The notes beneath the pieces were generated by a model. It did not search any database. It was not told the origin of the DNA and saw only the letters and a program-made list of their open reading frames with translations. The position numbers and the translations under genes are program-made. Positions 1-64,000 of a DNA stretch of 64,000 nt are shown here, piece by piece (the stretch's first letter is position 1; each line of letters opens with the position of its first letter). The DNA lies in NCBI GenBank assembly GCA_017517135.1, contig JAFXAK010000022.1, positions 62,001 through 126,000 of the forward strand, in the 5' to 3' direction. The stretch is from Clostridia bacterium. GTDB taxonomy: Bacteria > Bacillota > Clostridia > Oscillospirales > Acutalibacteraceae.

Positions 1-2
1 CA

Positions 3-344
3 GATAAAATCAGCTTTTTCGGCTCGGTAACTTTAGGCAGTCTTCTCACAAGCCTTGTTGCCTGTAATCAGACACTTGCAATTATGCTCACCCATCAGAT
101 AACAAATAATCTGCCCGAAGACGCAAGCGACGAGCAAAAGCGTGATTTTGCCGTAATTTTAGAAAACACGGTTGTGCTTATAGCTCCGCTTATCCCTTGG
201 TCGGTTGCGTGTGCCACTCCGCTTAACAGTATAAACGCGCCGGATTCCTCGGTCTTCTTTGCAGTATACCTCTATAGCGTTCCCGTGTGGAATCTGCTGT
301 TACACATTATAAAGAGCCGTAAAAAGGAAAAGGTAATAAAATAA
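3..344 (+). CDS. Na+/H+ antiporter NhaC family, C-terminal part
   Basis: Partial gene: the frame is open to the left window edge, so only about 113 C-terminal residues are visible. They include the run ACNQTLAIMLTHQ and the block APLIPWSVACATPL, which are typical of the last membrane helices of NhaC-type sodium/proton antiporters, and the protein ends in a Lys-rich cytoplasmic tail. The family exchanges Na+ for H+ (some members swap malate/lactate) in the cytoplasmic membrane. A hairpin terminator follows 15 bases after the stop. The substrate of this member cannot be decided from the tail. Confidence 0.8.
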   Translation, partial: DKISFFGSVTLGSLLTSLVACNQTLAIMLTHQITNNLPEDASDEQKRDFAVILENTVVLIAPLIPWSVACATPLNSINAPDSSVFFAVYLYSVPVWNLLLHIIKSRKKEKVIK

Positions 345-358
345 TCAAGAAATGTAAA

Positions 359-401
359 AGAGATAACTCGGAAAATCTGACCGCGTTATCTCTTTATTTT
401 T
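359..401 (+). terminator. Rho-independent terminator of the NhaC-type gene
   Basis: Inverted repeat AGAGATAAC (359-367) and GTTATCTCT (385-393), followed by a T-rich stretch TTATTTTT. It lies directly downstream of the antiporter stop codon. Confidence 0.8.
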
Positions 402-411
402 CATATATAGG

Positions 412-481
412 AAATTGCTCGCGAAGTGAGCAATTTAGCTTATATCAAGAAACACCTTTCCCCCAAGATTGGGGGTAGGGG
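412..481. repeat. Two adjacent perfect hairpins, possible dispersed intergenic repeat
   Basis: First palindrome: AAATTGCTC (412-420), 7-base loop, GAGCAATTT (428-436). Second palindrome: CCCCCAA (460-466), GA, TTGGGGG (469-475), followed by TAGGGGG. The pair sits between two convergent genes and has no gene of its own. I infer a REP-like or miniature mobile element from the structure; only one copy is seen in this window, so repetition is not shown. Confidence 0.4.
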
Positions 482-505
482 GTTGATAAATCGTAAGATT
501 TTTTC

Positions 506-1288
506 TTACAGCTCGTTTTTGATAAGCTCTGTTACGCTTACGGTTGTTTTATCCGCAAGCTGTTTTATTGCATCAACACCGTTTTCCATAGCATAGGAAT
601 AAAATTCCCTTATCATATCGGCATCGTTTATATTATCACCGACTGTTATGACATCTTCTTTTTTTGCTCCAATGGCATCCAGAAGAGCATATATACCGCT
701 TGCCTTGTCAACCCCCTTGGGGACAATATCAATGCATCTTCCGTTCTGCAGAGGATTTAGTCTGTCTGAGAAACGCTCTCTCAGCACCTTTGCCACCTCA
801 AAGGCTTCCTCGTCTGTATCAAGAATAGTGCTTATCTGATTGAAAAAGGGGAAGGACGGCATATTCTCAAGAGTAAATTCATCCGTCTCGCAATGCTCTT
901 TATCGGGCTTGATATATGTATCGTCAAATGTTGAGCCGCATACACAAGCCAAAGGACAATTTAAGTCAAAAAGCACCTTTATGAGAGGTTCAATAATATC
1001 TGTTTTACATTTTGTCTGAGTTAATACATTCATTTTCCCGTCACAGATAACAGCACCGTTATTTGCTATGAGAAAATCACAGCTGTAGCTTTGAGTTTTT
1101 CCTGTTTTTACAAGATTTTTCGGATTTTCTTTTCCGCTGATAAGCATTTTCAGTCCTTCAAGACTTCTTCCGCTTACTATTCCGAAAAGATTTCCGTTTT
1201 CCTGCCATTTTTTGATAGCATCGCATTTTTCCTTATCTATTCCGCCGTGGTTTAATGTTCCGTCATAATCAGTTGCAAGTATTTTCAT
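506..1288 (-). CDS. HAD-superfamily hydrolase, Cof/IIB type
   Basis: A 260-residue soluble phosphatase of the haloacid dehalogenase superfamily. Motif I is DYDGTL near residue 7 (nucleophile Asp and acid/base Asp), motif II is the SGRS segment, motif III lies in PKGVDKASGI (conserved Lys), and motif IV is GDNINDADM near residue 217, binding Mg2+. The large cap between motifs II and III fits the Cof/YbiV-type sugar-phosphate phosphatases. The substrate cannot be told from sequence. It has its own promoter and an AGGAGA ribosome site before ATG, so it looks monocistronic. Confidence 0.88.
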   Translation of the reverse strand: MKILATDYDGTLNHGGIDKEKCDAIKKWQENGNLFGIVSGRSLEGLKMLISGKENPKNLVKTGKTQSYSCDFLIANNGAVICDGKMNVLTQTKCKTDIIEPLIKVLFDLNCPLACVCGSTFDDTYIKPDKEHCETDEFTLENMPSFPFFNQISTILDTDEEAFEVAKVLRERFSDRLNPLQNGRCIDIVPKGVDKASGIYALLDAIGAKKEDVITVGDNINDADMIREFYSYAMENGVDAIKQLADKTTVSVTELIKNEL

Positions 1289-1316
1289 TTTTGTATTCTC
1301 CTGAATTGATAATTAA

Positions 1317-1345
1317 ATGATAATATCAAAAAAATCAAATGTCAA
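1317..1345 (-). promoter_or_regulatory. Sigma-A promoter of the HAD hydrolase gene
   Basis: On the minus strand TTGACA (1340-1345), 17-base spacer, TATCAT (1317-1322), about 30 bases before the start codon. Confidence 0.7.
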
Positions 1346-1375
1346 GTTAACAATATTTGATGTTAGTATAAATTT

Positions 1376-1412
1376 AACCGCTCCGATTTGTGTTAAACAG
1401 ATCGGGGCGGTT
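1376..1412 (-). terminator. Terminator hairpin of the DUF4430-ECF-Nudix unit
   Basis: AACCGCTCCGAT (1376-1387) pairs with ATCGGGGCGGTT (1401-1412) with one wobble. In the minus direction it is followed by AAATTT, so the T tract is weak, but it lies just after the Nudix gene stop. Confidence 0.6.
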
Positions 1413-1428
1413 TAAACTGACGGGGTTT

Positions 1429-1923
1429 TTATTTTATGTAATCAAGATATTTATTGATAACGGTGTATTCTCGCAGATACAAGCTTTCTTTATCGGGAGT
1501 CTGTTGCTTGTATGTACCGAAAATTTCAAGTGCTTTGGGGAAATCAAGCCAGGCAGGAGCCATTCCCTTGAAAATTTCCGTTTCGGTCAAAGCGCGTTCA
1601 CATTCTCCCGTTATCTCACACAAAAAGTAGTGACTGATATACAGAATATCGTAACAGTATTCCTTTACGGTGATGAAGGGCTTTAAGGGCTTTACAATAA
1701 AGCCTGTCTCCTCCATAAGCTCTCTGATACAGCATTCCTCAAGGCTTTCACCCTCCTCAAGAGAGCCGCCGGGGGACATATAAAAGCCTGTTTTTGTTTC
1801 ATTTGAAAACAGCATTTTGCCGTCCTTTACCACTATTGCCCTGCAGGATATCCGTGTTTCCTTGTGCGGGGCAGAGTATGTTTTACTGATTTGTTCAACC
1901 GTTTCACAGATGTTTGTTTTCAT
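1429..1923 (-). CDS. Nudix hydrolase
   Basis: A 164-residue protein with a complete Nudix box at residues 53-75: G-x5-E, then REL, then EE-x-GF, matching the GX5EX7REUXEEXGU signature that binds Mg2+ for hydrolysis of nucleoside diphosphates linked to another group. The PGG just before the box is also typical. The substrate is not deducible. It starts 15 bases after the ECF gene stop with a GAGGAT ribosome site, so it is the third gene of the cobalamin-riboswitch unit; whether it acts on a corrinoid or nucleotide related to B12 is speculation. Confidence 0.88.
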   Translation of the reverse strand: MKTNICETVEQISKTYSAPHKETRISCRAIVVKDGKMLFSNETKTGFYMSPGGSLEEGESLEECCIRELMEETGFIVKPLKPFITVKEYCYDILYISHYFLCEITGECERALTETEIFKGMAPAWLDFPKALEIFGTYKQQTPDKESLYLREYTVINKYLDYIK

Positions 1924-1938
1924 TTAAATATCCTCATA

Positions 1939-2457
1939 TTAATATTTTGCCGACAGCTTTTCACTTTTTTTAAGAATAACAGTTATTGGGTAAATAAGCA
2001 CTCCGCACAGCAGATTGCTTACAGCGTGAATTGCATCAAAGGGTAAACCTGAAATTATCCATGCTATCATACCGTCAAAATCAAGTCCGAATAAAAGTGC
2101 CTGAGCGGGGGCATATATAGTGCCGAACAGTAAACCGTGCAGGGCACAGACAAGCATATATACCAAGGGCTTTATTTTTTCGGGTATTTTCTTAGGCAGC
2201 AGCATAACCATTATCCACAGAACAGTCCATACATAAAGATAGGGAATCCACCATGTGGCAAAGCCTGCAAAAATGCCTGAAATAAGAACATAGATATAAA
2301 TAGGGTAGAGTGCCTTTTTTTTGTAAACAACCGTGATTGCAACAATAAAAACGCCCACGATGTGTATGTTCGGAAAGAGTTCCATTAGTAAGTCCGACGC
2401 ATACATAATAGCTCCGAGCATTCCGAAAATCGCAATTTCTTTAACTTTAAGCTTCAT
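1939..2457 (-). CDS. ECF transporter substrate-binding (S) component, likely corrinoid or cobalt
   Basis: A 172-residue integral membrane protein with about five to six hydrophobic helices and the small size usual for S components of energy-coupling factor importers. These proteins bind a vitamin or metal and dock on a shared EcfA-EcfA'-EcfT module, which is not encoded here. Its ATG follows the TAA of the DUF4430 lipoprotein gene without a gap. The upstream cobalamin riboswitch makes vitamin B12 or a precursor the best guess for its cargo. Sequence alone does not prove S-component identity. Confidence 0.72.
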   Translation of the reverse strand: MKLKVKEIAIFGMLGAIMYASDLLMELFPNIHIVGVFIVAITVVYKKKALYPIYIYVLISGIFAGFATWWIPYLYVWTVLWIMVMLLPKKIPEKIKPLVYMLVCALHGLLFGTIYAPAQALLFGLDFDGMIAWIISGLPFDAIHAVSNLLCGVLIYPITVILKKSEKLSAKY

Positions 2458-2940
2458 TTATTTTTCAGCCTTAAAGGAATATGTAACACCGTCTGTGATA
2501 TTTGTCGTATCAACACCCGATACAGCATATTTTCCGTCTTCATAGAATGCCCAGTACATTTTGTCTGTGTCATAATCAAGAGTTGTGCCGTTTACTGTTT
2601 TGACATACAAGCCATACGGACCGTCTTCGCCTGCAATAATGTCAAGCTTCAATAAAGCTGCCCCAACAGTTTCTTCATCGGTATTGACAATGAAAACGGT
2701 CTCGTTGCCGTCCATATCAACAACAGTAAAGGTAAACTGTTTTTCACCCTCACCGACTTCGGTGGCTTGAGCCTGAACAGTTGTTTCTTCTGCCTGGACG
2801 GTTGTTTCCTCTGCCGCAGCAGTAGTGGTCTCGTTTGTGGTGGAATTGTCACTGCAGGATGTTGCAAATAACGCTGTAGCCGTAATAAGCGCGATGCAAA
2901 TCAAGAGTGACAAAATTTTTGAAAATTTTGTCTTTGTCAT
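2458..2940 (-). CDS. DUF4430 lipoprotein, likely corrinoid-binding
   Basis: A 160-residue lipoprotein: basic N-terminus, hydrophobic stretch and lipobox ending at Cys29 (FATSC), then a Thr/Glu/Ala linker with ETTT and EETTVQ units, then a DUF4430-type domain from about residue 68 to the end. DUF4430 is related to the C-terminal beta domain of eukaryotic cobalamin carriers such as intrinsic factor (family knowledge). It would sit on the outer face of the membrane and hand its ligand to the ECF protein encoded next. The riboswitch upstream supports a B12 role. AAGGAGA precedes ATG. Confidence 0.82.
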   Translation of the reverse strand: MTKTKFSKILSLLICIALITATALFATSCSDNSTTNETTTAAAEETTVQAEETTVQAQATEVGEGEKQFTFTVVDMDGNETVFIVNTDEETVGAALLKLDIIAGEDGPYGLYVKTVNGTTLDYDTDKMYWAFYEDGKYAVSGVDTTNITDGVTYSFKAEK

Positions 2941-3015
2941 GATTTTTTTCTCCTTGATTTTGTTTTGTTTTTTTTCGTTCCTTAAACAGGCACTCGCATC
3001 ATAAGGAATTCTTTC

Positions 3016-3176
3016 AGCCGGAAAAAGTATTTCGACTTTGTTCGTGCTTTCACCTTCTCAGGAGAGTTACCCCCAATGGTTTGTCTCTGATTTACGGCAT
3101 CAGACAAGAAAACACACTTTTGAACATCACGGCGACGGGCTCGTACAGGATTTGCACCTGTTTCCTTTTTCAGACG
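3016..3176 (-). ncRNA. Cobalamin riboswitch
   Basis: Minus-strand leader of the DUF4430 gene. Core elements in order: GGAAACAGGTGCAAATCCTG (3146-3165), then GAGCCCGTCGCCGTGATG, which matches the conserved CCCGCNRCTGTGA region, then GAGAAGGTG followed by GCACGAAC, then AAGTCGAAATAC as the B12-box equivalent near 3026-3037. The start CTGAAAAAG can pair with CTTTTTC at the end, closing the aptamer. A promoter ends about 7 bases upstream, so the RNA begins at the aptamer. After it, TTCCTTA/TAAGGAA may form a hairpin before the AAGGAG ribosome site. No clear T tract is seen, so translational control is more likely. Confidence 0.75.
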
Positions 3177-3182
3177 AAAACA

Positions 3183-3211
3183 ATTTTATCACCAAAGAAA
3201 TAAAAAATCAA
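3183..3211 (-). promoter_or_regulatory. Promoter of the cobalamin riboswitch unit
   Basis: On the minus strand TTGATT (3206-3211), 17-base spacer, TAAAAT (3183-3188). The predicted transcript start is near 3176, exactly where the riboswitch begins. Confidence 0.65.
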
Positions 3212-3230
3212 TATGTAATAACAGCTTATA

Positions 3231-3506
3231 TCAGGTGATTGCTGCGGCAATAGTTTTTCCGAAAACAGACATTTCGATTGAAATTAAAACTTTTCCTTTT
3301 TCGGGAACAATCCATTTGACTGTTGTTACCTTATATCCGAGTCCGTAATAAATATCGCTGATGCCGTCAACGGCAGTCTGAGCTGTAACAGCAAAAACAG
3401 GCTCACGAAAAGAGGAAACACGGATATAATCCGTTGTGAAAATACCGCCCCATATTGCAAGCAGAGTGATAATAATACCTATAATAATTTTTTTTGATTT
3501 TTTCAT
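3231..3506 (-). CDS. Small membrane-anchored protein of unknown function
   Basis: A 91-residue protein with a Lys-rich N-terminus, one hydrophobic segment at about residues 7-25 and a short extracellular domain containing YYGLGYKVTTVKW. I do not recognise the family with certainty; the 'GLGY' pattern occurs in short exported Firmicutes proteins. It has a ribosome site (AAGGGATG) before ATG. It is bounded by the BlaR1 terminator upstream and the riboswitch promoter downstream, so it is probably a single-gene unit. Confidence 0.6.
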   Translation of the reverse strand: MKKSKKIIIGIIITLLAIWGGIFTTDYIRVSSFREPVFAVTAQTAVDGISDIYYGLGYKVTTVKWIVPEKGKVLISIEMSVFGKTIAAAIT

Positions 3507-3584
3507 AATATCATCCCTTTCATAAGTTAAGTCGCAAAATATGAAAATCGGTTACAAAAAATTATGATATAAACATCAAAAAAA

Positions 3585-3607
3585 ACAACCGTCCGACAGA
3601 CAGTTGT
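3585..3607 (-). terminator. Bidirectional terminator after the BlaR1-like gene
   Basis: ACAACCGTC (3585-3593) and GACAGTTGT (3599-3607) form a 9-bp stem with one wobble, flanked by an A run and a T run so that it can work in both directions. It lies 12 bases after the BlaR1-like stop codon. Confidence 0.82.
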
Positions 3608-3618
3608 TTTTTTGTTAG

Positions 3619-6162
3619 TTATCCGTTCCACTTGTTTAATTCAAAGGAATGAAGTTTAAACACGCCGTTCTGATATGTTACTTTGCTTGTGAGCGATGCG
3701 ACAGTTTTTATTCCCGGGTAAATATTAATGCAGGCACGCAATGTTATACCGTTATCAACATCGGCATCCAACACAGTAATTAAATTAGTAATTTCTTCGT
3801 TATTATCTTTATTTACAATGATAGAACTGTCAAAAAATATTATTTTGTTATCCTCTGTTTGCAGATTGTCTGACATGAAATTTATTATTTCTTTTGCCGG
3901 AAGGATATATTCATTGATTTTATCTGAGCCTTTTTCCAATATGTGAATTTCATCTTCCTTACAATTCGTTCCGTATGATTGTAGGGGAAGGGCAAGAATT
4001 TCATCTGTGCCGTCGTTATCAAAATCGGATAAATACATTTCAATCTGCATTCCGGGCCGGTCGACAATATCCCAATTCAGCTCAAAAAACTGTCCGTTCC
4101 AGCGTAAAAAGATTTTTTCCCGTTTTTCGTAATTAGCAAAACAGGCTATATCTGAATTTTCAATCTCGGCAATCTTTATCCATAAGTTTTCATTGTTCCA
4201 AAAATTTGTATAAATAATTTCATTCGGTAAGCTGTCCGGCATTTCAAGACTTTCTGCAACATCTGTTTTTGCCGTAAACGATGTTTTTGTGGTGTCAATA
4301 TGCTCAGGTATACTTGTTGTCGGCTCCTCTGCGCTTTCAACAGCATTAAGGTCTGCATCAAATGCTGTGCAGTCTTTGACCTTGTCTTTTTCAACTGAAA
4401 CGGTTGTAAACCAACCGCTCATAATGTTGTCACCGCTTTCGCCCTCATTGTAACTTTCAAGATGCACAACAAAATTCTGCTCATCGTTATATATGCTGTT
4501 TACCTTGAAGCGTTCATTTGAAGCACCCGAAGAAGCATAAACAAGAAATACCGTATATTTCTCAAAATATTCTTCATTCATATGCTCAGTTGAATTCACA
4601 AAAGAGGGTGCATCCAAAAATCCGTCAATTGAAAAACTGTCCCCGTAGCTGTTCTTGAATTGCTGTAAGTCGTCAGGTGTTTCAAATTTTGTTATCGGCA
4701 GATGTAAAACAGAGCTTAAATATAATTTGTCGCTGTTAAGACAAGGAAAGAAATTTTCAGCATAATTTACACGGGATGCAGTTATATCAAAGGAATTTTC
4801 AACTATAGTGAATTCTATTGTTGCCGTAAACCATTCATCTGAATTGTTTACATAGCAGAAGTCTGTTGATATGCGGTACTTGCCGTATTTGTCATGCTTA
4901 TAATAATTTGTTACATTTATTGAGTATTCAGCGTGATCGGATATTGCTTCTTGTCCTTGCGGATAAACCAATAACATTATAGCCGGCCATACATAATTAT
5001 TTTCAGCATACGGCATTTTCTCCCATTCTTCACCGTTGAAATATTCAAGAGTAAAGGCGTGTCCGTAGCCGATAACTTCATCAGTTTCATTTGCCCATTC
5101 GAATTCTATATTTACTTTATCTATACTGATTTCGGCTTTTTTTATGTTAAGTGAAACATCAGGATGAGTTGAGCCTGTCCGTATGACTTCACTTTGTGAT
5201 ATTACCGCAGTATTATCATTATTTTTCTCGGGCGGATTTGTGAGGAAACAAACCGAAACTGCAACACAGCTGAGTACGGCAATAACAATTACCCAGAACG
5301 CAGGTTTTTTATAGCTGAGAACTGCTTTAATTCTGCTCTTTATTCCTGTTTCACCGAATGCGAGAGGACAGGCGGTGAGCATTTTTTGTGAAACACTGCA
5401 ATTAATAAGGGTAGCGGAATATTGCTTTTTTATATCTTCCCCCATTTCCTTGATAACCTTTTCGTCACAGGCAAGCTCAATATCTTTGCAAAGCAGAATA
5501 TAGGCTATCCAGAGAACAGGATTAAACCAATAAACACTTAAAAGCAGAAATCCTACAGGCTTCCACAGGTGGTCCAAGCGTTTTAAGTGAGCTTTTTCGT
5601 GCGCAATAACATACTTTCTGTCCTCTTCATTCATAACGGACGGCAGAAAAATTTTAGGACGCAATATTCCCAAAATAAAAGGAGAGGAAACAGCATCGCA
5701 AATGAAGATGTTATCTTTTAAGGGTATAGCTTCTTTTACCTTAAAATAAATACGAAAATAACTTATTAGTGTATACAAAAGCATCACGGCAATTCCCGTG
5801 AGCCATATTATACAGGCGCTAAAGCTTATAATCTGTATCGGATTTGTGCTGTTTGTTACATCAGGAGACAAAGATTGTTCAATAATCGGGTTTATGACAG
5901 AATTGACAGCAGGTATACCGCTTTGAATTGCGGGGGTGTCCGATAATAAAATCTGAGTGGGTACGGTTTGTGAGCTCGGAATAAGACTTAAAATACTTTC
6001 TATTGAAAAAGGGAAAATAAGTCTTATACCTACTGTTGCCCACAGAAAAACTATAAAGGCTTTAGGTGCTTTTTTCAGAAACAGTCTCACAATGAAAACT
6101 GCAAGTGCAAGATAGCTTGCGGTTATGCTCATATTCAATGCGTTGATAAAGAGCTCTTCCAT
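3619..6162 (-). CDS. BlaR1/MecR1-type M56 metallopeptidase signal transducer with unusual sensor region
   Basis: An 847-residue membrane protein. The N-terminal 310 residues have four hydrophobic helices and the M56 zinc peptidase site HEKAH (188-192) with a downstream Glu in IELACDE (228-234), as in BlaR1/MecR1. After the last helix (about 286-310) the expected penicillin-binding serine domain is absent. Instead there is an Ig-like segment (about 335-455), a middle region of unknown fold and a C-terminal domain with DFDNDGTDE, a calcium-binding FG-GAP/VCBS-like loop. In the family, ligand sensing activates the peptidase, which leads to loss of the BlaI repressor. The ligand here is unknown. 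It starts two bases after blaI stops. Confidence 0.85.
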   Translation of the reverse strand: MEELFINALNMSITASYLALAVFIVRLFLKKAPKAFIVFLWATVGIRLIFPFSIESILSLIPSSQTVPTQILLSDTPAIQSGIPAVNSVINPIIEQSLSPDVTNSTNPIQIISFSACIIWLTGIAVMLLYTLISYFRIYFKVKEAIPLKDNIFICDAVSSPFILGILRPKIFLPSVMNEEDRKYVIAHEKAHLKRLDHLWKPVGFLLLSVYWFNPVLWIAYILLCKDIELACDEKVIKEMGEDIKKQYSATLINCSVSQKMLTACPLAFGETGIKSRIKAVLSYKKPAFWVIVIAVLSCVAVSVCFLTNPPEKNNDNTAVISQSEVIRTGSTHPDVSLNIKKAEISIDKVNIEFEWANETDEVIGYGHAFTLEYFNGEEWEKMPYAENNYVWPAIMLLVYPQGQEAISDHAEYSINVTNYYKHDKYGKYRISTDFCYVNNSDEWFTATIEFTIVENSFDITASRVNYAENFFPCLNSDKLYLSSVLHLPITKFETPDDLQQFKNSYGDSFSIDGFLDAPSFVNSTEHMNEEYFEKYTVFLVYASSGASNERFKVNSIYNDEQNFVVHLESYNEGESGDNIMSGWFTTVSVEKDKVKDCTAFDADLNAVESAEEPTTSIPEHIDTTKTSFTAKTDVAESLEMPDSLPNEIIYTNFWNNENLWIKIAEIENSDIACFANYEKREKIFLRWNGQFFELNWDIVDRPGMQIEMYLSDFDNDGTDEILALPLQSYGTNCKEDEIHILEKGSDKINEYILPAKEIINFMSDNLQTEDNKIIFFDSSIIVNKDNNEEITNLITVLDADVDNGITLRACINIYPGIKTVASLTSKVTYQNGVFKLHSFELNKWNG

Positions 6163-6164
6163 TC

Positions 6165-6527
6165 TTATTTCACCTCGTATTCATCAACCATTTTTCTGAG
6201 ATATGCCGCTTCTTCGGCAGATAAGCTCTTTCTTGATGTGAAAGCGGCAAGAAATGCAGGCAGAGAGCCGTCAAAGTTTTCCTGTACAAACCTTTCACTC
6301 TGAGCCGCAAAAAAGTCCTGCTTTGAAATGAGTGAGCTTACAATTCCTTTGTTGTTCTGAAAAATTCCTTTGTCACAAAGTCTTTTTAATACTGTATATG
6401 TTGTTGATTTTTTCCATTTAAAGCTTTCTTCACTCATTTTTACAAGCTGAGTTGATGAAACAGGCTCATTTTCCCATATAATATCTGCAAATTTAGATTC
6501 AACAAGCCCCATCTGATAATCAAGCAT
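6165..6527 (-). CDS. BlaI/MecI-family winged-helix repressor
   Basis: A 120-residue DNA-binding protein. The N-terminal winged helix contains WKKSTTYTVLKRLCDKG, matching the recognition helix of BlaI/MecI/CopY regulators, and the C-terminal part serves dimerisation and contains the region cut when the partner peptidase is activated. It lies directly upstream of the BlaR1-like gene and downstream of a double dyad, so autoregulation is expected. The genes it controls beyond its own operon are not visible. Confidence 0.9.
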   Translation of the reverse strand: MLDYQMGLVESKFADIIWENEPVSSTQLVKMSEESFKWKKSTTYTVLKRLCDKGIFQNNKGIVSSLISKQDFFAAQSERFVQENFDGSLPAFLAAFTSRKSLSAEEAAYLRKMVDEYEVK

Positions 6528-6551
6528 AATATCACTCCTGAAAAAAAGAAT

Positions 6552-6591
6552 TCTACATATTGTAGACTAATCTCATTCTACAATATGTAGA
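6552..6591 (-). promoter_or_regulatory. Double BlaI-type operator
   Basis: Two 15-base near-palindromes, TCTACATATTGTAGA (6552-6566) and TCTACAATATGTAGA (6577-6591), separated by 10 bases. They are exact reverse complements of each other, so the 40-bp block is one perfect inverted repeat. Each contains the TACA-N3-TGTA core of BlaI/MecI operators. One overlaps the promoter spacer and -10, the other covers the start region. Confidence 0.85.
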
Positions 6592-6603
6592 CCTGATTGT
6601 CAA
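6575..6603 (-). promoter_or_regulatory. Promoter of the blaI-blaR1-like operon
   Basis: On the minus strand TTGACA (6598-6603), 17-base spacer, TAGAAT (6575-6580), embedded in the double operator. Confidence 0.78.
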
Positions 6604-6629
6604 GGGCTTTGGAGGAAAATTAAAAAAAA

Positions 6630-6663
6630 CAGGCAACGCCTTTCAATAAAAAGACATTGTCTG
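6630..6663 (-). terminator. Terminator after the anchored exported protein gene
   Basis: Minus-strand CAGACAATG pairs imperfectly with CGTTGCCTG, followed by a run of eight T. It lies 11 bases after the stop codon at 6675. Confidence 0.65.
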
Positions 6664-6674
6664 CTTTTTTGACA

Positions 6675-7565
6675 TTAAGGAGCCATTTTTTCAACAGCCG
6701 TACAAAAAGCATAGTAAGCCGTGCCGTGTTCTGAATTTGTGTCCTTCCATTCGGCAATTACCTCGTAAAGAAATCTGCCGCCTTCTGCTTCAATTGTTAA
6801 ATCGTTTACGGAAATTTCGGTATAGTCTGTATTGTCTGTGACTTTACCGTCTGTTATCTCATACCGCCTTACAGAAATGCTGTCAGGGGCATTTTCAAAA
6901 TGCAGTGAGACTGAAAAAGTTTTTTCGGGATATTCTAAAGATGTTGTAAGCGGAAGCGGATATATACTGTCAATACATTCTGACGGATGAAGGCTCTCGG
7001 CAGTTATTGCCTGCTGTGTACCGTCATCGGTTTCAAAAAACCAAGCATATGAGCCGAGCCACGCTTTTACCATAACATTTTTGCAGAATACCTGCAATTC
7101 GGGCGGCTTTTTGTCGTTACTTGGTACGGTTTCGTTATTTGTTTGTGTGTTTTCTGTTTTTGTTGTTTCTTCGGTTTCGGGAGAATTATCTTTTATTGTA
7201 TACCAACCCAATTCACTCAATGAAGCTAAAACATTTTCGGGGATGTCACTTAAATCACCGTCTCCCAATTTGAAAACCGCATAAACTCCCGTAGCTCCCG
7301 GGTAGCTTTCCTGAATACCGTCGTGAATAACTAAAATTTCATCACCGTCGCAAAAGTTATCAAATAAATTTTCATTGTCTGTTAAATTGTTAAGCTTTAT
7401 GGGAGAATTCATTTGTATCATCATAGGTGTGTTGTCATTTGCAGACAAATACAAGCCCTGACTTACGGACAGCGAATATCTGTTTATCAGAAAAACAGAA
7501 GAAACGGAAAGAATAATAAGTATTGCAAGAATAAGACAAACAGAGATAAGTATTTTCTTTTTCAT
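6675..7565 (-). CDS. Membrane-anchored exported protein of unknown function
   Basis: A 296-residue protein. I place the start at the ATG at 7563-7565 because AAGGAGG lies 8 bases upstream and the next residues form a signal/anchor helix (MKKKILISVCLIL); a longer open frame reaches upstream into the terminator and the previous gene and is unlikely. After the helix there are two extracellular domains separated by a Thr/Asn/Glu linker near residues 135-158. The second domain has VKAWLGSYAWFFET. No catalytic motif is recognised. Position upstream of the BlaI/BlaR1-like operon suggests, but does not show, a link to it. Confidence 0.65.
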   Translation of the reverse strand: MKKKILISVCLILAILIILSVSSVFLINRYSLSVSQGLYLSANDNTPMMIQMNSPIKLNNLTDNENLFDNFCDGDEILVIHDGIQESYPGATGVYAVFKLGDGDLSDIPENVLASLSELGWYTIKDNSPETEETTKTENTQTNNETVPSNDKKPPELQVFCKNVMVKAWLGSYAWFFETDDGTQQAITAESLHPSECIDSIYPLPLTTSLEYPEKTFSVSLHFENAPDSISVRRYEITDGKVTDNTDYTEISVNDLTIEAEGGRFLYEVIAEWKDTNSEHGTAYYAFCTAVEKMAP

Positions 7566-7624
7566 ATTTGTAACCTCCTTACATAATAAGAGTAGCATTT
7601 TTTCTGATTTGGTTACAAGAAAAA

Positions 7625-7655
7625 TCCCGTATACTGCAAAAAACAGGATACGGGA
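7625..7655 (-). terminator. Terminator of the flavin/FeS oxidoreductase gene
   Basis: Minus-strand stem TCCCGTATCCTG with CAGTATACGGGA (one bulge) followed by TTTTTC, 14 bases after the stop codon at 7670. Confidence 0.8.
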
Positions 7656-7669
7656 AAGAAAATATTGAC

Positions 7670-9727
7670 TTACAGCTTCATTGCAACATCCCATGCACCC
7701 CAGATAACAGTACGGAGACTGCCAACCTTGTTTGCATCACCAATAATATGAACATGCTTTGCTTTGGGAGCAAGGGGAGCGGGCTTGTAGCCGACGGAGA
7801 GAATAACGCTGTCTGCTGCGATATCCATTGTTTTGCCGTCCTTTGTTGCTATTGTAACACCGTTGTCACGGATTTCGGTTGTTTTTGTTTCAAGATAAAC
7901 GGGTACCTTGTTTGCAGCAAAGAAGTCACGAAGGAAGCTTGCATTTGCAAGGCAGATTTTATCTGAAACAATAAGGTCATTCTGCATTTCAATGATAGTG
8001 GGCTTCTTACCCTGGAGATAAAGCTCATAAGCAATTTCACAGCCTGTAAGACCGCCGCCCACAACAACAACGCTGTCACCGACTGTCTTGTTGCCGAGCA
8101 AGAAATCAACTGCTTCAATAGCCTTGTCTGCGCCCTTAACGGGAATCTTGTTTGCAACAGCACCTGTAGCAACAATGATTTCGTCTGCCTTAAGCTCATT
8201 GATATCCTTTACTTCGGAGTTAAGGTGAACTGTTATTGCACCGTATCTCTTAATTTCACGGTTATACCATGCAATGAGGTCACGGTCCTTTTCCTTGTAG
8301 GAGGGAGCAGCTGCTGCGATGAATACACCGCCGAGCTTGTCACTCTTTTCATAGAGGTCAACCTTGTGTCCGCGTTTTGCACAGACCATAGCAGCCTCCA
8401 TACCGCCTATACCGCCGCCGATAACAGCAATTCTCTTCTGTCTTTTTGCGGGAACAATTTTGTATTTCTTGGACTGCATAACTCTGGGATCAAGAGCACA
8501 GCGGGCAATGTGGCTTGTGTCGGGGATAGTCTGCTGGTTAGCAGTACCCTTATATTTAGCCATATTGAAGCAAGCGTTGTGACAGCAGATACAGGGACGG
8601 ATATCCTCAAGGCGTTCTTCAATAAGCTTTGTAATCCACTGATCGTCTGCAAGGAACTGACGGGCAACACCCATAGCATCTATTCTGCCTTCTGCGATAG
8701 CCTTAGCACCTACATCGGGCTCCATACGGCCTGCACAAACAACGGGAATGTCAACAAACTTCTTGATGTGTGCAACATCCTCAAGGTTACAGTTCTGAGG
8801 CATATACATCGGAGGATGAGCCCAGTACCAGGAGTCATATGTACCGTTATCTGCATTGAGCATATCGTAGCCTGCATCCTGAAGATACTTTACAGCCTTT
8901 TCGCTTTCAGCCATATTTCTGCCGATTTCAACATATTCTTCACCGGGAACGGCACCGACACAGAAATCCTTAACCTTTGATTCTACGGAGTAACGAAGGG
9001 ATACGGGGAAATCCTGACCGCATCTTTCCTTGATAGCCTTAACGATATCTGTTGCAAAACGGTAACGGTTTTCAAATGAGCCGCCGTATTTATCTGTACG
9101 CTTGTTTGTGTAGGGGAGAGTGAACTGGTCAAGAAGATAACCCTCGTGAACAGCGTGAACTTCAATACCGTCAACACCTGCTTTTTTGCAAAGATAAGCA
9201 GTTTTTGCAAAAGCCTCAACAATTTCTTCAATCTGAGCTATAGTAAGCTCGGGTGTTGTGATTTTATCTGACCAACGGGAAGGCAGGGGACTGGGACTTG
9301 CCAGCTCGTGGGATGTATCAATAATGGGTTTAACCAATGTTCTGAGAATGGGATTGTTGTGTACGGGAACGAGGGGAGAAGAAATAGCCCATGAACGGCC
9401 CATACCTGCAGTTATCTGAATGAAAAGCTTTGCGCCGTACTTATGGATTTCGTCCATAAATTCTTTAAGCTCGTCAAACTTCTTTTCACCCTGATAAAGC
9501 CACTTGCCGAAGAAGGTATCCCTGATGGGAGCGATACCGGGAATGATAAGACCTACATTGTTTTTTGCTTTTTCAATAAAGAAAGCAGCAGCTTCCTTGT
9601 CGAAATGGTTGGGTTCCATCCAACCGAACAGAGATGTTCCGCCCATAGGACACATAACAATTCTGTTCTTGATCTCTACATTACCTATTTTCCAAGGGGT
9701 AAACAGAGCTTCATACTGTTGATCCAT
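7670..9727 (-). CDS. NADH:flavin oxidoreductase / 2,4-dienoyl-CoA reductase family (FMN, FAD, 4Fe-4S)
   Basis: A 685-residue cytoplasmic enzyme. Residues 1-370 form an old-yellow-enzyme TIM barrel for FMN (RIVMCPMGG near 22; HAVHEGYLLDQF at 191-202). Cysteines 379, 382, 386 and 410 match the CxxCx3C...C pattern for a 4Fe-4S cluster. From residue 433 an FAD/NAD(P) half follows with GGGIGG (437-442) and a second GGGLTG dinucleotide motif. This layout is shared by 2,4-dienoyl-CoA reductase, trimethylamine dehydrogenase and bile-acid BaiCD/BaiH enzymes. The substrate cannot be assigned. It has its own promoter and terminator. Confidence 0.9.
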   Translation of the reverse strand: MDQQYEALFTPWKIGNVEIKNRIVMCPMGGTSLFGWMEPNHFDKEAAAFFIEKAKNNVGLIIPGIAPIRDTFFGKWLYQGEKKFDELKEFMDEIHKYGAKLFIQITAGMGRSWAISSPLVPVHNNPILRTLVKPIIDTSHELASPSPLPSRWSDKITTPELTIAQIEEIVEAFAKTAYLCKKAGVDGIEVHAVHEGYLLDQFTLPYTNKRTDKYGGSFENRYRFATDIVKAIKERCGQDFPVSLRYSVESKVKDFCVGAVPGEEYVEIGRNMAESEKAVKYLQDAGYDMLNADNGTYDSWYWAHPPMYMPQNCNLEDVAHIKKFVDIPVVCAGRMEPDVGAKAIAEGRIDAMGVARQFLADDQWITKLIEERLEDIRPCICCHNACFNMAKYKGTANQQTIPDTSHIARCALDPRVMQSKKYKIVPAKRQKRIAVIGGGIGGMEAAMVCAKRGHKVDLYEKSDKLGGVFIAAAAPSYKEKDRDLIAWYNREIKRYGAITVHLNSEVKDINELKADEIIVATGAVANKIPVKGADKAIEAVDFLLGNKTVGDSVVVVGGGLTGCEIAYELYLQGKKPTIIEMQNDLIVSDKICLANASFLRDFFAANKVPVYLETKTTEIRDNGVTIATKDGKTMDIAADSVILSVGYKPAPLAPKAKHVHIIGDANKVGSLRTVIWGAWDVAMKL

Positions 9728-9767
9728 TAAAAAACACTTCTTTCTCTTTTTATTTATGTTCTTATAT

Positions 9768-9796
9768 ATAGTAAAATAATTGAAGCCTTATGTCAA
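9768..9796 (-). promoter_or_regulatory. Promoter of the flavin/FeS oxidoreductase gene
   Basis: Minus strand TTGACA (9791-9796), 17-base spacer, TACTAT (9768-9773). Confidence 0.7.
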
Positions 9797-9828
9797 GCAA
9801 ATATGTTAAAACTATAACAAATTAATCA

Positions 9829-9869
9829 AAAAAAATATCAGGGAAGATATCGCTTTAATCTTCCCTGAT
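9829..9869 (-). terminator. Terminator of nagB
   Basis: Perfect 12-bp stem ATCAGGGAAGAT / ATCTTCCCTGAT (9837-9848 with 9858-9869), followed in the minus direction by ATTTTTTTTG. Confidence 0.92.
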
Positions 9870-9880
9870 AGCGTTTTTGT

Positions 9881-10606
9881 TTACAGTAAGGAAGCTGCAT
9901 CCTTGTCAATAAGAAGCACGGCATCCTCGTGATTCTGAAGAATTGAAGCGGGGCAAAGAGGAGTAACCTCGCCGTTTACTGTAGCCTTGATAGCCTGAGC
10001 CTTTGAAGCACCTGTTGCAATAAGAACGATTTTCTTTGCCTTCATAATTGAGTTAATACCCATTGTAAGAGCGTAGCGGGGCATTGAATCATCATCAAAA
10101 TAAATGCTGTTTGATTTGATTGTGCTGTCGGTAAGCTTAACCTTGAAGGTGCCGTCCGAAAAAGCATCGCTGGGCTCGTTGAAGCCTATGTGTCCGTTTG
10201 TGCCGATACCCAATAACTGAAGGTCAATACCGCCGTCTGCATCAATCATAGCATCAAAGTCTGCTGCTTCCTTTTCGGGCTCTGCTGCATTACCGTCAAG
10301 AACATGTACATTTTCTTCCTTTATGTCAACGCTGTTGAAAAGGTTTTCGTGCATAAATGTATAATAGCTGTTCTTATCGTCACGGGGAAGATTGCAATAT
10401 TCGTCAAGGTTATATGTTTTAACATCCTTGAAGCTGATTTTTCCGTCATTGTAACGGGCAATGAGTTCCTTGTAGGTGGGAACGGGAGAAGCACCCGTTG
10501 CAAGACCGAGAACTGAGTTTTTCTTTTCGGTTAACTGCTGCGTGAAAATGTCTGCACAGGCAACGGCAATTTCCTGAGCATTGTTGAATACTTTAACTTC
10601 CATCAT
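9881..10606 (-). CDS. nagB: Glucosamine-6-phosphate deaminase
   Basis: A 241-residue enzyme converting glucosamine 6-phosphate to fructose 6-phosphate and ammonia, the step that sends amino sugars into glycolysis. Signature parts are TYNLDEYCNLP near residue 64 (catalytic Asp), GIGTNGHIGFNEP near 137 (active-site His and Glu region) and LATGASP near 37. The length fits the short Firmicutes type without an allosteric extension. It is monocistronic, with a strong promoter and terminator; nagA is not in the window. Confidence 0.95.
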   Translation of the reverse strand: MMEVKVFNNAQEIAVACADIFTQQLTEKKNSVLGLATGASPVPTYKELIARYNDGKISFKDVKTYNLDEYCNLPRDDKNSYYTFMHENLFNSVDIKEENVHVLDGNAAEPEKEAADFDAMIDADGGIDLQLLGIGTNGHIGFNEPSDAFSDGTFKVKLTDSTIKSNSIYFDDDSMPRYALTMGINSIMKAKKIVLIATGASKAQAIKATVNGEVTPLCPASILQNHEDAVLLIDKDAASLL

Positions 10607-10640
10607 AAATCTCCTTTTTCTTGTCAGAATTTCACGGATA

Positions 10641-10669
10641 ATTATACCACTTGTCTTTTTTTATGTCAA
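10641..10669 (-). promoter_or_regulatory. Promoter of nagB
   Basis: Minus strand TTGACA (10664-10669), 17-base spacer, TATAAT (10641-10646): both consensus hexamers are perfect. Confidence 0.88.
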
Positions 10670-10706
10670 TATTCAGAAATAGCTTGAAACAAATTGAAAA
10701 GAATGC

Positions 10707-10735
10707 TTGTATTTAACAAACTGATATGATAAAAT
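10707..10735 (+). promoter_or_regulatory. Promoter of the DivIVA-like/fumarase-beta/pcrA operon
   Basis: TTGTAT (10707-10712), 17-base spacer, TAAAAT (10730-10735), about 30 bases before the start codon. Confidence 0.6.
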
Positions 10736-10766
10736 TACCCTATATATTATTTGGTGGGGGCTTAAT

Positions 10767-11447
10767 ATGGCTGACAATTATTCATTCCGTTCCTCAGTAA
10801 ACGGATTCAACAGAAATGATGTTATGGCATTTGTTGAAAAAATCCTTGAGGAAAGCGAAAAACAGAAAGAAAAAATAAATTCTCTTGAACAGGAAGTTGA
10901 AAAGAAGAATACCGAAATCGAACAGCTCAAAGCGGAGCTTAATGATAATTCGGGTAAATGTGATACCTGTGATATCGCAAAGGTATACGAAGCGCGTTTA
11001 GGTGCGGCAATGCTTGATGCAAAGCGTTTCTCCGAGGTGCTTGTAAAAGAAGCAAACGACACCGCCTTCAATATGCTTTCCGCCGCCTGTGAAACAGCGG
11101 GCAGCACATCAAAGAAGGCCGACGAAATTTCGGGAGAAATCAAGAATATTGCAGATTCCTTCAATGAATCCTTCAATAAGCTTTTTGAACAGATGAGCAC
11201 TCTCGGTAAGGGCTTGAAGGATTTTATAAGTGAAATTGATACCAACAGCAAGCAGTTTGTTTATGATACCGATTTTTCAGATAATAAGCTTGAAGCAGCG
11301 GCTGAAAACGAAGCAATAAAAACAGCAGAAAATGCCGAATATGATGTAATCGAAGAAAAGGCTGCAGTAAAAAGCGGCTTTAATCCCGATTTTAATTTCC
11401 TTGAAAGCGATTCACCGATAAGAATTAAGGTTGAAACAGATGCGTGA
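10767..11447 (+). CDS. DivIVA-like coiled-coil protein
   Basis: A 226-residue acidic protein. The N-terminus FRSSVNGFNRNDVMAFVEKIL resembles the membrane-curvature-binding head of DivIVA/GpsB proteins (the usual Gly-Tyr-x-x-x-Asp-Val pattern). A coiled coil rich in Glu/Lys follows at about residues 25-60 and a second helical region near 85-155. A CDTC pair at about 71-74 is unusual for the family. Such proteins mark cell poles or division sites. It is the first gene of an operon with a fumarase beta subunit and pcrA; the link is probably only positional. Confidence 0.65.
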   Translation: MADNYSFRSSVNGFNRNDVMAFVEKILEESEKQKEKINSLEQEVEKKNTEIEQLKAELNDNSGKCDTCDIAKVYEARLGAAMLDAKRFSEVLVKEANDTAFNMLSAACETAGSTSKKADEISGEIKNIADSFNESFNKLFEQMSTLGKGLKDFISEIDTNSKQFVYDTDFSDNKLEAAAENEAIKTAENAEYDVIEEKAAVKSGFNPDFNFLESDSPIRIKVETDA

Positions 11448-11979
11448 ATATGAAATAGAGGTTTCTCAGCTTAAAGAGAAAATAACCTCTCTTGATGTCG
11501 GGGACAAGGTTTATCTCACGGGAACTGTATATACCGCACGGGACGCGGCACATATGCGTATTTTCGAGTGTCTTGAAAACAAAACCGTTTTGCCGTTTGA
11601 GATAAACGGAGCTGTGATTTACTATGCAGGCCCCACACCCGAAAAGCCCGACAGAACACAGGGCAGCTTCGGTCCCACAACCTCTGCAAGAATGGACAGG
11701 TTTTCTCCCCGGCTTCTTGATATGGGACTGCTTGCAATGATAGGCAAGGGAAACAGAAGCGAAGAGGTTATTGAAGCAATAAAAAGAAATAATGCTGTAT
11801 ATTTTTGTGCAGGCGGCGGTCTGGGCGCACTTATAAGCAAATCAATAAAGTCCGTTCAGGTGATAGCTTTCCCCGAATTGGGCTGCGAGAGCGTAAAAAA
11901 GCTTTATGTTGAGCGTTTTCCGCTGGTAGTTGCCGTTGACAGCAAAGGGAACAGCATTTTTGTAAGGGAAAATAAATGA
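11440..11979 (+). CDS. Fumarate hydratase / tartrate dehydratase class I, beta subunit
   Basis: A 179-residue protein matching the beta domain of class I (iron-sulfur) fumarase: GDKVYLTGTVYTARDAAHMR near the start and the blocks YYAGPTP and SFGPTTSARMD. The catalytic 4Fe-4S cluster is carried by the alpha subunit, which is not adjacent. I choose ATG at 11440 (an in-frame ATG lies at 11431), because AAGG precedes it by about 10 bases. The start overlaps the end of the DivIVA-like gene by 8 bases and its end overlaps pcrA by 4, so translation is coupled. It would hydrate fumarate to malate with a partner. Confidence 0.85.
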   Translation: MREYEIEVSQLKEKITSLDVGDKVYLTGTVYTARDAAHMRIFECLENKTVLPFEINGAVIYYAGPTPEKPDRTQGSFGPTTSARMDRFSPRLLDMGLLAMIGKGNRSEEVIEAIKRNNAVYFCAGGGLGALISKSIKSVQVIAFPELGCESVKKLYVERFPLVVAVDSKGNSIFVRENK

Positions 11980-14423
11980 ACACAGATAGCTTATTGTCTT
12001 TAAGAAGACAGATTATTGAAAAAAACTACTCCCGTCTTAATAATATGCAACTTGAAGCAGTGACCACGGTAAACGGGCCGCTGCTTATTCTTGCGGGTGC
12101 AGGAAGCGGAAAAACAACGGTTATAGTAAACCGTATTGCAAGTCTTATCAAGTACGGCAATGCATATAATTCCGAAAAAATATTTACGGGATTTATTGAT
12201 GATCCCGAAGCACTTCTGCGCCGTTATCTTGACGGTGATACCTCTGTTTATGAGGAAATAAAGGGGTGTCTGAGTGTTGATGCCCCGAAGCCCTGGCAGA
12301 TTCTTGCCATAACATTTACAAATAAAGCAGCAAACGAGCTGAAGGAAAGACTTGTAAATATGCTCGGGGAAGACGGAAACGATATATGGGCAAGTACCTT
12401 CCATTCTGCCTGTGTAAGAATTCTTCGCCGTGATGCCGAAAAAGCAGGCTTTTCTTCTCATTTTACAATATACGATACGGACGATTCAAAAAGAGTTATA
12501 AAGGAATGTCAGCGAATACTTTCTATTGACGACAAACACCTTTCCCATAAGGCTATTTTAGGAGAAATAAGCAAGGCAAAGGATTCGCTGATTTCTCCCG
12601 AGGAATATTCTGAGTCTGCTTCTTTCGATCCCAGAAAAGCAGAAATTGCAAAGGTATATTCCCTTTATCAGGAAACCCTTATAAAAGCGGATGCAATGGA
12701 TTTTGACGATATTATTGTAAATACCGTCCGTCTTCTGCAGAATAACAGCGATGTGCTCGAATATTACAGAAACAAGTTCAGATACATAATGGTAGACGAG
12801 TATCAGGACACAAACCACGCTCAGTATGTGCTTGTAAGCCTGCTTGCGGGCGGACATAACAATATCTGTGTTGTGGGTGATGATGACCAGAGTATATACA
12901 GCTTCCGCGGTGCTACCATAGAAAATATTTTAAGCTTTGAAAGTCAGTTCAGAGATGCAAAGGTTATAAGACTTGAAGAAAATTACCGCTCAACCCAGAC
13001 CATACTTGATGCTGCCAATGCCGTTATTGCAAACAACAGCGAACGAAAGGGCAAAAATCTGTGGACTTCAAACGGAGAGGGCGAAAAAATCACTCTGCAT
13101 ACCTGCGCGGATGATGTTGCCGAGGGTGTGTATGTTGCCAACAGTATAATGAATTATACGGGTGCTTTCTCTGACAATGCCGTGCTGTACAGAACAAATG
13201 CACAGTCAAATAACATAGAGCGTGCATTTGTAAGAGCCGGTGTGCCCTACAGAATTATAGGTGGTCACCGCTTCTATGAAAGAAAAGAAATCAAGGATGC
13301 CTTGGCTTATCTTGCCGTTGTTTCCAATAAAAACGACAATGTAAGACTGCGCAGAATTATAAATGAGCCCAAAAGAGGCATAGGGGACACAACTGTCAAC
13401 TATGTTTCCGAAATTGCAGCAAGAACGGGAAGCAGTATGTTTGATATAATGGCTTCGGCTTCGGAATATGCTCTTTTGTCAAAAAGTGCGGGAAAGCTTG
13501 GTCTTTTCACCGAAATGATAAGCTTTTTTGCTGAGGCAAGGGAAAAAATGAGCATTGCAGAGCTGTTCAAAACTGTTATGATTCAAAGCGGTTATATCAA
13601 GGGACTTGAAAACGATCCCGAAACAAAGGATGACCGCATAGAAAACCTTGATGAATTATATTCAACAATAGCAAGATATGAAGAGGAAAACGGAGAAGAT
13701 GCAACCTTGGAAGGCTTCCTTGAAGAGGTTGCATTGATTTCAGATATAGATAACTACAATGCAGAGCTTGACACCGTTATTCTGATGACACTTCATTCCG
13801 CAAAGGGACTTGAGTTCCCGAATGTGTATCTTGTGGGTATGGAAAACGGTCTGTTCCCGTCTGCCCAGTCGCTGAGTGAGCCGTTCCTTTTAGAGGAGGA
13901 AAGAAGACTTGCTTATGTGGGTATCACAAGAGCGAAGAAAAAGCTGTATCTTCTCAATGCGGCATGCAGAATGCAGTACGGCAGAACAACCGCAAATCCG
14001 CCGTCGTGCTTTCTTAATGAAATTCCGTCACATCTTATCGAAAATACAACTCCGAGAAAATCATCCTCGTCTTCATCATATCAGTCCTCTGCCCGTTCAT
14101 CGTCCTACGGCAATTCTTACGGCGGCGGTTATTCGGGATATTCAAAGTCCTATTCATCATATGATTACGATTATTCTTATTCCTCATCAAAGCCTGCTTC
14201 TTCTTATTCACAGAAGATTAATGTAGGCAGCAGCATAAACAAAAAAAATGAAGCCCCGATACCCGATATAAAGGCGGGAGATACGGTGCTTCATAAGAAA
14301 TTCGGAAAAGGACTTGTTCTTACTGCCACTGTACTCGGCAATGATTTGCTGACCGAGGTAGCTTTTGATACCTGCGGCACCAAAAAGCTTATGGCAAAGG
14401 CTGCAAGACTGGAAAAGCTTTAA
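11976..14423 (+). CDS. pcrA: ATP-dependent DNA helicase PcrA/UvrD
   Basis: An 815-residue superfamily 1A 3'-5' helicase used in repair and in clearing replication forks. Visible motifs: Q motif near LNNMQLEAV, Walker A GAGSGKT (41-47), AITFTNKAANELKERL (motif Ia), VDEYQDT (Walker B), DDDQSIYSFRGA (motif III), and YVGITRAKKKLYL (motif VI). About 45 extra residues (61-105) sit between Walker A and motif Ia. The C-terminus has a Ser/Tyr/Gly-rich linker and a Tudor-like domain (KAGDTVLHKKFGKG), which binds RNA polymerase in PcrA. Its stop overlaps the rodA stop on the other strand. Confidence 0.95.
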   Translation: MNTDSLLSLRRQIIEKNYSRLNNMQLEAVTTVNGPLLILAGAGSGKTTVIVNRIASLIKYGNAYNSEKIFTGFIDDPEALLRRYLDGDTSVYEEIKGCLSVDAPKPWQILAITFTNKAANELKERLVNMLGEDGNDIWASTFHSACVRILRRDAEKAGFSSHFTIYDTDDSKRVIKECQRILSIDDKHLSHKAILGEISKAKDSLISPEEYSESASFDPRKAEIAKVYSLYQETLIKADAMDFDDIIVNTVRLLQNNSDVLEYYRNKFRYIMVDEYQDTNHAQYVLVSLLAGGHNNICVVGDDDQSIYSFRGATIENILSFESQFRDAKVIRLEENYRSTQTILDAANAVIANNSERKGKNLWTSNGEGEKITLHTCADDVAEGVYVANSIMNYTGAFSDNAVLYRTNAQSNNIERAFVRAGVPYRIIGGHRFYERKEIKDALAYLAVVSNKNDNVRLRRIINEPKRGIGDTTVNYVSEIAARTGSSMFDIMASASEYALLSKSAGKLGLFTEMISFFAEAREKMSIAELFKTVMIQSGYIKGLENDPETKDDRIENLDELYSTIARYEEENGEDATLEGFLEEVALISDIDNYNAELDTVILMTLHSAKGLEFPNVYLVGMENGLFPSAQSLSEPFLLEEERRLAYVGITRAKKKLYLLNAACRMQYGRTTANPPSCFLNEIPSHLIENTTPRKSSSSSSYQSSARSSSYGNSYGGGYSGYSKSYSSYDYDYSYSSSKPASSYSQKINVGSSINKKNEAPIPDIKAGDTVLHKKFGKGLVLTATVLGNDLLTEVAFDTCGTKKLMAKAARLEKL

Positions 14424-15604
14424 TAATTACTGAATGTTGTTATATTGGAAAGGCGGAAGTTTGTAACCTCCTTTTCCTTGTCAAAGCGGTATATACTCAT
14501 TATGAGACCTATACCGATGTATATGCACAGGTTTGATGAGCCGCCCGCACTGAAGAACGGAAGCGTGATACCGATAACGGGCAGAATAACAAGGCACATA
14601 CCTATGTTTATTATAACCTGACCGGCTATCATAGCCGCAAGACCGTAGCACATAAGTGCGGTTGCATCAAACTTTGATTTTTGTCCCGTGTGCATTATGT
14701 TTATAACAATTGCGAGTAAAATTCCGAGTGCGGCAATACAGCCCAAAAGACCTAATTCTTCACCCACACAGGTAAAAATCATATCGTTTTCACTCTCGGG
14801 AATTACACCTGACTGCGTTGCAGTTCCGTTGAAAAGTCCCTGACCTGTGAAACCGCCTCTGCCGATTGCTTTCAGACCGTTTAACTGCTGGAACATAACA
14901 TCATCTGCATATCTTTCGGGGTAAATAAGACCGAGGAAGCGTTCCTTTTGTGTTTCGCTGAAAAGGAAATACCATATGGCAGGCGATGCCGCAATAACAG
15001 ACACAAAGCCTAATATAAAATATCTTAACTGCACACCCGCACAGAACATCATTACAATGAAAATAATAATAAAAACAAGTGCAGAGCCGAGGTCACCGGA
15101 AATTACAACAAGTCCCGTGGGAATCATTGCATGAACACCGAGCAGAAGGATGTGCTTTAACTCTTTAAGCTTGTCCTTCACAAGCTCTATGTGCATACCG
15201 AAGGTTATGATAAATCCTATTTTTACAAGCTCCGACGGCTGGAAATAAAGTCCCGAATTGCCGATAACAAGCCAGGTCTTTGCATCGGGGCGTTCCTGAG
15301 GACCAACACCGATTGCTAAGGTCAGCAGCATCAATAAAATGCACACGGCACCTATTGCAGGGAACATTTTGGTTATGAAATTATAGTCGATAAATGATAT
15401 CACAACGGCAAGAATCATTCCCATTACAACCGCAAGGATCATAGTTCTTGTATCTCGTGAAATTACGCTTCCCTCGGGAAGCTCCCAACGGGTTGCGCTG
15501 TAAACCATTGTTATGCCGAAAGCCGATGCTAAGGTGCAAAGCAGAAACAGAACAAAGTCTGTTTCTCTCAAAGCAGTTTTGATTGTATTTATAATTTTAG
15601 ACAT
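14420..15604 (-). CDS. rodA: Rod-shape/peptidoglycan polymerase RodA (SEDS family)
   Basis: A 394-residue protein with about ten membrane helices and SEDS family blocks: VYSATRW early, FQPSELVKIGFI mid-way, NDMIFTCVGEELGLLG near residue 265 and LPFFSAGGSSNL near the end. SEDS proteins polymerise glycan strands from lipid II, with a partner class B PBP. The assignment to RodA rather than FtsW or SpoVE rests on overall similarity and is less sure. It runs opposite to its neighbours, has its own promoter, and no terminator of its own is visible before pcrA. Confidence 0.85.
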   Translation of the reverse strand: MSKIINTIKTALRETDFVLFLLCTLASAFGITMVYSATRWELPEGSVISRDTRTMILAVVMGMILAVVISFIDYNFITKMFPAIGAVCILLMLLTLAIGVGPQERPDAKTWLVIGNSGLYFQPSELVKIGFIITFGMHIELVKDKLKELKHILLLGVHAMIPTGLVVISGDLGSALVFIIIFIVMMFCAGVQLRYFILGFVSVIAASPAIWYFLFSETQKERFLGLIYPERYADDVMFQQLNGLKAIGRGGFTGQGLFNGTATQSGVIPESENDMIFTCVGEELGLLGCIAALGILLAIVINIMHTGQKSKFDATALMCYGLAAMIAGQVIINIGMCLVILPVIGITLPFFSAGGSSNLCIYIGIGLIMSIYRFDKEKEVTNFRLSNITTFSNY

Positions 15605-15634
15605 TTTTTTCTCCGATATAAAAGTGTTTATATC

Positions 15635-15663
15635 ATTATATTATTTTTCCAAAAATTTTTCAA
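15635..15663 (-). promoter_or_regulatory. Promoter of rodA
   Basis: Minus strand TTGAAA (15658-15663), 17-base spacer, TATAAT (15635-15640). Confidence 0.7.
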
Positions 15664-15692
15664 TAGAAATATTTGCTTGAGGTGACTGTTTT

Positions 15693-16118
15693 ATGAAACA
15701 GTATAAATCTTCTTCGGAAAACGAAACAATGGCTGTTGCAGCCGAAATAGCGTCACAGATTGAAAGCGGATGGGCAGTTGCCTTTTCTGGCTCAATGGGA
15801 ATGGGCAAAACCGCTTTTGTAAGAGGTGCATTGAAGGCCTACGGAAACACATCCTTTGTGAGCAGTCCGACCTTTTCGCTTGTACACGATTACGGCGGAA
15901 CACCTCATATCTATCATTTTGATATGTACAGAGTTACGGACTGGGACGATTTGTTTTCAACGGGATTTTTTGATTATCTTAATGAAGACAGTATTCTGTT
16001 TATCGAGTGGAGTGAAAATATTGAAAACGCTCTGCCCGAGAAAACAGTATATATAGATATTGCAAAAGGCGAAAACGATAATGACAGAATTATAAGCGTA
16101 AAAGGGGGAGTGTTCTGA
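15693..16118 (+). CDS. tsaE: tRNA threonylcarbamoyladenosine biosynthesis ATPase TsaE
   Basis: A 141-residue P-loop protein: Walker A GSMGMGKT (33-40), then SPTFSLVHDY and HFDMYRV, and IEWSENIENALP near residue 108, all standard for TsaE. With TsaB, TsaD and TsaC it makes t6A at position 37 of ANN-decoding tRNAs. Its TGA overlaps the tsaB ATG (TGATG), so the two are co-translated. Confidence 0.95.
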   Translation: MKQYKSSSENETMAVAAEIASQIESGWAVAFSGSMGMGKTAFVRGALKAYGNTSFVSSPTFSLVHDYGGTPHIYHFDMYRVTDWDDLFSTGFFDYLNEDSILFIEWSENIENALPEKTVYIDIAKGENDNDRIISVKGGVF

Positions 16119-16843
16119 TGTATATTCTCGGTGTTGAGTCTTCGGCGGTGTCGGCAAGTGCGGCACTTATGAATGACGGTAAGCTTATCGGTGAAGCATA
16201 TATAAATGCAGGTCTTACCCATTCGCAGACACTTATGACACTTATTGATAATGTGCTAAAAAATGCAGGTATAACATTCAAGGATATTGACATTGCCGCA
16301 GTTGCACACGGTCCCGGTTCATTTACCGGAATCAGAATAGGTGTTGCTGCCGTCAAGGGGCTTTGCTTTGTGAATGATACCCCCTGCTACGGTATTTCGA
16401 CCTTAGAGGGACTTGCAAGCTGTGCTGATGTTGATTCGTTTATCATCTGTCCGGTAATGGATGCAAGATGTATGCAGGTGTATACTGCACTTTTTGAAAA
16501 ACAGGACGGTGAGATAGTAAGACTTCTGGAAGACACTCCTATGAAGCTTGAAGAGCTCGCCGTGGTGCTTAAAGAGTATGACAAGAAAATACTTCTTCTC
16601 GGTGACGGAGCAGACATTGCATATAAGTTTCTGTCGGAAAAAAATGAAAATATCTGTGTTTTTTCCGAAGTTTTTAAGTATCAGCACGCCTGCGGTATTG
16701 CAACTGCCGCACAAAAGAAGTATAATAAGGGTATCAGTCCTGTAAAAAGTGATGAGCTTTTACCTGTATATTTAAGGTTATCACAGGCTGAAAGAGAATT
16801 GAAAAGTCGGGAGATGTTAAAAAATGATAGCAATAAGCAGTGA
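16118..16843 (+). CDS. tsaB: tRNA threonylcarbamoyladenosine biosynthesis protein TsaB
   Basis: A 241-residue member of the ASKHA fold: ILGVESSAVSASAAL at the start, then HSQTLMTLIDNVL and VAHGPGSFTGIRIG near residue 67, the TsaB hallmark. It is an inactive paralogue and scaffold for TsaD in t6A synthesis. The rimI gene that often follows tsaB in Firmicutes is absent; rpiB overlaps its end by 20 bases instead. Confidence 0.95.
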   Translation: MYILGVESSAVSASAALMNDGKLIGEAYINAGLTHSQTLMTLIDNVLKNAGITFKDIDIAAVAHGPGSFTGIRIGVAAVKGLCFVNDTPCYGISTLEGLASCADVDSFIICPVMDARCMQVYTALFEKQDGEIVRLLEDTPMKLEELAVVLKEYDKKILLLGDGADIAYKFLSEKNENICVFSEVFKYQHACGIATAAQKKYNKGISPVKSDELLPVYLRLSQAERELKSREMLKNDSNKQ

Positions 16844-17261
16844 CCATGCAGGATATCCTCTTAAAGAGGAAATAAAAAAGTACTTAGAAGAAAAGGGTAT
16901 TGAATACACCGATTGCGGTGCCTACAGCACGGATTCCGTTGATTATCCTTATCAGGCAAAAAAAGCCTGTGACCTTGTTGTGTCGGGTGAATGTGAAAAA
17001 GCAATTCTTTGCTGCGGTACGGGAATAGGCATTTCAATGGCTGCAAATAAGGTCAAGGGCATCAGAGCCGCTTGCTGTTCTGATTATTTCAGCGCCAAAT
17101 TCACAAGAATGCACAATGATGCAAATGCATTGTGTCTCGGTGCCAGAGTCATAGGCGCAGGAGCCGCTATTGAGCTTGTTGATGTTTTTCTTAACACACC
17201 CTTTGAGGGCGGCAGACATCAGCGCAGAGTTGACCAGATAACAGAAATCGAAAATATGTAA
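16824..17261 (+). CDS. rpiB: Ribose 5-phosphate isomerase B
   Basis: A 145-residue enzyme of the RpiB/LacAB family that interconverts ribose 5-phosphate and ribulose 5-phosphate. Visible: SSDHAGYPLK (substrate-binding Asp/His), CCGTGIGISMAANK near residue 63 (active-site Cys and phosphate loop), and ARVIG. It overlaps tsaB by 20 bases; the ATG in AAAAATGATAGC is preceded by GGGAGATG. Confidence 0.95.
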   Translation: MIAISSDHAGYPLKEEIKKYLEEKGIEYTDCGAYSTDSVDYPYQAKKACDLVVSGECEKAILCCGTGIGISMAANKVKGIRAACCSDYFSAKFTRMHNDANALCLGARVIGAGAAIELVDVFLNTPFEGGRHQRRVDQITEIENM

Positions 17262-17341
17262 GTTTTTCTGAACAGATGCAGATATCCGATTATCCTTTGA
17301 TTCGGAATAAGCTTTTAAACAGTAATCTTCGTGAATATCAG

Positions 17342-17377
17342 CAGGCTGTCTGTGTGCAAACAGACAGTCTGTTTTTT
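17342..17377 (+). terminator. Terminator of the tsaE-tsaB-rpiB operon
   Basis: CAGGCTGTCTGT (17342-17353) pairs with ACAGACAGTCTG (17360-17371) with one wobble, followed by TTTTTT. The rest of the 230-base gap holds no recognisable gene, apart from the promoter of the next unit. Confidence 0.9.
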
Positions 17378-17431
17378 ATTGTAATGGCAAAATAAACAAA
17401 TTAATTTGCTTTTTTTCGGCATGACAAGTCG

Positions 17432-17460
17432 TTGTTATTTGTTCACCTATATGTTATAAT
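17432..17460 (+). promoter_or_regulatory. Promoter of the transporter/LRR operon
   Basis: TTGTTA (17432-17437), 17-base spacer, TATAAT (17455-17460), followed about 18 bases later by AAAGGAGAG before ATG. Confidence 0.72.
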
Positions 17461-17491
17461 TCGTTTAAAATAAGTAAAGGAGAGTGTTTAT

Positions 17492-19258
17492 ATGGGTAAG
17501 GGTTTACCAAAAGAAAAAATCGGTGCATTTTTTTCTGAAGTGAAGACTCATTGGAAAACACCTGCCGAAGGAAAATATGTTTCCTATAAGGAATATCTTT
17601 ATATATTCCTCGGTATCGGCAGCAACTACACAGGATCAAAAATTCTTGAGAACATAGGCTTCTGGGCATCTTGTTATCTGTTTATGCATCACTACAAGCT
17701 GCCGTATCTCACATTCTCAATTATCGGCATTATCAATATGCCTCTTAACTACATATGGACGCTTATCGGCTGGGTTATAAACGATAATCTCGGCTTTTTG
17801 TCGAAGAAAACAGAAAGAAAGCTGTATGCTCTGTATACTTCTCTTATTGTCATAGGTCTTGTTATGATCTTCGGCAAGTTCGATTTTCTTTCCAATTCAA
17901 CAAATGCATTTATTGTATATCTGAACAATATGGAAAGTATCGGTATAAATGCCGCATCGGCACTTAAAATTCTCGGTACGCATATTCTCTGGAACGGTTG
18001 GGCGGGTGCCAGAAATATTTTCTACCGTAAAAAGCTTGTTCCTAAATACGGCAGATATAAATATTCTCTTTACTGCGATGTTATTCCCAAATGTATAATG
18101 GTCATCCTTGTCGGTTGGCTTCCTCTCTATGAAATTCCCGATATGGTCACAAGAGTATGGGCAGCAAACCTTCTTTTTGCATGCTTTAATATTTTCGGCT
18201 TCGGAAATAACCTTGAAACATGCTCAAAGAGCATAAGCCCCAATATGCAGGAAAGACTTCTTGTAAGAACATATCCTGTTAAGCTGTCGCACTTTGTACA
18301 CACAATTGTTTCAATTCTTATTCTCGTGGTTGTTGACTCTCTTGAATATGAGTGGGCAGATATCAATCTCTACCGCTGGGTATATCCTCTTGCCTTCATT
18401 ATCCCTGCTGCACTTACTATGGTTTTTGCAGGAAAATTCCAGGAAAGAATACCGCAGCCGCCTCTTGAAAAGAAGGTTCAGATTAAGTTCTGGGACGGTA
18501 TTTTCGGTGTTCTCAGAAATAAATATCTGAGAATAAATACGATAGTCGGTCTTATTGACGCTCTCGGTAACGGTATGCTTGCAATCACAACAATTCTCTA
18601 TCTGTATACCTTCCGTCTGGCAGGTCTGCCGTATGCTATCATTATCAACCTTATTTCGTTTGCGGGCACACCGCCGGATTTATGTGCACCGTTCTTCCTT
18701 AAACGCTTTGACTATAAGCAGATTATGATTTTCTATCAGCTTACAAGAGCACTCGGTAATGCACTTATAGTGCTTGCATTTATGTTCTGCGGCGATAATC
18801 TTATGCTTTGCGGTACAATATCTATTATTGTTATGTTCTTTATGGAAATGACAAAAACCATTCCCACAACAGCAGGTCACGAAATGGGAACAAGAATGGG
18901 TGACTATCAGATGTATCTTTCAGGCGAAAGACTTGAAAGCTTTTCCGGTATTTTCGGTTGGTTTACCGGTCCCGTGACATCCTTTGTCGGTCTTATCATT
19001 CCTATTTTCCTTCTCAAATTCGGTTTTAACAGTAACTGGGATGTTCTTTATCTTGATGAAGCAAGAGTTAAAATAATTGCTGTTCCGTTGATTATTGATA
19101 TCGTCGGTTATCTGCTTATGACAATTCCGTATATCTTCTGGGATTACGACAATGTCAAGCAGGCAAAGGTTATGAAGGTGCTTCAGCGCCGCGCCGAGGT
19201 AACCGCAAAGCAGGCTCAGGAACAAGGCGAAAAAATCAGCGGCGGATTTACAAAGTAA
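17492..19258 (+). CDS. Major facilitator superfamily transporter, GPH-like
   Basis: A 588-residue membrane protein with about twelve hydrophobic segments, a soluble head of about 45 residues and a charged C-terminal tail rich in Gln/Lys. The layout and the MFS-type loop near residue 340 (LKFQERIPQP region) resemble glycoside-pentoside-hexuronide/cation symporters. I cannot assign a substrate. It forms an operon with the leucine-rich-repeat protein that starts 14 bases after its stop. The gene has typical codon use for this genome. Confidence 0.68.
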   Translation: MGKGLPKEKIGAFFSEVKTHWKTPAEGKYVSYKEYLYIFLGIGSNYTGSKILENIGFWASCYLFMHHYKLPYLTFSIIGIINMPLNYIWTLIGWVINDNLGFLSKKTERKLYALYTSLIVIGLVMIFGKFDFLSNSTNAFIVYLNNMESIGINAASALKILGTHILWNGWAGARNIFYRKKLVPKYGRYKYSLYCDVIPKCIMVILVGWLPLYEIPDMVTRVWAANLLFACFNIFGFGNNLETCSKSISPNMQERLLVRTYPVKLSHFVHTIVSILILVVVDSLEYEWADINLYRWVYPLAFIIPAALTMVFAGKFQERIPQPPLEKKVQIKFWDGIFGVLRNKYLRINTIVGLIDALGNGMLAITTILYLYTFRLAGLPYAIIINLISFAGTPPDLCAPFFLKRFDYKQIMIFYQLTRALGNALIVLAFMFCGDNLMLCGTISIIVMFFMEMTKTIPTTAGHEMGTRMGDYQMYLSGERLESFSGIFGWFTGPVTSFVGLIIPIFLLKFGFNSNWDVLYLDEARVKIIAVPLIIDIVGYLLMTIPYIFWDYDNVKQAKVMKVLQRRAEVTAKQAQEQGEKISGGFTK

Positions 19259-19272
19259 AGGAGGGGTAGCAT

Positions 19273-21342
19273 ATGAAAAACAAAGAAGAAAAACAGTTTA
19301 AAGGTATGACTGCTCCCGTTGAGGTGTCGCTTGATATCCCCGAGAATGAGATATGGACATATCAGATTGAAGGTCTGGCAGCTCCGCATATAAACAAGCC
19401 CTTTACAAATTTTAAGATTAAAAAGATAGTTTTTACGGTACTTATTCTTATTGCTGTTTTACTTTCAATGTATTTCAGCGTAAGAGTTGTAAGCCGTGAG
19501 CCATTTGAATTCACCGCTTCGGAAAACGGCTATGAGTTTACAAAATTCAATAACACAGGCTATATCTATGAGCTTACCGTTGACTATGCAACAGAGCTTG
19601 TAACAAAAACAGATGTTGCAGATCCCGAAAAGAATTTTGAGCTTGTGAAGGACGAAACAAAGCCCGTTACTTCAATTGCTAAGTTCTGCTTCAACTGCGA
19701 TGAGGTTGTTGAGGTTATCCGTATAGGTAAGGATGTCAAAGAAATTGACGGTACATCTTTTTATACCTGCCGTGCGTTAAAGCAGATTATCGTTGACGAG
19801 GAAAACGAATATTTCTGCGATATAGACGGTGTTCTTTACAACAAGGATAAAACAGAAATTATCTGCTATCCTATGAATCACCCCGCATATCTGCGTGAGA
19901 AATACGGCTATAATGACACAATTTGGCCCGATAATTCCGAGTTCTATGCTTCATATAAGGCTCAGGTGCTCACATATGTACTTCCTGAAACAGTTGAAAA
20001 AATCGGTAAGCTTTGCTTTGCAGATACTGCTATTGCCGCAATTTATATGCCCGAAGGACTCAAAACCATTGAAACAATGGCAATGTTCAAGTGCTGGTAT
20101 CTTTCCGATATCTATTCCTATGAATCAAGCACGGCAGGGGATATAACCGACTATAGTGCAATCAGAATGCTCAGCGGTGTTTATCGTTCTCTTCCCGACG
20201 GTCTTGAGTACATCGGCTCAGATGCCATGAGCTATGACAGATCCTCAGATTTCCTGCGTATTCCTGCAACTGTTACATATATCGGACATCATGCCTTCTG
20301 GGATACCGTTTATAAGGACGGAGACAAATTTGAGGGTAATGAAAAGATATATATTGCTGCAAGCGAAGAGGAATTCAAGAGCGTAGAAACAGGAGACCAA
20401 TGGATTCCCACTTATGACAGCGGACTTTTCAATAAAAAGGTTGAACTTGTTTATAACACTCCCAAGAGAGCAGATGAGCTTGCTCAGTATACACAAAAGG
20501 AAGACGGTACATATGAGCTTACTTCCTTTATCAATACCGAGCTTCTTACAGAAGTAACCATTGATAATGCTCTTACTGTTGAAAACGGTGAAGTAAAGGA
20601 AGATACCTCAAAGAAGGTAACTTCTCTCGGTGCTTATCCGTTCAAGTGGGATAATTACATTGAAACTGTATATATCGGCAAGGATGTTGAACAGCTTGAC
20701 GGCAATGCTTTCTTTAATCTTCGTGCTCTCAAAAAGATAATCGTTGATAAAGACAATGAAAATTATTGTGATATAGACGGTGTTCTTTACACAAAGGATA
20801 TGACCGTTCTGCTTCATTTCCCCGCTGCTTACGAAAAGTGCGATACTTATGTTGTTCCCTCCACGGTAACCAAGATAGCCCGTGCGGCTTTCTGTTACAG
20901 CGATATTAAAACAATCTATTTCCCCGAAGGACTTAAAGAAATTGACAATCTTGCTTTCCTTAAAGCTGAAAAGTTAGAGAAAATCTATTCTTATAAGGCA
21001 GACAAGGAAGTACTTGTTACTGACGAAAGTGCAGTTGCCCAACTTAGCAAGGTATATGAATCTCTTCCCGAGGGCATTGAACGCATAGGTCTTGACGGCT
21101 TTAACTATGCAAGCTCGTTAACTTATCTTTATATCCCGTCATCAATAAAAAATCTTGACGGCTACTGCTTCTGCTATAATGCATATGTTGATGCAAACGG
21201 CAACAAGGCAGGAATAACTGAGGTTAATGTTGCACTCTCCGAGACTGAATTCAAATCTGTCACAAAAGGCGACCATTGGCTTCCCGAATTCAGAAACGAA
21301 AGCAACGATACCGCAACAATTAACTTTGATGCAAAAAGATAA
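19273..21342 (+). CDS. Membrane-anchored BspA-type leucine-rich-repeat protein
   Basis: A 689-residue protein with about 50 cytoplasmic residues, one transmembrane helix (51-71) and a large outside domain of BspA/LRR_5 repeats. Two copies of a unit of about 290 residues are visible: both contain a 'VTSIAKFCF/VTSLGAYPF' start, then 'YIGKDV', 'RALKKIIVD', 'CDIDGVLY' and a closing 'EGLKEI' block. BspA repeats in gut Clostridia mediate adhesion or ligand binding. AAAGGAGG precedes ATG. It follows the MFS gene in one operon, so the two may work together on one substrate. Confidence 0.82.
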   Translation: MKNKEEKQFKGMTAPVEVSLDIPENEIWTYQIEGLAAPHINKPFTNFKIKKIVFTVLILIAVLLSMYFSVRVVSREPFEFTASENGYEFTKFNNTGYIYELTVDYATELVTKTDVADPEKNFELVKDETKPVTSIAKFCFNCDEVVEVIRIGKDVKEIDGTSFYTCRALKQIIVDEENEYFCDIDGVLYNKDKTEIICYPMNHPAYLREKYGYNDTIWPDNSEFYASYKAQVLTYVLPETVEKIGKLCFADTAIAAIYMPEGLKTIETMAMFKCWYLSDIYSYESSTAGDITDYSAIRMLSGVYRSLPDGLEYIGSDAMSYDRSSDFLRIPATVTYIGHHAFWDTVYKDGDKFEGNEKIYIAASEEEFKSVETGDQWIPTYDSGLFNKKVELVYNTPKRADELAQYTQKEDGTYELTSFINTELLTEVTIDNALTVENGEVKEDTSKKVTSLGAYPFKWDNYIETVYIGKDVEQLDGNAFFNLRALKKIIVDKDNENYCDIDGVLYTKDMTVLLHFPAAYEKCDTYVVPSTVTKIARAAFCYSDIKTIYFPEGLKEIDNLAFLKAEKLEKIYSYKADKEVLVTDESAVAQLSKVYESLPEGIERIGLDGFNYASSLTYLYIPSSIKNLDGYCFCYNAYVDANGNKAGITEVNVALSETEFKSVTKGDHWLPEFRNESNDTATINFDAKR

Positions 21343-21349
21343 ATAATTT

Positions 21350-21396
21350 ATCCCTCTGTGACATTGAAGCTGTGTCAACAGAGGGATGTTTTTTTG
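21350..21396 (+). terminator. Terminator of the transporter/LRR operon
   Basis: ATCCCTCTGT (21350-21359) and ACAGAGGGAT (21378-21387) form a perfect 10-bp stem followed by GTTTTTTTG. Confidence 0.85.
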
Positions 21397-21410
21397 TTGC
21401 GGGAGGGTTC

Positions 21411-22697
21411 TTATACAAGCTCACCGAAGCAGGTGTCGCCGTCTGCACGGGTGAGCTTTACTTTTTTTATCTGACCGATAAGAGGAGTGTCACTTTCAAC
21501 ACAGGTGTGTATATAGTTTGCCGTGTAGCCTGACTGTATATTTCCTTTCGGAGTTTCAAACAGCACATCAACAGTTTTTCCTATATATCTGCTTAAAAAT
21601 TCATCGCGGATTCTGTCACATTCCTTCTGAAGCAATGCACAACGCTGTGCTTTTTCGGCATTGCTCACCCTGTCGGGATATTTTGCGGCGGGGGTTCCTT
21701 CTCTTGCGGAGAACGGGAATATGTGCACCTTCATAAAGCCAGACTGCTTTGCGAACTCAACGCTCTCGTTGAAATCCTCTTCGGTTTCTCCGGGGAAGCC
21801 TGCAATAATATCTGTTGTGAGTGAAACATCGGAGAAGGTTGCTTTAAGCTTCTGACAGAGAGTAAGGTATTCCTCTTTAGTGTAGTGCCTGTTCATTCTT
21901 CTGAGTGTTTTGTTGCATCCGCTTTGCAGAGAAAGGTGGAACTGCGGACAGAATTTATCCATTGTTGCCAGTCTTTCAATAACCGCGTCTGTTATGTGGT
22001 CGGGCTCAAGCGAGCCTAAACGGATTCTTTCAATGCCCTTAGTGTCCTGTGCAGTCTGCAGAGCATCACAGATATTAAGACCTGTATCCATCCCGTATGA
22101 CGAGAGATTAATCCCCACAAAAACAATTTCCCTGTAGCCTTCCTTTGCAAGAAGGTCTACCTCTTTTTTTATGTCCTCAACAGGCTTTGAACGGGAAAAG
22201 CCTCTTGCCTTCGGGATAATGCAGTATGTGCAGTATCTGTTACAGCCGTCCTGTATTTTTACAAAAGCACGGGTGTGTCCCTCAAAATCTGTTATAATTC
22301 CGCCCTTGTAGCCGTCGTCCTTTTTATGAGCCTCAATATGTACACATCTTTGTTTTTCTGAGAAAAATTCTTCGAGCTTTTCTTCCAGCAGACAGTTTGT
22401 TTTGTTCCCGAGAACAATATCTGCTTCTTCAAAGGCAGAGGTTTCTTCGGAAAAAGCCTGAGTATAACAGCCTGTAAGAACAATAACCGCATCGGGGTGC
22501 TCGTTTCTGAATTTTCTGAGAGACTGTCTTGTTTTTCTGCTGCTTTCTGCGGTTACCGTGCAGGAATTTACAACATATATATCTGCTTCTTCTTTTGTGT
22601 CAACAACTATGTAGCCCTTGCTTTTCAGACGGCATATCATTTCCTGGGATTCATATTGATTAACTTTACAGCCGAGTGTAAAGAACGCGATTTTCAT
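21411..22697 (-). CDS. mtaB: tRNA N6-threonylcarbamoyladenosine methylthiotransferase MtaB
   Basis: A 428-residue radical-SAM methylthiotransferase. The N-terminal UPF0004 domain has Cys residues in FTLGCKVNQYESQ, VNSCTVT and LTGCYTQ (first FeS cluster). The radical SAM core has CNRYCTYCIIP near residue 153 (second cluster). A TRAM domain closes the protein (KTVDVLFE...GYTANY). The GCKVNQYES start is the MtaB form. It adds a methylthio group to t6A37. It is monocistronic and divergent from the dacF gene. Confidence 0.95.
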   Translation of the reverse strand: MKIAFFTLGCKVNQYESQEMICRLKSKGYIVVDTKEEADIYVVNSCTVTAESSRKTRQSLRKFRNEHPDAVIVLTGCYTQAFSEETSAFEEADIVLGNKTNCLLEEKLEEFFSEKQRCVHIEAHKKDDGYKGGIITDFEGHTRAFVKIQDGCNRYCTYCIIPKARGFSRSKPVEDIKKEVDLLAKEGYREIVFVGINLSSYGMDTGLNICDALQTAQDTKGIERIRLGSLEPDHITDAVIERLATMDKFCPQFHLSLQSGCNKTLRRMNRHYTKEEYLTLCQKLKATFSDVSLTTDIIAGFPGETEEDFNESVEFAKQSGFMKVHIFPFSAREGTPAAKYPDRVSNAEKAQRCALLQKECDRIRDEFLSRYIGKTVDVLFETPKGNIQSGYTANYIHTCVESDTPLIGQIKKVKLTRADGDTCFGELV

Positions 22698-22727
22698 AAA
22701 AAGCTCCTCAATTCAAGTTATATAAAC

Positions 22728-22756
22728 ATTATAAAATAAACACAAAAAATAATCAA
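22728..22756 (-). promoter_or_regulatory. Promoter of mtaB
   Basis: Minus strand TTGATT (22751-22756), 17-base spacer, TATAAT (22728-22733). Confidence 0.72.
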
Positions 22757-22820
22757 TCATAAAATGAGCATTAATTTGTCCTGTGGCACATAAATATTTT
22801 TTTGAAGAGGAGGAATAAAT

Positions 22821-24062
22821 ATGAAAAAACTGTGTTGTATAGTATTATGCTTTTTGCTGTCTCTTAATATGCTGTCAGTCTTTGCTGTTGCTGAGACATT
22901 GAGTGTGAACGATGTCGAAGAAATGCTGCAAGCTGATGATGTTGACGAAGAAGAGGTTTTTCTTGCCGTAAATACGGCTTTACAGGTTGATGTAAAGGCG
23001 AAGGCTTGTATTCTGATGGATGCGAATACAGGCACCGTTTTAATGGCAAAAAATGAGGATGAACAGCTTTTTCCCGCATCTGTTACCAAAATAATGACCT
23101 TGCTGCTTGTGTGTGAGGCAATAGATGAGGGAAAGCTTACCTTTGAACAGACTCTGACCTGTTCTGAGGAGGCTGCATCAAAGGGAGGCTCTCAGATATG
23201 GCTTGAGCCGGGCGAAGCTATGAGTGTGAGAGACCTGTTCAAGGCGGCAGCAGTTTACAGCGCAAACGATGCCTGTGCAGTTTTAAGTGAGGCTGTTGCG
23301 GGAAGCGAAACTGCCTTTGTTGCTATGATGAACGACAGAGCAAAACAACTCGGTATGGAAAACACTAATTTTGATAACTGCTCAGGTCTTGACGATGATA
23401 CGGATACACACAAAACAACGGCAAGGGATATAGCAATAATGTCACGGGAGCTTCTCAGACACGAATATATAACTCAATACTCAACGATATGGATGGATTC
23501 TGTCAGAAACGGTGAAACACAGCTTGTCAACACGAACCGACTTATCCGTTACTATTCGGGAGCAACGGGGCTTAAAACAGGCACAACCTCGAAGGCAGGC
23601 TGCTGTATAAGTGCAACGGCTGTGCGTGACGGCTTGCATCTCATTGCCGTTGTTCTGGGAGCTGATAACAGTAACGACAGATTCAATTCCGCAAAAGCCT
23701 TGCTTGACTGGGGCTTTGCAAACTATGAAATATATACCCCCGTTACAGACGATACGCTTCTGACGGATGTGACGGTGCTTCACGGTGTACAGGAAAAGGT
23801 TGAATTGTATTCTGCAGAGTGTCAGCAGCTGCTTCTCAATAAGGGAGCAGGACAGAGAGTAGAGGTGCATTATGAAATTCCCGAAAGTGTTGACGCTCCC
23901 GTATATGCGGGGCAGGAACTGGGAAAAATTGTTTTTACGGCAAGCGGTGTTACACTTGCCGAATACGGCTTATATGCACAAAACGATGTTGAGAAAATAA
24001 CATTTTTTACGGCGTGGGTTAAATTATTTCGCTCTTTTGTAAAAAATGTGAAAGAAATTTAA
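22821..24062 (+). CDS. D-alanyl-D-alanine carboxypeptidase, DacF type
   Basis: A 413-residue secreted class C penicillin-binding protein. Signal peptide at about residues 1-25 (ending SVFAVAE), then an acidic spacer, then the peptidase S11 domain: SVTK (87-90, nucleophile Ser and base Lys), SAND (near 149) and KTGTTS (near 252). The C-terminal PBP5-type domain (LYSAECQQLLLNKG...) and a final amphipathic stretch (WVKLFRSFVKNVKEI) for membrane attachment follow. It trims the last D-Ala from peptidoglycan pentapeptides. A second paralogue lies at 42479. Confidence 0.92.
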   Translation: MKKLCCIVLCFLLSLNMLSVFAVAETLSVNDVEEMLQADDVDEEEVFLAVNTALQVDVKAKACILMDANTGTVLMAKNEDEQLFPASVTKIMTLLLVCEAIDEGKLTFEQTLTCSEEAASKGGSQIWLEPGEAMSVRDLFKAAAVYSANDACAVLSEAVAGSETAFVAMMNDRAKQLGMENTNFDNCSGLDDDTDTHKTTARDIAIMSRELLRHEYITQYSTIWMDSVRNGETQLVNTNRLIRYYSGATGLKTGTTSKAGCCISATAVRDGLHLIAVVLGADNSNDRFNSAKALLDWGFANYEIYTPVTDDTLLTDVTVLHGVQEKVELYSAECQQLLLNKGAGQRVEVHYEIPESVDAPVYAGQELGKIVFTASGVTLAEYGLYAQNDVEKITFFTAWVKLFRSFVKNVKEI

Positions 24063-24081
24063 AAAATTTTGGTTCAACTTA

Positions 24082-24110
24082 TTGCAAAATAGATATAATT
24101 ATTGTAAAAT
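24082..24110 (+). promoter_or_regulatory. Promoter of pgi
   Basis: TTGCAA (24082-24087), 17-base spacer, TAAAAT (24105-24110). A TATAAT at 24094-24099 is an overlapping alternative -10. Confidence 0.5.
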
Positions 24111-24147
24111 GTGCTCATAAGTAGAATTTTTGGAGGAACTTTGGTCA

Positions 24148-25494
24148 ATGGCGCTTAAACTTAACTGCCAATATCTTTCAGATTTTGTCAGTGATAAAGA
24201 AATTGCCGCTTTGCAGGATGAAGTAAACAAAGCACACGCATTTCTTTATGAAAACAAAGCCAATGCCGAAGGAAAAGATTTCCACGGCTGGCTCACACTT
24301 CCCGAGGATTATGACAGGGAAGAGTTTGCAAGAATCAAGCTTGCAGCAAAAAAAATAATATCGGATTCCGAGGTGCTTGTTGTTATCGGAATCGGCGGTT
24401 CGTATCTCGGTGCGAGAGCCGCAATTGAATTTGTCAAATCAAAAAACTATAATCTTTTAGCAAAAGGCACACCTAAGATTTTCTTCTTAGGCAACAGTAT
24501 TTCCCCTACGGAAATATCAGAGATTTTAGCTGTTTGTGAAAGCTGCGATTTTTCTGTCAATGTTATTTCAAAGTCAGGCACAACAACAGAGCCTGCAATA
24601 TCATTCCGTCTTTTCAAAAATCTTCTTGAGAAGAAATACGGTAAGGAAAAAGCCGCAAGCAGAATTTATGTTACCACAGACAAGGCAAAAGGAACTCTCA
24701 AAGCACTTGCAGACAGAGAAGGCTATGAACAGTTCGTTGTCCCCGATAATGTCGGCGGAAGATACTCAGTTTTAACAGCAGTAGGTCTGCTTCCCATCGC
24801 ATGTGCAGGTATAGATGTTGATAAGCTTATGCTCGGTGCGGCAGATGCCAAGAAAGCTTACGAAAAAGTATCAGTTTCGGAAAATGACTGCTATAAATAT
24901 GCAGCTATCCGCAATGCTTTATACCGCAAGGGTAAGAAGCTTGAAATGATGGTGTGCTATGAGCCCGATTTCACTATGATGAATGAATGGTTCAAGCAGC
25001 TTTTCGGTGAAAGCGAAGGTAAGGAAAATAAGGGTATTTATCCTACCTCTGCTATATATTCAACAGATCTTCATTCGCTCGGTCAGTATGTTCAGGAGGG
25101 TGAAAGAACACTTTTTGAAACAGTTGTTGCTTTCAATAGACCTAAATGTGATATTATTATCGAAGAAGATGAAGAAAATGTTGACGGACTTAATTTCCTT
25201 GCAGGAAAGGGTATGTCTTTTGTAAATCAGAAGGCATTTGAAGGAACAGTCCTTGCCCATACTGACGGAAATGTTCCCAATATCATCATTGAAGCAGATG
25301 AGATGGACGAATATAATCTCGGTCAGCTTATTTACTTCTTTGAAAAGGCTTGTGCAATTTCGGGTTATATTTTAGGTGTAAATCCCTTTAATCAGCCCGG
25401 TGTTGAGAGTTATAAGAAGAATATGTTTGCACTCCTCGGTAAGCCCGGATATGAGGAGCTGGCAGCAGTTCTTTCTGAAAGACTCGGTAAATAA
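24148..25494 (+). CDS. pgi: Glucose-6-phosphate isomerase
   Basis: A 448-residue glycolytic enzyme converting glucose 6-phosphate to fructose 6-phosphate. Visible motifs: [28 protein letters not shown] (phosphate-binding Ser/Thr), [14 protein letters not shown], and the C-terminal Lys in [13 protein letters not shown]. The start at ATG 24148 is supported by GGAGGA ten bases upstream; an in-frame TTG six codons earlier lies over that ribosome site and is rejected. The length matches the Firmicutes type. Confidence 0.95.
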
Positions 25495-25536
25495 AAAAAT
25501 AAAGAAATTAATCATAAAACGAAAGGATAGATTATT

Positions 25537-25953
25537 ATGGTTAAACTTTTAATCGGCGAAAAAGGTTCAGGCAAAACAAAAAGACTTATAGCTCAGGTAA
25601 ACGAAGCTCTTGAGGCATCAAAAGGTCATGTTATCTGTGTTGAAAAGGATGACCTTCTCAGATATCAGGTGAGCTACAAGGTAAGACTTCTTGCTGCAAG
25701 CAACTACGGTATCTGCGGATATGACGCTTTTTACGGATTCCTCAGCGGTCTTTGTGCAGGTGATCATGATGTTACGGATATTCTTATAGATGCAACTCTC
25801 AAAATCGGCGGCAGAGATTACGAAGAGCTTGCTAAGTTCCTTGAAAAGGTAGCAAGACTCAGCGAGCTCACAGAAACTGTATTCACATTTACTGTTTCAA
25901 CAGATAAAGGAAATCTTCCCGAAAGCATTTTCACTTATTGTCAGGAAGTTTAA
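25537..25953 (+). CDS. Small P-loop protein of unknown function
   Basis: A 138-residue protein with a Walker A motif GEKGSGKTK at residues 7-15 and a Walker-B-like hydrophobic strand ending in DILIDATLK. No helicase, kinase or secretion motif follows. It resembles small 'ATPase-like' proteins found near pgi in Clostridia. Nucleotide binding is likely, but the role is unknown. It lies 42 bases after pgi with a GAAAGGAT ribosome site and may share its transcript. Confidence 0.55.
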   Translation: MVKLLIGEKGSGKTKRLIAQVNEALEASKGHVICVEKDDLLRYQVSYKVRLLAASNYGICGYDAFYGFLSGLCAGDHDVTDILIDATLKIGGRDYEELAKFLEKVARLSELTETVFTFTVSTDKGNLPESIFTYCQEV

Positions 25954-25984
25954 TAAGAATTTTTCAGTTAAATACACAAAAAAG

Positions 25985-26014
25985 CAGATTTCCTGTTGAC
26001 AAACGGGGAATCTG
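25985..26014. promoter_or_regulatory. Inverted repeat over the -35 box of the yceD-rpmF promoter
   Basis: CAGATTTCC (25985-25993) pairs with GGGGAATCTG (26005-26014) around the TTGACA hexamer. It may be a weak terminator of the upstream gene or an operator; no T tract follows. Confidence 0.3.
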
Positions 26015-26024
26015 TCTATATAAT
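25996..26024 (+). promoter_or_regulatory. Promoter of yceD-rpmF
   Basis: TTGACA (25996-26001), 17-base spacer, TATAAT (26019-26024): both hexamers perfect. This is the strongest promoter seen in the window, fitting a ribosomal protein operon. Confidence 0.9.
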
Positions 26025-26079
26025 ATTGGTTGCGTCTGTTTAGGGCATTATTGCACTTATATTTAGGAGGATGTTATAG

Positions 26080-26559
26080 TTGTATATTGAACTTGAATCC
26101 GTGTTTAACAGAGAAGGCGAGAGCGTTCAATTTGACTATGAATTTTCTCTTGACGATGAAAACATAACAACGCCTGTCAAGGTTGTCGGAAGTGTTTTTA
26201 ATCGCACAGGTATAGTCGGACTTAAAGCTACAGCAAAGTTTGATTATTCAACTCAGTGTGCAAAGTGCAACAAGCCTTTATTGAGACATGCCACGGTTCC
26301 GATTAAGCACACATTGATTTCTCATGTTGAAAATGAGGAAGACAGGGATATGTATATCGTTGTTGAAAGAATGTGTCTTGAGCTGGATGAGCTGGTAAGT
26401 GAAGAGGTCTTTTTATCCATACCCAGCCGTTTTTTGTGCAAAGAGGATTGCAAGGGGCTTTGTCCGTTCTGCGGAACAGATCTGAATGAAAGCACCTGTA
26501 ATTGCTCAAAGCCCGCAGATTCCCGTTGGGATGTGTTGAAAGATTTATTTAATGAGTAA
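26080..26559 (+). CDS. yceD: YceD family (DUF177) protein
   Basis: A 159-residue protein that starts with TTG, supported by TAGGAGGATG upstream. The DUF177 fold is seen with two Cys pairs, CAKC near residue 65 and CPFCGTDLNESTCNC near 128, which probably bind zinc. YceD is tied to 23S rRNA processing in E. coli and is nearly always encoded just before rpmF, as here. Confidence 0.9.
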   Translation: MYIELESVFNREGESVQFDYEFSLDDENITTPVKVVGSVFNRTGIVGLKATAKFDYSTQCAKCNKPLLRHATVPIKHTLISHVENEEDRDMYIVVERMCLELDELVSEEVFLSIPSRFLCKEDCKGLCPFCGTDLNESTCNCSKPADSRWDVLKDLFNE

Positions 26560-26588
26560 ATTATCTCATAATTAGGAGGATTTTAATA

Positions 26589-26771
26589 ATGGCAGTACCT
26601 GCAAGAAGAGTTTCAAAAGCAAGAAGAGATAAGAGACGTAACAATCTCTGGAAGATTTCTGCACCTGCAATTGAAAAGTGCCCCCAGTGCGGTGAATACA
26701 AAAGATCCCACAGACTTTGTGCTGCTTGCGGCTATTACAATGGCCGTCAGGTTGTTGTAGTCGAAGACTGA
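26589..26771 (+). CDS. rpmF: 50S ribosomal protein L32
   Basis: A 60-residue basic protein starting MAVPARRVSKARRDKRR and carrying the zinc-ribbon CPQCGEY...LCAACGYY, so it is the Cys4 zinc-binding form of L32. AGGAGG lies before ATG. It follows yceD by 29 bases. Confidence 0.97.
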   Translation: MAVPARRVSKARRDKRRNNLWKISAPAIEKCPQCGEYKRSHRLCAACGYYNGRQVVVVED

Positions 26772-26794
26772 TAACTGTATGTATCGCAAATCAA

Positions 26795-26855
26795 ACGGCA
26801 TATTTTAATGCCGTGTCAGCGTAGGTGGAGAAGTTGCTTTCCCCGCCTTTTTGCT
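26795..26855 (+). terminator. Terminator hairpins after rpmF
   Basis: A short hairpin ACGGCAT/ATGCCGT (26795-26801 with 26808-26814), then AGGTGGAGAA paired with TTTCCCCGCCT and followed by TTTTTG (26823-26855). Confidence 0.65.
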
Positions 26856-26878
26856 GTTTTTGTTAAAATGGGTGTTGT

Positions 26879-28192
26879 ATGGCAGTAAAAATATTTGATG
26901 TTAAGAAAAAATCAATATGTGCTAAAAAGGGAATAAAAGCGGGGGATACCTTGCTTTCTATCAACGGAAACGAAATCAATGATGTGCTTGACTACCGCTT
27001 TTACGGTGACGAAGCAAAGCTTGAGCTGTCCTATGTCAATTCAAAAAACCGTGTAAAAAAGTGCACTCTGAAAAATGCTCAGGGCTGCGATTCTCTGGGG
27101 CTTGAATTTGAAACATATCTTATGGACAAGCACAGGCATTGCAGAAACAGCTGTATTTTCTGCTTTATTGCTCAGCTTCCCGAGGGGCTGAGAAAATCAT
27201 TGTATTTCAAGGATGATGATTCCCGTCTGTCCTTTTTGTTCGGCAATTATATCACTCTCACCAATCTTTCTGAGGGTGATGTTGAGCGTATTATCAGAAT
27301 GCATATAAGTCCTGTCAATGTGTCTGTTCACACGATGAATGAAGAGCTCAGAGTTAAGATGATGCGTAATCCTGACGCGGGAAAGGTGCTCGGCTTCTTA
27401 AACCGTTTTGCCGAAGCGGGAATAGAAATCAATGCCCAGCTTGTTTTGTGTCCGGGGATAAATGACGGGGACGAATTGCTGTATTCTCTTGAAAAGTTAA
27501 GTGAGCTTAAAAGCATCAGGAGTATTGCCGCAGTGCCCGTGGGACTTACAAAATACAGAGAAAAGCTTTATCCTCTCAGCTGTTTTGATGAAAAAGGTGC
27601 GGCTGATGTTATCGATATTATTGATAATTTCAATGTAAGGCTTATCAGAAGCGGCAGAGAAAAAACAGCATATCCGTCGGATGAATTTTTCATCCTTGCA
27701 AAAAGAGAATTTCCCGAATATGAATATTACGGTGATTTTCCTCAGCTTGACAACGGTGTAGGCTCAAGTGTTCTGCTTGAAAATGAGTTTATGTCTGCTC
27801 TCAATGAAACTGAGGCGGACACAATACCGCGTCATTTTGCTCTTGTAACGGGTATGGCGGCTTATCCGCTGATTAAGAAAATTGCCGATAAGTTCTGTGA
27901 AAAATTTGTTTCAAGCCGTATAGATGTCTATGGCATTGTCAATACCTTTTTCGGCGAAAAGGTTACTGTTACGGGGCTTCTGACGGGTAAAGAAATTATA
28001 GACTTTTTCAGAAAAGAGAAGCTTCAGACAAGCGAGCTTCTGCTGCCCTCTGTTATGTTCAAGAGTGAAGAGGAGCTTGTTTTTCTTGATGATGTAACAC
28101 TTGCGGATGTTGAAAATGAGCTTAATGTGAATGTCAGCATCACAACGAGTGACGGCTACAGCCTGTTTGACACTTTTTATAATAAACATTAA
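26879..28192 (+). CDS. DUF512 radical-SAM-like protein with N-terminal PDZ domain
   Basis: A 437-residue protein. Residues 1-70 form a PDZ-like domain (KKGIKAGDTLLSINGNEINDVLDYRF). Then comes CRNSCIFCFI near residue 86, a CxxxCxxC pattern of radical SAM enzymes, followed by FKDDDSRLSFLFGNYITLTN, and the DUF512 domain at the C-terminus. The family is widespread in Clostridia next to der, as here. Its reaction is unknown; family knowledge only supports SAM radical chemistry and an FeS cluster. Confidence 0.88.
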   Translation: MAVKIFDVKKKSICAKKGIKAGDTLLSINGNEINDVLDYRFYGDEAKLELSYVNSKNRVKKCTLKNAQGCDSLGLEFETYLMDKHRHCRNSCIFCFIAQLPEGLRKSLYFKDDDSRLSFLFGNYITLTNLSEGDVERIIRMHISPVNVSVHTMNEELRVKMMRNPDAGKVLGFLNRFAEAGIEINAQLVLCPGINDGDELLYSLEKLSELKSIRSIAAVPVGLTKYREKLYPLSCFDEKGAADVIDIIDNFNVRLIRSGREKTAYPSDEFFILAKREFPEYEYYGDFPQLDNGVGSSVLLENEFMSALNETEADTIPRHFALVTGMAAYPLIKKIADKFCEKFVSSRIDVYGIVNTFFGEKVTVTGLLTGKEIIDFFRKEKLQTSELLLPSVMFKSEEELVFLDDVTLADVENELNVNVSITTSDGYSLFDTFYNKH

Positions 28193-28240
28193 CCCTTCAA
28201 GGGAGAAAGAGCCGATTTTTTCGGTTAAAAGGTGAGAATT

Positions 28241-29563
28241 ATGTCAAAGCCGATTGTTGCGATTGTCGGCAGACCTAATGTCGGCAAATCCACACTTTTT
28301 AATAAACTGTCAGGGCAGCGTCTTGCAATCGTCGATGACAGACCGGGTGTTACCCGTGACCGTATTTATGCGGATTGCGAGTGGCTTAACAGAAAATTTC
28401 TTATTGTTGATACAGGCGGTATAGAGCCGTATTCTGACGATATTATTCTGTCACAGATGCGCCGTCAGGCGCAGATGGCTATTGACAGTGCCGATGCAAT
28501 AATTTTTGTTACAGATCTCAGAACAGGTATTGTTGCCACCGACGCTGAGGTTGCAACTATGCTTCTTAAGAGCGGTAAGCCTATCATTCTTTGTGTAAAC
28601 AAGTGCGATACAATAGGCGAGCTGCCTGCAGATTTTTATGAATTTTATAATCTCGGTTTGGGTGATCCGTTTCCGGTATCTTCCGTTCACGGTCACGGAA
28701 CGGGTGATTTGCTTGACGAGGTCATAAAGCATCTTCCCGATGAAGAAACAGCCGAAGAGGAAGATGAGATTATCAAGGTTGCCATAATAGGTAAGCCTAA
28801 TGTCGGTAAATCCTCTCTTGTCAATGCTTTGTGCGGAGAGGAGAGAACGCTTGTTTCAAATATTGCAGGCACAACCCGTGATGCTACGGATACCGAGGTC
28901 AATAACAAGCACGGTAAATTTATGTTTATTGATACTGCGGGACTGCGCCGTAAATCCAAGGTTGACGACCAGATTGAAAAATACAGCGTTATGCGTGCCG
29001 TTATGGCTGTTCAGAGAGCAACCGTTTGTGTTATTATGATTGATGCTCTTGAGGGCTTTACCGAGCAGGATTCTAAAATTGCGGGAATTGCCCATGAGGA
29101 GGGCAAGGCTTGTATTATAGCCGTAAACAAGTGGGATGCTTATGAAAAAGACGGCAAAACGATGGATTCGTACCGCAAAAAGCTTATGGACGATTTTTCG
29201 TTTATGTCCTATGCTCCTATAATTTTCATTTCCGCAAAAACAGGTCAGCGTCTTGAAAGACTTTATGAGCTGATAAAGTATGTTGATGATCAGAATGCCC
29301 TCAGAATACCTACCGGCAGACTCAATCAGGTGCTTGCCGATGCTCAGGCAAGAGTGCAGCCGCCCACGGATAAGGGTAAACGGCTTAAGATTTACTATAT
29401 GACACAGGCCTCCACCCGTCCGCCCACATTTGTTTCGTTTGTCAATAACAAGGAGCTGTTCCACTACAGCTACCAGCGTTATCTTGACAATCAGATCCGT
29501 GAGGTTTTCGGTCTTGAAGGAACCCCCACAAGATTGATTATCAGAGAAAGAAGCGAAAAGTGA
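28241..29563 (+). CDS. der: Ribosome biogenesis GTPase Der (EngA)
   Basis: A 440-residue protein with two consecutive GTPase domains: first G1 GRPNVGKS, G3 DTGG, G4 NKCD; second G1 GKPNVGKS, G3 DTAG, G4 NKWD; then a KH-like domain with TRPPTFVSFVN and GTPTRLIIRER. It acts in assembly of the 50S subunit. I prefer ATG 28241 with AAAGGTGAG upstream; an in-frame GTG three codons earlier is possible. Confidence 0.97.
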   Translation: MSKPIVAIVGRPNVGKSTLFNKLSGQRLAIVDDRPGVTRDRIYADCEWLNRKFLIVDTGGIEPYSDDIILSQMRRQAQMAIDSADAIIFVTDLRTGIVATDAEVATMLLKSGKPIILCVNKCDTIGELPADFYEFYNLGLGDPFPVSSVHGHGTGDLLDEVIKHLPDEETAEEEDEIIKVAIIGKPNVGKSSLVNALCGEERTLVSNIAGTTRDATDTEVNNKHGKFMFIDTAGLRRKSKVDDQIEKYSVMRAVMAVQRATVCVIMIDALEGFTEQDSKIAGIAHEEGKACIIAVNKWDAYEKDGKTMDSYRKKLMDDFSFMSYAPIIFISAKTGQRLERLYELIKYVDDQNALRIPTGRLNQVLADAQARVQPPTDKGKRLKIYYMTQASTRPPTFVSFVNNKELFHYSYQRYLDNQIREVFGLEGTPTRLIIRERSEK

Positions 29564-29569
29564 TATCAG

Positions 29570-29594
29570 CCTCCGTATTTTTACGGAGGTTTTT
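29570..29594 (+). terminator. Terminator of der
   Basis: CCTCCGTA (29570-29577) pairs with TACGGAGG (29582-29589), followed by TTTTT. Confidence 0.88.
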
Positions 29595-29646
29595 CCTTTT
29601 TAAGAAATTTTTAGGGTTTTATATATATAAATATTAATAATTAATA

Positions 29647-29675
29647 TTGATTTATAATTGCGTTTGTGATAAAAT
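29647..29675 (+). promoter_or_regulatory. Promoter of the aminotransferase gene
   Basis: TTGATT (29647-29652), 17-base spacer, TAAAAT (29670-29675). The 70-base leader that follows contains short overlapping inverted repeats (ATCAC/GTGAT, ACTTG/CAAGT) of unclear meaning. Confidence 0.6.
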
Positions 29676-29749
29676 ATTTAAGATAACAATCACTTGTACT
29701 ATGCATACGGTGATCAAGTAATATTTTTACAGAAAAGGTAACAGAAAAA

Positions 29750-31030
29750 ATGAAAAAACTTGCAGATTATTCCCTTGACGAGCTTCGCCTGTTTGAAGAA
29801 CAGGCAAAAAAAGAATACAATGAATACCTTGAAAAAGGTGTTTCAATAAATATGGCAAGAGGTAAGCCGGCAGCTGAGCAGCTTGACTTGTCGGATGACC
29901 TTATGAGCCTTACTAAGGAACAGGTAGGCTTCACATCGGAAGACGGCACCGACTGCAGAAATTACGGTGTGCTTTTCGGTCTTAATGAAACAAGAAAGCT
30001 TTTCGGTGAAATGCTCGGTGTGGATGCTTCCAAGGTTATCGCATGTGGTAACTCAAGTCTTAATCTTATGTACGACTATCTCTCACAGTGCTGCTCACAC
30101 GGTGTTGCAGGAAATGAGCCCTGGCTTTTCAATAAGAACAGAAAGTTTATAGCACTTGTCCCCGGTTATGACAGACATTTTGCTATAGCAGAGCATTTCG
30201 GTCTGCAGATGATAAGTGTTCCTATGACTTCAACCGGTCCCGATATGGACAAGGTTGAGGAGATCATCAAGGACCCCGATGTAAAGGGTATGTTCTGTGT
30301 TCCCAAGTATTCAAATCCCGACGGTATAACTTATTCAGACGAAACCGTTGAACGCCTTGCAGCGATGAAGCCTGCTGCAAAGGATTTCAGAGTTATCTGG
30401 GACGCAGCGTACATTATTCACGATTTGTATGAAGAGCACGATGAGCTTAAGAATATTCTTGATACAGCCGAAAAGTACGGTAATGAAGATAACTTTGTTA
30501 TGTTTGCTTCCACCTCAAAAATCACCTATGCGGGTGCCGGTGTTGCGGTTATGGCAGCAAGCGACAGGAATATAAAAGAAATCGCTTCAAGACTTACTCT
30601 TCAGATTATAAGCTATGACAAAATAAATCAGCTCAAGCACGCATATATTTTCAGAACTCTTGATGATGTCAGAGAAAAAATGAAGCAGCACGCAGAAATT
30701 CTCCGTCCTAAGTTTGATGCAGTTCTCCAAGTGCTTGATGAAAAGCTTTCAGGGCTCGGAATTGCTAAGTGGAATTCCCCCAGAGGCGGTTACTTTATCA
30801 GTCTTGACTGTGTAACGGGTTCTGCAAAATATGTAGGTCAGCTTTGTAAGGAGTGCGGACTGACACTTACATCTGTCGGCGCAACACATCCCTACGGTAT
30901 TGATCCCGACGATCAGAATATCAGAATTGCTCCCTCTTGTCCCACAGCAGATGAATTAAAGGTGGCTACCAATATTTTGTGTGCGGCAGTAAAGCTTGCT
31001 GCCTGCAAAGAGCTTTTAAGCGGTAAATAA
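29750..31030 (+). CDS. PLP-dependent aminotransferase, aspartate aminotransferase type Ic-like
   Basis: A 426-residue fold-type I aminotransferase. The start (SINMARGKPAAEQLDLS) and the PLP Lys in STSKITYAGAGVAVMA match the group once annotated as MocR-like and now known as type Ic aspartate aminotransferases. Other parts are CGNSSLNLMYDYL (cofactor phosphate), VPKYSNPDGITYSDE and the C-terminal NIRIAPSCPT (Arg that binds the substrate carboxylate). The likely reaction is aspartate/glutamate transamination. It is preceded by its own promoter and followed by ispF in 19 bases. Confidence 0.88.
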   Translation: MKKLADYSLDELRLFEEQAKKEYNEYLEKGVSINMARGKPAAEQLDLSDDLMSLTKEQVGFTSEDGTDCRNYGVLFGLNETRKLFGEMLGVDASKVIACGNSSLNLMYDYLSQCCSHGVAGNEPWLFNKNRKFIALVPGYDRHFAIAEHFGLQMISVPMTSTGPDMDKVEEIIKDPDVKGMFCVPKYSNPDGITYSDETVERLAAMKPAAKDFRVIWDAAYIIHDLYEEHDELKNILDTAEKYGNEDNFVMFASTSKITYAGAGVAVMAASDRNIKEIASRLTLQIISYDKINQLKHAYIFRTLDDVREKMKQHAEILRPKFDAVLQVLDEKLSGLGIAKWNSPRGGYFISLDCVTGSAKYVGQLCKECGLTLTSVGATHPYGIDPDDQNIRIAPSCPTADELKVATNILCAAVKLAACKELLSGK

Positions 31031-31049
31031 TTTTATGAGGTGACAGCTT

Positions 31050-31526
31050 ATGTTCAGAATAGGTCACGGCTACGATGTTCATGCATTCGCTCCCGACAGA
31101 AAGCTTATTCTCGGAGGAGTTGAAATTGCGTATGAAAAAGGTCTTTCAGGCCATTCCGATGCGGATGTTCTTGTACATGCGGTCTGTGATTCGCTTCTCG
31201 GTGCTCTGGCTTTAGGAGATATCGGTAAGCATTTCCCCGATACTGATGAAGCATTTAAGGGGGCAGACAGTATAGAGCTTCTCAAAAAATGTGTCCTGCT
31301 TCTTGATGAAAAGGGCTACAGGGTAGGAAATATTGATGCTACCGTGATTGCACAAAAGCCTAAGCTTTCACCTTTTATTGACACAATGCGCTTAAATATT
31401 GCAAAAGTCTGTCTGGTTGAAGTTGATTCAATCAGCGTAAAAGCTACAACGGAGGAAGGCCTCGGTTTTACCGGCAGTCTTCAGGGCATCAGCGCCCACG
31501 CCGTTTCCTTGATTATAAAAAAATAA
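31050..31526 (+). CDS. ispF: 2-C-methyl-D-erythritol 2,4-cyclodiphosphate synthase
   Basis: A 158-residue enzyme of the MEP isoprenoid pathway. Signature [11 protein letters not shown] at residues 3-13 (zinc ligands Asp and His), [30 protein letters not shown] and the C-terminal [12 protein letters not shown]. Normally acts as a trimer. RBS GAGGTGA precedes ATG. ispD is not adjacent. Confidence 0.97.
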
Positions 31527-31546
31527 AATTGGTGGTGTCTTCATAA

Positions 31547-32509
31547 ATGTTTACCGAAACTATACAGACTATATTCAGTCAGATAAAAGATGTTATTCTC
31601 AACTATGATATTTTTGCCGATACTTTGGATATTCTGTTCGTAGCTTTCATAGTATACGGACTTATAATGCAGCTGAGAAAAACACAGTCAATACAGGTTA
31701 TCAAAGGTATTATTCTTATTGTAATTGCATTTGCAATAGTTTCCGTTATCGGTATGGAAACAAGCTCATATATGTTCTCAAAGCTTTTCAGAGATATAAT
31801 TGTAATCTTTGTTGTTCTGTTCTCTGCAGAGCTTCGTCAGGCTCTTGAGAATGTGGGAAAACGCAGATTCTCCGGAAAATTTTCACTCTTTTCTTCAAAC
31901 AGCGACGAAGAGCTTGTTGATTCAATCAATGCTGTATGCCGTGCCTGCGGTGCAATGAGCCGCAGCAGGGTAGGCTCTCTGATAGTTTTTCAGAGAAATA
32001 CCTTGCTCGGAAATATAACAAAGCAGGCAGTACCCATAAACGCAGTTACTACATATGAAATGATCTGCAGTATTTTCTATCCCAAAGCTCCTTTACATGA
32101 CGGTGCCGTTGTTATTAAGGACGGAAAAATAGTTGCAGCCCGTTGCGTTATTCCTATGAAGAATGACCGTGAAATTACTGAGAATGTGGGAACAAGACAC
32201 AGAGCCGCACTTGAGGTGAGCTTTAATTCCGATGCGGTTGTTGTTGTTACAAGCGAAGAAACAGGTATGATTTCTCTTGCGGTTGACGGTCAGCTTAAAA
32301 GAGGAATGTCCGACAGCGAATTGAGAGAGCTTCTCGGTCACTATCTGCTTGCAGACAACACAAAGCAGACTAAAAAGTCGCTGTTCTCTAAAAAGAAAGA
32401 TAAGGAACAAGCAACTGTTCAGAATGCTGAAGAAGCTGCTGAAAATGGCGGACAGCAGGATACAACAGATGTAAATACAAGTGAAAGCGAGGGAAATATC
32501 AATGAGTGA
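31547..32509 (+). CDS. cdaA: Diadenylate cyclase CdaA
   Basis: A 320-residue membrane enzyme that makes c-di-AMP from two ATP. Three hydrophobic helices lie in residues 25-100 and the DisA_N catalytic domain follows with DGA (185-187) and RHR (217-219), both intact. The C-terminal 45 residues are Lys/Glu/Ala-rich and unusually long. It overlaps cdaR by 8 bases, forming the typical CdaA-CdaR pair; glmM, the usual third gene, is missing here. Confidence 0.95.
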   Translation: MFTETIQTIFSQIKDVILNYDIFADTLDILFVAFIVYGLIMQLRKTQSIQVIKGIILIVIAFAIVSVIGMETSSYMFSKLFRDIIVIFVVLFSAELRQALENVGKRRFSGKFSLFSSNSDEELVDSINAVCRACGAMSRSRVGSLIVFQRNTLLGNITKQAVPINAVTTYEMICSIFYPKAPLHDGAVVIKDGKIVAARCVIPMKNDREITENVGTRHRAALEVSFNSDAVVVVTSEETGMISLAVDGQLKRGMSDSELRELLGHYLLADNTKQTKKSLFSKKKDKEQATVQNAEEAAENGGQQDTTDVNTSESEGNINE

Positions 32510-33785
32510 TACAAAAAAAGTAAAAAAGCTTTCGTTTTCGGCTTTATTGGAAAACAATAAGATAGTTTTTGTTTTTTCCGTTATTGTTGCAATTCTTTGT
32601 TGGTTTGCAGTTTCAATGTATCAGACACCCGAAACCGAAAAGGTTTTTCAGGATGTTAAGGTGCAGATAAATTTTGAAGGAAGCACTCCATATAATAACG
32701 GATTTGAATTATACGGTAACACCGATTATTATGTTGATGTTACGGTAAAGGGCAAGAGCTATATTGTCAACGATTCCTCTTTCAGCGAAAATATTGTTGC
32801 AACAGTATCTCTCTCCTCCGTGACCACAGCAGGTGTATACAGTCTTCCTTTAAGTGTAAAGCTTGCCGAGGAGGCAGAGGATGCTGAAATCACAAATTTC
32901 TCCTCTAACTATATTGAGCTGTATTTTGATGAGCCTGCAGCAAAAACCTTTGATGTGTCTGCTGAGGTAGAAGAGGACAAGGGCTATTCTCTGGCAGAAG
33001 GCTTCATCAGAGAAAATCCCAGAGTTAGTGTTGATACCGTTACTCTTACAGGTCCCTCTCTTGAAATAAACAAAATTGTTTCCGTTAAAGCAGTTGTTTC
33101 TCTTACCGAAGAGCTTTCTTCAACACAGACACTTGAAGCCACAATAGTTCCCGTAGGTGCAACAGATAAACAGACCTTCACAAATGTTAAATTTGAATCA
33201 GATGAGCCTGTGTATGTTACCGTTCCCGTAACATTTTCTGCTGAATACAAACCTACCGTAACATTTACAAATATGCCCGCGGCATATAAAGCAGACGGTG
33301 TTGAGTATGTTATTTCTCCGTCAAAGGTGAATGTTACAATATCCTCTGCAGACAGTGAGCTTATTGATGCAGATGAGATTTCAGTAGGAAGCATTGATTT
33401 TTCACAGCTCAACAATATTGTAAATTTCATAACCTTAAAAACAGAGGAGCTTCCGTACACATTTAACGATTCCGTAAGTGAATTTGTTGTAAAGGTTGAT
33501 ATGTCTTCAATGGAAAAGCGTTGGCTTGAGGTGCCCGTTGAATATGACAAGAATGCACTTCCCAAGGGTGCAACCGTTTCCACCAAAACAATAGAATCTG
33601 TACAGATAATAGGCCCCAAGGATTCTGTTATGAAGATAGACGGCACGGCGGCATATGCAGTTCCCGTGCTTGACGGAATAACACTCAAAAAGGGTGAAAA
33701 CACGGTGCCCGCAAAAATACTTCTCAGAACACTTACAGACAGCTGGGTAAGAGGAGAATACACCATCACGATAGTTGTTAAATAA
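32502..33785 (+). CDS. cdaR: CdaA regulator CdaR (YbbR domains)
   Basis: A 427-residue protein with one N-terminal transmembrane helix (about 22-42, VFVFSVIVAILCWFAVSM) and four YbbR-like repeats outside the membrane, each with a 'V-x-L-x-GP' or 'ITISS' style ending. CdaR controls CdaA activity. I choose ATG 32502 because it overlaps the end of cdaA (ATGAGTGA) in the usual way; an upstream in-frame start seven codons earlier lacks a ribosome site. Confidence 0.92.
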   Translation: MSDTKKVKKLSFSALLENNKIVFVFSVIVAILCWFAVSMYQTPETEKVFQDVKVQINFEGSTPYNNGFELYGNTDYYVDVTVKGKSYIVNDSSFSENIVATVSLSSVTTAGVYSLPLSVKLAEEAEDAEITNFSSNYIELYFDEPAAKTFDVSAEVEEDKGYSLAEGFIRENPRVSVDTVTLTGPSLEINKIVSVKAVVSLTEELSSTQTLEATIVPVGATDKQTFTNVKFESDEPVYVTVPVTFSAEYKPTVTFTNMPAAYKADGVEYVISPSKVNVTISSADSELIDADEISVGSIDFSQLNNIVNFITLKTEELPYTFNDSVSEFVVKVDMSSMEKRWLEVPVEYDKNALPKGATVSTKTIESVQIIGPKDSVMKIDGTAAYAVPVLDGITLKKGENTVPAKILLRTLTDSWVRGEYTITIVVK

Positions 33786-33813
33786 AACAGATAAAAAATT
33801 ACGGAGGAAAGGT

Positions 33814-35139
33814 ATGAAAAGCATTGCATCTGCTGTTAAAATAATAGCTTTTGTTATTTGTTGCACATTGTTGTTCAATGCATGTGCTATGTTTGACCTT
33901 TTTTCTGTTGAAGAGCTTATGCGAACCCCGAAGCTTACAGGTGAGAACGCCCTGATTCAGCAGGCGTTTGAAGAAGCTGTAGGTGCGGGTGTGTCACTTT
34001 TAAGCCCCGTGTCGGGGGAATACCGTTCGGCATATGTACTTAATGATATCGACGGTGACACATACGATGAAGCCATAGTTTTTTATAAAAATAATCAGAC
34101 TGCAAGTGATGTACATATGCATCTGCTTGATTTTGACGGTAAAGAATGGTTTAGTGTTGCTGATGTTGTCGGAAACGGTACTGATGTTTACAGCATAGAA
34201 TTCTGTAATCTCGATCAGGGTAACCTGCTTGAAATTGCCGTTGTGTGGACAATGCCTGATGCTGCGCGTTCAAAGAATCTTGTTATATACAAGATTTCGG
34301 TTGAAAAGGATATAGTTAAGAAATTAAGCTCCCTCGGAACAGTTTCCGTGTTTGATTATCTTTTTGTTGACCTTGATTTTGACGGACTCAATGAAATGTT
34401 CTATATCTATTACGATAATACCGTAAGTCCCCGTCACGCGGCAGCGCGTGTTATGGAAATTGATGCCGAAAATGAGCTCATACAGCCGTCGAGTGAGTTG
34501 AAATTTACCTCTGATGTTGTTTCCTTTGCAGGTCTTACATCCGACCTTAAAGACGGTACCTACAGAATGTATATTGACTGTATTGCGGCAAATTCCGAAT
34601 ATTTTACTCAGATAGTTTTTTATGATTCCGAAAAGGCAACGCTTATGACACCGTCATTTCTTTCAGCTGAGGCCTGTAAGAAAAAAACATCCAGAGCTTC
34701 AAAGGTGCTGTCTCAGGATATAAATACCGACTATCTGATTGAAATTCCCGTTGAAAAGGATTATCCGTCATCAGAGACAGTCAATCTTCCCGGCGGTGCA
34801 CAGGAGCCGATAAAGGTGCTTGAGTGGCTTCGTTTGTCTGAAAAGGAGCTTCAGAGCCTCGGTAAATATTACAGAAATACTTATGACGGCTTTACGATGA
34901 GTATTGATTCCTTTTATGAATACTCTTATATAACCTATGATTACGATACACACACCACACAATTTCGTCTGAAAGATTTTGACGAAGAAGAAAATTTACT
35001 TTTTTCTGTTGTATTTTTAACAGATACAGACAGCGAAAATGCTTATAAGTCCCCTACATATACTGTTAAAATCACACAGCTGGGTGACTCTATGGATATT
35101 TCGCCGTCGTTTGTAAAGGAACAGATTGAGCTTAATTAG
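33814..35139 (+). CDS. Lipoprotein with FG-GAP/VCBS-like repeats
   Basis: A 441-residue lipoprotein: signal peptide and lipobox LFNAC near residue 24, then a long outside domain. NDIDGDTYDEAIVF and DLDFDGLNEMFYI are FG-GAP/VCBS-type loops that bind calcium in beta-propellers. ACGGAGGAAAGG precedes ATG 33814. It lies between cdaR and a response regulator gene and is spaced for one transcript, so it may be a sensory or wall-linked partner of the histidine kinase. No known family name. Confidence 0.75.
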   Translation: MKSIASAVKIIAFVICCTLLFNACAMFDLFSVEELMRTPKLTGENALIQQAFEEAVGAGVSLLSPVSGEYRSAYVLNDIDGDTYDEAIVFYKNNQTASDVHMHLLDFDGKEWFSVADVVGNGTDVYSIEFCNLDQGNLLEIAVVWTMPDAARSKNLVIYKISVEKDIVKKLSSLGTVSVFDYLFVDLDFDGLNEMFYIYYDNTVSPRHAAARVMEIDAENELIQPSSELKFTSDVVSFAGLTSDLKDGTYRMYIDCIAANSEYFTQIVFYDSEKATLMTPSFLSAEACKKKTSRASKVLSQDINTDYLIEIPVEKDYPSSETVNLPGGAQEPIKVLEWLRLSEKELQSLGKYYRNTYDGFTMSIDSFYEYSYITYDYDTHTTQFRLKDFDEEENLLFSVVFLTDTDSENAYKSPTYTVKITQLGDSMDISPSFVKEQIELN

Positions 35140-35152
35140 GAGGTGAACGGGC

Positions 35153-35857
35153 TTGAAGAGGATTTTAGTTGCAGAAGACGAAAAATCAATAAGAGAATTT
35201 ATTGTTATTAATCTGAAGAGAAACGGTTTTGAGGTTGTTGAGGCTGATAACGGAGAAAAAGCCTTGCAGCTTTATGACGAATATAAGGGTGAAATCGATA
35301 TAGCCTTGCTCGATATTATGATGCCTGTTGTTGACGGACTTGAGGTTTGTAAGCAATTAAGAAAAAAGAGCAGCACATTGGGAATTATTATCCTTACTGC
35401 AAAAACACAGGAGATGGATAAGGTTACGGGACTTTTGGTCGGTGCTGACGATTATGTTACCAAGCCGTTTTCACCCTCTGAGCTTATGGCAAGAATAGAT
35501 GCCATATACAGAAGAGTAACTCTCAACAAAGAGTTTGCTGCTAAAAGCGATAAGAGAGATGTCATTGAGCTCGGTGAGTTCGTGCTCAACCTGAGAAGCA
35601 GATCGCTTACCAAAAACGGAAAAATTATTGAGCTTACTCAGGTCGAATTTCAGATAATTGAATATTTTTTCGCGCATCCGAATGTCCCCTTGGAAAGAAA
35701 CGAAATACTCAATCATGTATGGGGCAATATGTACTACGGAGACGAAAAAGTTGTTGATGTTAATATAAGACGATTGAGAATGAAGCTTGAGGATGATCCG
35801 TCAACACCCAAAAATCTCACAACAATCTGGGGTGTCGGATACAAGTGGCTTGCATAA
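35153..35857 (+). CDS. OmpR/PhoB-family response regulator
   Basis: A 234-residue regulator. Receiver domain with phosphoacceptor Asp54 (LLDIMMP), acidic pair at AEDE (7-10) and Lys in VTKPFSP (near 103), then a winged helix with TQVEFQIIEYFF and VDVNIRRLRMKLEDD. It starts with TTG; AGGAGG lies nine bases upstream. It is paired with the histidine kinase 39 bases downstream. Confidence 0.94.
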   Translation: MKRILVAEDEKSIREFIVINLKRNGFEVVEADNGEKALQLYDEYKGEIDIALLDIMMPVVDGLEVCKQLRKKSSTLGIIILTAKTQEMDKVTGLLVGADDYVTKPFSPSELMARIDAIYRRVTLNKEFAAKSDKRDVIELGEFVLNLRSRSLTKNGKIIELTQVEFQIIEYFFAHPNVPLERNEILNHVWGNMYYGDEKVVDVNIRRLRMKLEDDPSTPKNLTTIWGVGYKWLA

Positions 35858-35896
35858 ATTTTTGAGACAAAACTGATTATTAGGGGAGGGAGAAAA

Positions 35897-37339
35897 ATGT
35901 TCAGAAGCGGTATTACGGTAAGATGGCTGTTGACGACCATTCTTGTTATTTTTCTCATTCTTTCCTTTTTTGCGGCTGCTGTTTTGCTGTTTCTTTCCTC
36001 TTACTATTATACTTCGGTTGAGGAAAAGCTTGATTCGTTAGGGCAGAGCAGTGCGCTTGCAGATTTTTTCAGTGCATATATAGACACAAATGAAGATGTT
36101 TTTGCATCAAGAGCTCACGAATATGTTGAGAATTTCAATGAAATAAATGTTGCCGAGGTCTGGGTGTATGATAAAAACGGAGAGGTTATAGTATCATCAA
36201 CAGGCTTTACCGTTGAGGAAGAATTACACGAGGATTATCAGATTGCTCTTTCTTCTCCTTCGGGCAGAGGAATGTGGCGAGGAAGACTCAGCTCAGGCGA
36301 GAGAATTATGGCTCTTTCAGTCCTGCTTCCCCGTATCAACGGAGAATCCTCGGGAGCAGTACGCTATATAATTTCTTTACAGGGTATAGATTCTCAGTTG
36401 TCTAAAATTACCGTAATGGTGATTCTGGGTTGTATGTTTGCCTTGCTGTTGGTTATTTTTTCAGGCTTGTTCTTTGTGCGTTCAATTGTTGTGCCCGTTA
36501 AAAAGCTTAATTTTGCGGCAAGAAGAATTGCAAAGGGTAATTACAGCGAAAAGGTTGAAATAGCTTCTAATAAGTCTGACGAAATTACACAGCTGGCAGA
36601 ATCTATCAATTATATGATAAATGAGATAGATAAAACAGACAGAATGAAGAATGAGTTTATTTCAACGGTTTCTCACGAATTAAGAACACCGCTGACAGCC
36701 ATAAAAGGATGGACGGAAACACTTTTATGCATAAATGAAAGTCCTGATTCAACAGTAAATGACGGTCTGAAGGTTATTCTCAGCGAAACAGAGCGCTTAT
36801 ATTCTCTGGTTGAGGATCTTCTGGACTTCTCAAAAATGGAAAGCGGAAGACTTACTCTGCGTTTGCAGAAAATAGATGTTCTTGCAGAGCTTGACGAAGC
36901 TGTTTTTATGCTCAGAGACCGTATTTCAAGAGAGGGAATAGAGTTTTTCTATTCAGTTCCCGATTATCCTGCACCTATGAACGGCGATCCCGACAGAATA
37001 AAGCAGGTATTTGTCAATATTATTGATAATGCGGTGAAATATACTCCCGCAGGCGGTAAATTATCAATAGTTGCTCTTCTTTCTGCAAAGGAGCTTAAAA
37101 TAAGTATTGCTGATACGGGCTGCGGTATTTCCGCTGAAGATTTACCAAAGGTCAAGCAGAAATTCTATAAGGCGAATTTATCTGTAAAGGGCTCAGGTAT
37201 AGGCCTTGCCGTTTGTGATGAAATAATAAATCTTCACAACGGAAAATTAGATATAATAAGTACATTAGGTGAGGGGACAGAGGCTGTTATCACATTGCCT
37301 ATAGTTTCTGTTAATCTTACCGATGGAAAGGACAAATAA
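35897..37339 (+). CDS. Sensor histidine kinase
   Basis: A 480-residue membrane kinase: first helix at about 11-35, an extracytoplasmic sensor of about 130 residues, second helix at about 172-193, HAMP domain to about 245, HisKA with phosphoacceptor His260 (SHELRTP), and HATPase_c with N box NIIDNAVKYTP, G1 DTGCGIS and G2 GSGIGLAVC. The arrangement is like PhoR/WalK/ResE, but the sensor has no PAS domain. It is co-transcribed with the response regulator. Confidence 0.94.
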   Translation: MFRSGITVRWLLTTILVIFLILSFFAAAVLLFLSSYYYTSVEEKLDSLGQSSALADFFSAYIDTNEDVFASRAHEYVENFNEINVAEVWVYDKNGEVIVSSTGFTVEEELHEDYQIALSSPSGRGMWRGRLSSGERIMALSVLLPRINGESSGAVRYIISLQGIDSQLSKITVMVILGCMFALLLVIFSGLFFVRSIVVPVKKLNFAARRIAKGNYSEKVEIASNKSDEITQLAESINYMINEIDKTDRMKNEFISTVSHELRTPLTAIKGWTETLLCINESPDSTVNDGLKVILSETERLYSLVEDLLDFSKMESGRLTLRLQKIDVLAELDEAVFMLRDRISREGIEFFYSVPDYPAPMNGDPDRIKQVFVNIIDNAVKYTPAGGKLSIVALLSAKELKISIADTGCGISAEDLPKVKQKFYKANLSVKGSGIGLAVCDEIINLHNGKLDIISTLGEGTEAVITLPIVSVNLTDGKDK

Positions 37340-38331
37340 TGAAAGATAAAGAAAAAATTGTGCATAAAACCTCTGTCGGCGGACAGGCGCTTATGGAAGG
37401 CGTTATGATGAACGGCCCCAAGGGGTGTGCAATGTCCGTAAGAAACAAAGAGGGCGAAATTGTAACCGAGTTTACCGAGGTTAAGCATATTAAAGATAAG
37501 GTTAAATTTTTAGGCTGGCCGTTTATCCGCGGTATTGTGAATTTTATAGAATCAATGCTGATAGGCTATAAAAGTCTTATGCGTTCAGCCGAGCTTTCGG
37601 GACAGCTTGAGGATGAAGAAAATCCCGAGAATATGTCAAAGCTTGACAAGTGGCTTAATGACCGTATGGGGCCTAAAATGATGAATGTAATAACAGGTAT
37701 TGCTTCTGTGCTTGCTGTTGTATTAGGTGTCGGATTGTTTGTTTTTCTTCCTACATATCTTGTTGATATTGTAGATTCCAAGCTTTTTGACGGCGTGCTT
37801 TCTTCTTATCATGCTCTTTTTGAGGGTATTATAAGAATGATAATAATGGTCGGATATATGTTCGCAGTTTCACAGATGAAGGACATAAAACGAGTGTTTA
37901 TGTATCACGGAGCAGAGCATAAATCAATTTTCTGTTATGAAAAGGGACTTGAGCTTACTGTTGAAAATGTCCGTTCCTGTAAGCGTTTCCATCCCAGATG
38001 CGGCACAAGCTTCATTTTTATTGTACTCATAATAAGTGTTCTTATGTCATCACTTATTCTTCTTATTTTCCCCCAGCTTAAAGACGATTCAAACAGATTA
38101 CTCTGGATGATAATAAAGGTAGCGGGAAATCTTCCCGTTGTTACGGCAATAAGCTATGAATTTATAAAATATGCGGGAAAGCATGATAATATTCTTACAA
38201 AGATTTTATCAGCCCCCGGACTTTGGATGCAGAGAATAACAACAAAAGAGCCGGATGACAGTATGATAGAGGTTGCAATCACCTCTCTGAAGGCTGTTAT
38301 TACGGACAACCCGGAGGATGACAAGCTTTGA
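37339..38331 (+). CDS. DUF1385 membrane protein (YqhQ-like)
   Basis: A 330-residue protein with the DUF1385 signature GGQALMEGVMM near residue 14, IRGIVNF, and MYHGAEHKSIFCYE near residue 188, then FHPRCGTSF. About four membrane helices. The role is unknown. The ATG overlaps the kinase stop by one base. It is often next to prmC, as here. Confidence 0.92.
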   Translation: MKDKEKIVHKTSVGGQALMEGVMMNGPKGCAMSVRNKEGEIVTEFTEVKHIKDKVKFLGWPFIRGIVNFIESMLIGYKSLMRSAELSGQLEDEENPENMSKLDKWLNDRMGPKMMNVITGIASVLAVVLGVGLFVFLPTYLVDIVDSKLFDGVLSSYHALFEGIIRMIIMVGYMFAVSQMKDIKRVFMYHGAEHKSIFCYEKGLELTVENVRSCKRFHPRCGTSFIFIVLIISVLMSSLILLIFPQLKDDSNRLLWMIIKVAGNLPVVTAISYEFIKYAGKHDNILTKILSAPGLWMQRITTKEPDDSMIEVAITSLKAVITDNPEDDKL

Positions 38332-39173
38332 TGCAGACCTTCAGAGAGCTTTACAATTCCGGTAAAGAGAAATTGCAGGAAAATCAAAAAGAGGATGCAG
38401 ATTTTGATGCATTGCAGCTGCTTATAGGTGCTGCAGATTTTAAGCAGGCAGATTTTTTTCTCAACGCAGGAGAAACAGTGCCTCAGAATATATGTGACAG
38501 ATACGAAGAAATGCTTTCTCAGAGAATTGCGGGCAGACCGCTTCAGTATATTCTCGGTGAATGGGATTTTTATAAATCCACATTTTTTGTAGGTGAAGGG
38601 GTGCTGATTCCCCGCCCCGAAACAGAGCAGCTTGTTGAAATATGTGTAAAAGAAATCAGAAAAAACTCGTATAAAACAGTATATGATTTATGTGCGGGAA
38701 GCGGTTGTATCGGAATTTCAATTGCAAAGGAATGTCCCGATGTTCAGGTTGTTATGTTTGAGCTTTTTGACAATGCACTAAAGTATACTCAAAAAAATCT
38801 CGAAGCACACAAGCTTAAAAATGCAAAGCTTGTTAAATTTGATGTCCTGAATGATGATGTTTCTTTGTTGCAGAATGTGGATTTGTTGGTTTCCAATCCT
38901 CCGTATATTCCCTGTGAAGAAATAAAATCCCTGCAGGCAGAGGTGTTAAGAGAGCCTCATACCGCACTTGACGGCGGTGAAGACGGATTAGTTTTTTACT
39001 CAGCCTTTGAAAAAAAGTGGTTAGATAAAGTAAATCAGAACGGATTTGTTGCAATGGAATGCGGTGAAGAGCAAAGTGACATCATTTCCCGTATGTTTTC
39101 GGATAAGCTTTGTACGGAACAAATCTGTGATGTTTTCGGTGTCAGCCGTTTTGTTACAGGCTGCAAAAAATAA
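38331..39173 (+). CDS. prmC: Release factor glutamine methyltransferase PrmC
   Basis: A 280-residue SAM methyltransferase that modifies Gln in the GGQ motif of release factors. It has a helical N-terminal domain with LQYILGEWDFY, DLCAGSGCIGISIA (SAM site) and VSNPPYIP (NPPY catalytic motif). Start ATG 38331 overlaps the DUF1385 stop (TGATG), with GGAGG upstream. The usual neighbour prfA is not in this window. Confidence 0.95.
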   Translation: MQTFRELYNSGKEKLQENQKEDADFDALQLLIGAADFKQADFFLNAGETVPQNICDRYEEMLSQRIAGRPLQYILGEWDFYKSTFFVGEGVLIPRPETEQLVEICVKEIRKNSYKTVYDLCAGSGCIGISIAKECPDVQVVMFELFDNALKYTQKNLEAHKLKNAKLVKFDVLNDDVSLLQNVDLLVSNPPYIPCEEIKSLQAEVLREPHTALDGGEDGLVFYSAFEKKWLDKVNQNGFVAMECGEEQSDIISRMFSDKLCTEQICDVFGVSRFVTGCKK

Positions 39174-39193
39174 AACAAACAGGAGATGCTGAA

Positions 39194-39889
39194 ATGATAG
39201 GTGAAATTCTTTCAATGTTTTTAGGTGACGGTGAATCTACACTTGAAACTATAGTTTTGCTTTGTGCGAGAATTTTTGTGCTTCTTTGCTGTATTCCCGT
39301 ACACGAAAGTGCACATGCATGGATGGCTTCAAAGCTCGGTGACCAAACAGGTCGGTTAAGCGGCAGAATAACTCTCAATCCTTTAGCGCATATTTCAGGT
39401 GTCGGAGCTGTTATGATTCTTCTGTTTGGCTTCGGTTATGCTAAACCCGTTCCCGTAAATATAAGAAATTTCAAAAAAAGAAAAGAGTATTTTGCTTTAA
39501 CCTCACTTGCAGGCCCTGTTTCCAATATTTTATTGGCAATTGTTTTTTCCTTGCTCAGTAATCTTGTGTTGGCGCTTGACGGTTTCCTCGGAAACGAAGT
39601 TGTTTATATCGCATACCTTTTCTTTGCTTATTCCAGTCTTATCAATGTTATGCTTGCAGTTTTCAATCTTATTCCGGTTCCGCCGCTTGACGGTTCAAGA
39701 ATTCTCGGGCTTATATTGCCGGACCGTATATATTATAAGGTATTGCAGTATGAGCGCTATTCAATGTATATTCTTTTCGGACTGATTTTCTTATTTAACC
39801 GTCTTAATTTTTCCCCTATAAGCTTTATAAGCAGTTGGATTTATAATATTATAGATATTGTAACAAGCTTGCCCTTTGCTTTATTTTAA
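39194..39889 (+). CDS. Site-2 protease family M50 metalloprotease
   Basis: A 231-residue membrane protein with HESAHAW (zinc HExxH) near residue 38 in a helix, and a later NLIPVPPLDGSRIL (Asp ligand) near 160. The S2P family cleaves membrane proteins inside the bilayer. Similar short 'YwhC-like' genes lie upstream of scpA in many Clostridia. Its substrate is unknown. GGAGATG precedes ATG. Confidence 0.92.
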   Translation: MIGEILSMFLGDGESTLETIVLLCARIFVLLCCIPVHESAHAWMASKLGDQTGRLSGRITLNPLAHISGVGAVMILLFGFGYAKPVPVNIRNFKKRKEYFALTSLAGPVSNILLAIVFSLLSNLVLALDGFLGNEVVYIAYLFFAYSSLINVMLAVFNLIPVPPLDGSRILGLILPDRIYYKVLQYERYSMYILFGLIFLFNRLNFSPISFISSWIYNIIDIVTSLPFALF

Positions 39890-39907
39890 TTCAGAACAGG
39901 TATTTTT

Positions 39908-40636
39908 ATGAGCAGTATTAATTATAAGATAGAGGTTTTTGAAGGTCCTATGGACTTGCTTCTTCATCTTATTGCAAAACACAAACTTAATATATACGAT
40001 ATTCCTATTGTTGAACTGGTTGAACAGTATACCTCCTACATAAGAGAAATGCAGGAATTGAATCTTGATGTTGCCAGCGAATTTCTTGAAATGGCTGCAA
40101 GACTTGTTCACATCAAAACAGTTTCTCTGCTTCCCGTATATGAAGAGGGCGAAACATTAAGAAGGGAATTAAGCGGTGAGCTTATTGAGTATGCAGAATG
40201 TAAGCAGGTTGCAAAAGCGTTGTCTGAACAGACAGACGGCTTTAACTGTATTGCAAGACCTCAGCAGCCCTTTGAAGCGGAGCAGTCTTATAAAAGAATT
40301 CACGATTCAATCGAGCTTCTTAATGCATATATGCGTGTTGTAGGTAAGCGGTTGCGTAAAATGCCGCCGCCTCTTGATGCTTTCAGAACAATTGTTACAA
40401 AAAAAATAGTTTCTGTTTCCGAAAAAATCAAAAGCGTTGTAAGTATGCTTTCGGCAAACGGCAAACAGAAATTCAATGATATGATAAAAACCTCTGAAAG
40501 CCGTTCGGATATGGTTGCTACTTTCCTTGCAGTTTTAGACCTTGCCAAAACCAAGCATATACATATTCACGGTGACGGAGAAGATATAACTATTGAACTT
40601 ATAAAAGTTCCGGAGGGAGAACTTAACCTTGAATGA
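39908..40636 (+). CDS. scpA: Segregation and condensation protein A
   Basis: A 242-residue kleisin: start IEVFEGPMDLLLHLI, then the helical region with FLEMAARLVHIKT near residue 60, and a C-terminal winged helix (MVATFLAVLDLAK). It bridges Smc and ScpB in chromosome condensation. It overlaps scpB by 8 bases. Confidence 0.96.
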   Translation: MSSINYKIEVFEGPMDLLLHLIAKHKLNIYDIPIVELVEQYTSYIREMQELNLDVASEFLEMAARLVHIKTVSLLPVYEEGETLRRELSGELIEYAECKQVAKALSEQTDGFNCIARPQQPFEAEQSYKRIHDSIELLNAYMRVVGKRLRKMPPPLDAFRTIVTKKIVSVSEKIKSVVSMLSANGKQKFNDMIKTSESRSDMVATFLAVLDLAKTKHIHIHGDGEDITIELIKVPEGELNLE

Positions 40637-41219
40637 TGATGTTATAAACATTAAAAATACTGTCGAGGCTATTATTTTTGCAGGCGGGGAGCCTATGGAA
40701 CGAACAAGACTTATGGATGCTCTGGGCTGTACTCCCGAAAAGCTGGCAGTAATTCTCGATGAAATAAAAAGCGACTATGAGGAAAGAGGAAGTGCCGTAA
40801 CTCTTTTATATCTCGGCTCAAAGGTACAGTTCGCAACAAAGCCGCAGTATGCCGAGGCTATAAGAAATGTGCTTGATATGAAAAGAAACCAGCCTCTTTC
40901 TCCCGCAGCATTTGAAGTGCTTGCGATTGTTGCATATAATCAGCCCGTAACAAAGGCATTTGTTGAGCAGGTCAGAGGTGTTGACTGCAGCGGTGTTATG
41001 AATACTTTATGTCAGAGAAATCTTATAGAAGAATGCGGAAGACTTGACTTGCCGGGCAGACCTTTGATATACTGTACTACAACTGATTTCCTGAAATGCT
41101 TTTGTATGTCTTCTCTGGCGGAATTACCCGAAATTCCCGATGTCAAGGCGGCTGCAACAGCATTGGAAAATATAAAAAATGACGAGTCTGTTATAGACGG
41201 ACAGATTTCTATTCTTTGA
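40629..41219 (+). CDS. scpB: Segregation and condensation protein B
   Basis: A 196-residue protein with two winged helices: VEAIIFAGGEPM at the start and the second with LEVLAIVAYNQPVTKAFVEQVRGVD near 95. The start is TTG at 40629, because the nearby ATG codons are out of frame and GAGGGAGAAC provides a ribosome site. It works with ScpA and Smc. Confidence 0.95.
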   Translation: MNDDVINIKNTVEAIIFAGGEPMERTRLMDALGCTPEKLAVILDEIKSDYEERGSAVTLLYLGSKVQFATKPQYAEAIRNVLDMKRNQPLSPAAFEVLAIVAYNQPVTKAFVEQVRGVDCSGVMNTLCQRNLIEECGRLDLPGRPLIYCTTTDFLKCFCMSSLAELPEIPDVKAAATALENIKNDESVIDGQISIL

Positions 41220-41243
41220 AAAAAATAAAACGGAGGTGTTTTT

Positions 41244-42086
41244 GTGATTGTGCTTAAAATAATAGGCTGGATTATACTTGCTCTTTTTGCATTGATAATT
41301 CTTGCTTTGTGCATAAAAGTTCATATCAATATTGAATATTCAAACGAAAACACATCTGCATATATAAAATGGCTGTTTATAAAAATTCCCTTGTATCCCG
41401 CCAAAAAGAAAGAAAAAACAGTCCCTGAAGAAGCAGTCCGGAATGATGCTCAGGAAGCTGTTCCTTTGACACAGGAGCTTACAGATACTGCCGAAGAGCA
41501 ACAGACGGCAGACGGAACGCAGACTGCTGCACCCGCTGCAACAGCTGCAGCACCTAAAAAAGAGAGTCTTCTTCATCTTATTTACCGCTCCAACGGAATT
41601 GACGGATTGATTCTTATTCTCAAACGAATATTTTCCTATCTCGGCACATTTACGGGAAATGCCCTCAACGGTATAGTCGTTGAAGAATTTTATCTTGATG
41701 TCAGCTGTACTAAAGGGGATGCCGCCGCTACCGCCATATATTACGGCGAGGTGTGTGCAACCGTTTTCCCTATACTCGGTGCATTAGTATCAAAATATAA
41801 GGTAAGAAAATACGATTTTAATATTTATCCCGATTATATTGCGAGATTTTCCAATGCATCCTTTATCGCAAAAATATATGTAATTCCCATAAAGCTTATA
41901 GGAATTGTTCTTGCCCTTGTTTTCAAATTATTATTTGGGGTACTCGGGCGTATGGCAGTAAAAATTTTCCTGACTATGAAAAACGACAGCGCAGGAAAAT
42001 CAAATAAAGAAAATAATACTACAGAAAAGAGTGAAGCTACAAATGAACAATCAGACAGCAGCAGGAATTTTATCAACAACAATTGA
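41244..42086 (+). CDS. DUF2953 membrane protein
   Basis: A 280-residue protein. It starts with GTG after CGGAGGTG. An N-terminal helix (about 3-25) is followed by YIKWLFIKIPLYP, a linker rich in Ala/Gln/Thr, and a C-terminal region with LYRSNGIDGLILILKRIF and LGALVSKYKVRKYDFNIYPDY, typical of DUF2953. These proteins are often next to ytfJ in spore-formers. Function unknown. Confidence 0.85.
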   Translation: MIVLKIIGWIILALFALIILALCIKVHINIEYSNENTSAYIKWLFIKIPLYPAKKKEKTVPEEAVRNDAQEAVPLTQELTDTAEEQQTADGTQTAAPAATAAAPKKESLLHLIYRSNGIDGLILILKRIFSYLGTFTGNALNGIVVEEFYLDVSCTKGDAAATAIYYGEVCATVFPILGALVSKYKVRKYDFNIYPDYIARFSNASFIAKIYVIPIKLIGIVLALVFKLLFGVLGRMAVKIFLTMKNDSAGKSNKENNTTEKSEATNEQSDSSRNFINNN

Positions 42087-42429
42087 AAAAGTCCGTCAGC
42101 TTGTTGATGTAAGCACAATTGTTGGTGAGCCCGTTATTCTTTCAGACGAGGTAACGGTAATTCCCGTTTCAAAGGTAACCTACGGATTTGCTTCCGGCGG
42201 TTCGGATTTCCCTTCAAAAAATAACAATCAGCTTTTCGGCGGCGGCGGTGGAGCAGGTATAACCATCAATCCCGTTGCTTTCCTCGTGCTTAAAAACGGT
42301 GAAGTTACCCTTAAGCACATCACCTCAAATGATAATGCAGCAGAACGCATTGTCAATATGGTTCCCGAGGTTATCGATAAGGTAAACGCTATCGTAACAA
42401 AAACAAAATCAGGCAATCAGGCAGAATAA
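42043..42429 (+). CDS. ytfJ: GerW/YtfJ-family sporulation protein
   Basis: A 128-residue protein: VDVSTIVGEPVILSDEVTVIPVSKVTYGFASGGSDF and a Gly-rich loop GGGGGAGITINPVAFLVL, matching YtfJ/GerW. It is a cytoplasmic protein made in sporulating cells and required for normal spore germination in Bacillus. It overlaps DUF2953 by 44 bases. Its presence supports a spore-forming host. I choose ATG 42043. Confidence 0.93.
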   Translation: MNNQTAAGILSTTIEKVRQLVDVSTIVGEPVILSDEVTVIPVSKVTYGFASGGSDFPSKNNNQLFGGGGGAGITINPVAFLVLKNGEVTLKHITSNDNAAERIVNMVPEVIDKVNAIVTKTKSGNQAE

Positions 42430-42478
42430 GTAAAAAAACGGACTTCCTCGCATATACATTTATATGCGGGGTGGTCTT

Positions 42479-43615
42479 GTGAAAAAGTTTGTTGCAATAC
42501 TTTTATCGGCAGCTGTATTTTTTGTTTTTCCTTTTGATTCTGAGGCTTTGTCCGACATAAGTGCAGATTCGTTTGTGCTTATGTGTGCAGATACAAAAGA
42601 GGTTATTTTGTCAAAAAATTCCAGTGAACAAAAAACAATTGCCAGCACAACAAAAATATTAACTGCAGTTGTTGCAATTGAAAGCGGAAGGCTTCATGAA
42701 ACGGTGACTGTAGGAGATGAAATAACAGGGGTTGACGGTACTTCTCTCGGTTTGGAAATCGGAGATACTATCGACCTTTATAGTCTTGTTCTTGCAACAT
42801 TGCTGTCCTCGGGGAATGACGGTGCAAATGCAATAGCTGCCTTTGTTGGCGGTTCAACAGAGAATTTTGCCGTAATGATGAACGAAAAGGCACAGGAGAT
42901 AGGAATGAAGGATTCGTCCTTTGTAACACCGTCGGGGCTTGATGCCGATGAGCATTATTCTACCGCAGCCGATATGGCGTATCTTGCCTGTTATGCAATG
43001 AATATTCCTGTTTTTTGTGAAATGGTCAGTATGCAATCTGCCCGTATTGAATTTACTAACGGAAAGGTTTTGTATGTGAACAATCACAATAAGCTGCTTG
43101 GTATGTATGACGGTTGCATAGGTATAAAAACGGGCTTTACAAAATCAAGCGGCAGATGCCTTGTGTCGGCAGTACAAAGGGGAGATTCTTTGCTTGTTGC
43201 CGTGACATTGAATGCACCCGATGATTGGAATGATCATAAACAGCTGTATGATTACGGTTTTGAAGAAGTAGAGTGTTATGAGGCTGACTGCCCGACATTG
43301 CCCGACATAAATGTTGTGGGCGGAGAGCAAAATGCAGTAAAATGCCGAATGAGTAATTCTCTTACATATTCGGCGGTTGAGCAAGTCGTAAATTACAGTA
43401 TAGAAATAACCGTTCCCGCCTTTGTTTATGCTCCGTTGACAAAAAATGATGTTTTAGGTGAGGTAAGGCTTGTTGCAGACGGTAATGTTTTGTCGAGTGC
43501 AACGCTTCTTGCCGTTGAAGATGTTGACAAGACTGAAAATATTGAAGAAAACAGCTCAGTATTTACTAAAATTAAAAATATACTTACCGGATGGTTTGTA
43601 AAATGGAAGAATTAA
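42479..43615 (+). CDS. dacF: D-alanyl-D-alanine carboxypeptidase, DacF type (second copy)
   Basis: A 378-residue secreted class C penicillin-binding protein. Signal peptide residues 1-22 (MKKFVAILLSAAVFFVFP), then STTK (56-59), SGNDGANA near 105 (SxN), and KTGFTKSS near 215 (KTG), then a PBP5-type C-terminal domain and an amphipathic tail (KNILTGWFVKWKN). The start is probably GTG at 42479, since GGGGTGG is upstream; an ATG five codons earlier in frame is possible. It is next to ytfJ, a common sporulation-linked arrangement. Confidence 0.92.
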   Translation: MKKFVAILLSAAVFFVFPFDSEALSDISADSFVLMCADTKEVILSKNSSEQKTIASTTKILTAVVAIESGRLHETVTVGDEITGVDGTSLGLEIGDTIDLYSLVLATLLSSGNDGANAIAAFVGGSTENFAVMMNEKAQEIGMKDSSFVTPSGLDADEHYSTAADMAYLACYAMNIPVFCEMVSMQSARIEFTNGKVLYVNNHNKLLGMYDGCIGIKTGFTKSSGRCLVSAVQRGDSLLVAVTLNAPDDWNDHKQLYDYGFEEVECYEADCPTLPDINVVGGEQNAVKCRMSNSLTYSAVEQVVNYSIEITVPAFVYAPLTKNDVLGEVRLVADGNVLSSATLLAVEDVDKTENIEENSSVFTKIKNILTGWFVKWKN

Positions 43616-44330
43616 TAAGATTACAGAAATATATGGCAGACTGCGGTGTTGCTTCAAGAAGAAAAGCAGAAGAAATGATAGCGGCAGGAAGAGTCAGGGT
43701 TAACGGACAGATAGCATCTGTAGGAGATAAAATTAATCCTAAGAGGGATTCTGTTACCGTTAACGGCAAAAAGCTTACAAAGGATAAGAATTATATTTAT
43801 CTTATGCTCAATAAGCCCCGCGGCTTTGTTACCACAATGAGCGACGAAATGGACATAAGTGTGTTGCTCAGTTGGTTGCAGATGTTGGTAAGAGAGTGTA
43901 TCCCGTGGGCAGACTTGACAGAGAATCGGAGGGCTTGCTGCTTTTTACCAATGACGGTGAATTTGCAAACGCCTTAACACATCCGTCCCGTCATATTGCA
44001 AAGGTATACAGAGTAAGCGTAAAGCCCGCAATAACCGAAGAGCAGATAAATGTTCTCACTTCATCTCTTATGATAGACGGAAGAAAAACTATGCCTGCTG
44101 ATGTCAGAGTGCTCAGTAAGGAAGAGGACAGATCTTCTCTTGAAATAACACTCTTTGAAGGCAGAAACCGTCAGATAAGAAGACTGTGCGAGGAAGCAGG
44201 TCTTGAAACGGTAAGACTTAAAAGAATGTCAATAGGACAGCTGAAGCTCGACGGTCTTAAGGTAGGCGAGTACCGATATCTCACAAATGATGAAGTAAGT
44301 CTGCTTAAAAGACAGTCCGGCTGTTACTGA
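43603..44330 (+). pseudogene. rluB: 23S rRNA pseudouridine synthase RluB/RsuA family, broken by a frameshift
   Basis: Two open frames together give one pseudouridine synthase of about 242 residues. The first (43603 to about 43856) has an S4 domain (RLQKYMADCGVASRRKAEEMIAAG) and LMLNKPRGFVTTMSDE. From about 43857 the second frame (-1 relative) continues as KCVAQLVADVGKRVYPVGRLDRESEGLLL, containing the catalytic Asp of GRLD, then FEGRNRQIRRLCEEAG. The join is near GACATAAGTGT (43852-43862), where one missing A would restore the frame. It may be a sequencing error, a real mutation, or recoding; no classic slippery heptamer is seen. Confidence 0.85.
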
Positions 44331-44351
44331 TAAAAAGAAAGAAGTTTTATT

Positions 44352-45230
44352 ATGATAAGAAGTATGACAGGCTACGGCAGAGCAGTACAGTCAGTTGCAG
44401 GAATGACCGTGACCGTAGAAATAAAAAGTGTAAACCACAGATTTTTTGAATTTAATTCAAAGATATACAGAGCATATTCTTTTCTTGAAGAAAAGGTAAA
44501 AGCACACCTTCAGCAGTATATTTCAAGAGGTAAGGTAGATTGCTTTATCCAGATTGAAACAGAGCAGGTTGAAGAGGGTGTTGTTCAGATAAATCACTCT
44601 CTGGCAGCAGGATATATGGCTGCAATAAAGGAGCTTTGTGAAAAATATTCTCTTGAAATGAACAATAATGTTGAATTGCTCACTTCTCATACCGATATTT
44701 TTACTGTAAAAAAAGCACCTGCCGATGAGGAAGGTATCTGGAATGCAGTCAAGGGTGTTGTTGATGAGGCTGTAAAATCCTTTATCGCTATGCGTGAGGT
44801 TGAAGGTGCAAAGCTTAAAGCCGATGTGCTTTCAAGAGCAGATACTATTTTGAACGAGGTTTCATTTATTGAGGAGAGATCCCCTCAGACCGTAAGCGAA
44901 TATAACGAAAAGCTTAAAGCCAGAATGAGAGAATTGCTGGACGATACTCAGGTTGATGAACAGCGTTTGCTCACAGAAGCCGCAATTTTTGCAGATAAGG
45001 TTGCCGTTGCAGAGGAAACGGTAAGACTCAGAAGCCATATCGATCAGCTTCGCACCTTCTTTGATTGTGATGAGGCTATAGGAAGAAAGCTTGATTTCCT
45101 TGTACAGGAAATCAACAGAGAAGCAAATACCATAGGCTCAAAGGCATCTGATATTGAGATTGCAAGAAAGGTTATCAATATCAAATCAGAGGTCGAAAAA
45201 ATAAGAGAGCAGATACAAAATATTGAATAA
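44352..45230 (+). CDS. yicC: YicC-family endoribonuclease-type protein
   Basis: A 292-residue protein starting RSMTGYGRA with [12 protein letters not shown], and a C-terminal DUF1732 part with [36 protein letters not shown]. The middle region is coiled coil. YicC proteins are RNases that affect RNA turnover (family knowledge). It starts the yicC-remA-gmk-rpoZ-priA operon. Confidence 0.95.
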
Positions 45231-45244
45231 CAGGTAAAATTACT

Positions 45245-45508
45245 ATGAAACTTATCAATGTCGGATTTGGTAATATGGTGAATGCTGACAGAGTAATAGC
45301 CGTTGTCAGTCCCGAGTCAGCCCCTATCAAGCGTATAATTCAGACCGCAAAGGAAGACGGAAAGTTAGTGGATGTGACACAAGGCAGAAAAACAATGTCT
45401 GTTATTTTTACAGACAGCGAGCATGTTATTCTGTCTTATATCAGACCGGACAAGCTTGCGGATAAATTTGATTCGGCTGATGATTTAAGGGATGTTGCGG
45501 AGGATTAA
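45245..45508 (+). CDS. remA: RemA-like regulator (DUF370)
   Basis: An 87-residue protein: [21 protein letters not shown] and [24 protein letters not shown], the DUF370 signature. In Bacillus, RemA is a DNA-binding regulator of biofilm matrix genes. Here it lies directly upstream of gmk, the standard order. Confidence 0.92.
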
Positions 45509-45510
45509 TT

Positions 45511-46062
45511 ATGCAGGAAAATGCCAAGATTTTTGTTATATCAGGCCCGTCGGGAGCAGGAAAAAACGCTGTACTGGACGGACTTTGTGCAAAAAGTGAA
45601 AATATAGCACAAACAGTTTCTGCCACAACGAGAGCGCCTCGCTGTGACGAAATTGACGGAAAGGATTACTATTTTGTTTCCGAAGCAGATTTTTTGGATA
45701 AGGTTGCCCGTAATGAGTTTGTTGAGTATGTTATGTACGGCAAAAATTATTACGGTACTCTTAAAAGTGAGGTTGAAAGACTGACCGGGCTTAATAAAAC
45801 AGTTATTGTTATTATTGAGGTCCGCGGTGCTCAGAATTTCAAGACGATTTTTCCCGAATCCAAAACTATTTTTATTGTTCCTCCGTCTGTTGAGGAGCTT
45901 CGCCGCCGTATAAAGGGCAGAGGACAGAATACCGAGGAGGAAATAGACCTCAGATTGAACATAGCCCTTGAGGAAATGAAACAGCGTGATAAATATGACT
46001 ATTGCGTTGTAAATGATGAGCTTGATGACTGCATTGAAGCAGTTTTTGATATTATAAAATAA
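45511..46062 (+). CDS. gmk: Guanylate kinase
   Basis: A 183-residue kinase, ATP + GMP to ADP + GDP. It has the P-loop GPSGAGKNAVLDGL (Asn after GK in place of the more common Ser/Thr), SATTRAPRCDEIDGKDYYFVS (GMP-binding), and RRRIKGRGQNTEEEIDLRL. It begins two bases after remA. Confidence 0.95.
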   Translation: MQENAKIFVISGPSGAGKNAVLDGLCAKSENIAQTVSATTRAPRCDEIDGKDYYFVSEADFLDKVARNEFVEYVMYGKNYYGTLKSEVERLTGLNKTVIVIIEVRGAQNFKTIFPESKTIFIVPPSVEELRRRIKGRGQNTEEEIDLRLNIALEEMKQRDKYDYCVVNDELDDCIEAVFDIIK

Positions 46063-46078
46063 TAAGGAGTTTTGTGTT

Positions 46079-46288
46079 ATGATTAATGTTGATTTAAAGG
46101 ATTTACTTAAAGACGGTATAAGCAGATATTCTCTTGTTGTAGGCGTTGCAAAGCGTTCAAGAGACCTTTCCGACGAAGCAAAGGCAAACGGAGAAATTCT
46201 TGTTGAGAAGCCCGTAAGCCTTGCTGTTGAGGATTTGCTTGACGGTTACTATTCCATAAAAGAGTCTGAAGAAATCAGCAAGTATTAA
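46079..46288 (+). CDS. rpoZ: RNA polymerase omega subunit
   Basis: A 69-residue protein: RYSLVVGVAKRSRDLSDEAK and LVEKPVSLAVEDLLDGYY match omega, which helps assemble RNA polymerase. AAGGAG precedes ATG. It follows gmk by 16 bases, the normal order. Confidence 0.93.
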   Translation: MINVDLKDLLKDGISRYSLVVGVAKRSRDLSDEAKANGEILVEKPVSLAVEDLLDGYYSIKESEEISKY

Positions 46289-46294
46289 TAATCT

Positions 46295-48766
46295 ATGTCT
46301 GACAGGATAATTGCCCTTGTAGGTGTTGAAAATTGCACATACAGCTTTGATTCTCTGTTCAGCTATAATGTTCCCGACTGCCTTAAAGGTTTTCTGAAGC
46401 CGGGAATGCGTGTGCTTGTTCCTTTCGGCAGAGGTAATGTCAAGCGTCAGGGCTTTGTTTTTTCTTTGGAAAATGAGAAAACACAAGAGAACTGTCCTGA
46501 ACTTAAAGATGTCTTCAGCGTGCTTGATGCAAAGCCCTTGCTGAATGATGAGCTGCTTTCATTGGCACTCTGGATAAGACAGCGTACCTTCTGCACATAT
46601 TTTACCGCCGCAAAAGCAATGCTTCCGGGCGGAATGTGTCTTAAAACCGAAAAGGTATATAAGCTAAGTCCCGATTTCGTTGATACAGATATTACGGAAG
46701 AGGAGCCGCTTTTCCTGCAGATTATAAATTACCTTAAAAGCAAAAAAGGTGAAGTAAGAGAAAGCACGATACTGAAAAGCTGCGGCTTGTCAAAAAATTC
46801 TTTTGTCTTACCCAAGCTTGAGGGTAAGGGGTATATTGAATCCGAAATATCCGCATTTGCTTCGGTAAATGATATTTCGGTGCAGCACATAGCGCTGAGT
46901 GCAAAGTATCTTTCTGAAAGTGAGAGCTTTCGTCTTACCGACAAGCAGAAAAGCGTTGTTGATATTCTGACGGACATAGGCTCGGCTACACTAAAGGAGC
47001 TTTGCTATTTTTCGGGAGTTTCTTCTGCCGTTATAAAGCTTCTTATAGATAAAGGAATATGTGAAACCTTTGAAATACAGGTATCAAGAACACCTGTGAG
47101 TGAATATTTTTCAGCAGATAAGCCAAGAGTTGTTTTGTCAAAAACGCAGAAAAGAGCGTTTGATATTTTAAGCGGTGCTTATAAGAAAGACAAAAATAAA
47201 ACGGCTCTGCTTTACGGTGTTACGGGAAGCGGTAAGACCAATGTTTATCTTGAGCTTATTGAAAGGGTTTTGTCGGACGGCAAATCCGTTATTGTACTTG
47301 TTCCCGAAATTTCTCTGACACCGCAGACCTTTTCCTTGTTCAGAAACAGATTCGGTGATAACACGGCTGTGTTGCACAGCGGCTTATCTATGGGCGAGCG
47401 TTACGATGAGTGGAAAAGGATAAAAAACGGTGAAGCAAAGGTTGTTGTAGGCACGAGAAGTGCAGTTTTTGCGCCCGTCGAAAATCTCGGACTTATTATC
47501 GTTGACGAAGAGCAGGAGCACACATATAAATCAGAAATGTCTCCTCGGTACAATGCGAAGGATGTTGCAAAGTACAGGTGTGCTTATAATGAGGCTTTAT
47601 TGGTCTTTGCTTCGGCAACCCCGTCTGTGGAAACATATGCAAAGGCACTTGACGGGCAGTATGTTCTTGCCGAAATGGAGGAACGCTACGGAAATTCGGT
47701 GTTGCCCGAGGTTCATATCGTTGATATTACGGATAAAAACAGCAGAAGCTCGTTTTTTGCAATAAGCGATTTCCTTGCAGGTGAAATTGCTGTGAATCTT
47801 ATTAACCGCGAGCAGACAATTCTGCTTGTAAACAGACGCGGATATAACACCTTTGTTGTCTGCGGAGAGTGCAAGCATGTTATAACCTGTCCGAAATGCA
47901 GTATTTCCATGACATACCATTCTGCAAATAATCGTCTGATGTGCCACTATTGCGGACACTCAACTCCGTATACGGAAAAATGTCCGTTATGCGGACAGAA
48001 TAATATAAGATATGCGGGCTTTGGCACACAGAGAATTGAGCAGGAGCTTAAAATAAGATTTCCGGAGGCTAAGGTGCTCAGAATGGATGCCGATACAACG
48101 AGTGCTAAAAATTCATATGAAAAAGCCCTTTCGTCATTTGCAAACGGTGAATATGATATTTTAATCGGCACACAGATGGTTGCGAAGGGACTTGATTTTC
48201 CCAATGTAACCTTAGTAGGTATCACAGGTGCCGACAGAGAGCTGTATAATGACGATTTCAGAAGTGCCGAAAGGACATTTGACCTTATAACTCAGGTTGT
48301 CGGTAGGGCAGGCAGAGGCTCAAGGAAGGGCAGAGCAGTTATACAGACCGTTTCTCCCGACAGCGAAATTTTATCCGTTGCCGCCTCGCAGGACTACAAG
48401 AGCTTTTACAATAATGAGATTGTTATGAGAAAAGCTATGACATATCCGCCTTTTTGCGATATCTGTGTTATCGGTTTTTCGGGCAGCGATGAGGATAAGG
48501 TTGCTTTTTGTTCCCGGCAGTTTTTTGAAGCAATGGTAAGTGCCAATTCTGAGAAGTATGAAAAGCTGAAAATGATAGTTTTAGGTCCTTTGGCTCCTAA
48601 GGTATCAAAGATAAACAATACTTATCGGCGCAGACTTATTGTAAAATGTAAAAATAATCCGCTTCTTCGTTCATTTTTTGACGAGTTGCTTAAAGAATTT
48701 CTTAATAAAAAAGAATTTGTTGATGTTGCTGTTTATGTTGACATCAATCCCGAAACTATAGATTAG
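46295..48766 (+). CDS. priA: Primosomal replication helicase PriA
   Basis: An 823-residue helicase that restarts stalled forks. The 3'-DNA-binding domain (about 1-110) is followed by a winged helix, then the helicase core with Walker A GVTGSGKTN and Walker B DEEQEH, and Cys pairs CGECKHVITCPKC and CHYCG...CPLCG that bind two zinc ions, then the second helicase lobe (GTQMVAKGLDFPNVTLVG, VVGRAGRGSRKG). The ribosome site is weak, six bases after rpoZ, so translation may be coupled. Confidence 0.96.
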   Translation: MSDRIIALVGVENCTYSFDSLFSYNVPDCLKGFLKPGMRVLVPFGRGNVKRQGFVFSLENEKTQENCPELKDVFSVLDAKPLLNDELLSLALWIRQRTFCTYFTAAKAMLPGGMCLKTEKVYKLSPDFVDTDITEEEPLFLQIINYLKSKKGEVRESTILKSCGLSKNSFVLPKLEGKGYIESEISAFASVNDISVQHIALSAKYLSESESFRLTDKQKSVVDILTDIGSATLKELCYFSGVSSAVIKLLIDKGICETFEIQVSRTPVSEYFSADKPRVVLSKTQKRAFDILSGAYKKDKNKTALLYGVTGSGKTNVYLELIERVLSDGKSVIVLVPEISLTPQTFSLFRNRFGDNTAVLHSGLSMGERYDEWKRIKNGEAKVVVGTRSAVFAPVENLGLIIVDEEQEHTYKSEMSPRYNAKDVAKYRCAYNEALLVFASATPSVETYAKALDGQYVLAEMEERYGNSVLPEVHIVDITDKNSRSSFFAISDFLAGEIAVNLINREQTILLVNRRGYNTFVVCGECKHVITCPKCSISMTYHSANNRLMCHYCGHSTPYTEKCPLCGQNNIRYAGFGTQRIEQELKIRFPEAKVLRMDADTTSAKNSYEKALSSFANGEYDILIGTQMVAKGLDFPNVTLVGITGADRELYNDDFRSAERTFDLITQVVGRAGRGSRKGRAVIQTVSPDSEILSVAASQDYKSFYNNEIVMRKAMTYPPFCDICVIGFSGSDEDKVAFCSRQFFEAMVSANSEKYEKLKMIVLGPLAPKVSKINNTYRRRLIVKCKNNPLLRSFFDELLKEFLNKKEFVDVAVYVDINPETID

Positions 48767-48780
48767 AGAGTGTGATTTTA

Positions 48781-49254
48781 ATGGCTATCAGACAAATAAG
48801 AGTTGACGACGATCCCGTTCTCAGAAAAAAAAGCAGACCTGTTGAGGTGTTTGATGAAAGATTGCATCTGCTTCTTGATGATATGAGAGATACTCTTACA
48901 AAATCTCAGGGCATAGGTCTTGCCGCTGTTCAGATTGGTATATTACGCAGAGTTGTTGTTATCAATTTTGGTGACGGCTTTATTGAGCTTATCAATCCCG
49001 AAATTATTGAGAGCAGCGGTGAGCAGAGAGAAGACGAGGCTTGTCTTTCTCTTCCTCATAAGGCAGGTAAAACCCTGCGTCCTATGTCTGTAAAGGTAAG
49101 AGCACAGAACCGTGACGGTAACTGGTGTCTTTACAGCGGTAAAGAGCTTCATGCAAGATGCTTCTGTCATGAGCTTGACCACCTTGACGGCAAGCTTTAT
49201 ATTGACAGTCTTGCTCCCGGTGAGAAGGTTTACTCAACCCGTGACTACGATTAA
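48781..49254 (+). CDS. def: Peptide deformylase
   Basis: A 157-residue metalloenzyme that removes formyl from nascent chains. Motifs: GIGLAAVQIG (motif I, near 45), EDEACLSLP (motif II, metal Cys; Ala replaces the usual Gly), and CHELDHLDG (motif III, HExDH). Start ATG 48781 with GAGAGTG upstream; an in-frame GTG three codons earlier is an alternative. Confidence 0.95.
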   Translation: MAIRQIRVDDDPVLRKKSRPVEVFDERLHLLLDDMRDTLTKSQGIGLAAVQIGILRRVVVINFGDGFIELINPEIIESSGEQREDEACLSLPHKAGKTLRPMSVKVRAQNRDGNWCLYSGKELHARCFCHELDHLDGKLYIDSLAPGEKVYSTRDYD

Positions 49255-49277
49255 TCATACTGTTAGGAAGATGTCTA

Positions 49278-50213
49278 ATGAAAAGTGTTGTTTTTATGGG
49301 AACTCCGGATTTTGCTGTTCCTGCACTCAGAGTTCTTGTTGAAAATCCTGATTATGATGTAAAGCTTGTAATTTCACAGCCTGATAAACCTCAGGGCAGA
49401 CATCAGGAACTGACACCTCCACCTGTAAAACTATTAGCTTTACGATATGACCTTGAAATGTATCAGCCCGAAACACTCAAAGGCGAAGAAGCATACGAAA
49501 AAATTGCGGCAATCGCTCCCGATTTTATAGTCGTTTCCGCATACGGCAAAATTCTGCCCAAAAGAATACTCGATATTCCGAAATACGGCTGTGTAAATCT
49601 TCACGGCTCATTGTTACCGCAGTACCGCGGTGCGGCACCCATTCAATGGAGTGTTATAAACGGTGACAAAAAAACGGGTGTAACAACTATGCTTATGGAT
49701 GTGGGCCTTGATACGGGTGATATTTTATTGGTATCCGAAACCGAAATCGGTGAAGAGGAAACTGCAGGTGAGCTTTTTGACAGACTTGCAGGCCTTTGTC
49801 CCGATTTGCTTATAAAAACATTGAAGGCACTTGAACAGGGAAGTGTTACCCCCGTAAAGCAGGATGATGAAAAAGCTACCTATGTTTCAATGCTTTCAAA
49901 GGAAATGGCAGTTATTGACTGGTCAGATACTGCCGTAAATATTCACAACAAGGTCAGAGGTATGGCACCCTGGCCCGTTGCAAAAACTACCTATAACTCA
50001 AAGCTTCTCAAAATTTTTGCCTGTAAGGTCATTGACAAAAATTACACCGGTGAGCCGGGAGAAGTTATTGTCAAAGACGATGAAATTTTCGTGATTTGCG
50101 GAAATAATAGTGTTATAAGTATTACAGAGCTTCAGCTTGAGGGCTCTAAGAGAATGAAAGCAGCCGATTTTCTTCGCGGAAGAGGCTTTGAAAAACAGCA
50201 GAAGCTCGGCTGA
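49278..50213 (+). CDS. fmt: Methionyl-tRNA formyltransferase
   Basis: A 311-residue enzyme: VVFMGTPDFAVPALR at the start, SAYGKILPKRILDIPKYGCVN, HGSLLPQYRGAAPIQWSVING (formyl folate site with His and catalytic Asn/Asp region) and C-terminal tRNA domain VRGMAPWPVAKTTY. It formylates initiator Met-tRNA and works with def. Confidence 0.96.
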   Translation: MKSVVFMGTPDFAVPALRVLVENPDYDVKLVISQPDKPQGRHQELTPPPVKLLALRYDLEMYQPETLKGEEAYEKIAAIAPDFIVVSAYGKILPKRILDIPKYGCVNLHGSLLPQYRGAAPIQWSVINGDKKTGVTTMLMDVGLDTGDILLVSETEIGEEETAGELFDRLAGLCPDLLIKTLKALEQGSVTPVKQDDEKATYVSMLSKEMAVIDWSDTAVNIHNKVRGMAPWPVAKTTYNSKLLKIFACKVIDKNYTGEPGEVIVKDDEIFVICGNNSVISITELQLEGSKRMKAADFLRGRGFEKQQKLG

Positions 50214-50227
50214 TCGGAGGAGCAATT

Positions 50228-50971
50228 ATGTTGCCACAGTTATTTATGTCTTTCGGCGGGTACGGAAGCTATTATCTGGAAAGCTACTGGCTTTACATCG
50301 TGCTTGTAATTCCCGCATTGATTTTGTCGCTTGTCGCACAGGCAGCCGTAAAAAAATCCTATGCAAAAATGTCTAAGGTATACAGTAAAAGCGGATACTC
50401 GGGTGCACAGGCGGCTGATGCAGTTCTGAAATATTACGGTATCACTAATGTCCGTATAGAGCAATGCTCGGGAAAATTAAGCGATCACTATGATCCGAGA
50501 AGTAATGTTATCCGCCTGTCAGAGGGTGTATATTCCTCAACCTCCATTGCGGCTATAGGAATAGCCTGTCACGAGGCGGGACATGCTGCCCAGCATGCTC
50601 AGGGGTATGTGCCCATAAGAATGAGAAATGCAATTCTTCCTGTATGTAAAATCGGTTCATATGCAGGTATTCCTCTTGCTTTTCTCGGACTTGCCCTCGG
50701 CTTTGAGCCATTGGTTGCAATAGGCTTGTTGCTTTATGCCTTTATTGCTGTTTTTCAGCTTGCAACTTTGCCCGTTGAGCTTAATGCAAGCTCACGCGCA
50801 TTGGCTGTTATTGAAGATACGGGCTTACTCAAAAATGAAGAAGAGCTGAAAGGTGCAAGAAGTGTGCTGAAGAGTGCGGCATGGACTTATGTTGCTGCTC
50901 TTGCCGTTTCTTTGGCAAACCTTTTGAGATTTATAATATTGTTCACATCTAAAACAAGACGCAGGAGATAA
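50228..50971 (+). CDS. Zinc metallopeptidase, YugP family
   Basis: A 247-residue membrane protein: N-terminal helix (about 18-38), cytoplasmic zinc site HEAGHAAQHA near residue 117, then two helices (about 146-175), LPVELNASSRAL, and a last helix. It is of the peptidase_M48-like YugP family (Zn_peptidase_2). The substrate is unknown. It follows fmt in the standard Firmicutes order. CGGAGGAGC precedes ATG. Confidence 0.9.
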   Translation: MLPQLFMSFGGYGSYYLESYWLYIVLVIPALILSLVAQAAVKKSYAKMSKVYSKSGYSGAQAADAVLKYYGITNVRIEQCSGKLSDHYDPRSNVIRLSEGVYSSTSIAAIGIACHEAGHAAQHAQGYVPIRMRNAILPVCKIGSYAGIPLAFLGLALGFEPLVAIGLLLYAFIAVFQLATLPVELNASSRALAVIEDTGLLKNEEELKGARSVLKSAAWTYVAALAVSLANLLRFIILFTSKTRRRR

Positions 50972-50974
50972 TTT

Positions 50975-52297
50975 ATGACAAAGGCAAGAGATACAGCTGT
51001 TGATATTTTGCTGAAAATTGAAAAGGATAAGGCATATTCCTCCTTTTCTGTTGCCCAAACGCTGAAAAATGCTTTTGTTGAAGATTCAAGAGAGCTTTCT
51101 CTTGCTGTATCTCTGGTTTACGGTGTTCTGGAACACAAAATTACTTTGGATTATAATCTTTCCCTGTATCTGACTTCACCGCTGAGAAAGCTTCGTCCCG
51201 ATGTGCTTGCTGTTTTAAGAACGGGTGCATTGCAGATACTTTATATGGATAAAATCCCCGTAAGTGCGGCTGTTAATGAAAGCGTTAAGCTTGTCAAGAA
51301 AAAGGGATGTGCTTTCGCTTCAGGTATGGTAAATGCCGTATTGAGAAAGGTTTCGGCTAACGGACTTTGTCTGCCTGACGAAAAAGATAAAACAAAATAT
51401 CTTAGTGTAAAGTACTCTTTCCCCGAAGAGCTTGTAAAGCATTATACTTTACAGTACGGGGAGGACAAGGCAGAGCAGATTATGTCTGCAAGCGCGGGCA
51501 GAAGACCTATTTTTGTCCGTGTAAATACATTGAAAACAAATACGGAAGCTCTCAATGAAATTCTTAACAATGAAGGTATAAGGTCGGAAATCTGCCTTGA
51601 AATTGAAAACTGTCTTATTGTTACGGATACGGGGGACATAACAAAGCTCTCTGCATTCAGGGAAGGCTTGTTCCATGTTCAGGATTTGTCTTCTCAGCTT
51701 TGCTGTAAGCTGTTAGGTGCTAAGCCGTATGATACCGTTGTTGACTGCTGTGCGGCTCCCGGCGGAAAAACCTTTACTTCTGTTCAGTATACAGGTGATA
51801 CGGGAAGCTTTTATTCAGCCGATATTCATCCGCATAAAATCGATTTGATAGAAAACGGTGCACAGCGTCTGGGAATAAAATCCGTCAAGGCTGTCTGCTG
51901 TGATGCAAAGAAGCTTAATGCTCATATACATAATGCCGATAAGGTTCTGTGTGATGTTCCTTGTTCGGGGCTTGGAGTTGTCGGAAGAAAGCCCGAAATA
52001 AGATATAAGGCCCTCTCGGAATTTGTCGGATTACCCCGCGAGCAGTATGATATCTTAAATAGCTGTTCGGAAATGGTGAGAGAAGGCGGAACGCTTGTTT
52101 ATTCCACCTGTACGCTTAACCGCCATGAAAATGATGAGGTCTGTGACCGTTTTTTGAGTGAACACAAGGATTTTGTGCTTTGTGGGGACGAAGAATACAA
52201 AGCACTTTGCCCCGACGGAAAGTATATAACCATTTTCCCGACCGAAAACGGCGGTGACGGATTTTTTATAGCTAAATTTTACAGAGGTCAGAAATGA
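50975..52297 (+). CDS. rsmB: 16S rRNA (cytosine-967-C5) methyltransferase RsmB
   Basis: A 440-residue enzyme with an N-terminal NusB-like RNA-binding domain (ARDTAVDILLKIEKDKAYSS) and a SAM domain with CCAAPGGKTFTS (SAM site), DVPCSGLGVVGRKPEI (catalytic Cys) and STCTLNRHENDEV (second Cys). It modifies 16S rRNA. It overlaps rlmN by 4 bases. Confidence 0.95.
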   Translation: MTKARDTAVDILLKIEKDKAYSSFSVAQTLKNAFVEDSRELSLAVSLVYGVLEHKITLDYNLSLYLTSPLRKLRPDVLAVLRTGALQILYMDKIPVSAAVNESVKLVKKKGCAFASGMVNAVLRKVSANGLCLPDEKDKTKYLSVKYSFPEELVKHYTLQYGEDKAEQIMSASAGRRPIFVRVNTLKTNTEALNEILNNEGIRSEICLEIENCLIVTDTGDITKLSAFREGLFHVQDLSSQLCCKLLGAKPYDTVVDCCAAPGGKTFTSVQYTGDTGSFYSADIHPHKIDLIENGAQRLGIKSVKAVCCDAKKLNAHIHNADKVLCDVPCSGLGVVGRKPEIRYKALSEFVGLPREQYDILNSCSEMVREGGTLVYSTCTLNRHENDEVCDRFLSEHKDFVLCGDEEYKALCPDGKYITIFPTENGGDGFFIAKFYRGQK

Positions 52298-53331
52298 AAA
52301 AAGACATATTGTCGCTTGATTTAACCGAGCTTACAAGTGAAATAACAGCATCAGGCTTGCCGAAGTTCAGAGCCACACAGATTTACAGATGGCTTCATAA
52401 GGTCGGTGTGACCTCATTTTCCGAAATGACGGATTTATCCTTGTCTTTAAGAGAGGCTCTTGATGACAGTTTTGTCATTTTTAGCTGTAATATTGAAAAA
52501 AAACTTGTTTCCGAGTATGATAGTACAATGAAATATCTGTTCAAGCTCCACGACGGGGAATTTGTTGAGTCGGTGCTTATGAAATATAAGTACGGCTATA
52601 CTGTCTGTGTATCCTCTCAGGTGGGCTGCAGAATGGGCTGTAAGTTCTGTGCATCCACTCTTTCGGGAGTCGTCAGAAATCTTACCGCATCAGAAATTCT
52701 GTCACAGATATATGCCATTCAGCGTGATAATGATATAAGGGTTTCTCATATTGTTATGATGGGTATGGGAGAGCCTTTGGATAACTACGATAATGTTATT
52801 AAGTTTTTGCATCTGATTTCCGATGAAAACGGACTTAATATCAGTATGCGCCATATTTCTCTGTCAACCTGCGGTGTTGTTACGGGAATATATAAGCTTA
52901 TGGAGGAAAATCTTCCTCTGACCTTGTCTATATCCCTGCATGCACCCACAGATGAAATAAGAACATCAATGATGCCTGTCAATAAAAAGTGGAATATCTC
53001 ACAGCTTATTAAGGCTTGTAAGGACTATACGCAGAAAACCTCGCGCCGTATTTCCTTTGAATATGCTCTGGTAAGCGGTGTGAATGACAGCGTTGACTGT
53101 GCAAAAAAATTAGGAAGTCTTCTCAAAGGTATGCTTTGTCATATAAATCTTATTCCCGTGAACGAGGTCAAGGAAACGGGATGTAAGGAAAGCTCTCCGG
53201 CAGATGTAAAGCGATTTGCCGCAACTTTAGAAAAAATGGGATTTGCGGTAACCGTACGAAGAAAATTAGGCTCGGATATCGATGCCGCGTGCGGTCAGCT
53301 TCGCAGAAATACTATAAAAAATGAAAGGTAA
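52294..53331 (+). CDS. rlmN: Dual-specificity RNA methyltransferase RlmN
   Basis: A 345-residue radical SAM enzyme. CRMGCKFCAST near residue 112 (4Fe-4S), MGMGEPLDNYDNVIKFL, STCGVVTGI and the C-terminal GSDIDAACGQLR, which contains the Cys that forms the methyl-transfer intermediate. It makes m2A2503 in 23S rRNA and m2A37 in tRNA. ATGA overlap with rsmB. Confidence 0.97.
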   Translation: MKKDILSLDLTELTSEITASGLPKFRATQIYRWLHKVGVTSFSEMTDLSLSLREALDDSFVIFSCNIEKKLVSEYDSTMKYLFKLHDGEFVESVLMKYKYGYTVCVSSQVGCRMGCKFCASTLSGVVRNLTASEILSQIYAIQRDNDIRVSHIVMMGMGEPLDNYDNVIKFLHLISDENGLNISMRHISLSTCGVVTGIYKLMEENLPLTLSISLHAPTDEIRTSMMPVNKKWNISQLIKACKDYTQKTSRRISFEYALVSGVNDSVDCAKKLGSLLKGMLCHINLIPVNEVKETGCKESSPADVKRFAATLEKMGFAVTVRRKLGSDIDAACGQLRRNTIKNER

Positions 53332-53340
53332 ACGGTTGCA

Positions 53341-54066
53341 TTGAAGTATTCGGTAATGACAGACAAGGGAATAAAAAGAGCAACAAATCAGGACAGTTGT
53401 TTTGTTGAGTGCTTGAATGAGAAGTCGTGCTTTGCCGTTGTTTGTGACGGAATGGGTGGCGGAAACGCGGGGAATATTGCGTCTGATATTGCGGTTAAAA
53501 CAATTTCTCAGCGGGTAAATCTCAGCTGGCGTCAGGATATGAGTATTGCTTCTGCTCAGAATATTCTTACAACTGCCATTGCTGCTGCGAACATATGTGT
53601 TTACGATGAAGCACAGACAAGTGATGCCTTAAGGGGAATGGGTACAACCGTTGTTGCCGCAATTATATTGAACGGCAGACTGGTTATCGCACATGCCGGT
53701 GACAGCAGAGCTTATATTGCCGGAAAAGAACTGAAAAGAATCACAAAAGACCACTCATTGGTTCAGAATATGTTGGATGCGGGTGAGCTTACCGTAACAC
53801 AGGCTGAGCATCATCCGGATAAAAACTATATAACCCGAGCATTGGGAATAGAAGAGCATCTTGAAACTGATTTTACTCAGTGCGATATAGGTGTCGGAGA
53901 AAAGCTTTTATTGTGCTCTGACGGACTTACCAATTTTGTTCCCGAGGATGAGATATTGCGGCTTCTGACACAGTTTCCCACAGAAGATGCAGCACAGCTG
54001 CTTATAAATAAAGCAAATGAAAACGGCGGCGGAGATAATATAACCGCTGTAGTAATAGAAAATTGA
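53341..54066 (+). CDS. prpC: PP2C-type Ser/Thr phosphatase (PrpC/Stp)
   Basis: A 241-residue metal-dependent phosphatase: VCDGMGGGNAG (near 36), HAGDSRAY (near 118), CSDGLTNF (near 195) and GGDNITAVV (near 230). It reverses the kinase encoded directly downstream. It starts with TTG at 53341; no ATG is nearby. Standard prpC-prkC-rsgA order follows. Confidence 0.95.
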   Translation: MKYSVMTDKGIKRATNQDSCFVECLNEKSCFAVVCDGMGGGNAGNIASDIAVKTISQRVNLSWRQDMSIASAQNILTTAIAAANICVYDEAQTSDALRGMGTTVVAAIILNGRLVIAHAGDSRAYIAGKELKRITKDHSLVQNMLDAGELTVTQAEHHPDKNYITRALGIEEHLETDFTQCDIGVGEKLLLCSDGLTNFVPEDEILRLLTQFPTEDAAQLLINKANENGGGDNITAVVIEN

Positions 54067-54084
54067 GATAAGGGGTGATTTGTT

Positions 54085-56571
54085 ATGGATAATTATCTTA
54101 ATCAGGTTCTCAGCGACAGATATGAAATCAAAGAGATAATCGGTGTAGGCGGTATGGCTGTTGTTTACAAGGCATATGACCGTTTGGATGACAGAATTGT
54201 TGCTGTCAAGATTCTTAAAGACGAATATCTTGCAAACGAAGAATTCAGACGACGCTTCAAGAATGAATCAAAAGCCATAGCAGTTCTTTCGCATCCGAAT
54301 ATTGTAAAGGTATATGATGTCAGCTTCGGAGAGACGCTGCAGTATATTGTTATGGAGCATGTTGAGGGTATAACCTTAAAGGAATATATCCAGAGACAGA
54401 AGGCTGTGGATTGGAAAGAGGCTATTCACTTTGTGATCCAGATTCTCAGAGCTTTGCAGCACGCTCACGATAAGGGTATTATTCACAGAGACATAAAGCC
54501 TCAGAATATTCTTATTCTGCCTAATGCATCCATTAAGGTTACCGATTTCGGTATCGCAAGATTCAACAGAGGAGAAATCCGTTCTGTTGTTGACAGCGGT
54601 GCTATCGGTTCTGTTCATTATGTAAGTCCCGAGCAGGCAAGAGGGGATTATACAGATGAAAAATCAGATATTTATTCTGTGGGTGTTGTTATTTATGAAA
54701 TGCTCACGGGTAAACTGCCCTTCGATTCGGATAATGACGATTCTGTTGTTCTTATGCAGATGCAGCAGGATGCAGAAAAGCCCAGCGCAATCAATCCCTC
54801 TATCCCCCTGGGACTTGAACAGATAACCCTGAGAGCAATGCAGAAAAATCCTGCCGACAGATATCAGTCTGCAGCGGAATTTCTGCTTGATCTTGATGAA
54901 TTCAAGCGTAATCCTCTTATAAAGTTTGATTATTCTTATCTTCTGGACAAGAATCCCACGAAGTACATTAATACCGCTGTGTCTCCCGTTCCCTCTTCTC
55001 CCGTAAGAATACTTGAGGAGGACGAGGAAGAGTATGACGAATATGAAGACGATGAAGAAGAAACAAGAAATATGACTCTGCCGATTCTTGCCGGTGTTGC
55101 CATTTCACTTGTTCTTATCGTTGGTGTTATTATACTTTTCGCCTTTGCCGATCCGATAAAGTCTATGTTCGGTGATTCGGGCACCTCTCAGTCACAGGAG
55201 GGAAGCTTTTTGAGCAAGCTTGATATTTTCGGCTGGTTTACGGATGATAAGATTGAAGTCCCCTATTTTGTGAATATGACATTTGAAGAAGCACTCGAAA
55301 AATATCCCGATCTTGTTATAGAAAATCCCCCCCGATATGAATATAATTCCGTTTACGAATACGGAAAAATCTGTTCTCAGATACCTGAAGCCGGTAAAAA
55401 GGTATCAAAGGATACTGTTATAAAGCTTACTGTTGCAACAAGCAGCGAAATGGTGCTTATAAGCGATGTTATCGGACTTAACTATGTTGAAGCGGAAACA
55501 ACCCTTCGAGCACTTGGTCTTAAGGTTGAGCTTGTTGCGGCTACAGATAATTCCGTACCCGAGGGAGAGGTGCTTAATACCGATCCCAGTATCAATACTT
55601 ATATTGAATACCAGGGTACCGTATATGTTTATTATGCAACGGCAAGCAAGGATATTGCTACTGCAAGAGTTCCCAATGTTGTAGGTGACGAGCTTGATAT
55701 AGCAAAAGCAAAAATCGAGGCAGCAGGCCTTAAAGTAGGCGCAACCTATTATGATTCAAGCTCACCGGCTCTGAAGGATTTTGTTATAGGACAGGACCTT
55801 GCAGGCGGAAGCTCGGTAAACCGCGGTGTGTATGTTAACCTTGTTATCGGTAACGGCGTACCGGCATCTGCAACAGCTGATATTACGATTTCGCTTCCGA
55901 ATCTTGAAGGAGCCCCCAAGGCAACCGTCAAAACTTATCTCAATAATAATGCATACGATATTTTCTCAGGTGTCAAGCTTGACGGCTCTGATTATGACCT
56001 GAGCTTTACGGGATCAGGAGAAGAGAACACCTTTAAGATTTATGTTGACACAACCCTGATATACACAGGAACAATCAACTTCAACACAGAGCCTCCCACG
56101 GTGGATAATGTTGTTTCCTATGCTTATGTTGAAAAGAAAACCGTTCCCGATGTTGTAGGGCTTACAAAGGAAGCGGCATTAAAGGCTCTTAACGATGCAG
56201 GCTTTACCAAGGTTACTCAGACAACTCAGTTCAGCGATACCGTTGCTGCAGGAACCGTAATTTCGCAGACTCCCGTATACAGCGAGCTTGCAAAGTATTT
56301 CACAACAACCAATGTTACTGTTGTTATAAGTCTCGGGGCTGAGGATGCAACAGATGTTGATGTGCCTGTAACTCCTGGCGAAACCACAACAAAACCGTCA
56401 GAAGATACTGAGGAAACTACAGCACCCTCAACCCAGGAAACAACAACTGTTCCTCCCGAGGTTGAAAGCACAACCCGTCCGCCTGTTGTTCAGGAAACAA
56501 CAACTGTTTTACAGCAGGAGACAACAACTGCTAACAACTCAGCAAAAGAAACAACAACCAAGGCAGAATAA
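54085..56571 (+). CDS. prkC: Ser/Thr protein kinase PrkC/PknB with PASTA domains
   Basis: An 828-residue membrane kinase. Kinase domain 1-270: Gly loop VGGMAVV, ATP Lys42, HRDIKPQN with Asp136, DFG (154-156). An acidic stretch (311-326) precedes the transmembrane helix (331-354). Outside are three PASTA domains (about 392-606), an Ig-like region (about 612-705), a fourth PASTA (VPDVVGLTKEAALKAL, about 706-775) and a Thr/Glu/Pro tail with ETTT units (776-828). PASTA domains bind muropeptides; the kinase tunes wall synthesis and spore germination in Bacillus. Confidence 0.95.
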   Translation: MDNYLNQVLSDRYEIKEIIGVGGMAVVYKAYDRLDDRIVAVKILKDEYLANEEFRRRFKNESKAIAVLSHPNIVKVYDVSFGETLQYIVMEHVEGITLKEYIQRQKAVDWKEAIHFVIQILRALQHAHDKGIIHRDIKPQNILILPNASIKVTDFGIARFNRGEIRSVVDSGAIGSVHYVSPEQARGDYTDEKSDIYSVGVVIYEMLTGKLPFDSDNDDSVVLMQMQQDAEKPSAINPSIPLGLEQITLRAMQKNPADRYQSAAEFLLDLDEFKRNPLIKFDYSYLLDKNPTKYINTAVSPVPSSPVRILEEDEEEYDEYEDDEEETRNMTLPILAGVAISLVLIVGVIILFAFADPIKSMFGDSGTSQSQEGSFLSKLDIFGWFTDDKIEVPYFVNMTFEEALEKYPDLVIENPPRYEYNSVYEYGKICSQIPEAGKKVSKDTVIKLTVATSSEMVLISDVIGLNYVEAETTLRALGLKVELVAATDNSVPEGEVLNTDPSINTYIEYQGTVYVYYATASKDIATARVPNVVGDELDIAKAKIEAAGLKVGATYYDSSSPALKDFVIGQDLAGGSSVNRGVYVNLVIGNGVPASATADITISLPNLEGAPKATVKTYLNNNAYDIFSGVKLDGSDYDLSFTGSGEENTFKIYVDTTLIYTGTINFNTEPPTVDNVVSYAYVEKKTVPDVVGLTKEAALKALNDAGFTKVTQTTQFSDTVAAGTVISQTPVYSELAKYFTTTNVTVVISLGAEDATDVDVPVTPGETTTKPSEDTEETTAPSTQETTTVPPEVESTTRPPVVQETTTVLQQETTTANNSAKETTTKAE

Positions 56572-56601
56572 TTATCCTCAGATATATTAACGGAGAAAAG
56601 A

Positions 56602-57483
56602 ATGTTAATAAAAGGAACTATAATCCAATCAATCAGCGGCTTTTACTATATTGAAGCCGCTGATGCGGTTTATGAATGTAAGGCAAGAGGAAGCTTCAGA
56701 AAAAACAATATGTCACCGCTGGTCGGTGATACTGTTGATTTTGAGATGAACGGGGAGAGAGGAACTGTTGTAAAGATTTATGACAGAAAAAATTTCCTTA
56801 TCCGTCCGCCTGTTGCCAATATAGATATTTTATTTATCGTAGCTTCCGCCGATAAGCCGCGTCCTAATTTGTTTATTATTGATAAGCTGACGGCATTTGC
56901 AGTTTATCATAACATAAAGCCCGTTATTGTTTTTTCAAAAACCGATTTGTGCGATGTTTCACAATATGTTGAAATTTACAAAAAGGCAGGTTTTACGGTT
57001 ATTACCTGCTCGGCACAAAACGGAGAGGGCTTTGATGATTTCAAGGAGCTTGTAAACGGCAGAATATGTGCCTTTACGGGAAATTCCGGTGTCGGAAAGT
57101 CCAGTATATTAAATGCCATACTCCCCGAATTACAGCTTGAAACAAATGAGATAAGCGATAAACTGGGACGAGGCAGACATACAACAAGAAGTGTAACTCT
57201 TTATAAGATGCTTGGCGGTTATATTGCCGATACTCCCGGATTTTCGTCTATTGATTTTGAGACTAACGGTGAGAAAATCTTTAAGGATGACCTCCCTGAC
57301 TGTTTTCCCGAGTTCGGTCAGTTTACGGGAAGCTGTAAATTTTCTCTGTCCTGCTCTCATACTGCCGATAAAGGCTGTGCGGTTGTTGAGGCTGTAAAAA
57401 ACGGATTGATACCGTCTGAGCGTCACGAAAGCTACTGTAAAATGTATGAAGAGGTAAAATCCCTGAAAAAATGGGAATTATAA
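56602..57483 (+). CDS. rsgA: Ribosome small subunit-dependent GTPase RsgA
   Basis: A 293-residue circularly permuted GTPase. Order: OB fold at the N-terminus, G4 FSKTDLCD, then G1 GNSGVGKSS, G2 RHTTRSVTLY, G3 DTPG, and a zinc site SCKFSLSCSH...GCAV. It acts in late 30S assembly. The genes rpe and thiN, next in Bacillus, are not present; two very short reading frames follow. Confidence 0.96.
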   Translation: MLIKGTIIQSISGFYYIEAADAVYECKARGSFRKNNMSPLVGDTVDFEMNGERGTVVKIYDRKNFLIRPPVANIDILFIVASADKPRPNLFIIDKLTAFAVYHNIKPVIVFSKTDLCDVSQYVEIYKKAGFTVITCSAQNGEGFDDFKELVNGRICAFTGNSGVGKSSILNAILPELQLETNEISDKLGRGRHTTRSVTLYKMLGGYIADTPGFSSIDFETNGEKIFKDDLPDCFPEFGQFTGSCKFSLSCSHTADKGCAVVEAVKNGLIPSERHESYCKMYEEVKSLKKWEL

Positions 57484-57593
57484 TATTATAAAGATATTCC
57501 GTTGAAAATATCGGCACATTTTTTGGTCCTTGTGCGTATAATTAACCGAGAACTGTTTTTATAAGCAATTAAGCTTGAGTTTGAGGTGTTGGT

Positions 57594-57743
57594 ATGAGGA
57601 GAAGAAAATGTTCCGGCGGATTTGTTTTTGTTGCATTCGGAATAGGTTTATTTTTTGCGTATTGTTTTCCTGCAAAAGCCCTGATTATTGCTCTTGCTGC
57701 AGTGCTTATAGCAACAGGTATTTTTATGATCAAGGGTTGCTGA
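57594..57743 (+). CDS. 49-residue membrane protein of unknown function
   Basis: A short frame from ATG 57594, with GAGGTG about eight bases upstream. The protein starts with the basic MRRRK, followed by two hydrophobic stretches: GGFVFVAFGIGLFFAYCF and ALIIALAAVLIATGIFMI, ending in KGC. Two transmembrane helices with a short Pro-Ala-Lys turn are predicted by eye. Its stop is at 57741-57743 and GGAGGG for the next frame starts right after. I infer a real gene from the ribosome site, composition and operon position; no function is known. Confidence 0.55.
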   Translation: MRRRKCSGGFVFVAFGIGLFFAYCFPAKALIIALAAVLIATGIFMIKGC

Positions 57744-57755
57744 GGAGGGATTCAA

Positions 57756-57821
57756 CTGCGTATTATCGTAATAAACAGTCCTAAATTTTTCAGACCGTTT
57801 TTTAAGATGTTTTGCAAATGA
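57756..57821 (+). CDS. spoVM: SpoVM-like sporulation peptide, CTG start
   Basis: A 21-codon frame after a perfect GGAGGG (57744-57749), starting at CTG 57756. From that codon the peptide reads (M)RIIVINSPKFF..., then a basic, aromatic stretch to Lys21. Ile6, Pro9, Lys10 and Phe11 fall at the same positions as in Bacillus SpoVM (MKFYTIKLPKFL...), where Pro9 is needed to sense membrane curvature. No ATG, GTG or TTG is in frame upstream before a stop at 57741. The place after prkC-rsgA is the same as in Bacillus. It would set the spore coat base on the forespore. Confidence 0.6.
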   Translation: MRIIVINSPKFFRPFFKMFCK

Positions 57822-57829
57822 AGTTTAGG

Positions 57830-57856
57830 GTGAAGCACAGCTTCACTCTTTCTTTG
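57830..57856 (+). terminator. Terminator of the prpC to spoVM block
   Basis: GTGAAGC (57830-57836) and GCTTCAC (57840-57846) form a perfect stem followed by TCTTTCTTTG. It lies nine bases after the SpoVM-like stop. Confidence 0.6.
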
Positions 57857-57872
57857 TATAAGGAGAAAAGGA

Positions 57873-58667
57873 ATGGAAATTAAAAGAATTAAACTGAAAA
57901 CCCTGAAAAACACAAGAGACCTCGGCGGTTTTGTCGGTGCGGATAACAGAAAAATCAAGCCAAAGCGTTTGATAAGAAGCGGTCAGCTCGGAAAAGCGAG
58001 CGATGAAGATATAAAAATTCTTACAGATACTTATAATCTTAAAACAATAGTAGATCTCAGAATGGATGCAGAGGTAAAAGAAGTCCCCGACAAAAAGCCT
58101 GCCGGGGTGGAATATATCCGTTTTCCTCTGCTTGATAACAGCTTTTTAGGTATTGCAAGAGATGAATATTCCCTGCAGTCATGGCTTAAGGTTTTTGAAA
58201 ATTCATCTGCTTCACCCGAAGAGCTTTTCGGTGAAATGTATGTTAAAATATTGATGTCTGACAAAGTTGTGTCTATGGTAGGCGAGTTTTTCGATTTGCT
58301 CATAAATCAGACTGAAGGTTCCGTTCTTTGGCATTGCTCTGCCGGTAAGGACAGAGTAGGCGTTGTTACTGCCTTGGTTTTGTCTGCCCTCGGAGTTGAC
58401 AGAGAAACTATAATCGAAGATTATCTGATGACAGACTATTTTTCACGCTCAGCAAATCTCAAGGCGCATATTTTTTTGCCGTTAAAGATAAAAAACGCGA
58501 AAGTCAGAAAATGTATCTATGTTCTTTTGGGTGTAAAGAGAGAATATATGGAAAATATTTTCAGTATTATAGACAGAGATTACGGCTCAACCGAAAAATT
58601 CTTATCTGAGCGTTTCGGTATAGACGAAGCAAAGATTAATGAGTTAAGAAAAAATTATCTTGAATAA
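57873..58667 (+). CDS. Protein tyrosine/serine phosphatase (Y_phosphatase3 family)
   Basis: A 264-residue phosphatase with the loop WHCSAGKDRVGVV near residue 151, matching the P-loop HCxxGKDRT with catalytic Cys and Arg, and an upstream Asp-rich substrate region starting NTRDLGG. No signal peptide. It may act on phosphotyrosine, phosphoserine or a small molecule. AAGGAGAAAAGG precedes ATG. Confidence 0.9.
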   Translation: MEIKRIKLKTLKNTRDLGGFVGADNRKIKPKRLIRSGQLGKASDEDIKILTDTYNLKTIVDLRMDAEVKEVPDKKPAGVEYIRFPLLDNSFLGIARDEYSLQSWLKVFENSSASPEELFGEMYVKILMSDKVVSMVGEFFDLLINQTEGSVLWHCSAGKDRVGVVTALVLSALGVDRETIIEDYLMTDYFSRSANLKAHIFLPLKIKNAKVRKCIYVLLGVKREYMENIFSIIDRDYGSTEKFLSERFGIDEAKINELRKNYLE

Positions 58668-58680
58668 AGGAAATTGCCTT

Positions 58681-59529
58681 ATGAAAAACTGTGAAATAAA
58701 TATAAGAGATCCGTTTGTGCTGAAAAAAGACAGAAAATATTATATGTACGGCACAAGAGCCGCTGATTTCGGTATAAAAACAGCCGGCTTCGATGTTTAT
58801 GTGAGTGCCGATCTGGAAAACTGGTCCGAGCCGAAGCAAGTGTTTTTCTCTGAAAAATACGGCTTGAACAAGTCCTCAAACTGGGCACCCGAGGTGCACG
58901 AATATAACGGAAAATATTATATGTTTGCAACCTTTGAGCAGCCCAACGGCAACAGAGGTACATATTCTTTGGTTTCCGATGCACCTGATAAGGAATTCGT
59001 GCTTTGCAGTAAAACTGCTCTTACACCTGCACAGTGGATGAGCCTTGACGGCACTTTGTATATTGATAAAAACGGTGAGCCGTATCTTGTTTTCTGCCAC
59101 GAGCATGTGCAGATACTTAACGGAACTATATGCTTTATGAAGCTTAATAAAGAGCTTTCCGAGGCTGTAAGTGAGCCGGTTTTTATGTTCAGCGGTAAAG
59201 AGGCATACACCGCCTGTCACAGCGAGGACGGAAGATATGTAACAGACGGACCTTTTATGTATGAGGGCAAAAACGGCAGACTTTATATGATATGGTCAAC
59301 CTGTGCAAACGGCTATCATCAATGTCTTGCTGTATCGGATAACGGACAATTGGACGGCAACTGGATTCAGCTTGAACCTATTTTTACCGAAGACGGCGGA
59401 CACGGTATGCTGTTCAGAGATTTTGAAGGAAATCTGAAACTCACACTTCATTGTCCTAATATTTCACTCAAAGAACATCCTGTGTTTTTCGATATGGAAG
59501 ATACGGGAGACAGACTTTCAGTAAAATAA
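58681..59529 (+). CDS. GH43-like glycoside hydrolase
   Basis: A 282-residue protein of the five-bladed propeller family GH43. NIRDPFVLKK near residue 5 has the catalytic base Asp, later SLDGTLYIDKNGEPYLVF (Asp), and WAPEVHEYNGKYYMFAT near 60 plus VTDGPFMYEGKNGRLYMIWST near 180. No signal peptide, so it acts in the cytoplasm or is a metabolic variant. Typical substrates are arabinose- or xylose-containing oligosaccharides. ATG 58681 is chosen with AGGAAATTGCC upstream. Confidence 0.82.
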   Translation: MKNCEINIRDPFVLKKDRKYYMYGTRAADFGIKTAGFDVYVSADLENWSEPKQVFFSEKYGLNKSSNWAPEVHEYNGKYYMFATFEQPNGNRGTYSLVSDAPDKEFVLCSKTALTPAQWMSLDGTLYIDKNGEPYLVFCHEHVQILNGTICFMKLNKELSEAVSEPVFMFSGKEAYTACHSEDGRYVTDGPFMYEGKNGRLYMIWSTCANGYHQCLAVSDNGQLDGNWIQLEPIFTEDGGHGMLFRDFEGNLKLTLHCPNISLKEHPVFFDMEDTGDRLSVK

Positions 59530-59539
59530 TCAATTAAAA

Positions 59540-59574
59540 AGGGTGGCAGAAAACATTGGGTTTTCTGTCACCCT
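59540..59574 (-). terminator. Bidirectional terminator between the GH43-like gene and coaX
   Basis: AGGGTGGCAGAAAA (59540-59553) pairs with TTTTCTGTCACCCT (59561-59574). In the minus direction it is followed by TTTTTAATT, so it terminates coaX; it may also end the GH43-like transcript. Confidence 0.85.
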
Positions 59575-59581
59575 GATATTA

Positions 59582-60346
59582 TCAGCAATTTTTTTCGTAA
59601 ATCTTCATAAGACCTTTTAACAGCAGGTCTTCGTCTATTATAATGTCATGCTTGCAAAGCGGCACAATAACTGTTGAAAGACCGCCCGTTGCTACAACGG
59701 TGCATTTTTCGTTGAGCTCATCATTTATTCTTTCAATAAGTCCGTCAAGTGTCCCTGCATTGCCGTAAAGTAAACCGCTTTTTATGCAGTCAACGGTATT
59801 GCTGCCGATAACCTTTTTCGGCTTTTCAAAGGCTATTTTTGAAAGCTGTGAGGTTCTGCTTATCAGCGCATCGTGTGAAACTGCAAGGCCCGGAATAATC
59901 ATTCCTCCGATATACTGCTTTTTTGAATCAATAACAGAAACCGTTGTTGCTGTGCCCATATCAATAATAATCAGCGGTGTTTTGTATTCGCTGATACCTG
60001 CAACCGCATCCACAACAAGGTCAGAACCGAGCTGGCTCGGATTGTCAATTACAATACTCAGACCTGTTTTTATTCCCGGACCGATGACAAGCGGAGTTAT
60101 ACCGAGATATTTTTCAACTGCAGTTTTAACTGTGCTTGTAACCGCAGGCACAACGGAAGAAATTATAGCACCTGTAAAGCTTTTTTTATCAACATTGTTC
60201 ATTTCAATGGCTGTTTTAATTGTTACAACATATTCAAGAACAGTTGCTGTGTGGTTGGTTGAAAGTCTTTCGCGGAAAATAATTTTTTCGTCGTCGAAAC
60301 AGCCTATAACAATATTTGTATTTCCTATATCTATTGCAAGAATCAT
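59582..60346 (-). CDS. coaX: Type III pantothenate kinase
   Basis: A 254-residue enzyme: first step of coenzyme A synthesis, pantothenate to 4'-phosphopantothenate. Motifs: LAIDIGNTNIVIG (phosphate 1), GPGIKTGLSI, SQLGSDLVVDAVAG (Asp in active site) and IIDMGTATTVSVI (adenosine/phosphate 2). Type III enzymes are not inhibited by CoA. It lies 10 bases after the ECF transporter gene on the same transcript. Confidence 0.95.
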   Translation of the reverse strand: MILAIDIGNTNIVIGCFDDEKIIFRERLSTNHTATVLEYVVTIKTAIEMNNVDKKSFTGAIISSVVPAVTSTVKTAVEKYLGITPLVIGPGIKTGLSIVIDNPSQLGSDLVVDAVAGISEYKTPLIIIDMGTATTVSVIDSKKQYIGGMIIPGLAVSHDALISRTSQLSKIAFEKPKKVIGSNTVDCIKSGLLYGNAGTLDGLIERINDELNEKCTVVATGGLSTVIVPLCKHDIIIDEDLLLKGLMKIYEKNC

Positions 60347-60356
60347 ATTTTTCTCC

Positions 60357-60962
60357 TCATCTGATTACCTTTGATTTGTAAAGAGCCAAACCTATGGAGC
60401 CTGTTATAACGGTGCTTGCGAGCATTTCAAAAACTGCATTTACTCCTACAAAGGAACAGATAAAAATAATAACATTTTTACCGCCCATAAGCTCCTGTAC
60501 ATATTCAGTATTGCCGAAAAGTAAAATCAATGCACTCATAAACAGTACGGTATTAAGAAATGCGGCAAGAAATCCCGTGATAAAGCAGGAAATTTTTGTG
60601 CCGAGTTTTTTTACCAGTATCTTATGTAACAGCCCGATAATAAGACCGTCTAAAACTCTGGGGACGAAGCGCTGTAAAAACGCAAGAACGGGACTTATCT
60701 GAAATAATGCGGAGCCCATAGCACTCACACCGCCGATGCCGATACACTGCAGAAAGCTTGTGATTCCGAAAACGGCACCTATTGCGAGACCGCCCGTGGG
60801 ACCTAACGCTATAGCAGCTATACCGAGCGGAATAATATTAAGTGTTATTGCAAGAGGGCCGATGTTGAGATATCCCAGCGGAGTTGTGGACATAATCAGC
60901 ATTATAGCCGTGAACAAGGCAAGCAAAACAAGCCTTGTCACCTTTTCTTTGGATTTAGTCAT
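60357..60962 (-). CDS. ECF transporter S component, likely pantothenate (PanT-like)
   Basis: A 201-residue membrane protein with about six hydrophobic helices and the S-component start RLVLLALFTAIMLIMSTTPLGYLNIGPLAITLN followed by GIAAIALGPTGGLAIGAVFGITSF. These are family hallmarks. The cargo is inferred from co-transcription with coaX and the divergent coaBC. EcfA and EcfT are not encoded here. GGAGGTC precedes ATG. Confidence 0.85.
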   Translation of the reverse strand: MTKSKEKVTRLVLLALFTAIMLIMSTTPLGYLNIGPLAITLNIIPLGIAAIALGPTGGLAIGAVFGITSFLQCIGIGGVSAMGSALFQISPVLAFLQRFVPRVLDGLIIGLLHKILVKKLGTKISCFITGFLAAFLNTVLFMSALILLFGNTEYVQELMGGKNVIIFICSFVGVNAVFEMLASTVITGSIGLALYKSKVIR

Positions 60963-61115
60963 GAGAAGACCTCCTCAAAATGTTATTATTCTCAAAAGAG
61001 ATACAATACAAATTTGATTATATCATATTTTTTTTGCTGTGTATATATCTTTTTTGGTAAATATATGTTATACTTTAACGGTAAAATTCATTTTCCGCAG
61101 TAAAGGACTGATATT

Positions 61116-62309
61116 ATGCTTAAAGGAAAAACTGTTGTGCTTGCAGTTACCGGCAGTATTGCAGCGTATAAAATAGCAAATCTTGCAAGAATGTTAAAAA
61201 AACTGCATTGTGATGTTCATGTGCTTATGACACAGAATGCAACCAACTTTATAACTCCCATAACCTTCGAATCGCTTATTGGAACCAAATGTCTTATAGA
61301 TACCTTTGACAGGAATTTTGAGTTCAGCGTAGAGCATGTAGCCCTTGCAAAAAGAGCCGATGTTGTGCTCGTAGCACCTGCTTCCGCAAATGTTATAGGT
61401 AAAATTGCAAACGGACTTGCAGACGATATGCTTACTACCACGGTTATGGCATGTCCTTGCAAGAAAATCGTTTCTCCTGCGATGAATCACAATATGTTTC
61501 ATAATCCCATTGTTAAGGATAATATCCGTAAGCTTAAGGATTTCGGATATGAAATAATAGAGCCTGATAACGGTATGCTTGCAAACGGTGATATAGGTGA
61601 CGGCAGAATGCCTGATGAAGAAATACTGCTCGAATATATACTCAAAGAAATTGCCTGTGAAAAAGACCTTATCGGCAAAAAAATTCTTATAACTGCGGGG
61701 GCTACCAGAGAAAGCATAGATCCCGTCCGTTTTATAACAAACCATTCAAGCGGAAAAATGGGTATAGCTCTTGCAAAAGCGGCAATGCTCAGAGGGGCAG
61801 AGGTAACCTTGGTTGCCGCTCATACAGATGTTGCGCTGCCTATTTTTGTAAAAACAATCAATGTTGAATCTGCAGAAGATATGTTCAATGCCGTAACGGA
61901 AAATATGCACTCGTACGATTGTATTATCAAGGCTGCAGCCGTTGCGGATTATACACCTGTTTCGGTTGCGGACAGTAAAATAAAAAAAGGCGACGGTGAT
62001 ATGTCAATAGAGCTTAAACGCACGAAAGACATTCTTGCTTTCCTTGGTGAAAACAAAAAGCAAGGGCAGTTTATATGCGGTTTTTCTATGGAAACGGATA
62101 ATGTTATTGAAAATTCAAGAAAGAAGCTTGAAAAGAAAAACTGCGATATGATTTGTGCAAATTCTCTCAGAGCACAAGGGGCGGGCTTCGCTACAGATAC
62201 AAACATAATAACGCTTATTACCAAAAACGCTGAAACACAGCTGCCGATGCTCTCCAAAATAGAAGCTGCACACAGAATTCTGACAGAAATATTCTCTGTT
62301 GAAGGCTGA
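61116..62309 (+). CDS. coaBC: Bifunctional phosphopantothenoylcysteine decarboxylase/synthetase
   Basis: A 397-residue fusion. The N-terminal half is the FMN decarboxylase CoaC: KTVVLAVTGSIAAYK, HVALAKRADVVLVAPASANVIGKIANGLADD, PAMNHNMF (His/Asn active site). The C-terminal half (from about 190) is synthetase CoaB: ITAGATRESIDPVRFITNHSSGKMG and AAVADYTP, ending with KKNCDMICANSL. It makes 4'-phosphopantetheine. It is divergent from the pantothenate uptake and kinase genes. Confidence 0.96.
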   Translation: MLKGKTVVLAVTGSIAAYKIANLARMLKKLHCDVHVLMTQNATNFITPITFESLIGTKCLIDTFDRNFEFSVEHVALAKRADVVLVAPASANVIGKIANGLADDMLTTTVMACPCKKIVSPAMNHNMFHNPIVKDNIRKLKDFGYEIIEPDNGMLANGDIGDGRMPDEEILLEYILKEIACEKDLIGKKILITAGATRESIDPVRFITNHSSGKMGIALAKAAMLRGAEVTLVAAHTDVALPIFVKTINVESAEDMFNAVTENMHSYDCIIKAAAVADYTPVSVADSKIKKGDGDMSIELKRTKDILAFLGENKKQGQFICGFSMETDNVIENSRKKLEKKNCDMICANSLRAQGAGFATDTNIITLITKNAETQLPMLSKIEAAHRILTEIFSVEG

Positions 62310-62383
62310 ATAATTTTTGTTGTTGAATTATATCCCGAAGCGGTTTATAATAAGTATGAATATTGAGGAAAGAAGGATTTAAT

Positions 62384-63283
62384 ATGGATATTTCAACGGT
62401 AGTTGTTTTTCTCAAAGAGGTATTATCGTCTCTTATGATTCTTTTTATGATGATGTCACCTTTTTCTTCAGGGGAGGCGGTTGCATATCAGGCAGAAAAG
62501 CCCGATGAGCTTATCACAAGCTTTGTTGTAGTGTCGGATATTCATGTGGAAACAAATAATCCCGAAAGCTATCAGGAATTCAGCGATCTTCTTTATGGTA
62601 TCAAAGCCGGTGAAAACATTGATGCTGTTGTTTATACGGGTGACAATGTTATGAACGGCCAGTTGCTTGAGGACTTTATGTTCTATTCGGCTGTACGCGC
62701 TGTGAAGCCTGCCGAAAATAATATTGTTCTTGCAGGCAATCACGATCTTGGAAATACAGAGGGTGATTTTGAATCACTGCATGAAAAATTCCTGTTCAAC
62801 AACGCTTTTTATCTCGGTAACAATATAGAAAAGGATTATTATTATAAGGTTATCAACGGCTGCTATTTAATTGTACTGACCTCAGAAGATGTCACAACAT
62901 GGGAATTTCGTATGAGCGAAGAGCAGGTTGAATGGCTTGAAGGTGTACTTAAAGAGGCAAAGGCTGCAGATGCTCCTGTTTTTGTGTTCAATCATTTCCC
63001 GCTTTACTATCTCAAGGACAGTTCTCCGTCAAGACTTGCAGATATGCTCATAGAATACGATGCAAAGCTCTTTGTTCACGGTCATATTCACAATAATATG
63101 GGGGCTGATAATTTTTATAATTCATACGGTGTAGACTGTATTAATCTTCCCCGTGCAACAGAAATAACTGAGTATGAAGCAGGCGACGGTATTGTTGTAG
63201 AGGTTTATGAGGATGAGGTTGTTGTAAGAGCAAGAAACTTCATTACGGGCGAATGGATTGACTCTCTCAGATACACATACTGA
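62384..63283 (+). CDS. Secreted calcineurin-like metallophosphoesterase
   Basis: A 299-residue protein. N-terminal hydrophobic segment at about 5-27 (signal peptide or anchor), then the metal motifs: VVSDIHVE (D-x-H), YTGDNV (GD), AGNHDLG (GNHD), FNHFPLYY and HGHIHNN (GHxH). It acts outside the cell; possible substrates are nucleotides or phosphodiesters. AGAAAGAAGGA precedes ATG 62384; an in-frame ATG seven codons earlier is less likely. Confidence 0.9.
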   Translation: MDISTVVVFLKEVLSSLMILFMMMSPFSSGEAVAYQAEKPDELITSFVVVSDIHVETNNPESYQEFSDLLYGIKAGENIDAVVYTGDNVMNGQLLEDFMFYSAVRAVKPAENNIVLAGNHDLGNTEGDFESLHEKFLFNNAFYLGNNIEKDYYYKVINGCYLIVLTSEDVTTWEFRMSEEQVEWLEGVLKEAKAADAPVFVFNHFPLYYLKDSSPSRLADMLIEYDAKLFVHGHIHNNMGADNFYNSYGVDCINLPRATEITEYEAGDGIVVEVYEDEVVVRARNFITGEWIDSLRYTY

Positions 63284-63313
63284 TTAGTTGAGCTTATATA
63301 TCTTAAAAGTTAT

Positions 63314-63355
63314 GCAGAAAAGTCGGTGCAGTCAACAGCGGCTTTTCTGCATTTT
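63314..63355 (+). terminator. Terminator of the metallophosphoesterase gene
   Basis: GCAGAAAAG (63314-63322) pairs with CTTTTCTGC (63342-63350), followed by ATTTTGCTTT. Confidence 0.8.
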
Positions 63356-63367
63356 GCTTTAATATGA

Positions 63368-63396
63368 TTGTAATTCTGTTATATATATGATAAAGT
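63368..63396 (+). promoter_or_regulatory. Possible promoter of the last gene
   Basis: TTGTAA (63368-63373), 17-base spacer, TAAAGT (63391-63396), 44 bases before ATG. Confidence 0.45.
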
Positions 63397-63440
63397 TGTT
63401 CTGATAAACAAAAAAATAAGACAGAAACGGGTGGATATAT

Positions 63441-64000
63441 GCGTTCTGAAATAAAATTTGTAAACGGTAAGCCTTTTGTTTGCGTTGACGGTAATATGTA
63501 TACTCCTTTAGCGTATACCACATATTTTGAGGAATGCGGAAAGTTTGATGATTTTATCGCAAGCGGTTACAAAATATTTTTTGTAAATATTTCCTTTACC
63601 GGGTTGCCTATAAACAATGTTACGGGATTTTCACCTTTCCTAAGCGGTGTTTTTGAAGGAGATGTCCCTGATTACGAGGAATTTGACGGTGTTGTGCATA
63701 AGATTTTATCTTCTTGTCCCGATGCTTTGATTTTCCCGAGAATAAATGTTGCAATGCCCCGTAAATGGATAGAAGAAAATCCGAGTGAATGTGTAGTAAC
63801 GCCGACAGGAATAAGAGAAGCACTTTGTTCGGAAAAATATCTTCGTGACGGTGCGGAATTGCTTAAAAAAATGCTTTCGTATTTCCGCTCAGCAGATTAT
63901 AAAGATTCCATTGCAGGTTATCAGCTCTGCGGAGGTACTACTCAGGAGTGGATGCATCACGATATGGCAGGTTCATTTTCTGAAAAAAGCTTTGAGAAAT
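63441..64000 (+). CDS. Beta-galactosidase/GH-A-like glycoside hydrolase, partial
   Basis: An open frame of 186 codons from ATG 63441 to the right edge, so the gene is truncated by the window. The start is MRSEIKFVNGKPFVCVDGN, then FPRINVAMPRKWIEENPSE and AGYQLCGGTTQEWMHH. These match the start of TIM-barrel glycoside hydrolases of the GH42/beta-galactosidase-like clan, in which AGY...G...EW lies near the acid/base residue. GGGTGG is before ATG. Full function needs the missing C-terminal part. Confidence 0.65.

Follow-up and report, generated by a model that had tools for sequence, protein, structure and literature searches.

A short, diverged spoVM gene with a probable CTG start codon downstream of rsgA in a genome of the Acutalibacteraceae

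Introduction

The curvature-sensing peptide SpoVM is well known, and in the gene order of Bacillus its gene comes after prpC, prkC, and rsgA. The Bacillus subtilis peptide has 26 residues (PDB 2MVH and 2MVJ), and two reports describe SpoVM as a peptide of fewer than 30 residues with an invariant Pro9 (PMC3533761, PMC5607322). According to PMC3533761, spoVM is rarely recognised in annotation and is found in all bacilli and in some but not all clostridia; the same paper did not settle whether clostridia harbor distant versions that escape standard searches. In Clostridioides difficile, as described in PMC5607322, spoVM lies near rpmB and is cotranscribed downstream of CD25622, which encodes a protein of 50 residues, and insertions in CD25622, probably polar on spoVM, caused essentially the same defects as insertions in spoVM itself. 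In that organism spoVM is under sigma-E control, and spoIVA and sipL are expressed 50- to 100-fold above it (PMC5607322).

Here we report on a window of DNA, meaning the whole analysed stretch of 64,000 nucleotides, in which a preliminary description had proposed a spoVM with a CTG start, whose 21 codons are too few for ordinary gene prediction. According to our analysis, we can say with good confidence that the frame at 57756..57821 is a real, conserved gene, that it is the spoVM of this genome, and that its translation probably starts at CTG. It is a known kind of gene, of which the unusual part is the start codon.

Results

The gene lies on the forward strand at 57756..57821 and consists of 21 sense codons, from CTG at 57756-57758 to the TGA stop at 57819-57821, encoding the peptide (L/M)RIIVINSPKFFRPFFKMFCK. 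The translation of 57756-57821 is LRIIVINSPKFFRPFFKMFCK, and that of the frame from stop to stop is GGIQLRIIVINSPKFFRPFFKMFCK. From the upstream TGA (57741-57743), the frame reads GGA GGG ATT CAA CTG CGT ... AAA TGA and ends at 57821. It had been described as devoid of ATG, GTG, or TTG starts, which is correct as far as useful starts are concerned but not literally, since an ATG, the only one of the frame, is present as codon 18 (57807-57809). We discarded this ATG as a start because only four codons remain from it, the ATT at 57750 because it leaves no spacing to the Shine-Dalgarno sequence, and the ATT and ATC at codons 3 and 4 because residues that align with relatives would be removed. The GGAGGG pointed out earlier is indeed present at 57744-57749, overlapping a perfect AGGAGG (57743..57748, forward strand) that ends 7 nt before CTG and shares a base with the upstream TGA; its predicted duplex energy with the anti-Shine-Dalgarno tail is -14.3 kcal/mol, tied as the eighth strongest of 26 sites in the genus.

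Counted from CTG, the peptide shares with B. subtilis SpoVM the position of Met1, a basic residue 2, Ile6, Pro9, Lys10, and Phe11, so that the alignment proposed for the last four residues agrees with the B. subtilis sequence as checked against PDB 2MVH. Also shared are a basic, amphipathic C-terminal half, a net charge of +5, and a place downstream of rsgA. The two differ in length (21 instead of 26 residues, the five-residue difference already remarked upon), in Pro14 for Gly14, in the FCK end, in the CTG start, and in the 49-codon open reading frame (ORF) that separates rsgA from spoVM here, and their identity is 24% with Met set at residue 1. In length and in Pro9 the peptide fits the published description of SpoVM. 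The computed helical hydrophobic moment of residues 10-21 (KFFRPFFKMFCK) is 0.82, a value reached by none of 2,000 shuffles, while B. subtilis SpoVM gives 0.51, with 143 of 2,000 shuffles as high.

With Met set at the CTG, residues 1-19 align to positions 1-19 of the NCBIfam model NF033436 (SpoVM_broad) with 16.6 bits (E 0.0058), below the curated 31 bits, which is an annotation threshold and not a biological feature. The same model matches 17 of the 24 members of A1, our profile of 24 peptide rows, at E <= 1, the best at 5.1e-10. All frames of the window were also searched with a leave-one-out profile, built from 23 related peptides after removal of the present row and, in each remaining row, of residue 1. 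The spoVM frame reached 43.7 bits (E 3.2e-12 in the window) and the runner-up 10.6 bits; in 20 dinucleotide-shuffled windows, the top frames had 6.4 to 11.4 bits. Since the 23 rows had themselves been found with this peptide as the query, the independent supports, namely SpoVM_broad, synteny, and codon statistics, matter more. A profile search of the PDB with A1 gave no match at E <= 1. A separate, clear spoVM elsewhere in the genome had been named beforehand as evidence that would speak against the candidate, and no convincing second copy was found in the genome by peptide and profile searches. SpoVM_broad gave nothing at E <= 10 over the whole genome, with B. subtilis as the sole control above the cut-off; this search missed even the present copy and therefore cannot count as evidence against a second one. 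Two partial matches in the genome were set aside, one on contig C10 (model positions 11-22, E 0.18, inside a 614-codon frame) and one on contig C16 (model positions 11-21, E 4.3).

When the peptide alone was used as the query, 29 of 60 genomes (this one included) gave a match at E <= 10, among them 21 of the 26 other members of the genus; seven matches fell outside the genus, some of them by chance. With A1, a convincing match (E 4.6e-4 or better) was obtained in 26 of the 27 genus genomes, this one included. The remaining genome, G023 (E 0.32, left out of the count), has a completeness of 74% and shows 35% identity in its best match to rsgA, so that its spoVM locus is probably missing from the assembly. 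The conserved frame with Pro9 that had been suggested as a check in the same interval of relatives is therefore there, intact rather than broken, and colinear with SpoVM_broad from residue 1, which upholds the candidate. Pro9 is kept in 24 of 24 A1 rows, residue 6 varies among I, L, V, W, and F, and a second proline occurs at position 14 in 16 of 24. Beyond the genus, profile matches at E <= 1e-5 were found in at least 216 of 300 family genomes and in 84 of 391 class genomes, with profiles that contain these sequences and counts that contain this genome; the order is considered below. One match to the SpoVM profile (G504:C183:34795-34866) carries an in-frame TAA. The closest named rsgA that we found, in a search that may leave out near records, is 58% identical and belongs to an Oscillospiraceae bacterium.

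In the 26 genus frames, mismatches over codons 2-21 amount to 0.41, 0.28, and 0.64 at the three codon positions, and the in-frame pS and pN, pooled over 325 pairs, are 0.87 and 0.33. Read one or two bases on, the same 26 loci give pS/pN of 0.43/0.46 and 0.31/0.49, respectively, with stops in 26 of 26 loci in the +1 reading and in 14 of 26 in the +2 reading; a control stretch of 63 bases from offset 66 downstream gives 0.75 and 0.71. Substitutions are thus biased toward synonymous ones in this frame, unlike in the other two, which indicates that it is under selection as a protein.

All three neighbors named in the preliminary description were confirmed by Pfam upstream of the gene and serve as syntenic landmarks on the forward strand: prpC, encoding a PP2C phosphatase (53341..54066), prkC, encoding a Ser/Thr kinase with PASTA domains (54085..56571), and rsgA, encoding the ribosome GTPase (56602..57483; RsgA_GTPase, 177.9 bits). 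In the genus, rsgA is found upstream of spoVM in 23 of 26 members, and in the other three (L007, L014, and L022) the contig ends there. Downstream, and outside the unit, a gene for a Y_phosphatase3 family protein (57873..58667, forward strand; Pfam) follows and then a GH43 gene, a setting different from that of C. difficile, where spoVM lies near rpmB (PMC5607322). In L005, L007, and L009, the Y_phosphatase3 gene was not found behind spoVM, and the GH43 gene follows directly.

The ORF between rsgA and spoVM (57594..57743, forward strand; 49 codons) lies directly upstream of spoVM and encodes a hydrophobic, probably membrane-bound peptide, which belongs to no Pfam or NCBIfam family above cut-off. 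All 26 genus members have a match to this peptide immediately before spoVM, with identities of the matched part down to 38% (L011). From the stop of the ORF to spoVM there are 12 nt here and 10 to 17 nt in 24 of the 26 members (this one included), the other two having 32 and 51 nt. Pro9 and a small upstream gene, CD25622, are likewise features of C. difficile spoVM (PMC5607322), the 50-residue CD25622 and the 49-residue peptide being likened here by position and size.

In four congeners (G001, G014, G017, and G022; loci L110, L111, L109, and L108, respectively), the order is rsgA, small hydrophobic ORF, spoVM, a sipL-like gene encoding a SPOCS-domain protein, and spoIVA, which we regard as a coat-basement cluster. 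With Pfam SipL, the SPOCS protein scored 88.1, 80.1, and 61.6 bits in three congeners, and the copy of the fourth, G014, is a SipL homologue according to a homologue search. Among 29 order-level loci (L063-L091, the best-scoring among the matches listed, with 1.5-kb flanks), a SipL-like stretch was present in 13, located by BLAST with identities of 20-27%, either downstream or in divergent orientation, rsgA in 13, and at least one of the two in 22.

Upstream of the small ORF, we detected a promoter-like element on the forward strand (57514..57542; GCACATT, a spacer of 14 nt, and CGTATAAT), which matches the sigma-E consensus at 12 of 15 positions and is a candidate promoter of the two-gene unit. 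Taken alone the element is weak, since 14 of 200 shuffles were as good and a sigma-A reading is nearly as good. We therefore rely on a scan of 25 of the 26 loci, covering at most 200 bases upstream of the small ORF in each (L022 was dropped as too short; L007 and L014 are not bounded by rsgA). The mean best sigma-E score was 11.16 of 15, compared with 10.01 (standard deviation 0.16) in shuffled sequences, none of 500 being as high, and with 10.0 on the reverse strand; scores of at least 12 occurred in 9 of 25 loci, compared with a mean of 1.4 and a maximum of 5 in 200 shuffles. The enrichment z was 7.4 for sigma E, 5.8 for sigma A, 4.1 for sigma K, and 2.0 for sigma G, and kinship among the 25 loci inflates these figures. 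A promoter upstream of the small ORF is likely, and its motif suggests sigma E as the better but not the sole reading; measurements in C. difficile have shown spoVM to be controlled by sigma E and weakly expressed compared with spoIVA and sipL (PMC5607322).

Regarding the partner proteins, a full-length SpoIVA is encoded on another contig of this genome (698.3 bits) and has Gly at residue 486, which in B. subtilis pairs with SpoVM Ile6 (PMC5607322), a residue present in this SpoVM. SpoIVA was found in 23 of the 27 genus genomes, 21 of them over the curated cut-off; every one of the 13 genus genomes with a completeness of 90% or more and a contamination of no more than 5% has it. A homologue search did not find SipL, which partners SpoIVA in clostridia, in this 94% complete genome or in the 97% complete congener G012, although it was found in 21 of 27 genus genomes and in 11 of the 13 best; a Pfam SipL search of the genome is uninformative alone, as none of its controls matched either. 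For this reason our explanation of spoVM stops short of asserting that the organism is able to sporulate.

As for the start codon, the codon at model position 1 in the 26 genus loci is ATG in 16, GTG in 5, TTG in 4, and CTG in this genome only, mostly behind a clear Shine-Dalgarno-like stretch. Among 105 distinct loci taken from the matches listed, a non-random sample enriched for non-ATG starts by the deliberate choice of matches beginning at model position 2 or 3, we counted ATG in 56, GTG in 24, TTG in 21, ATA in 2, CTG in 1, and ATC in 1, while fetched matches beginning at model position 1 had ATG in 53 of 53. On a 24-row rsgA tree, made up of 23 members of the genus including the present one plus an outside row and drawn with seven open forks, parsimony required 6 start codon changes, compared with a mean of 7.7 for shuffled labels, of which 9 of 200 required as few. 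In the near-identical pair G019 (L020) and G021 (L015), the peptides are identical after residue 1, but one gene starts with ATG and its counterpart with TTG. Two SpoVM-like frames from two species of one genus (L105 and L106; genomes G374 and G368) have ATA at the start position and good Shine-Dalgarno sequences; an in-frame GTG lies three codons upstream in L105, overlapping its Shine-Dalgarno sequence, and an in-frame ATG six codons upstream in L106. ATA starts are possible in both. The ATC of L123 was rejected, since it has no good Shine-Dalgarno sequence and the ATG that lies in frame seven codons upstream is the better fit.

Discussion

Conservation, coding signature, synteny, and residue pattern together identify the frame as a short, diverged spoVM that falls under the NCBIfam naming cut-off. 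A chance frame in the spacer between two genes could resemble SpoVM, as its short length and the weak score of the single sequence to the curated model might lead one to think, but this reading is refuted by the conservation, the codon statistics, the synteny, and the leave-one-out score, and we give it practically no credit. Hardly more credible is the idea that ribosomes read through the TGA of the 49-residue protein and so produce the peptide as its tail. In this genome the two ORFs do share a frame, across a gap of 12 nt with no other stop between, which holds for 9 of the 26 genus members, this one included; however, they are out of frame in 16 and in frame with an intervening stop in 1, and the stop codon of the upstream ORF varies among TGA, TAA, and TAG. 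A frame relation that is not kept argues against read-through, which is largely refuted, and for separate initiation. More weight, while still being quite improbable, attaches to the view that the peptide is an amphipathic member of the SpoVM family with another role, for instance in membrane or cortex regulation, instead of being an anchor of SpoIVA. The peptide is short, most A1 rows carry the second proline, residue 6, the SpoIVA-binding residue of B. subtilis SpoVM, is variable among them, and SpoVM of C. difficile is non-essential for encasement by SpoIVA (PMC5607322). Against this stand the retention of SpoIVA with its Gly486 and the four congeners in which spoVM lies two genes before spoIVA.

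The gene might also be a real spoVM whose CTG arose from an error in sequencing or assembly, or from a mutation private to the strain by which the gene is weakened or inactivated, the norm of the species being ATG, TTG, or GTG. The CTG is unique both in the genus and among the 105 distinct loci, and the genome is a draft of 42 contigs with a completeness of 94.17%; on the other hand, the Shine-Dalgarno sequence, its spacing, and the coding frame are intact, a wrong base would need to have fallen exactly on the start codon, and the genus does switch start codons, as the parsimony changes and the pair G019/G021 illustrate. We deem this explanation unlikely. Start codons in 69 bacterial genomes are ATG in 82%, GTG in 14%, and TTG in 4%, and the E. 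coli initiator tRNA is inefficient at starting on CUG, both according to PMC11497404, so that a CTG start should be weak here but not impossible. Most likely, the start codon drifts among NTG forms within the genus, and CTG is one of the states it has taken, not a conserved device. It is plausible that CTG keeps the level of SpoVM low, as had been proposed; since it occurs in one genome of 26, conservation gives no backing to CTG as a regulatory device, and selection for low dosage is unproven. A broader idea would have the small hydrophobic ORF and spoVM as one translationally coupled unit in which the start codon serves as an evolvable dial for the dose of SpoVM, switched repeatedly among ATG, GTG, and TTG and set at its low end by the CTG, usable here through the perfect AGGAGG and a stop 12 nt away. 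We hold this idea as a speculation with some merit and would not favor it at present. Stronger Shine-Dalgarno sequences accompany weaker start codons with p 0.06 in the genus and p 0.03 in 102 NTG-start loci, a sample that is enriched for non-ATG starts and non-independent, which is suggestive only.

In our preferred reading, spoVM is the second gene of a two-gene unit downstream of rsgA, preceded by the gene for the 49-residue hydrophobic peptide. Initiation is inferred to take place at CTG: the codon would be read by the initiator tRNA as formyl-Met, with the help of the well-spaced, perfect AGGAGG and probably of ribosomes finishing the upstream ORF 12 nt earlier, the two ORFs being probably coupled in translation. 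Beyond a kink at Pro9, the resulting 21-mer would fold into a short amphipathic helix with positive charge. On the mother-cell side it would attach to the convex outer membrane of the forespore and, by way of Ile6 and SpoIVA Gly486, anchor SpoIVA, thereby seeding the spore coat. Curvature-guided membrane binding and SpoIVA anchoring are proposed here because they are known from the SpoVM family, and the timing in sporulation, the membrane binding, and the SpoIVA binding are predicted by analogy with it.

These results describe a short, diverged form of SpoVM throughout a genus, with profile matches at E <= 0.001 in at least 186 of 394 sampled genomes of the order, found with profiles that contain these sequences and counted with this genome, and the four congeners tie spoVM, sipL, and spoIVA into one gene cluster. 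No title on a CTG-started spoVM was among the matches listed in our literature search. A gene finder restricted to ATG, GTG, and TTG would drop this spoVM, in which bacterial initiation at CUG can be studied in a natural setting.
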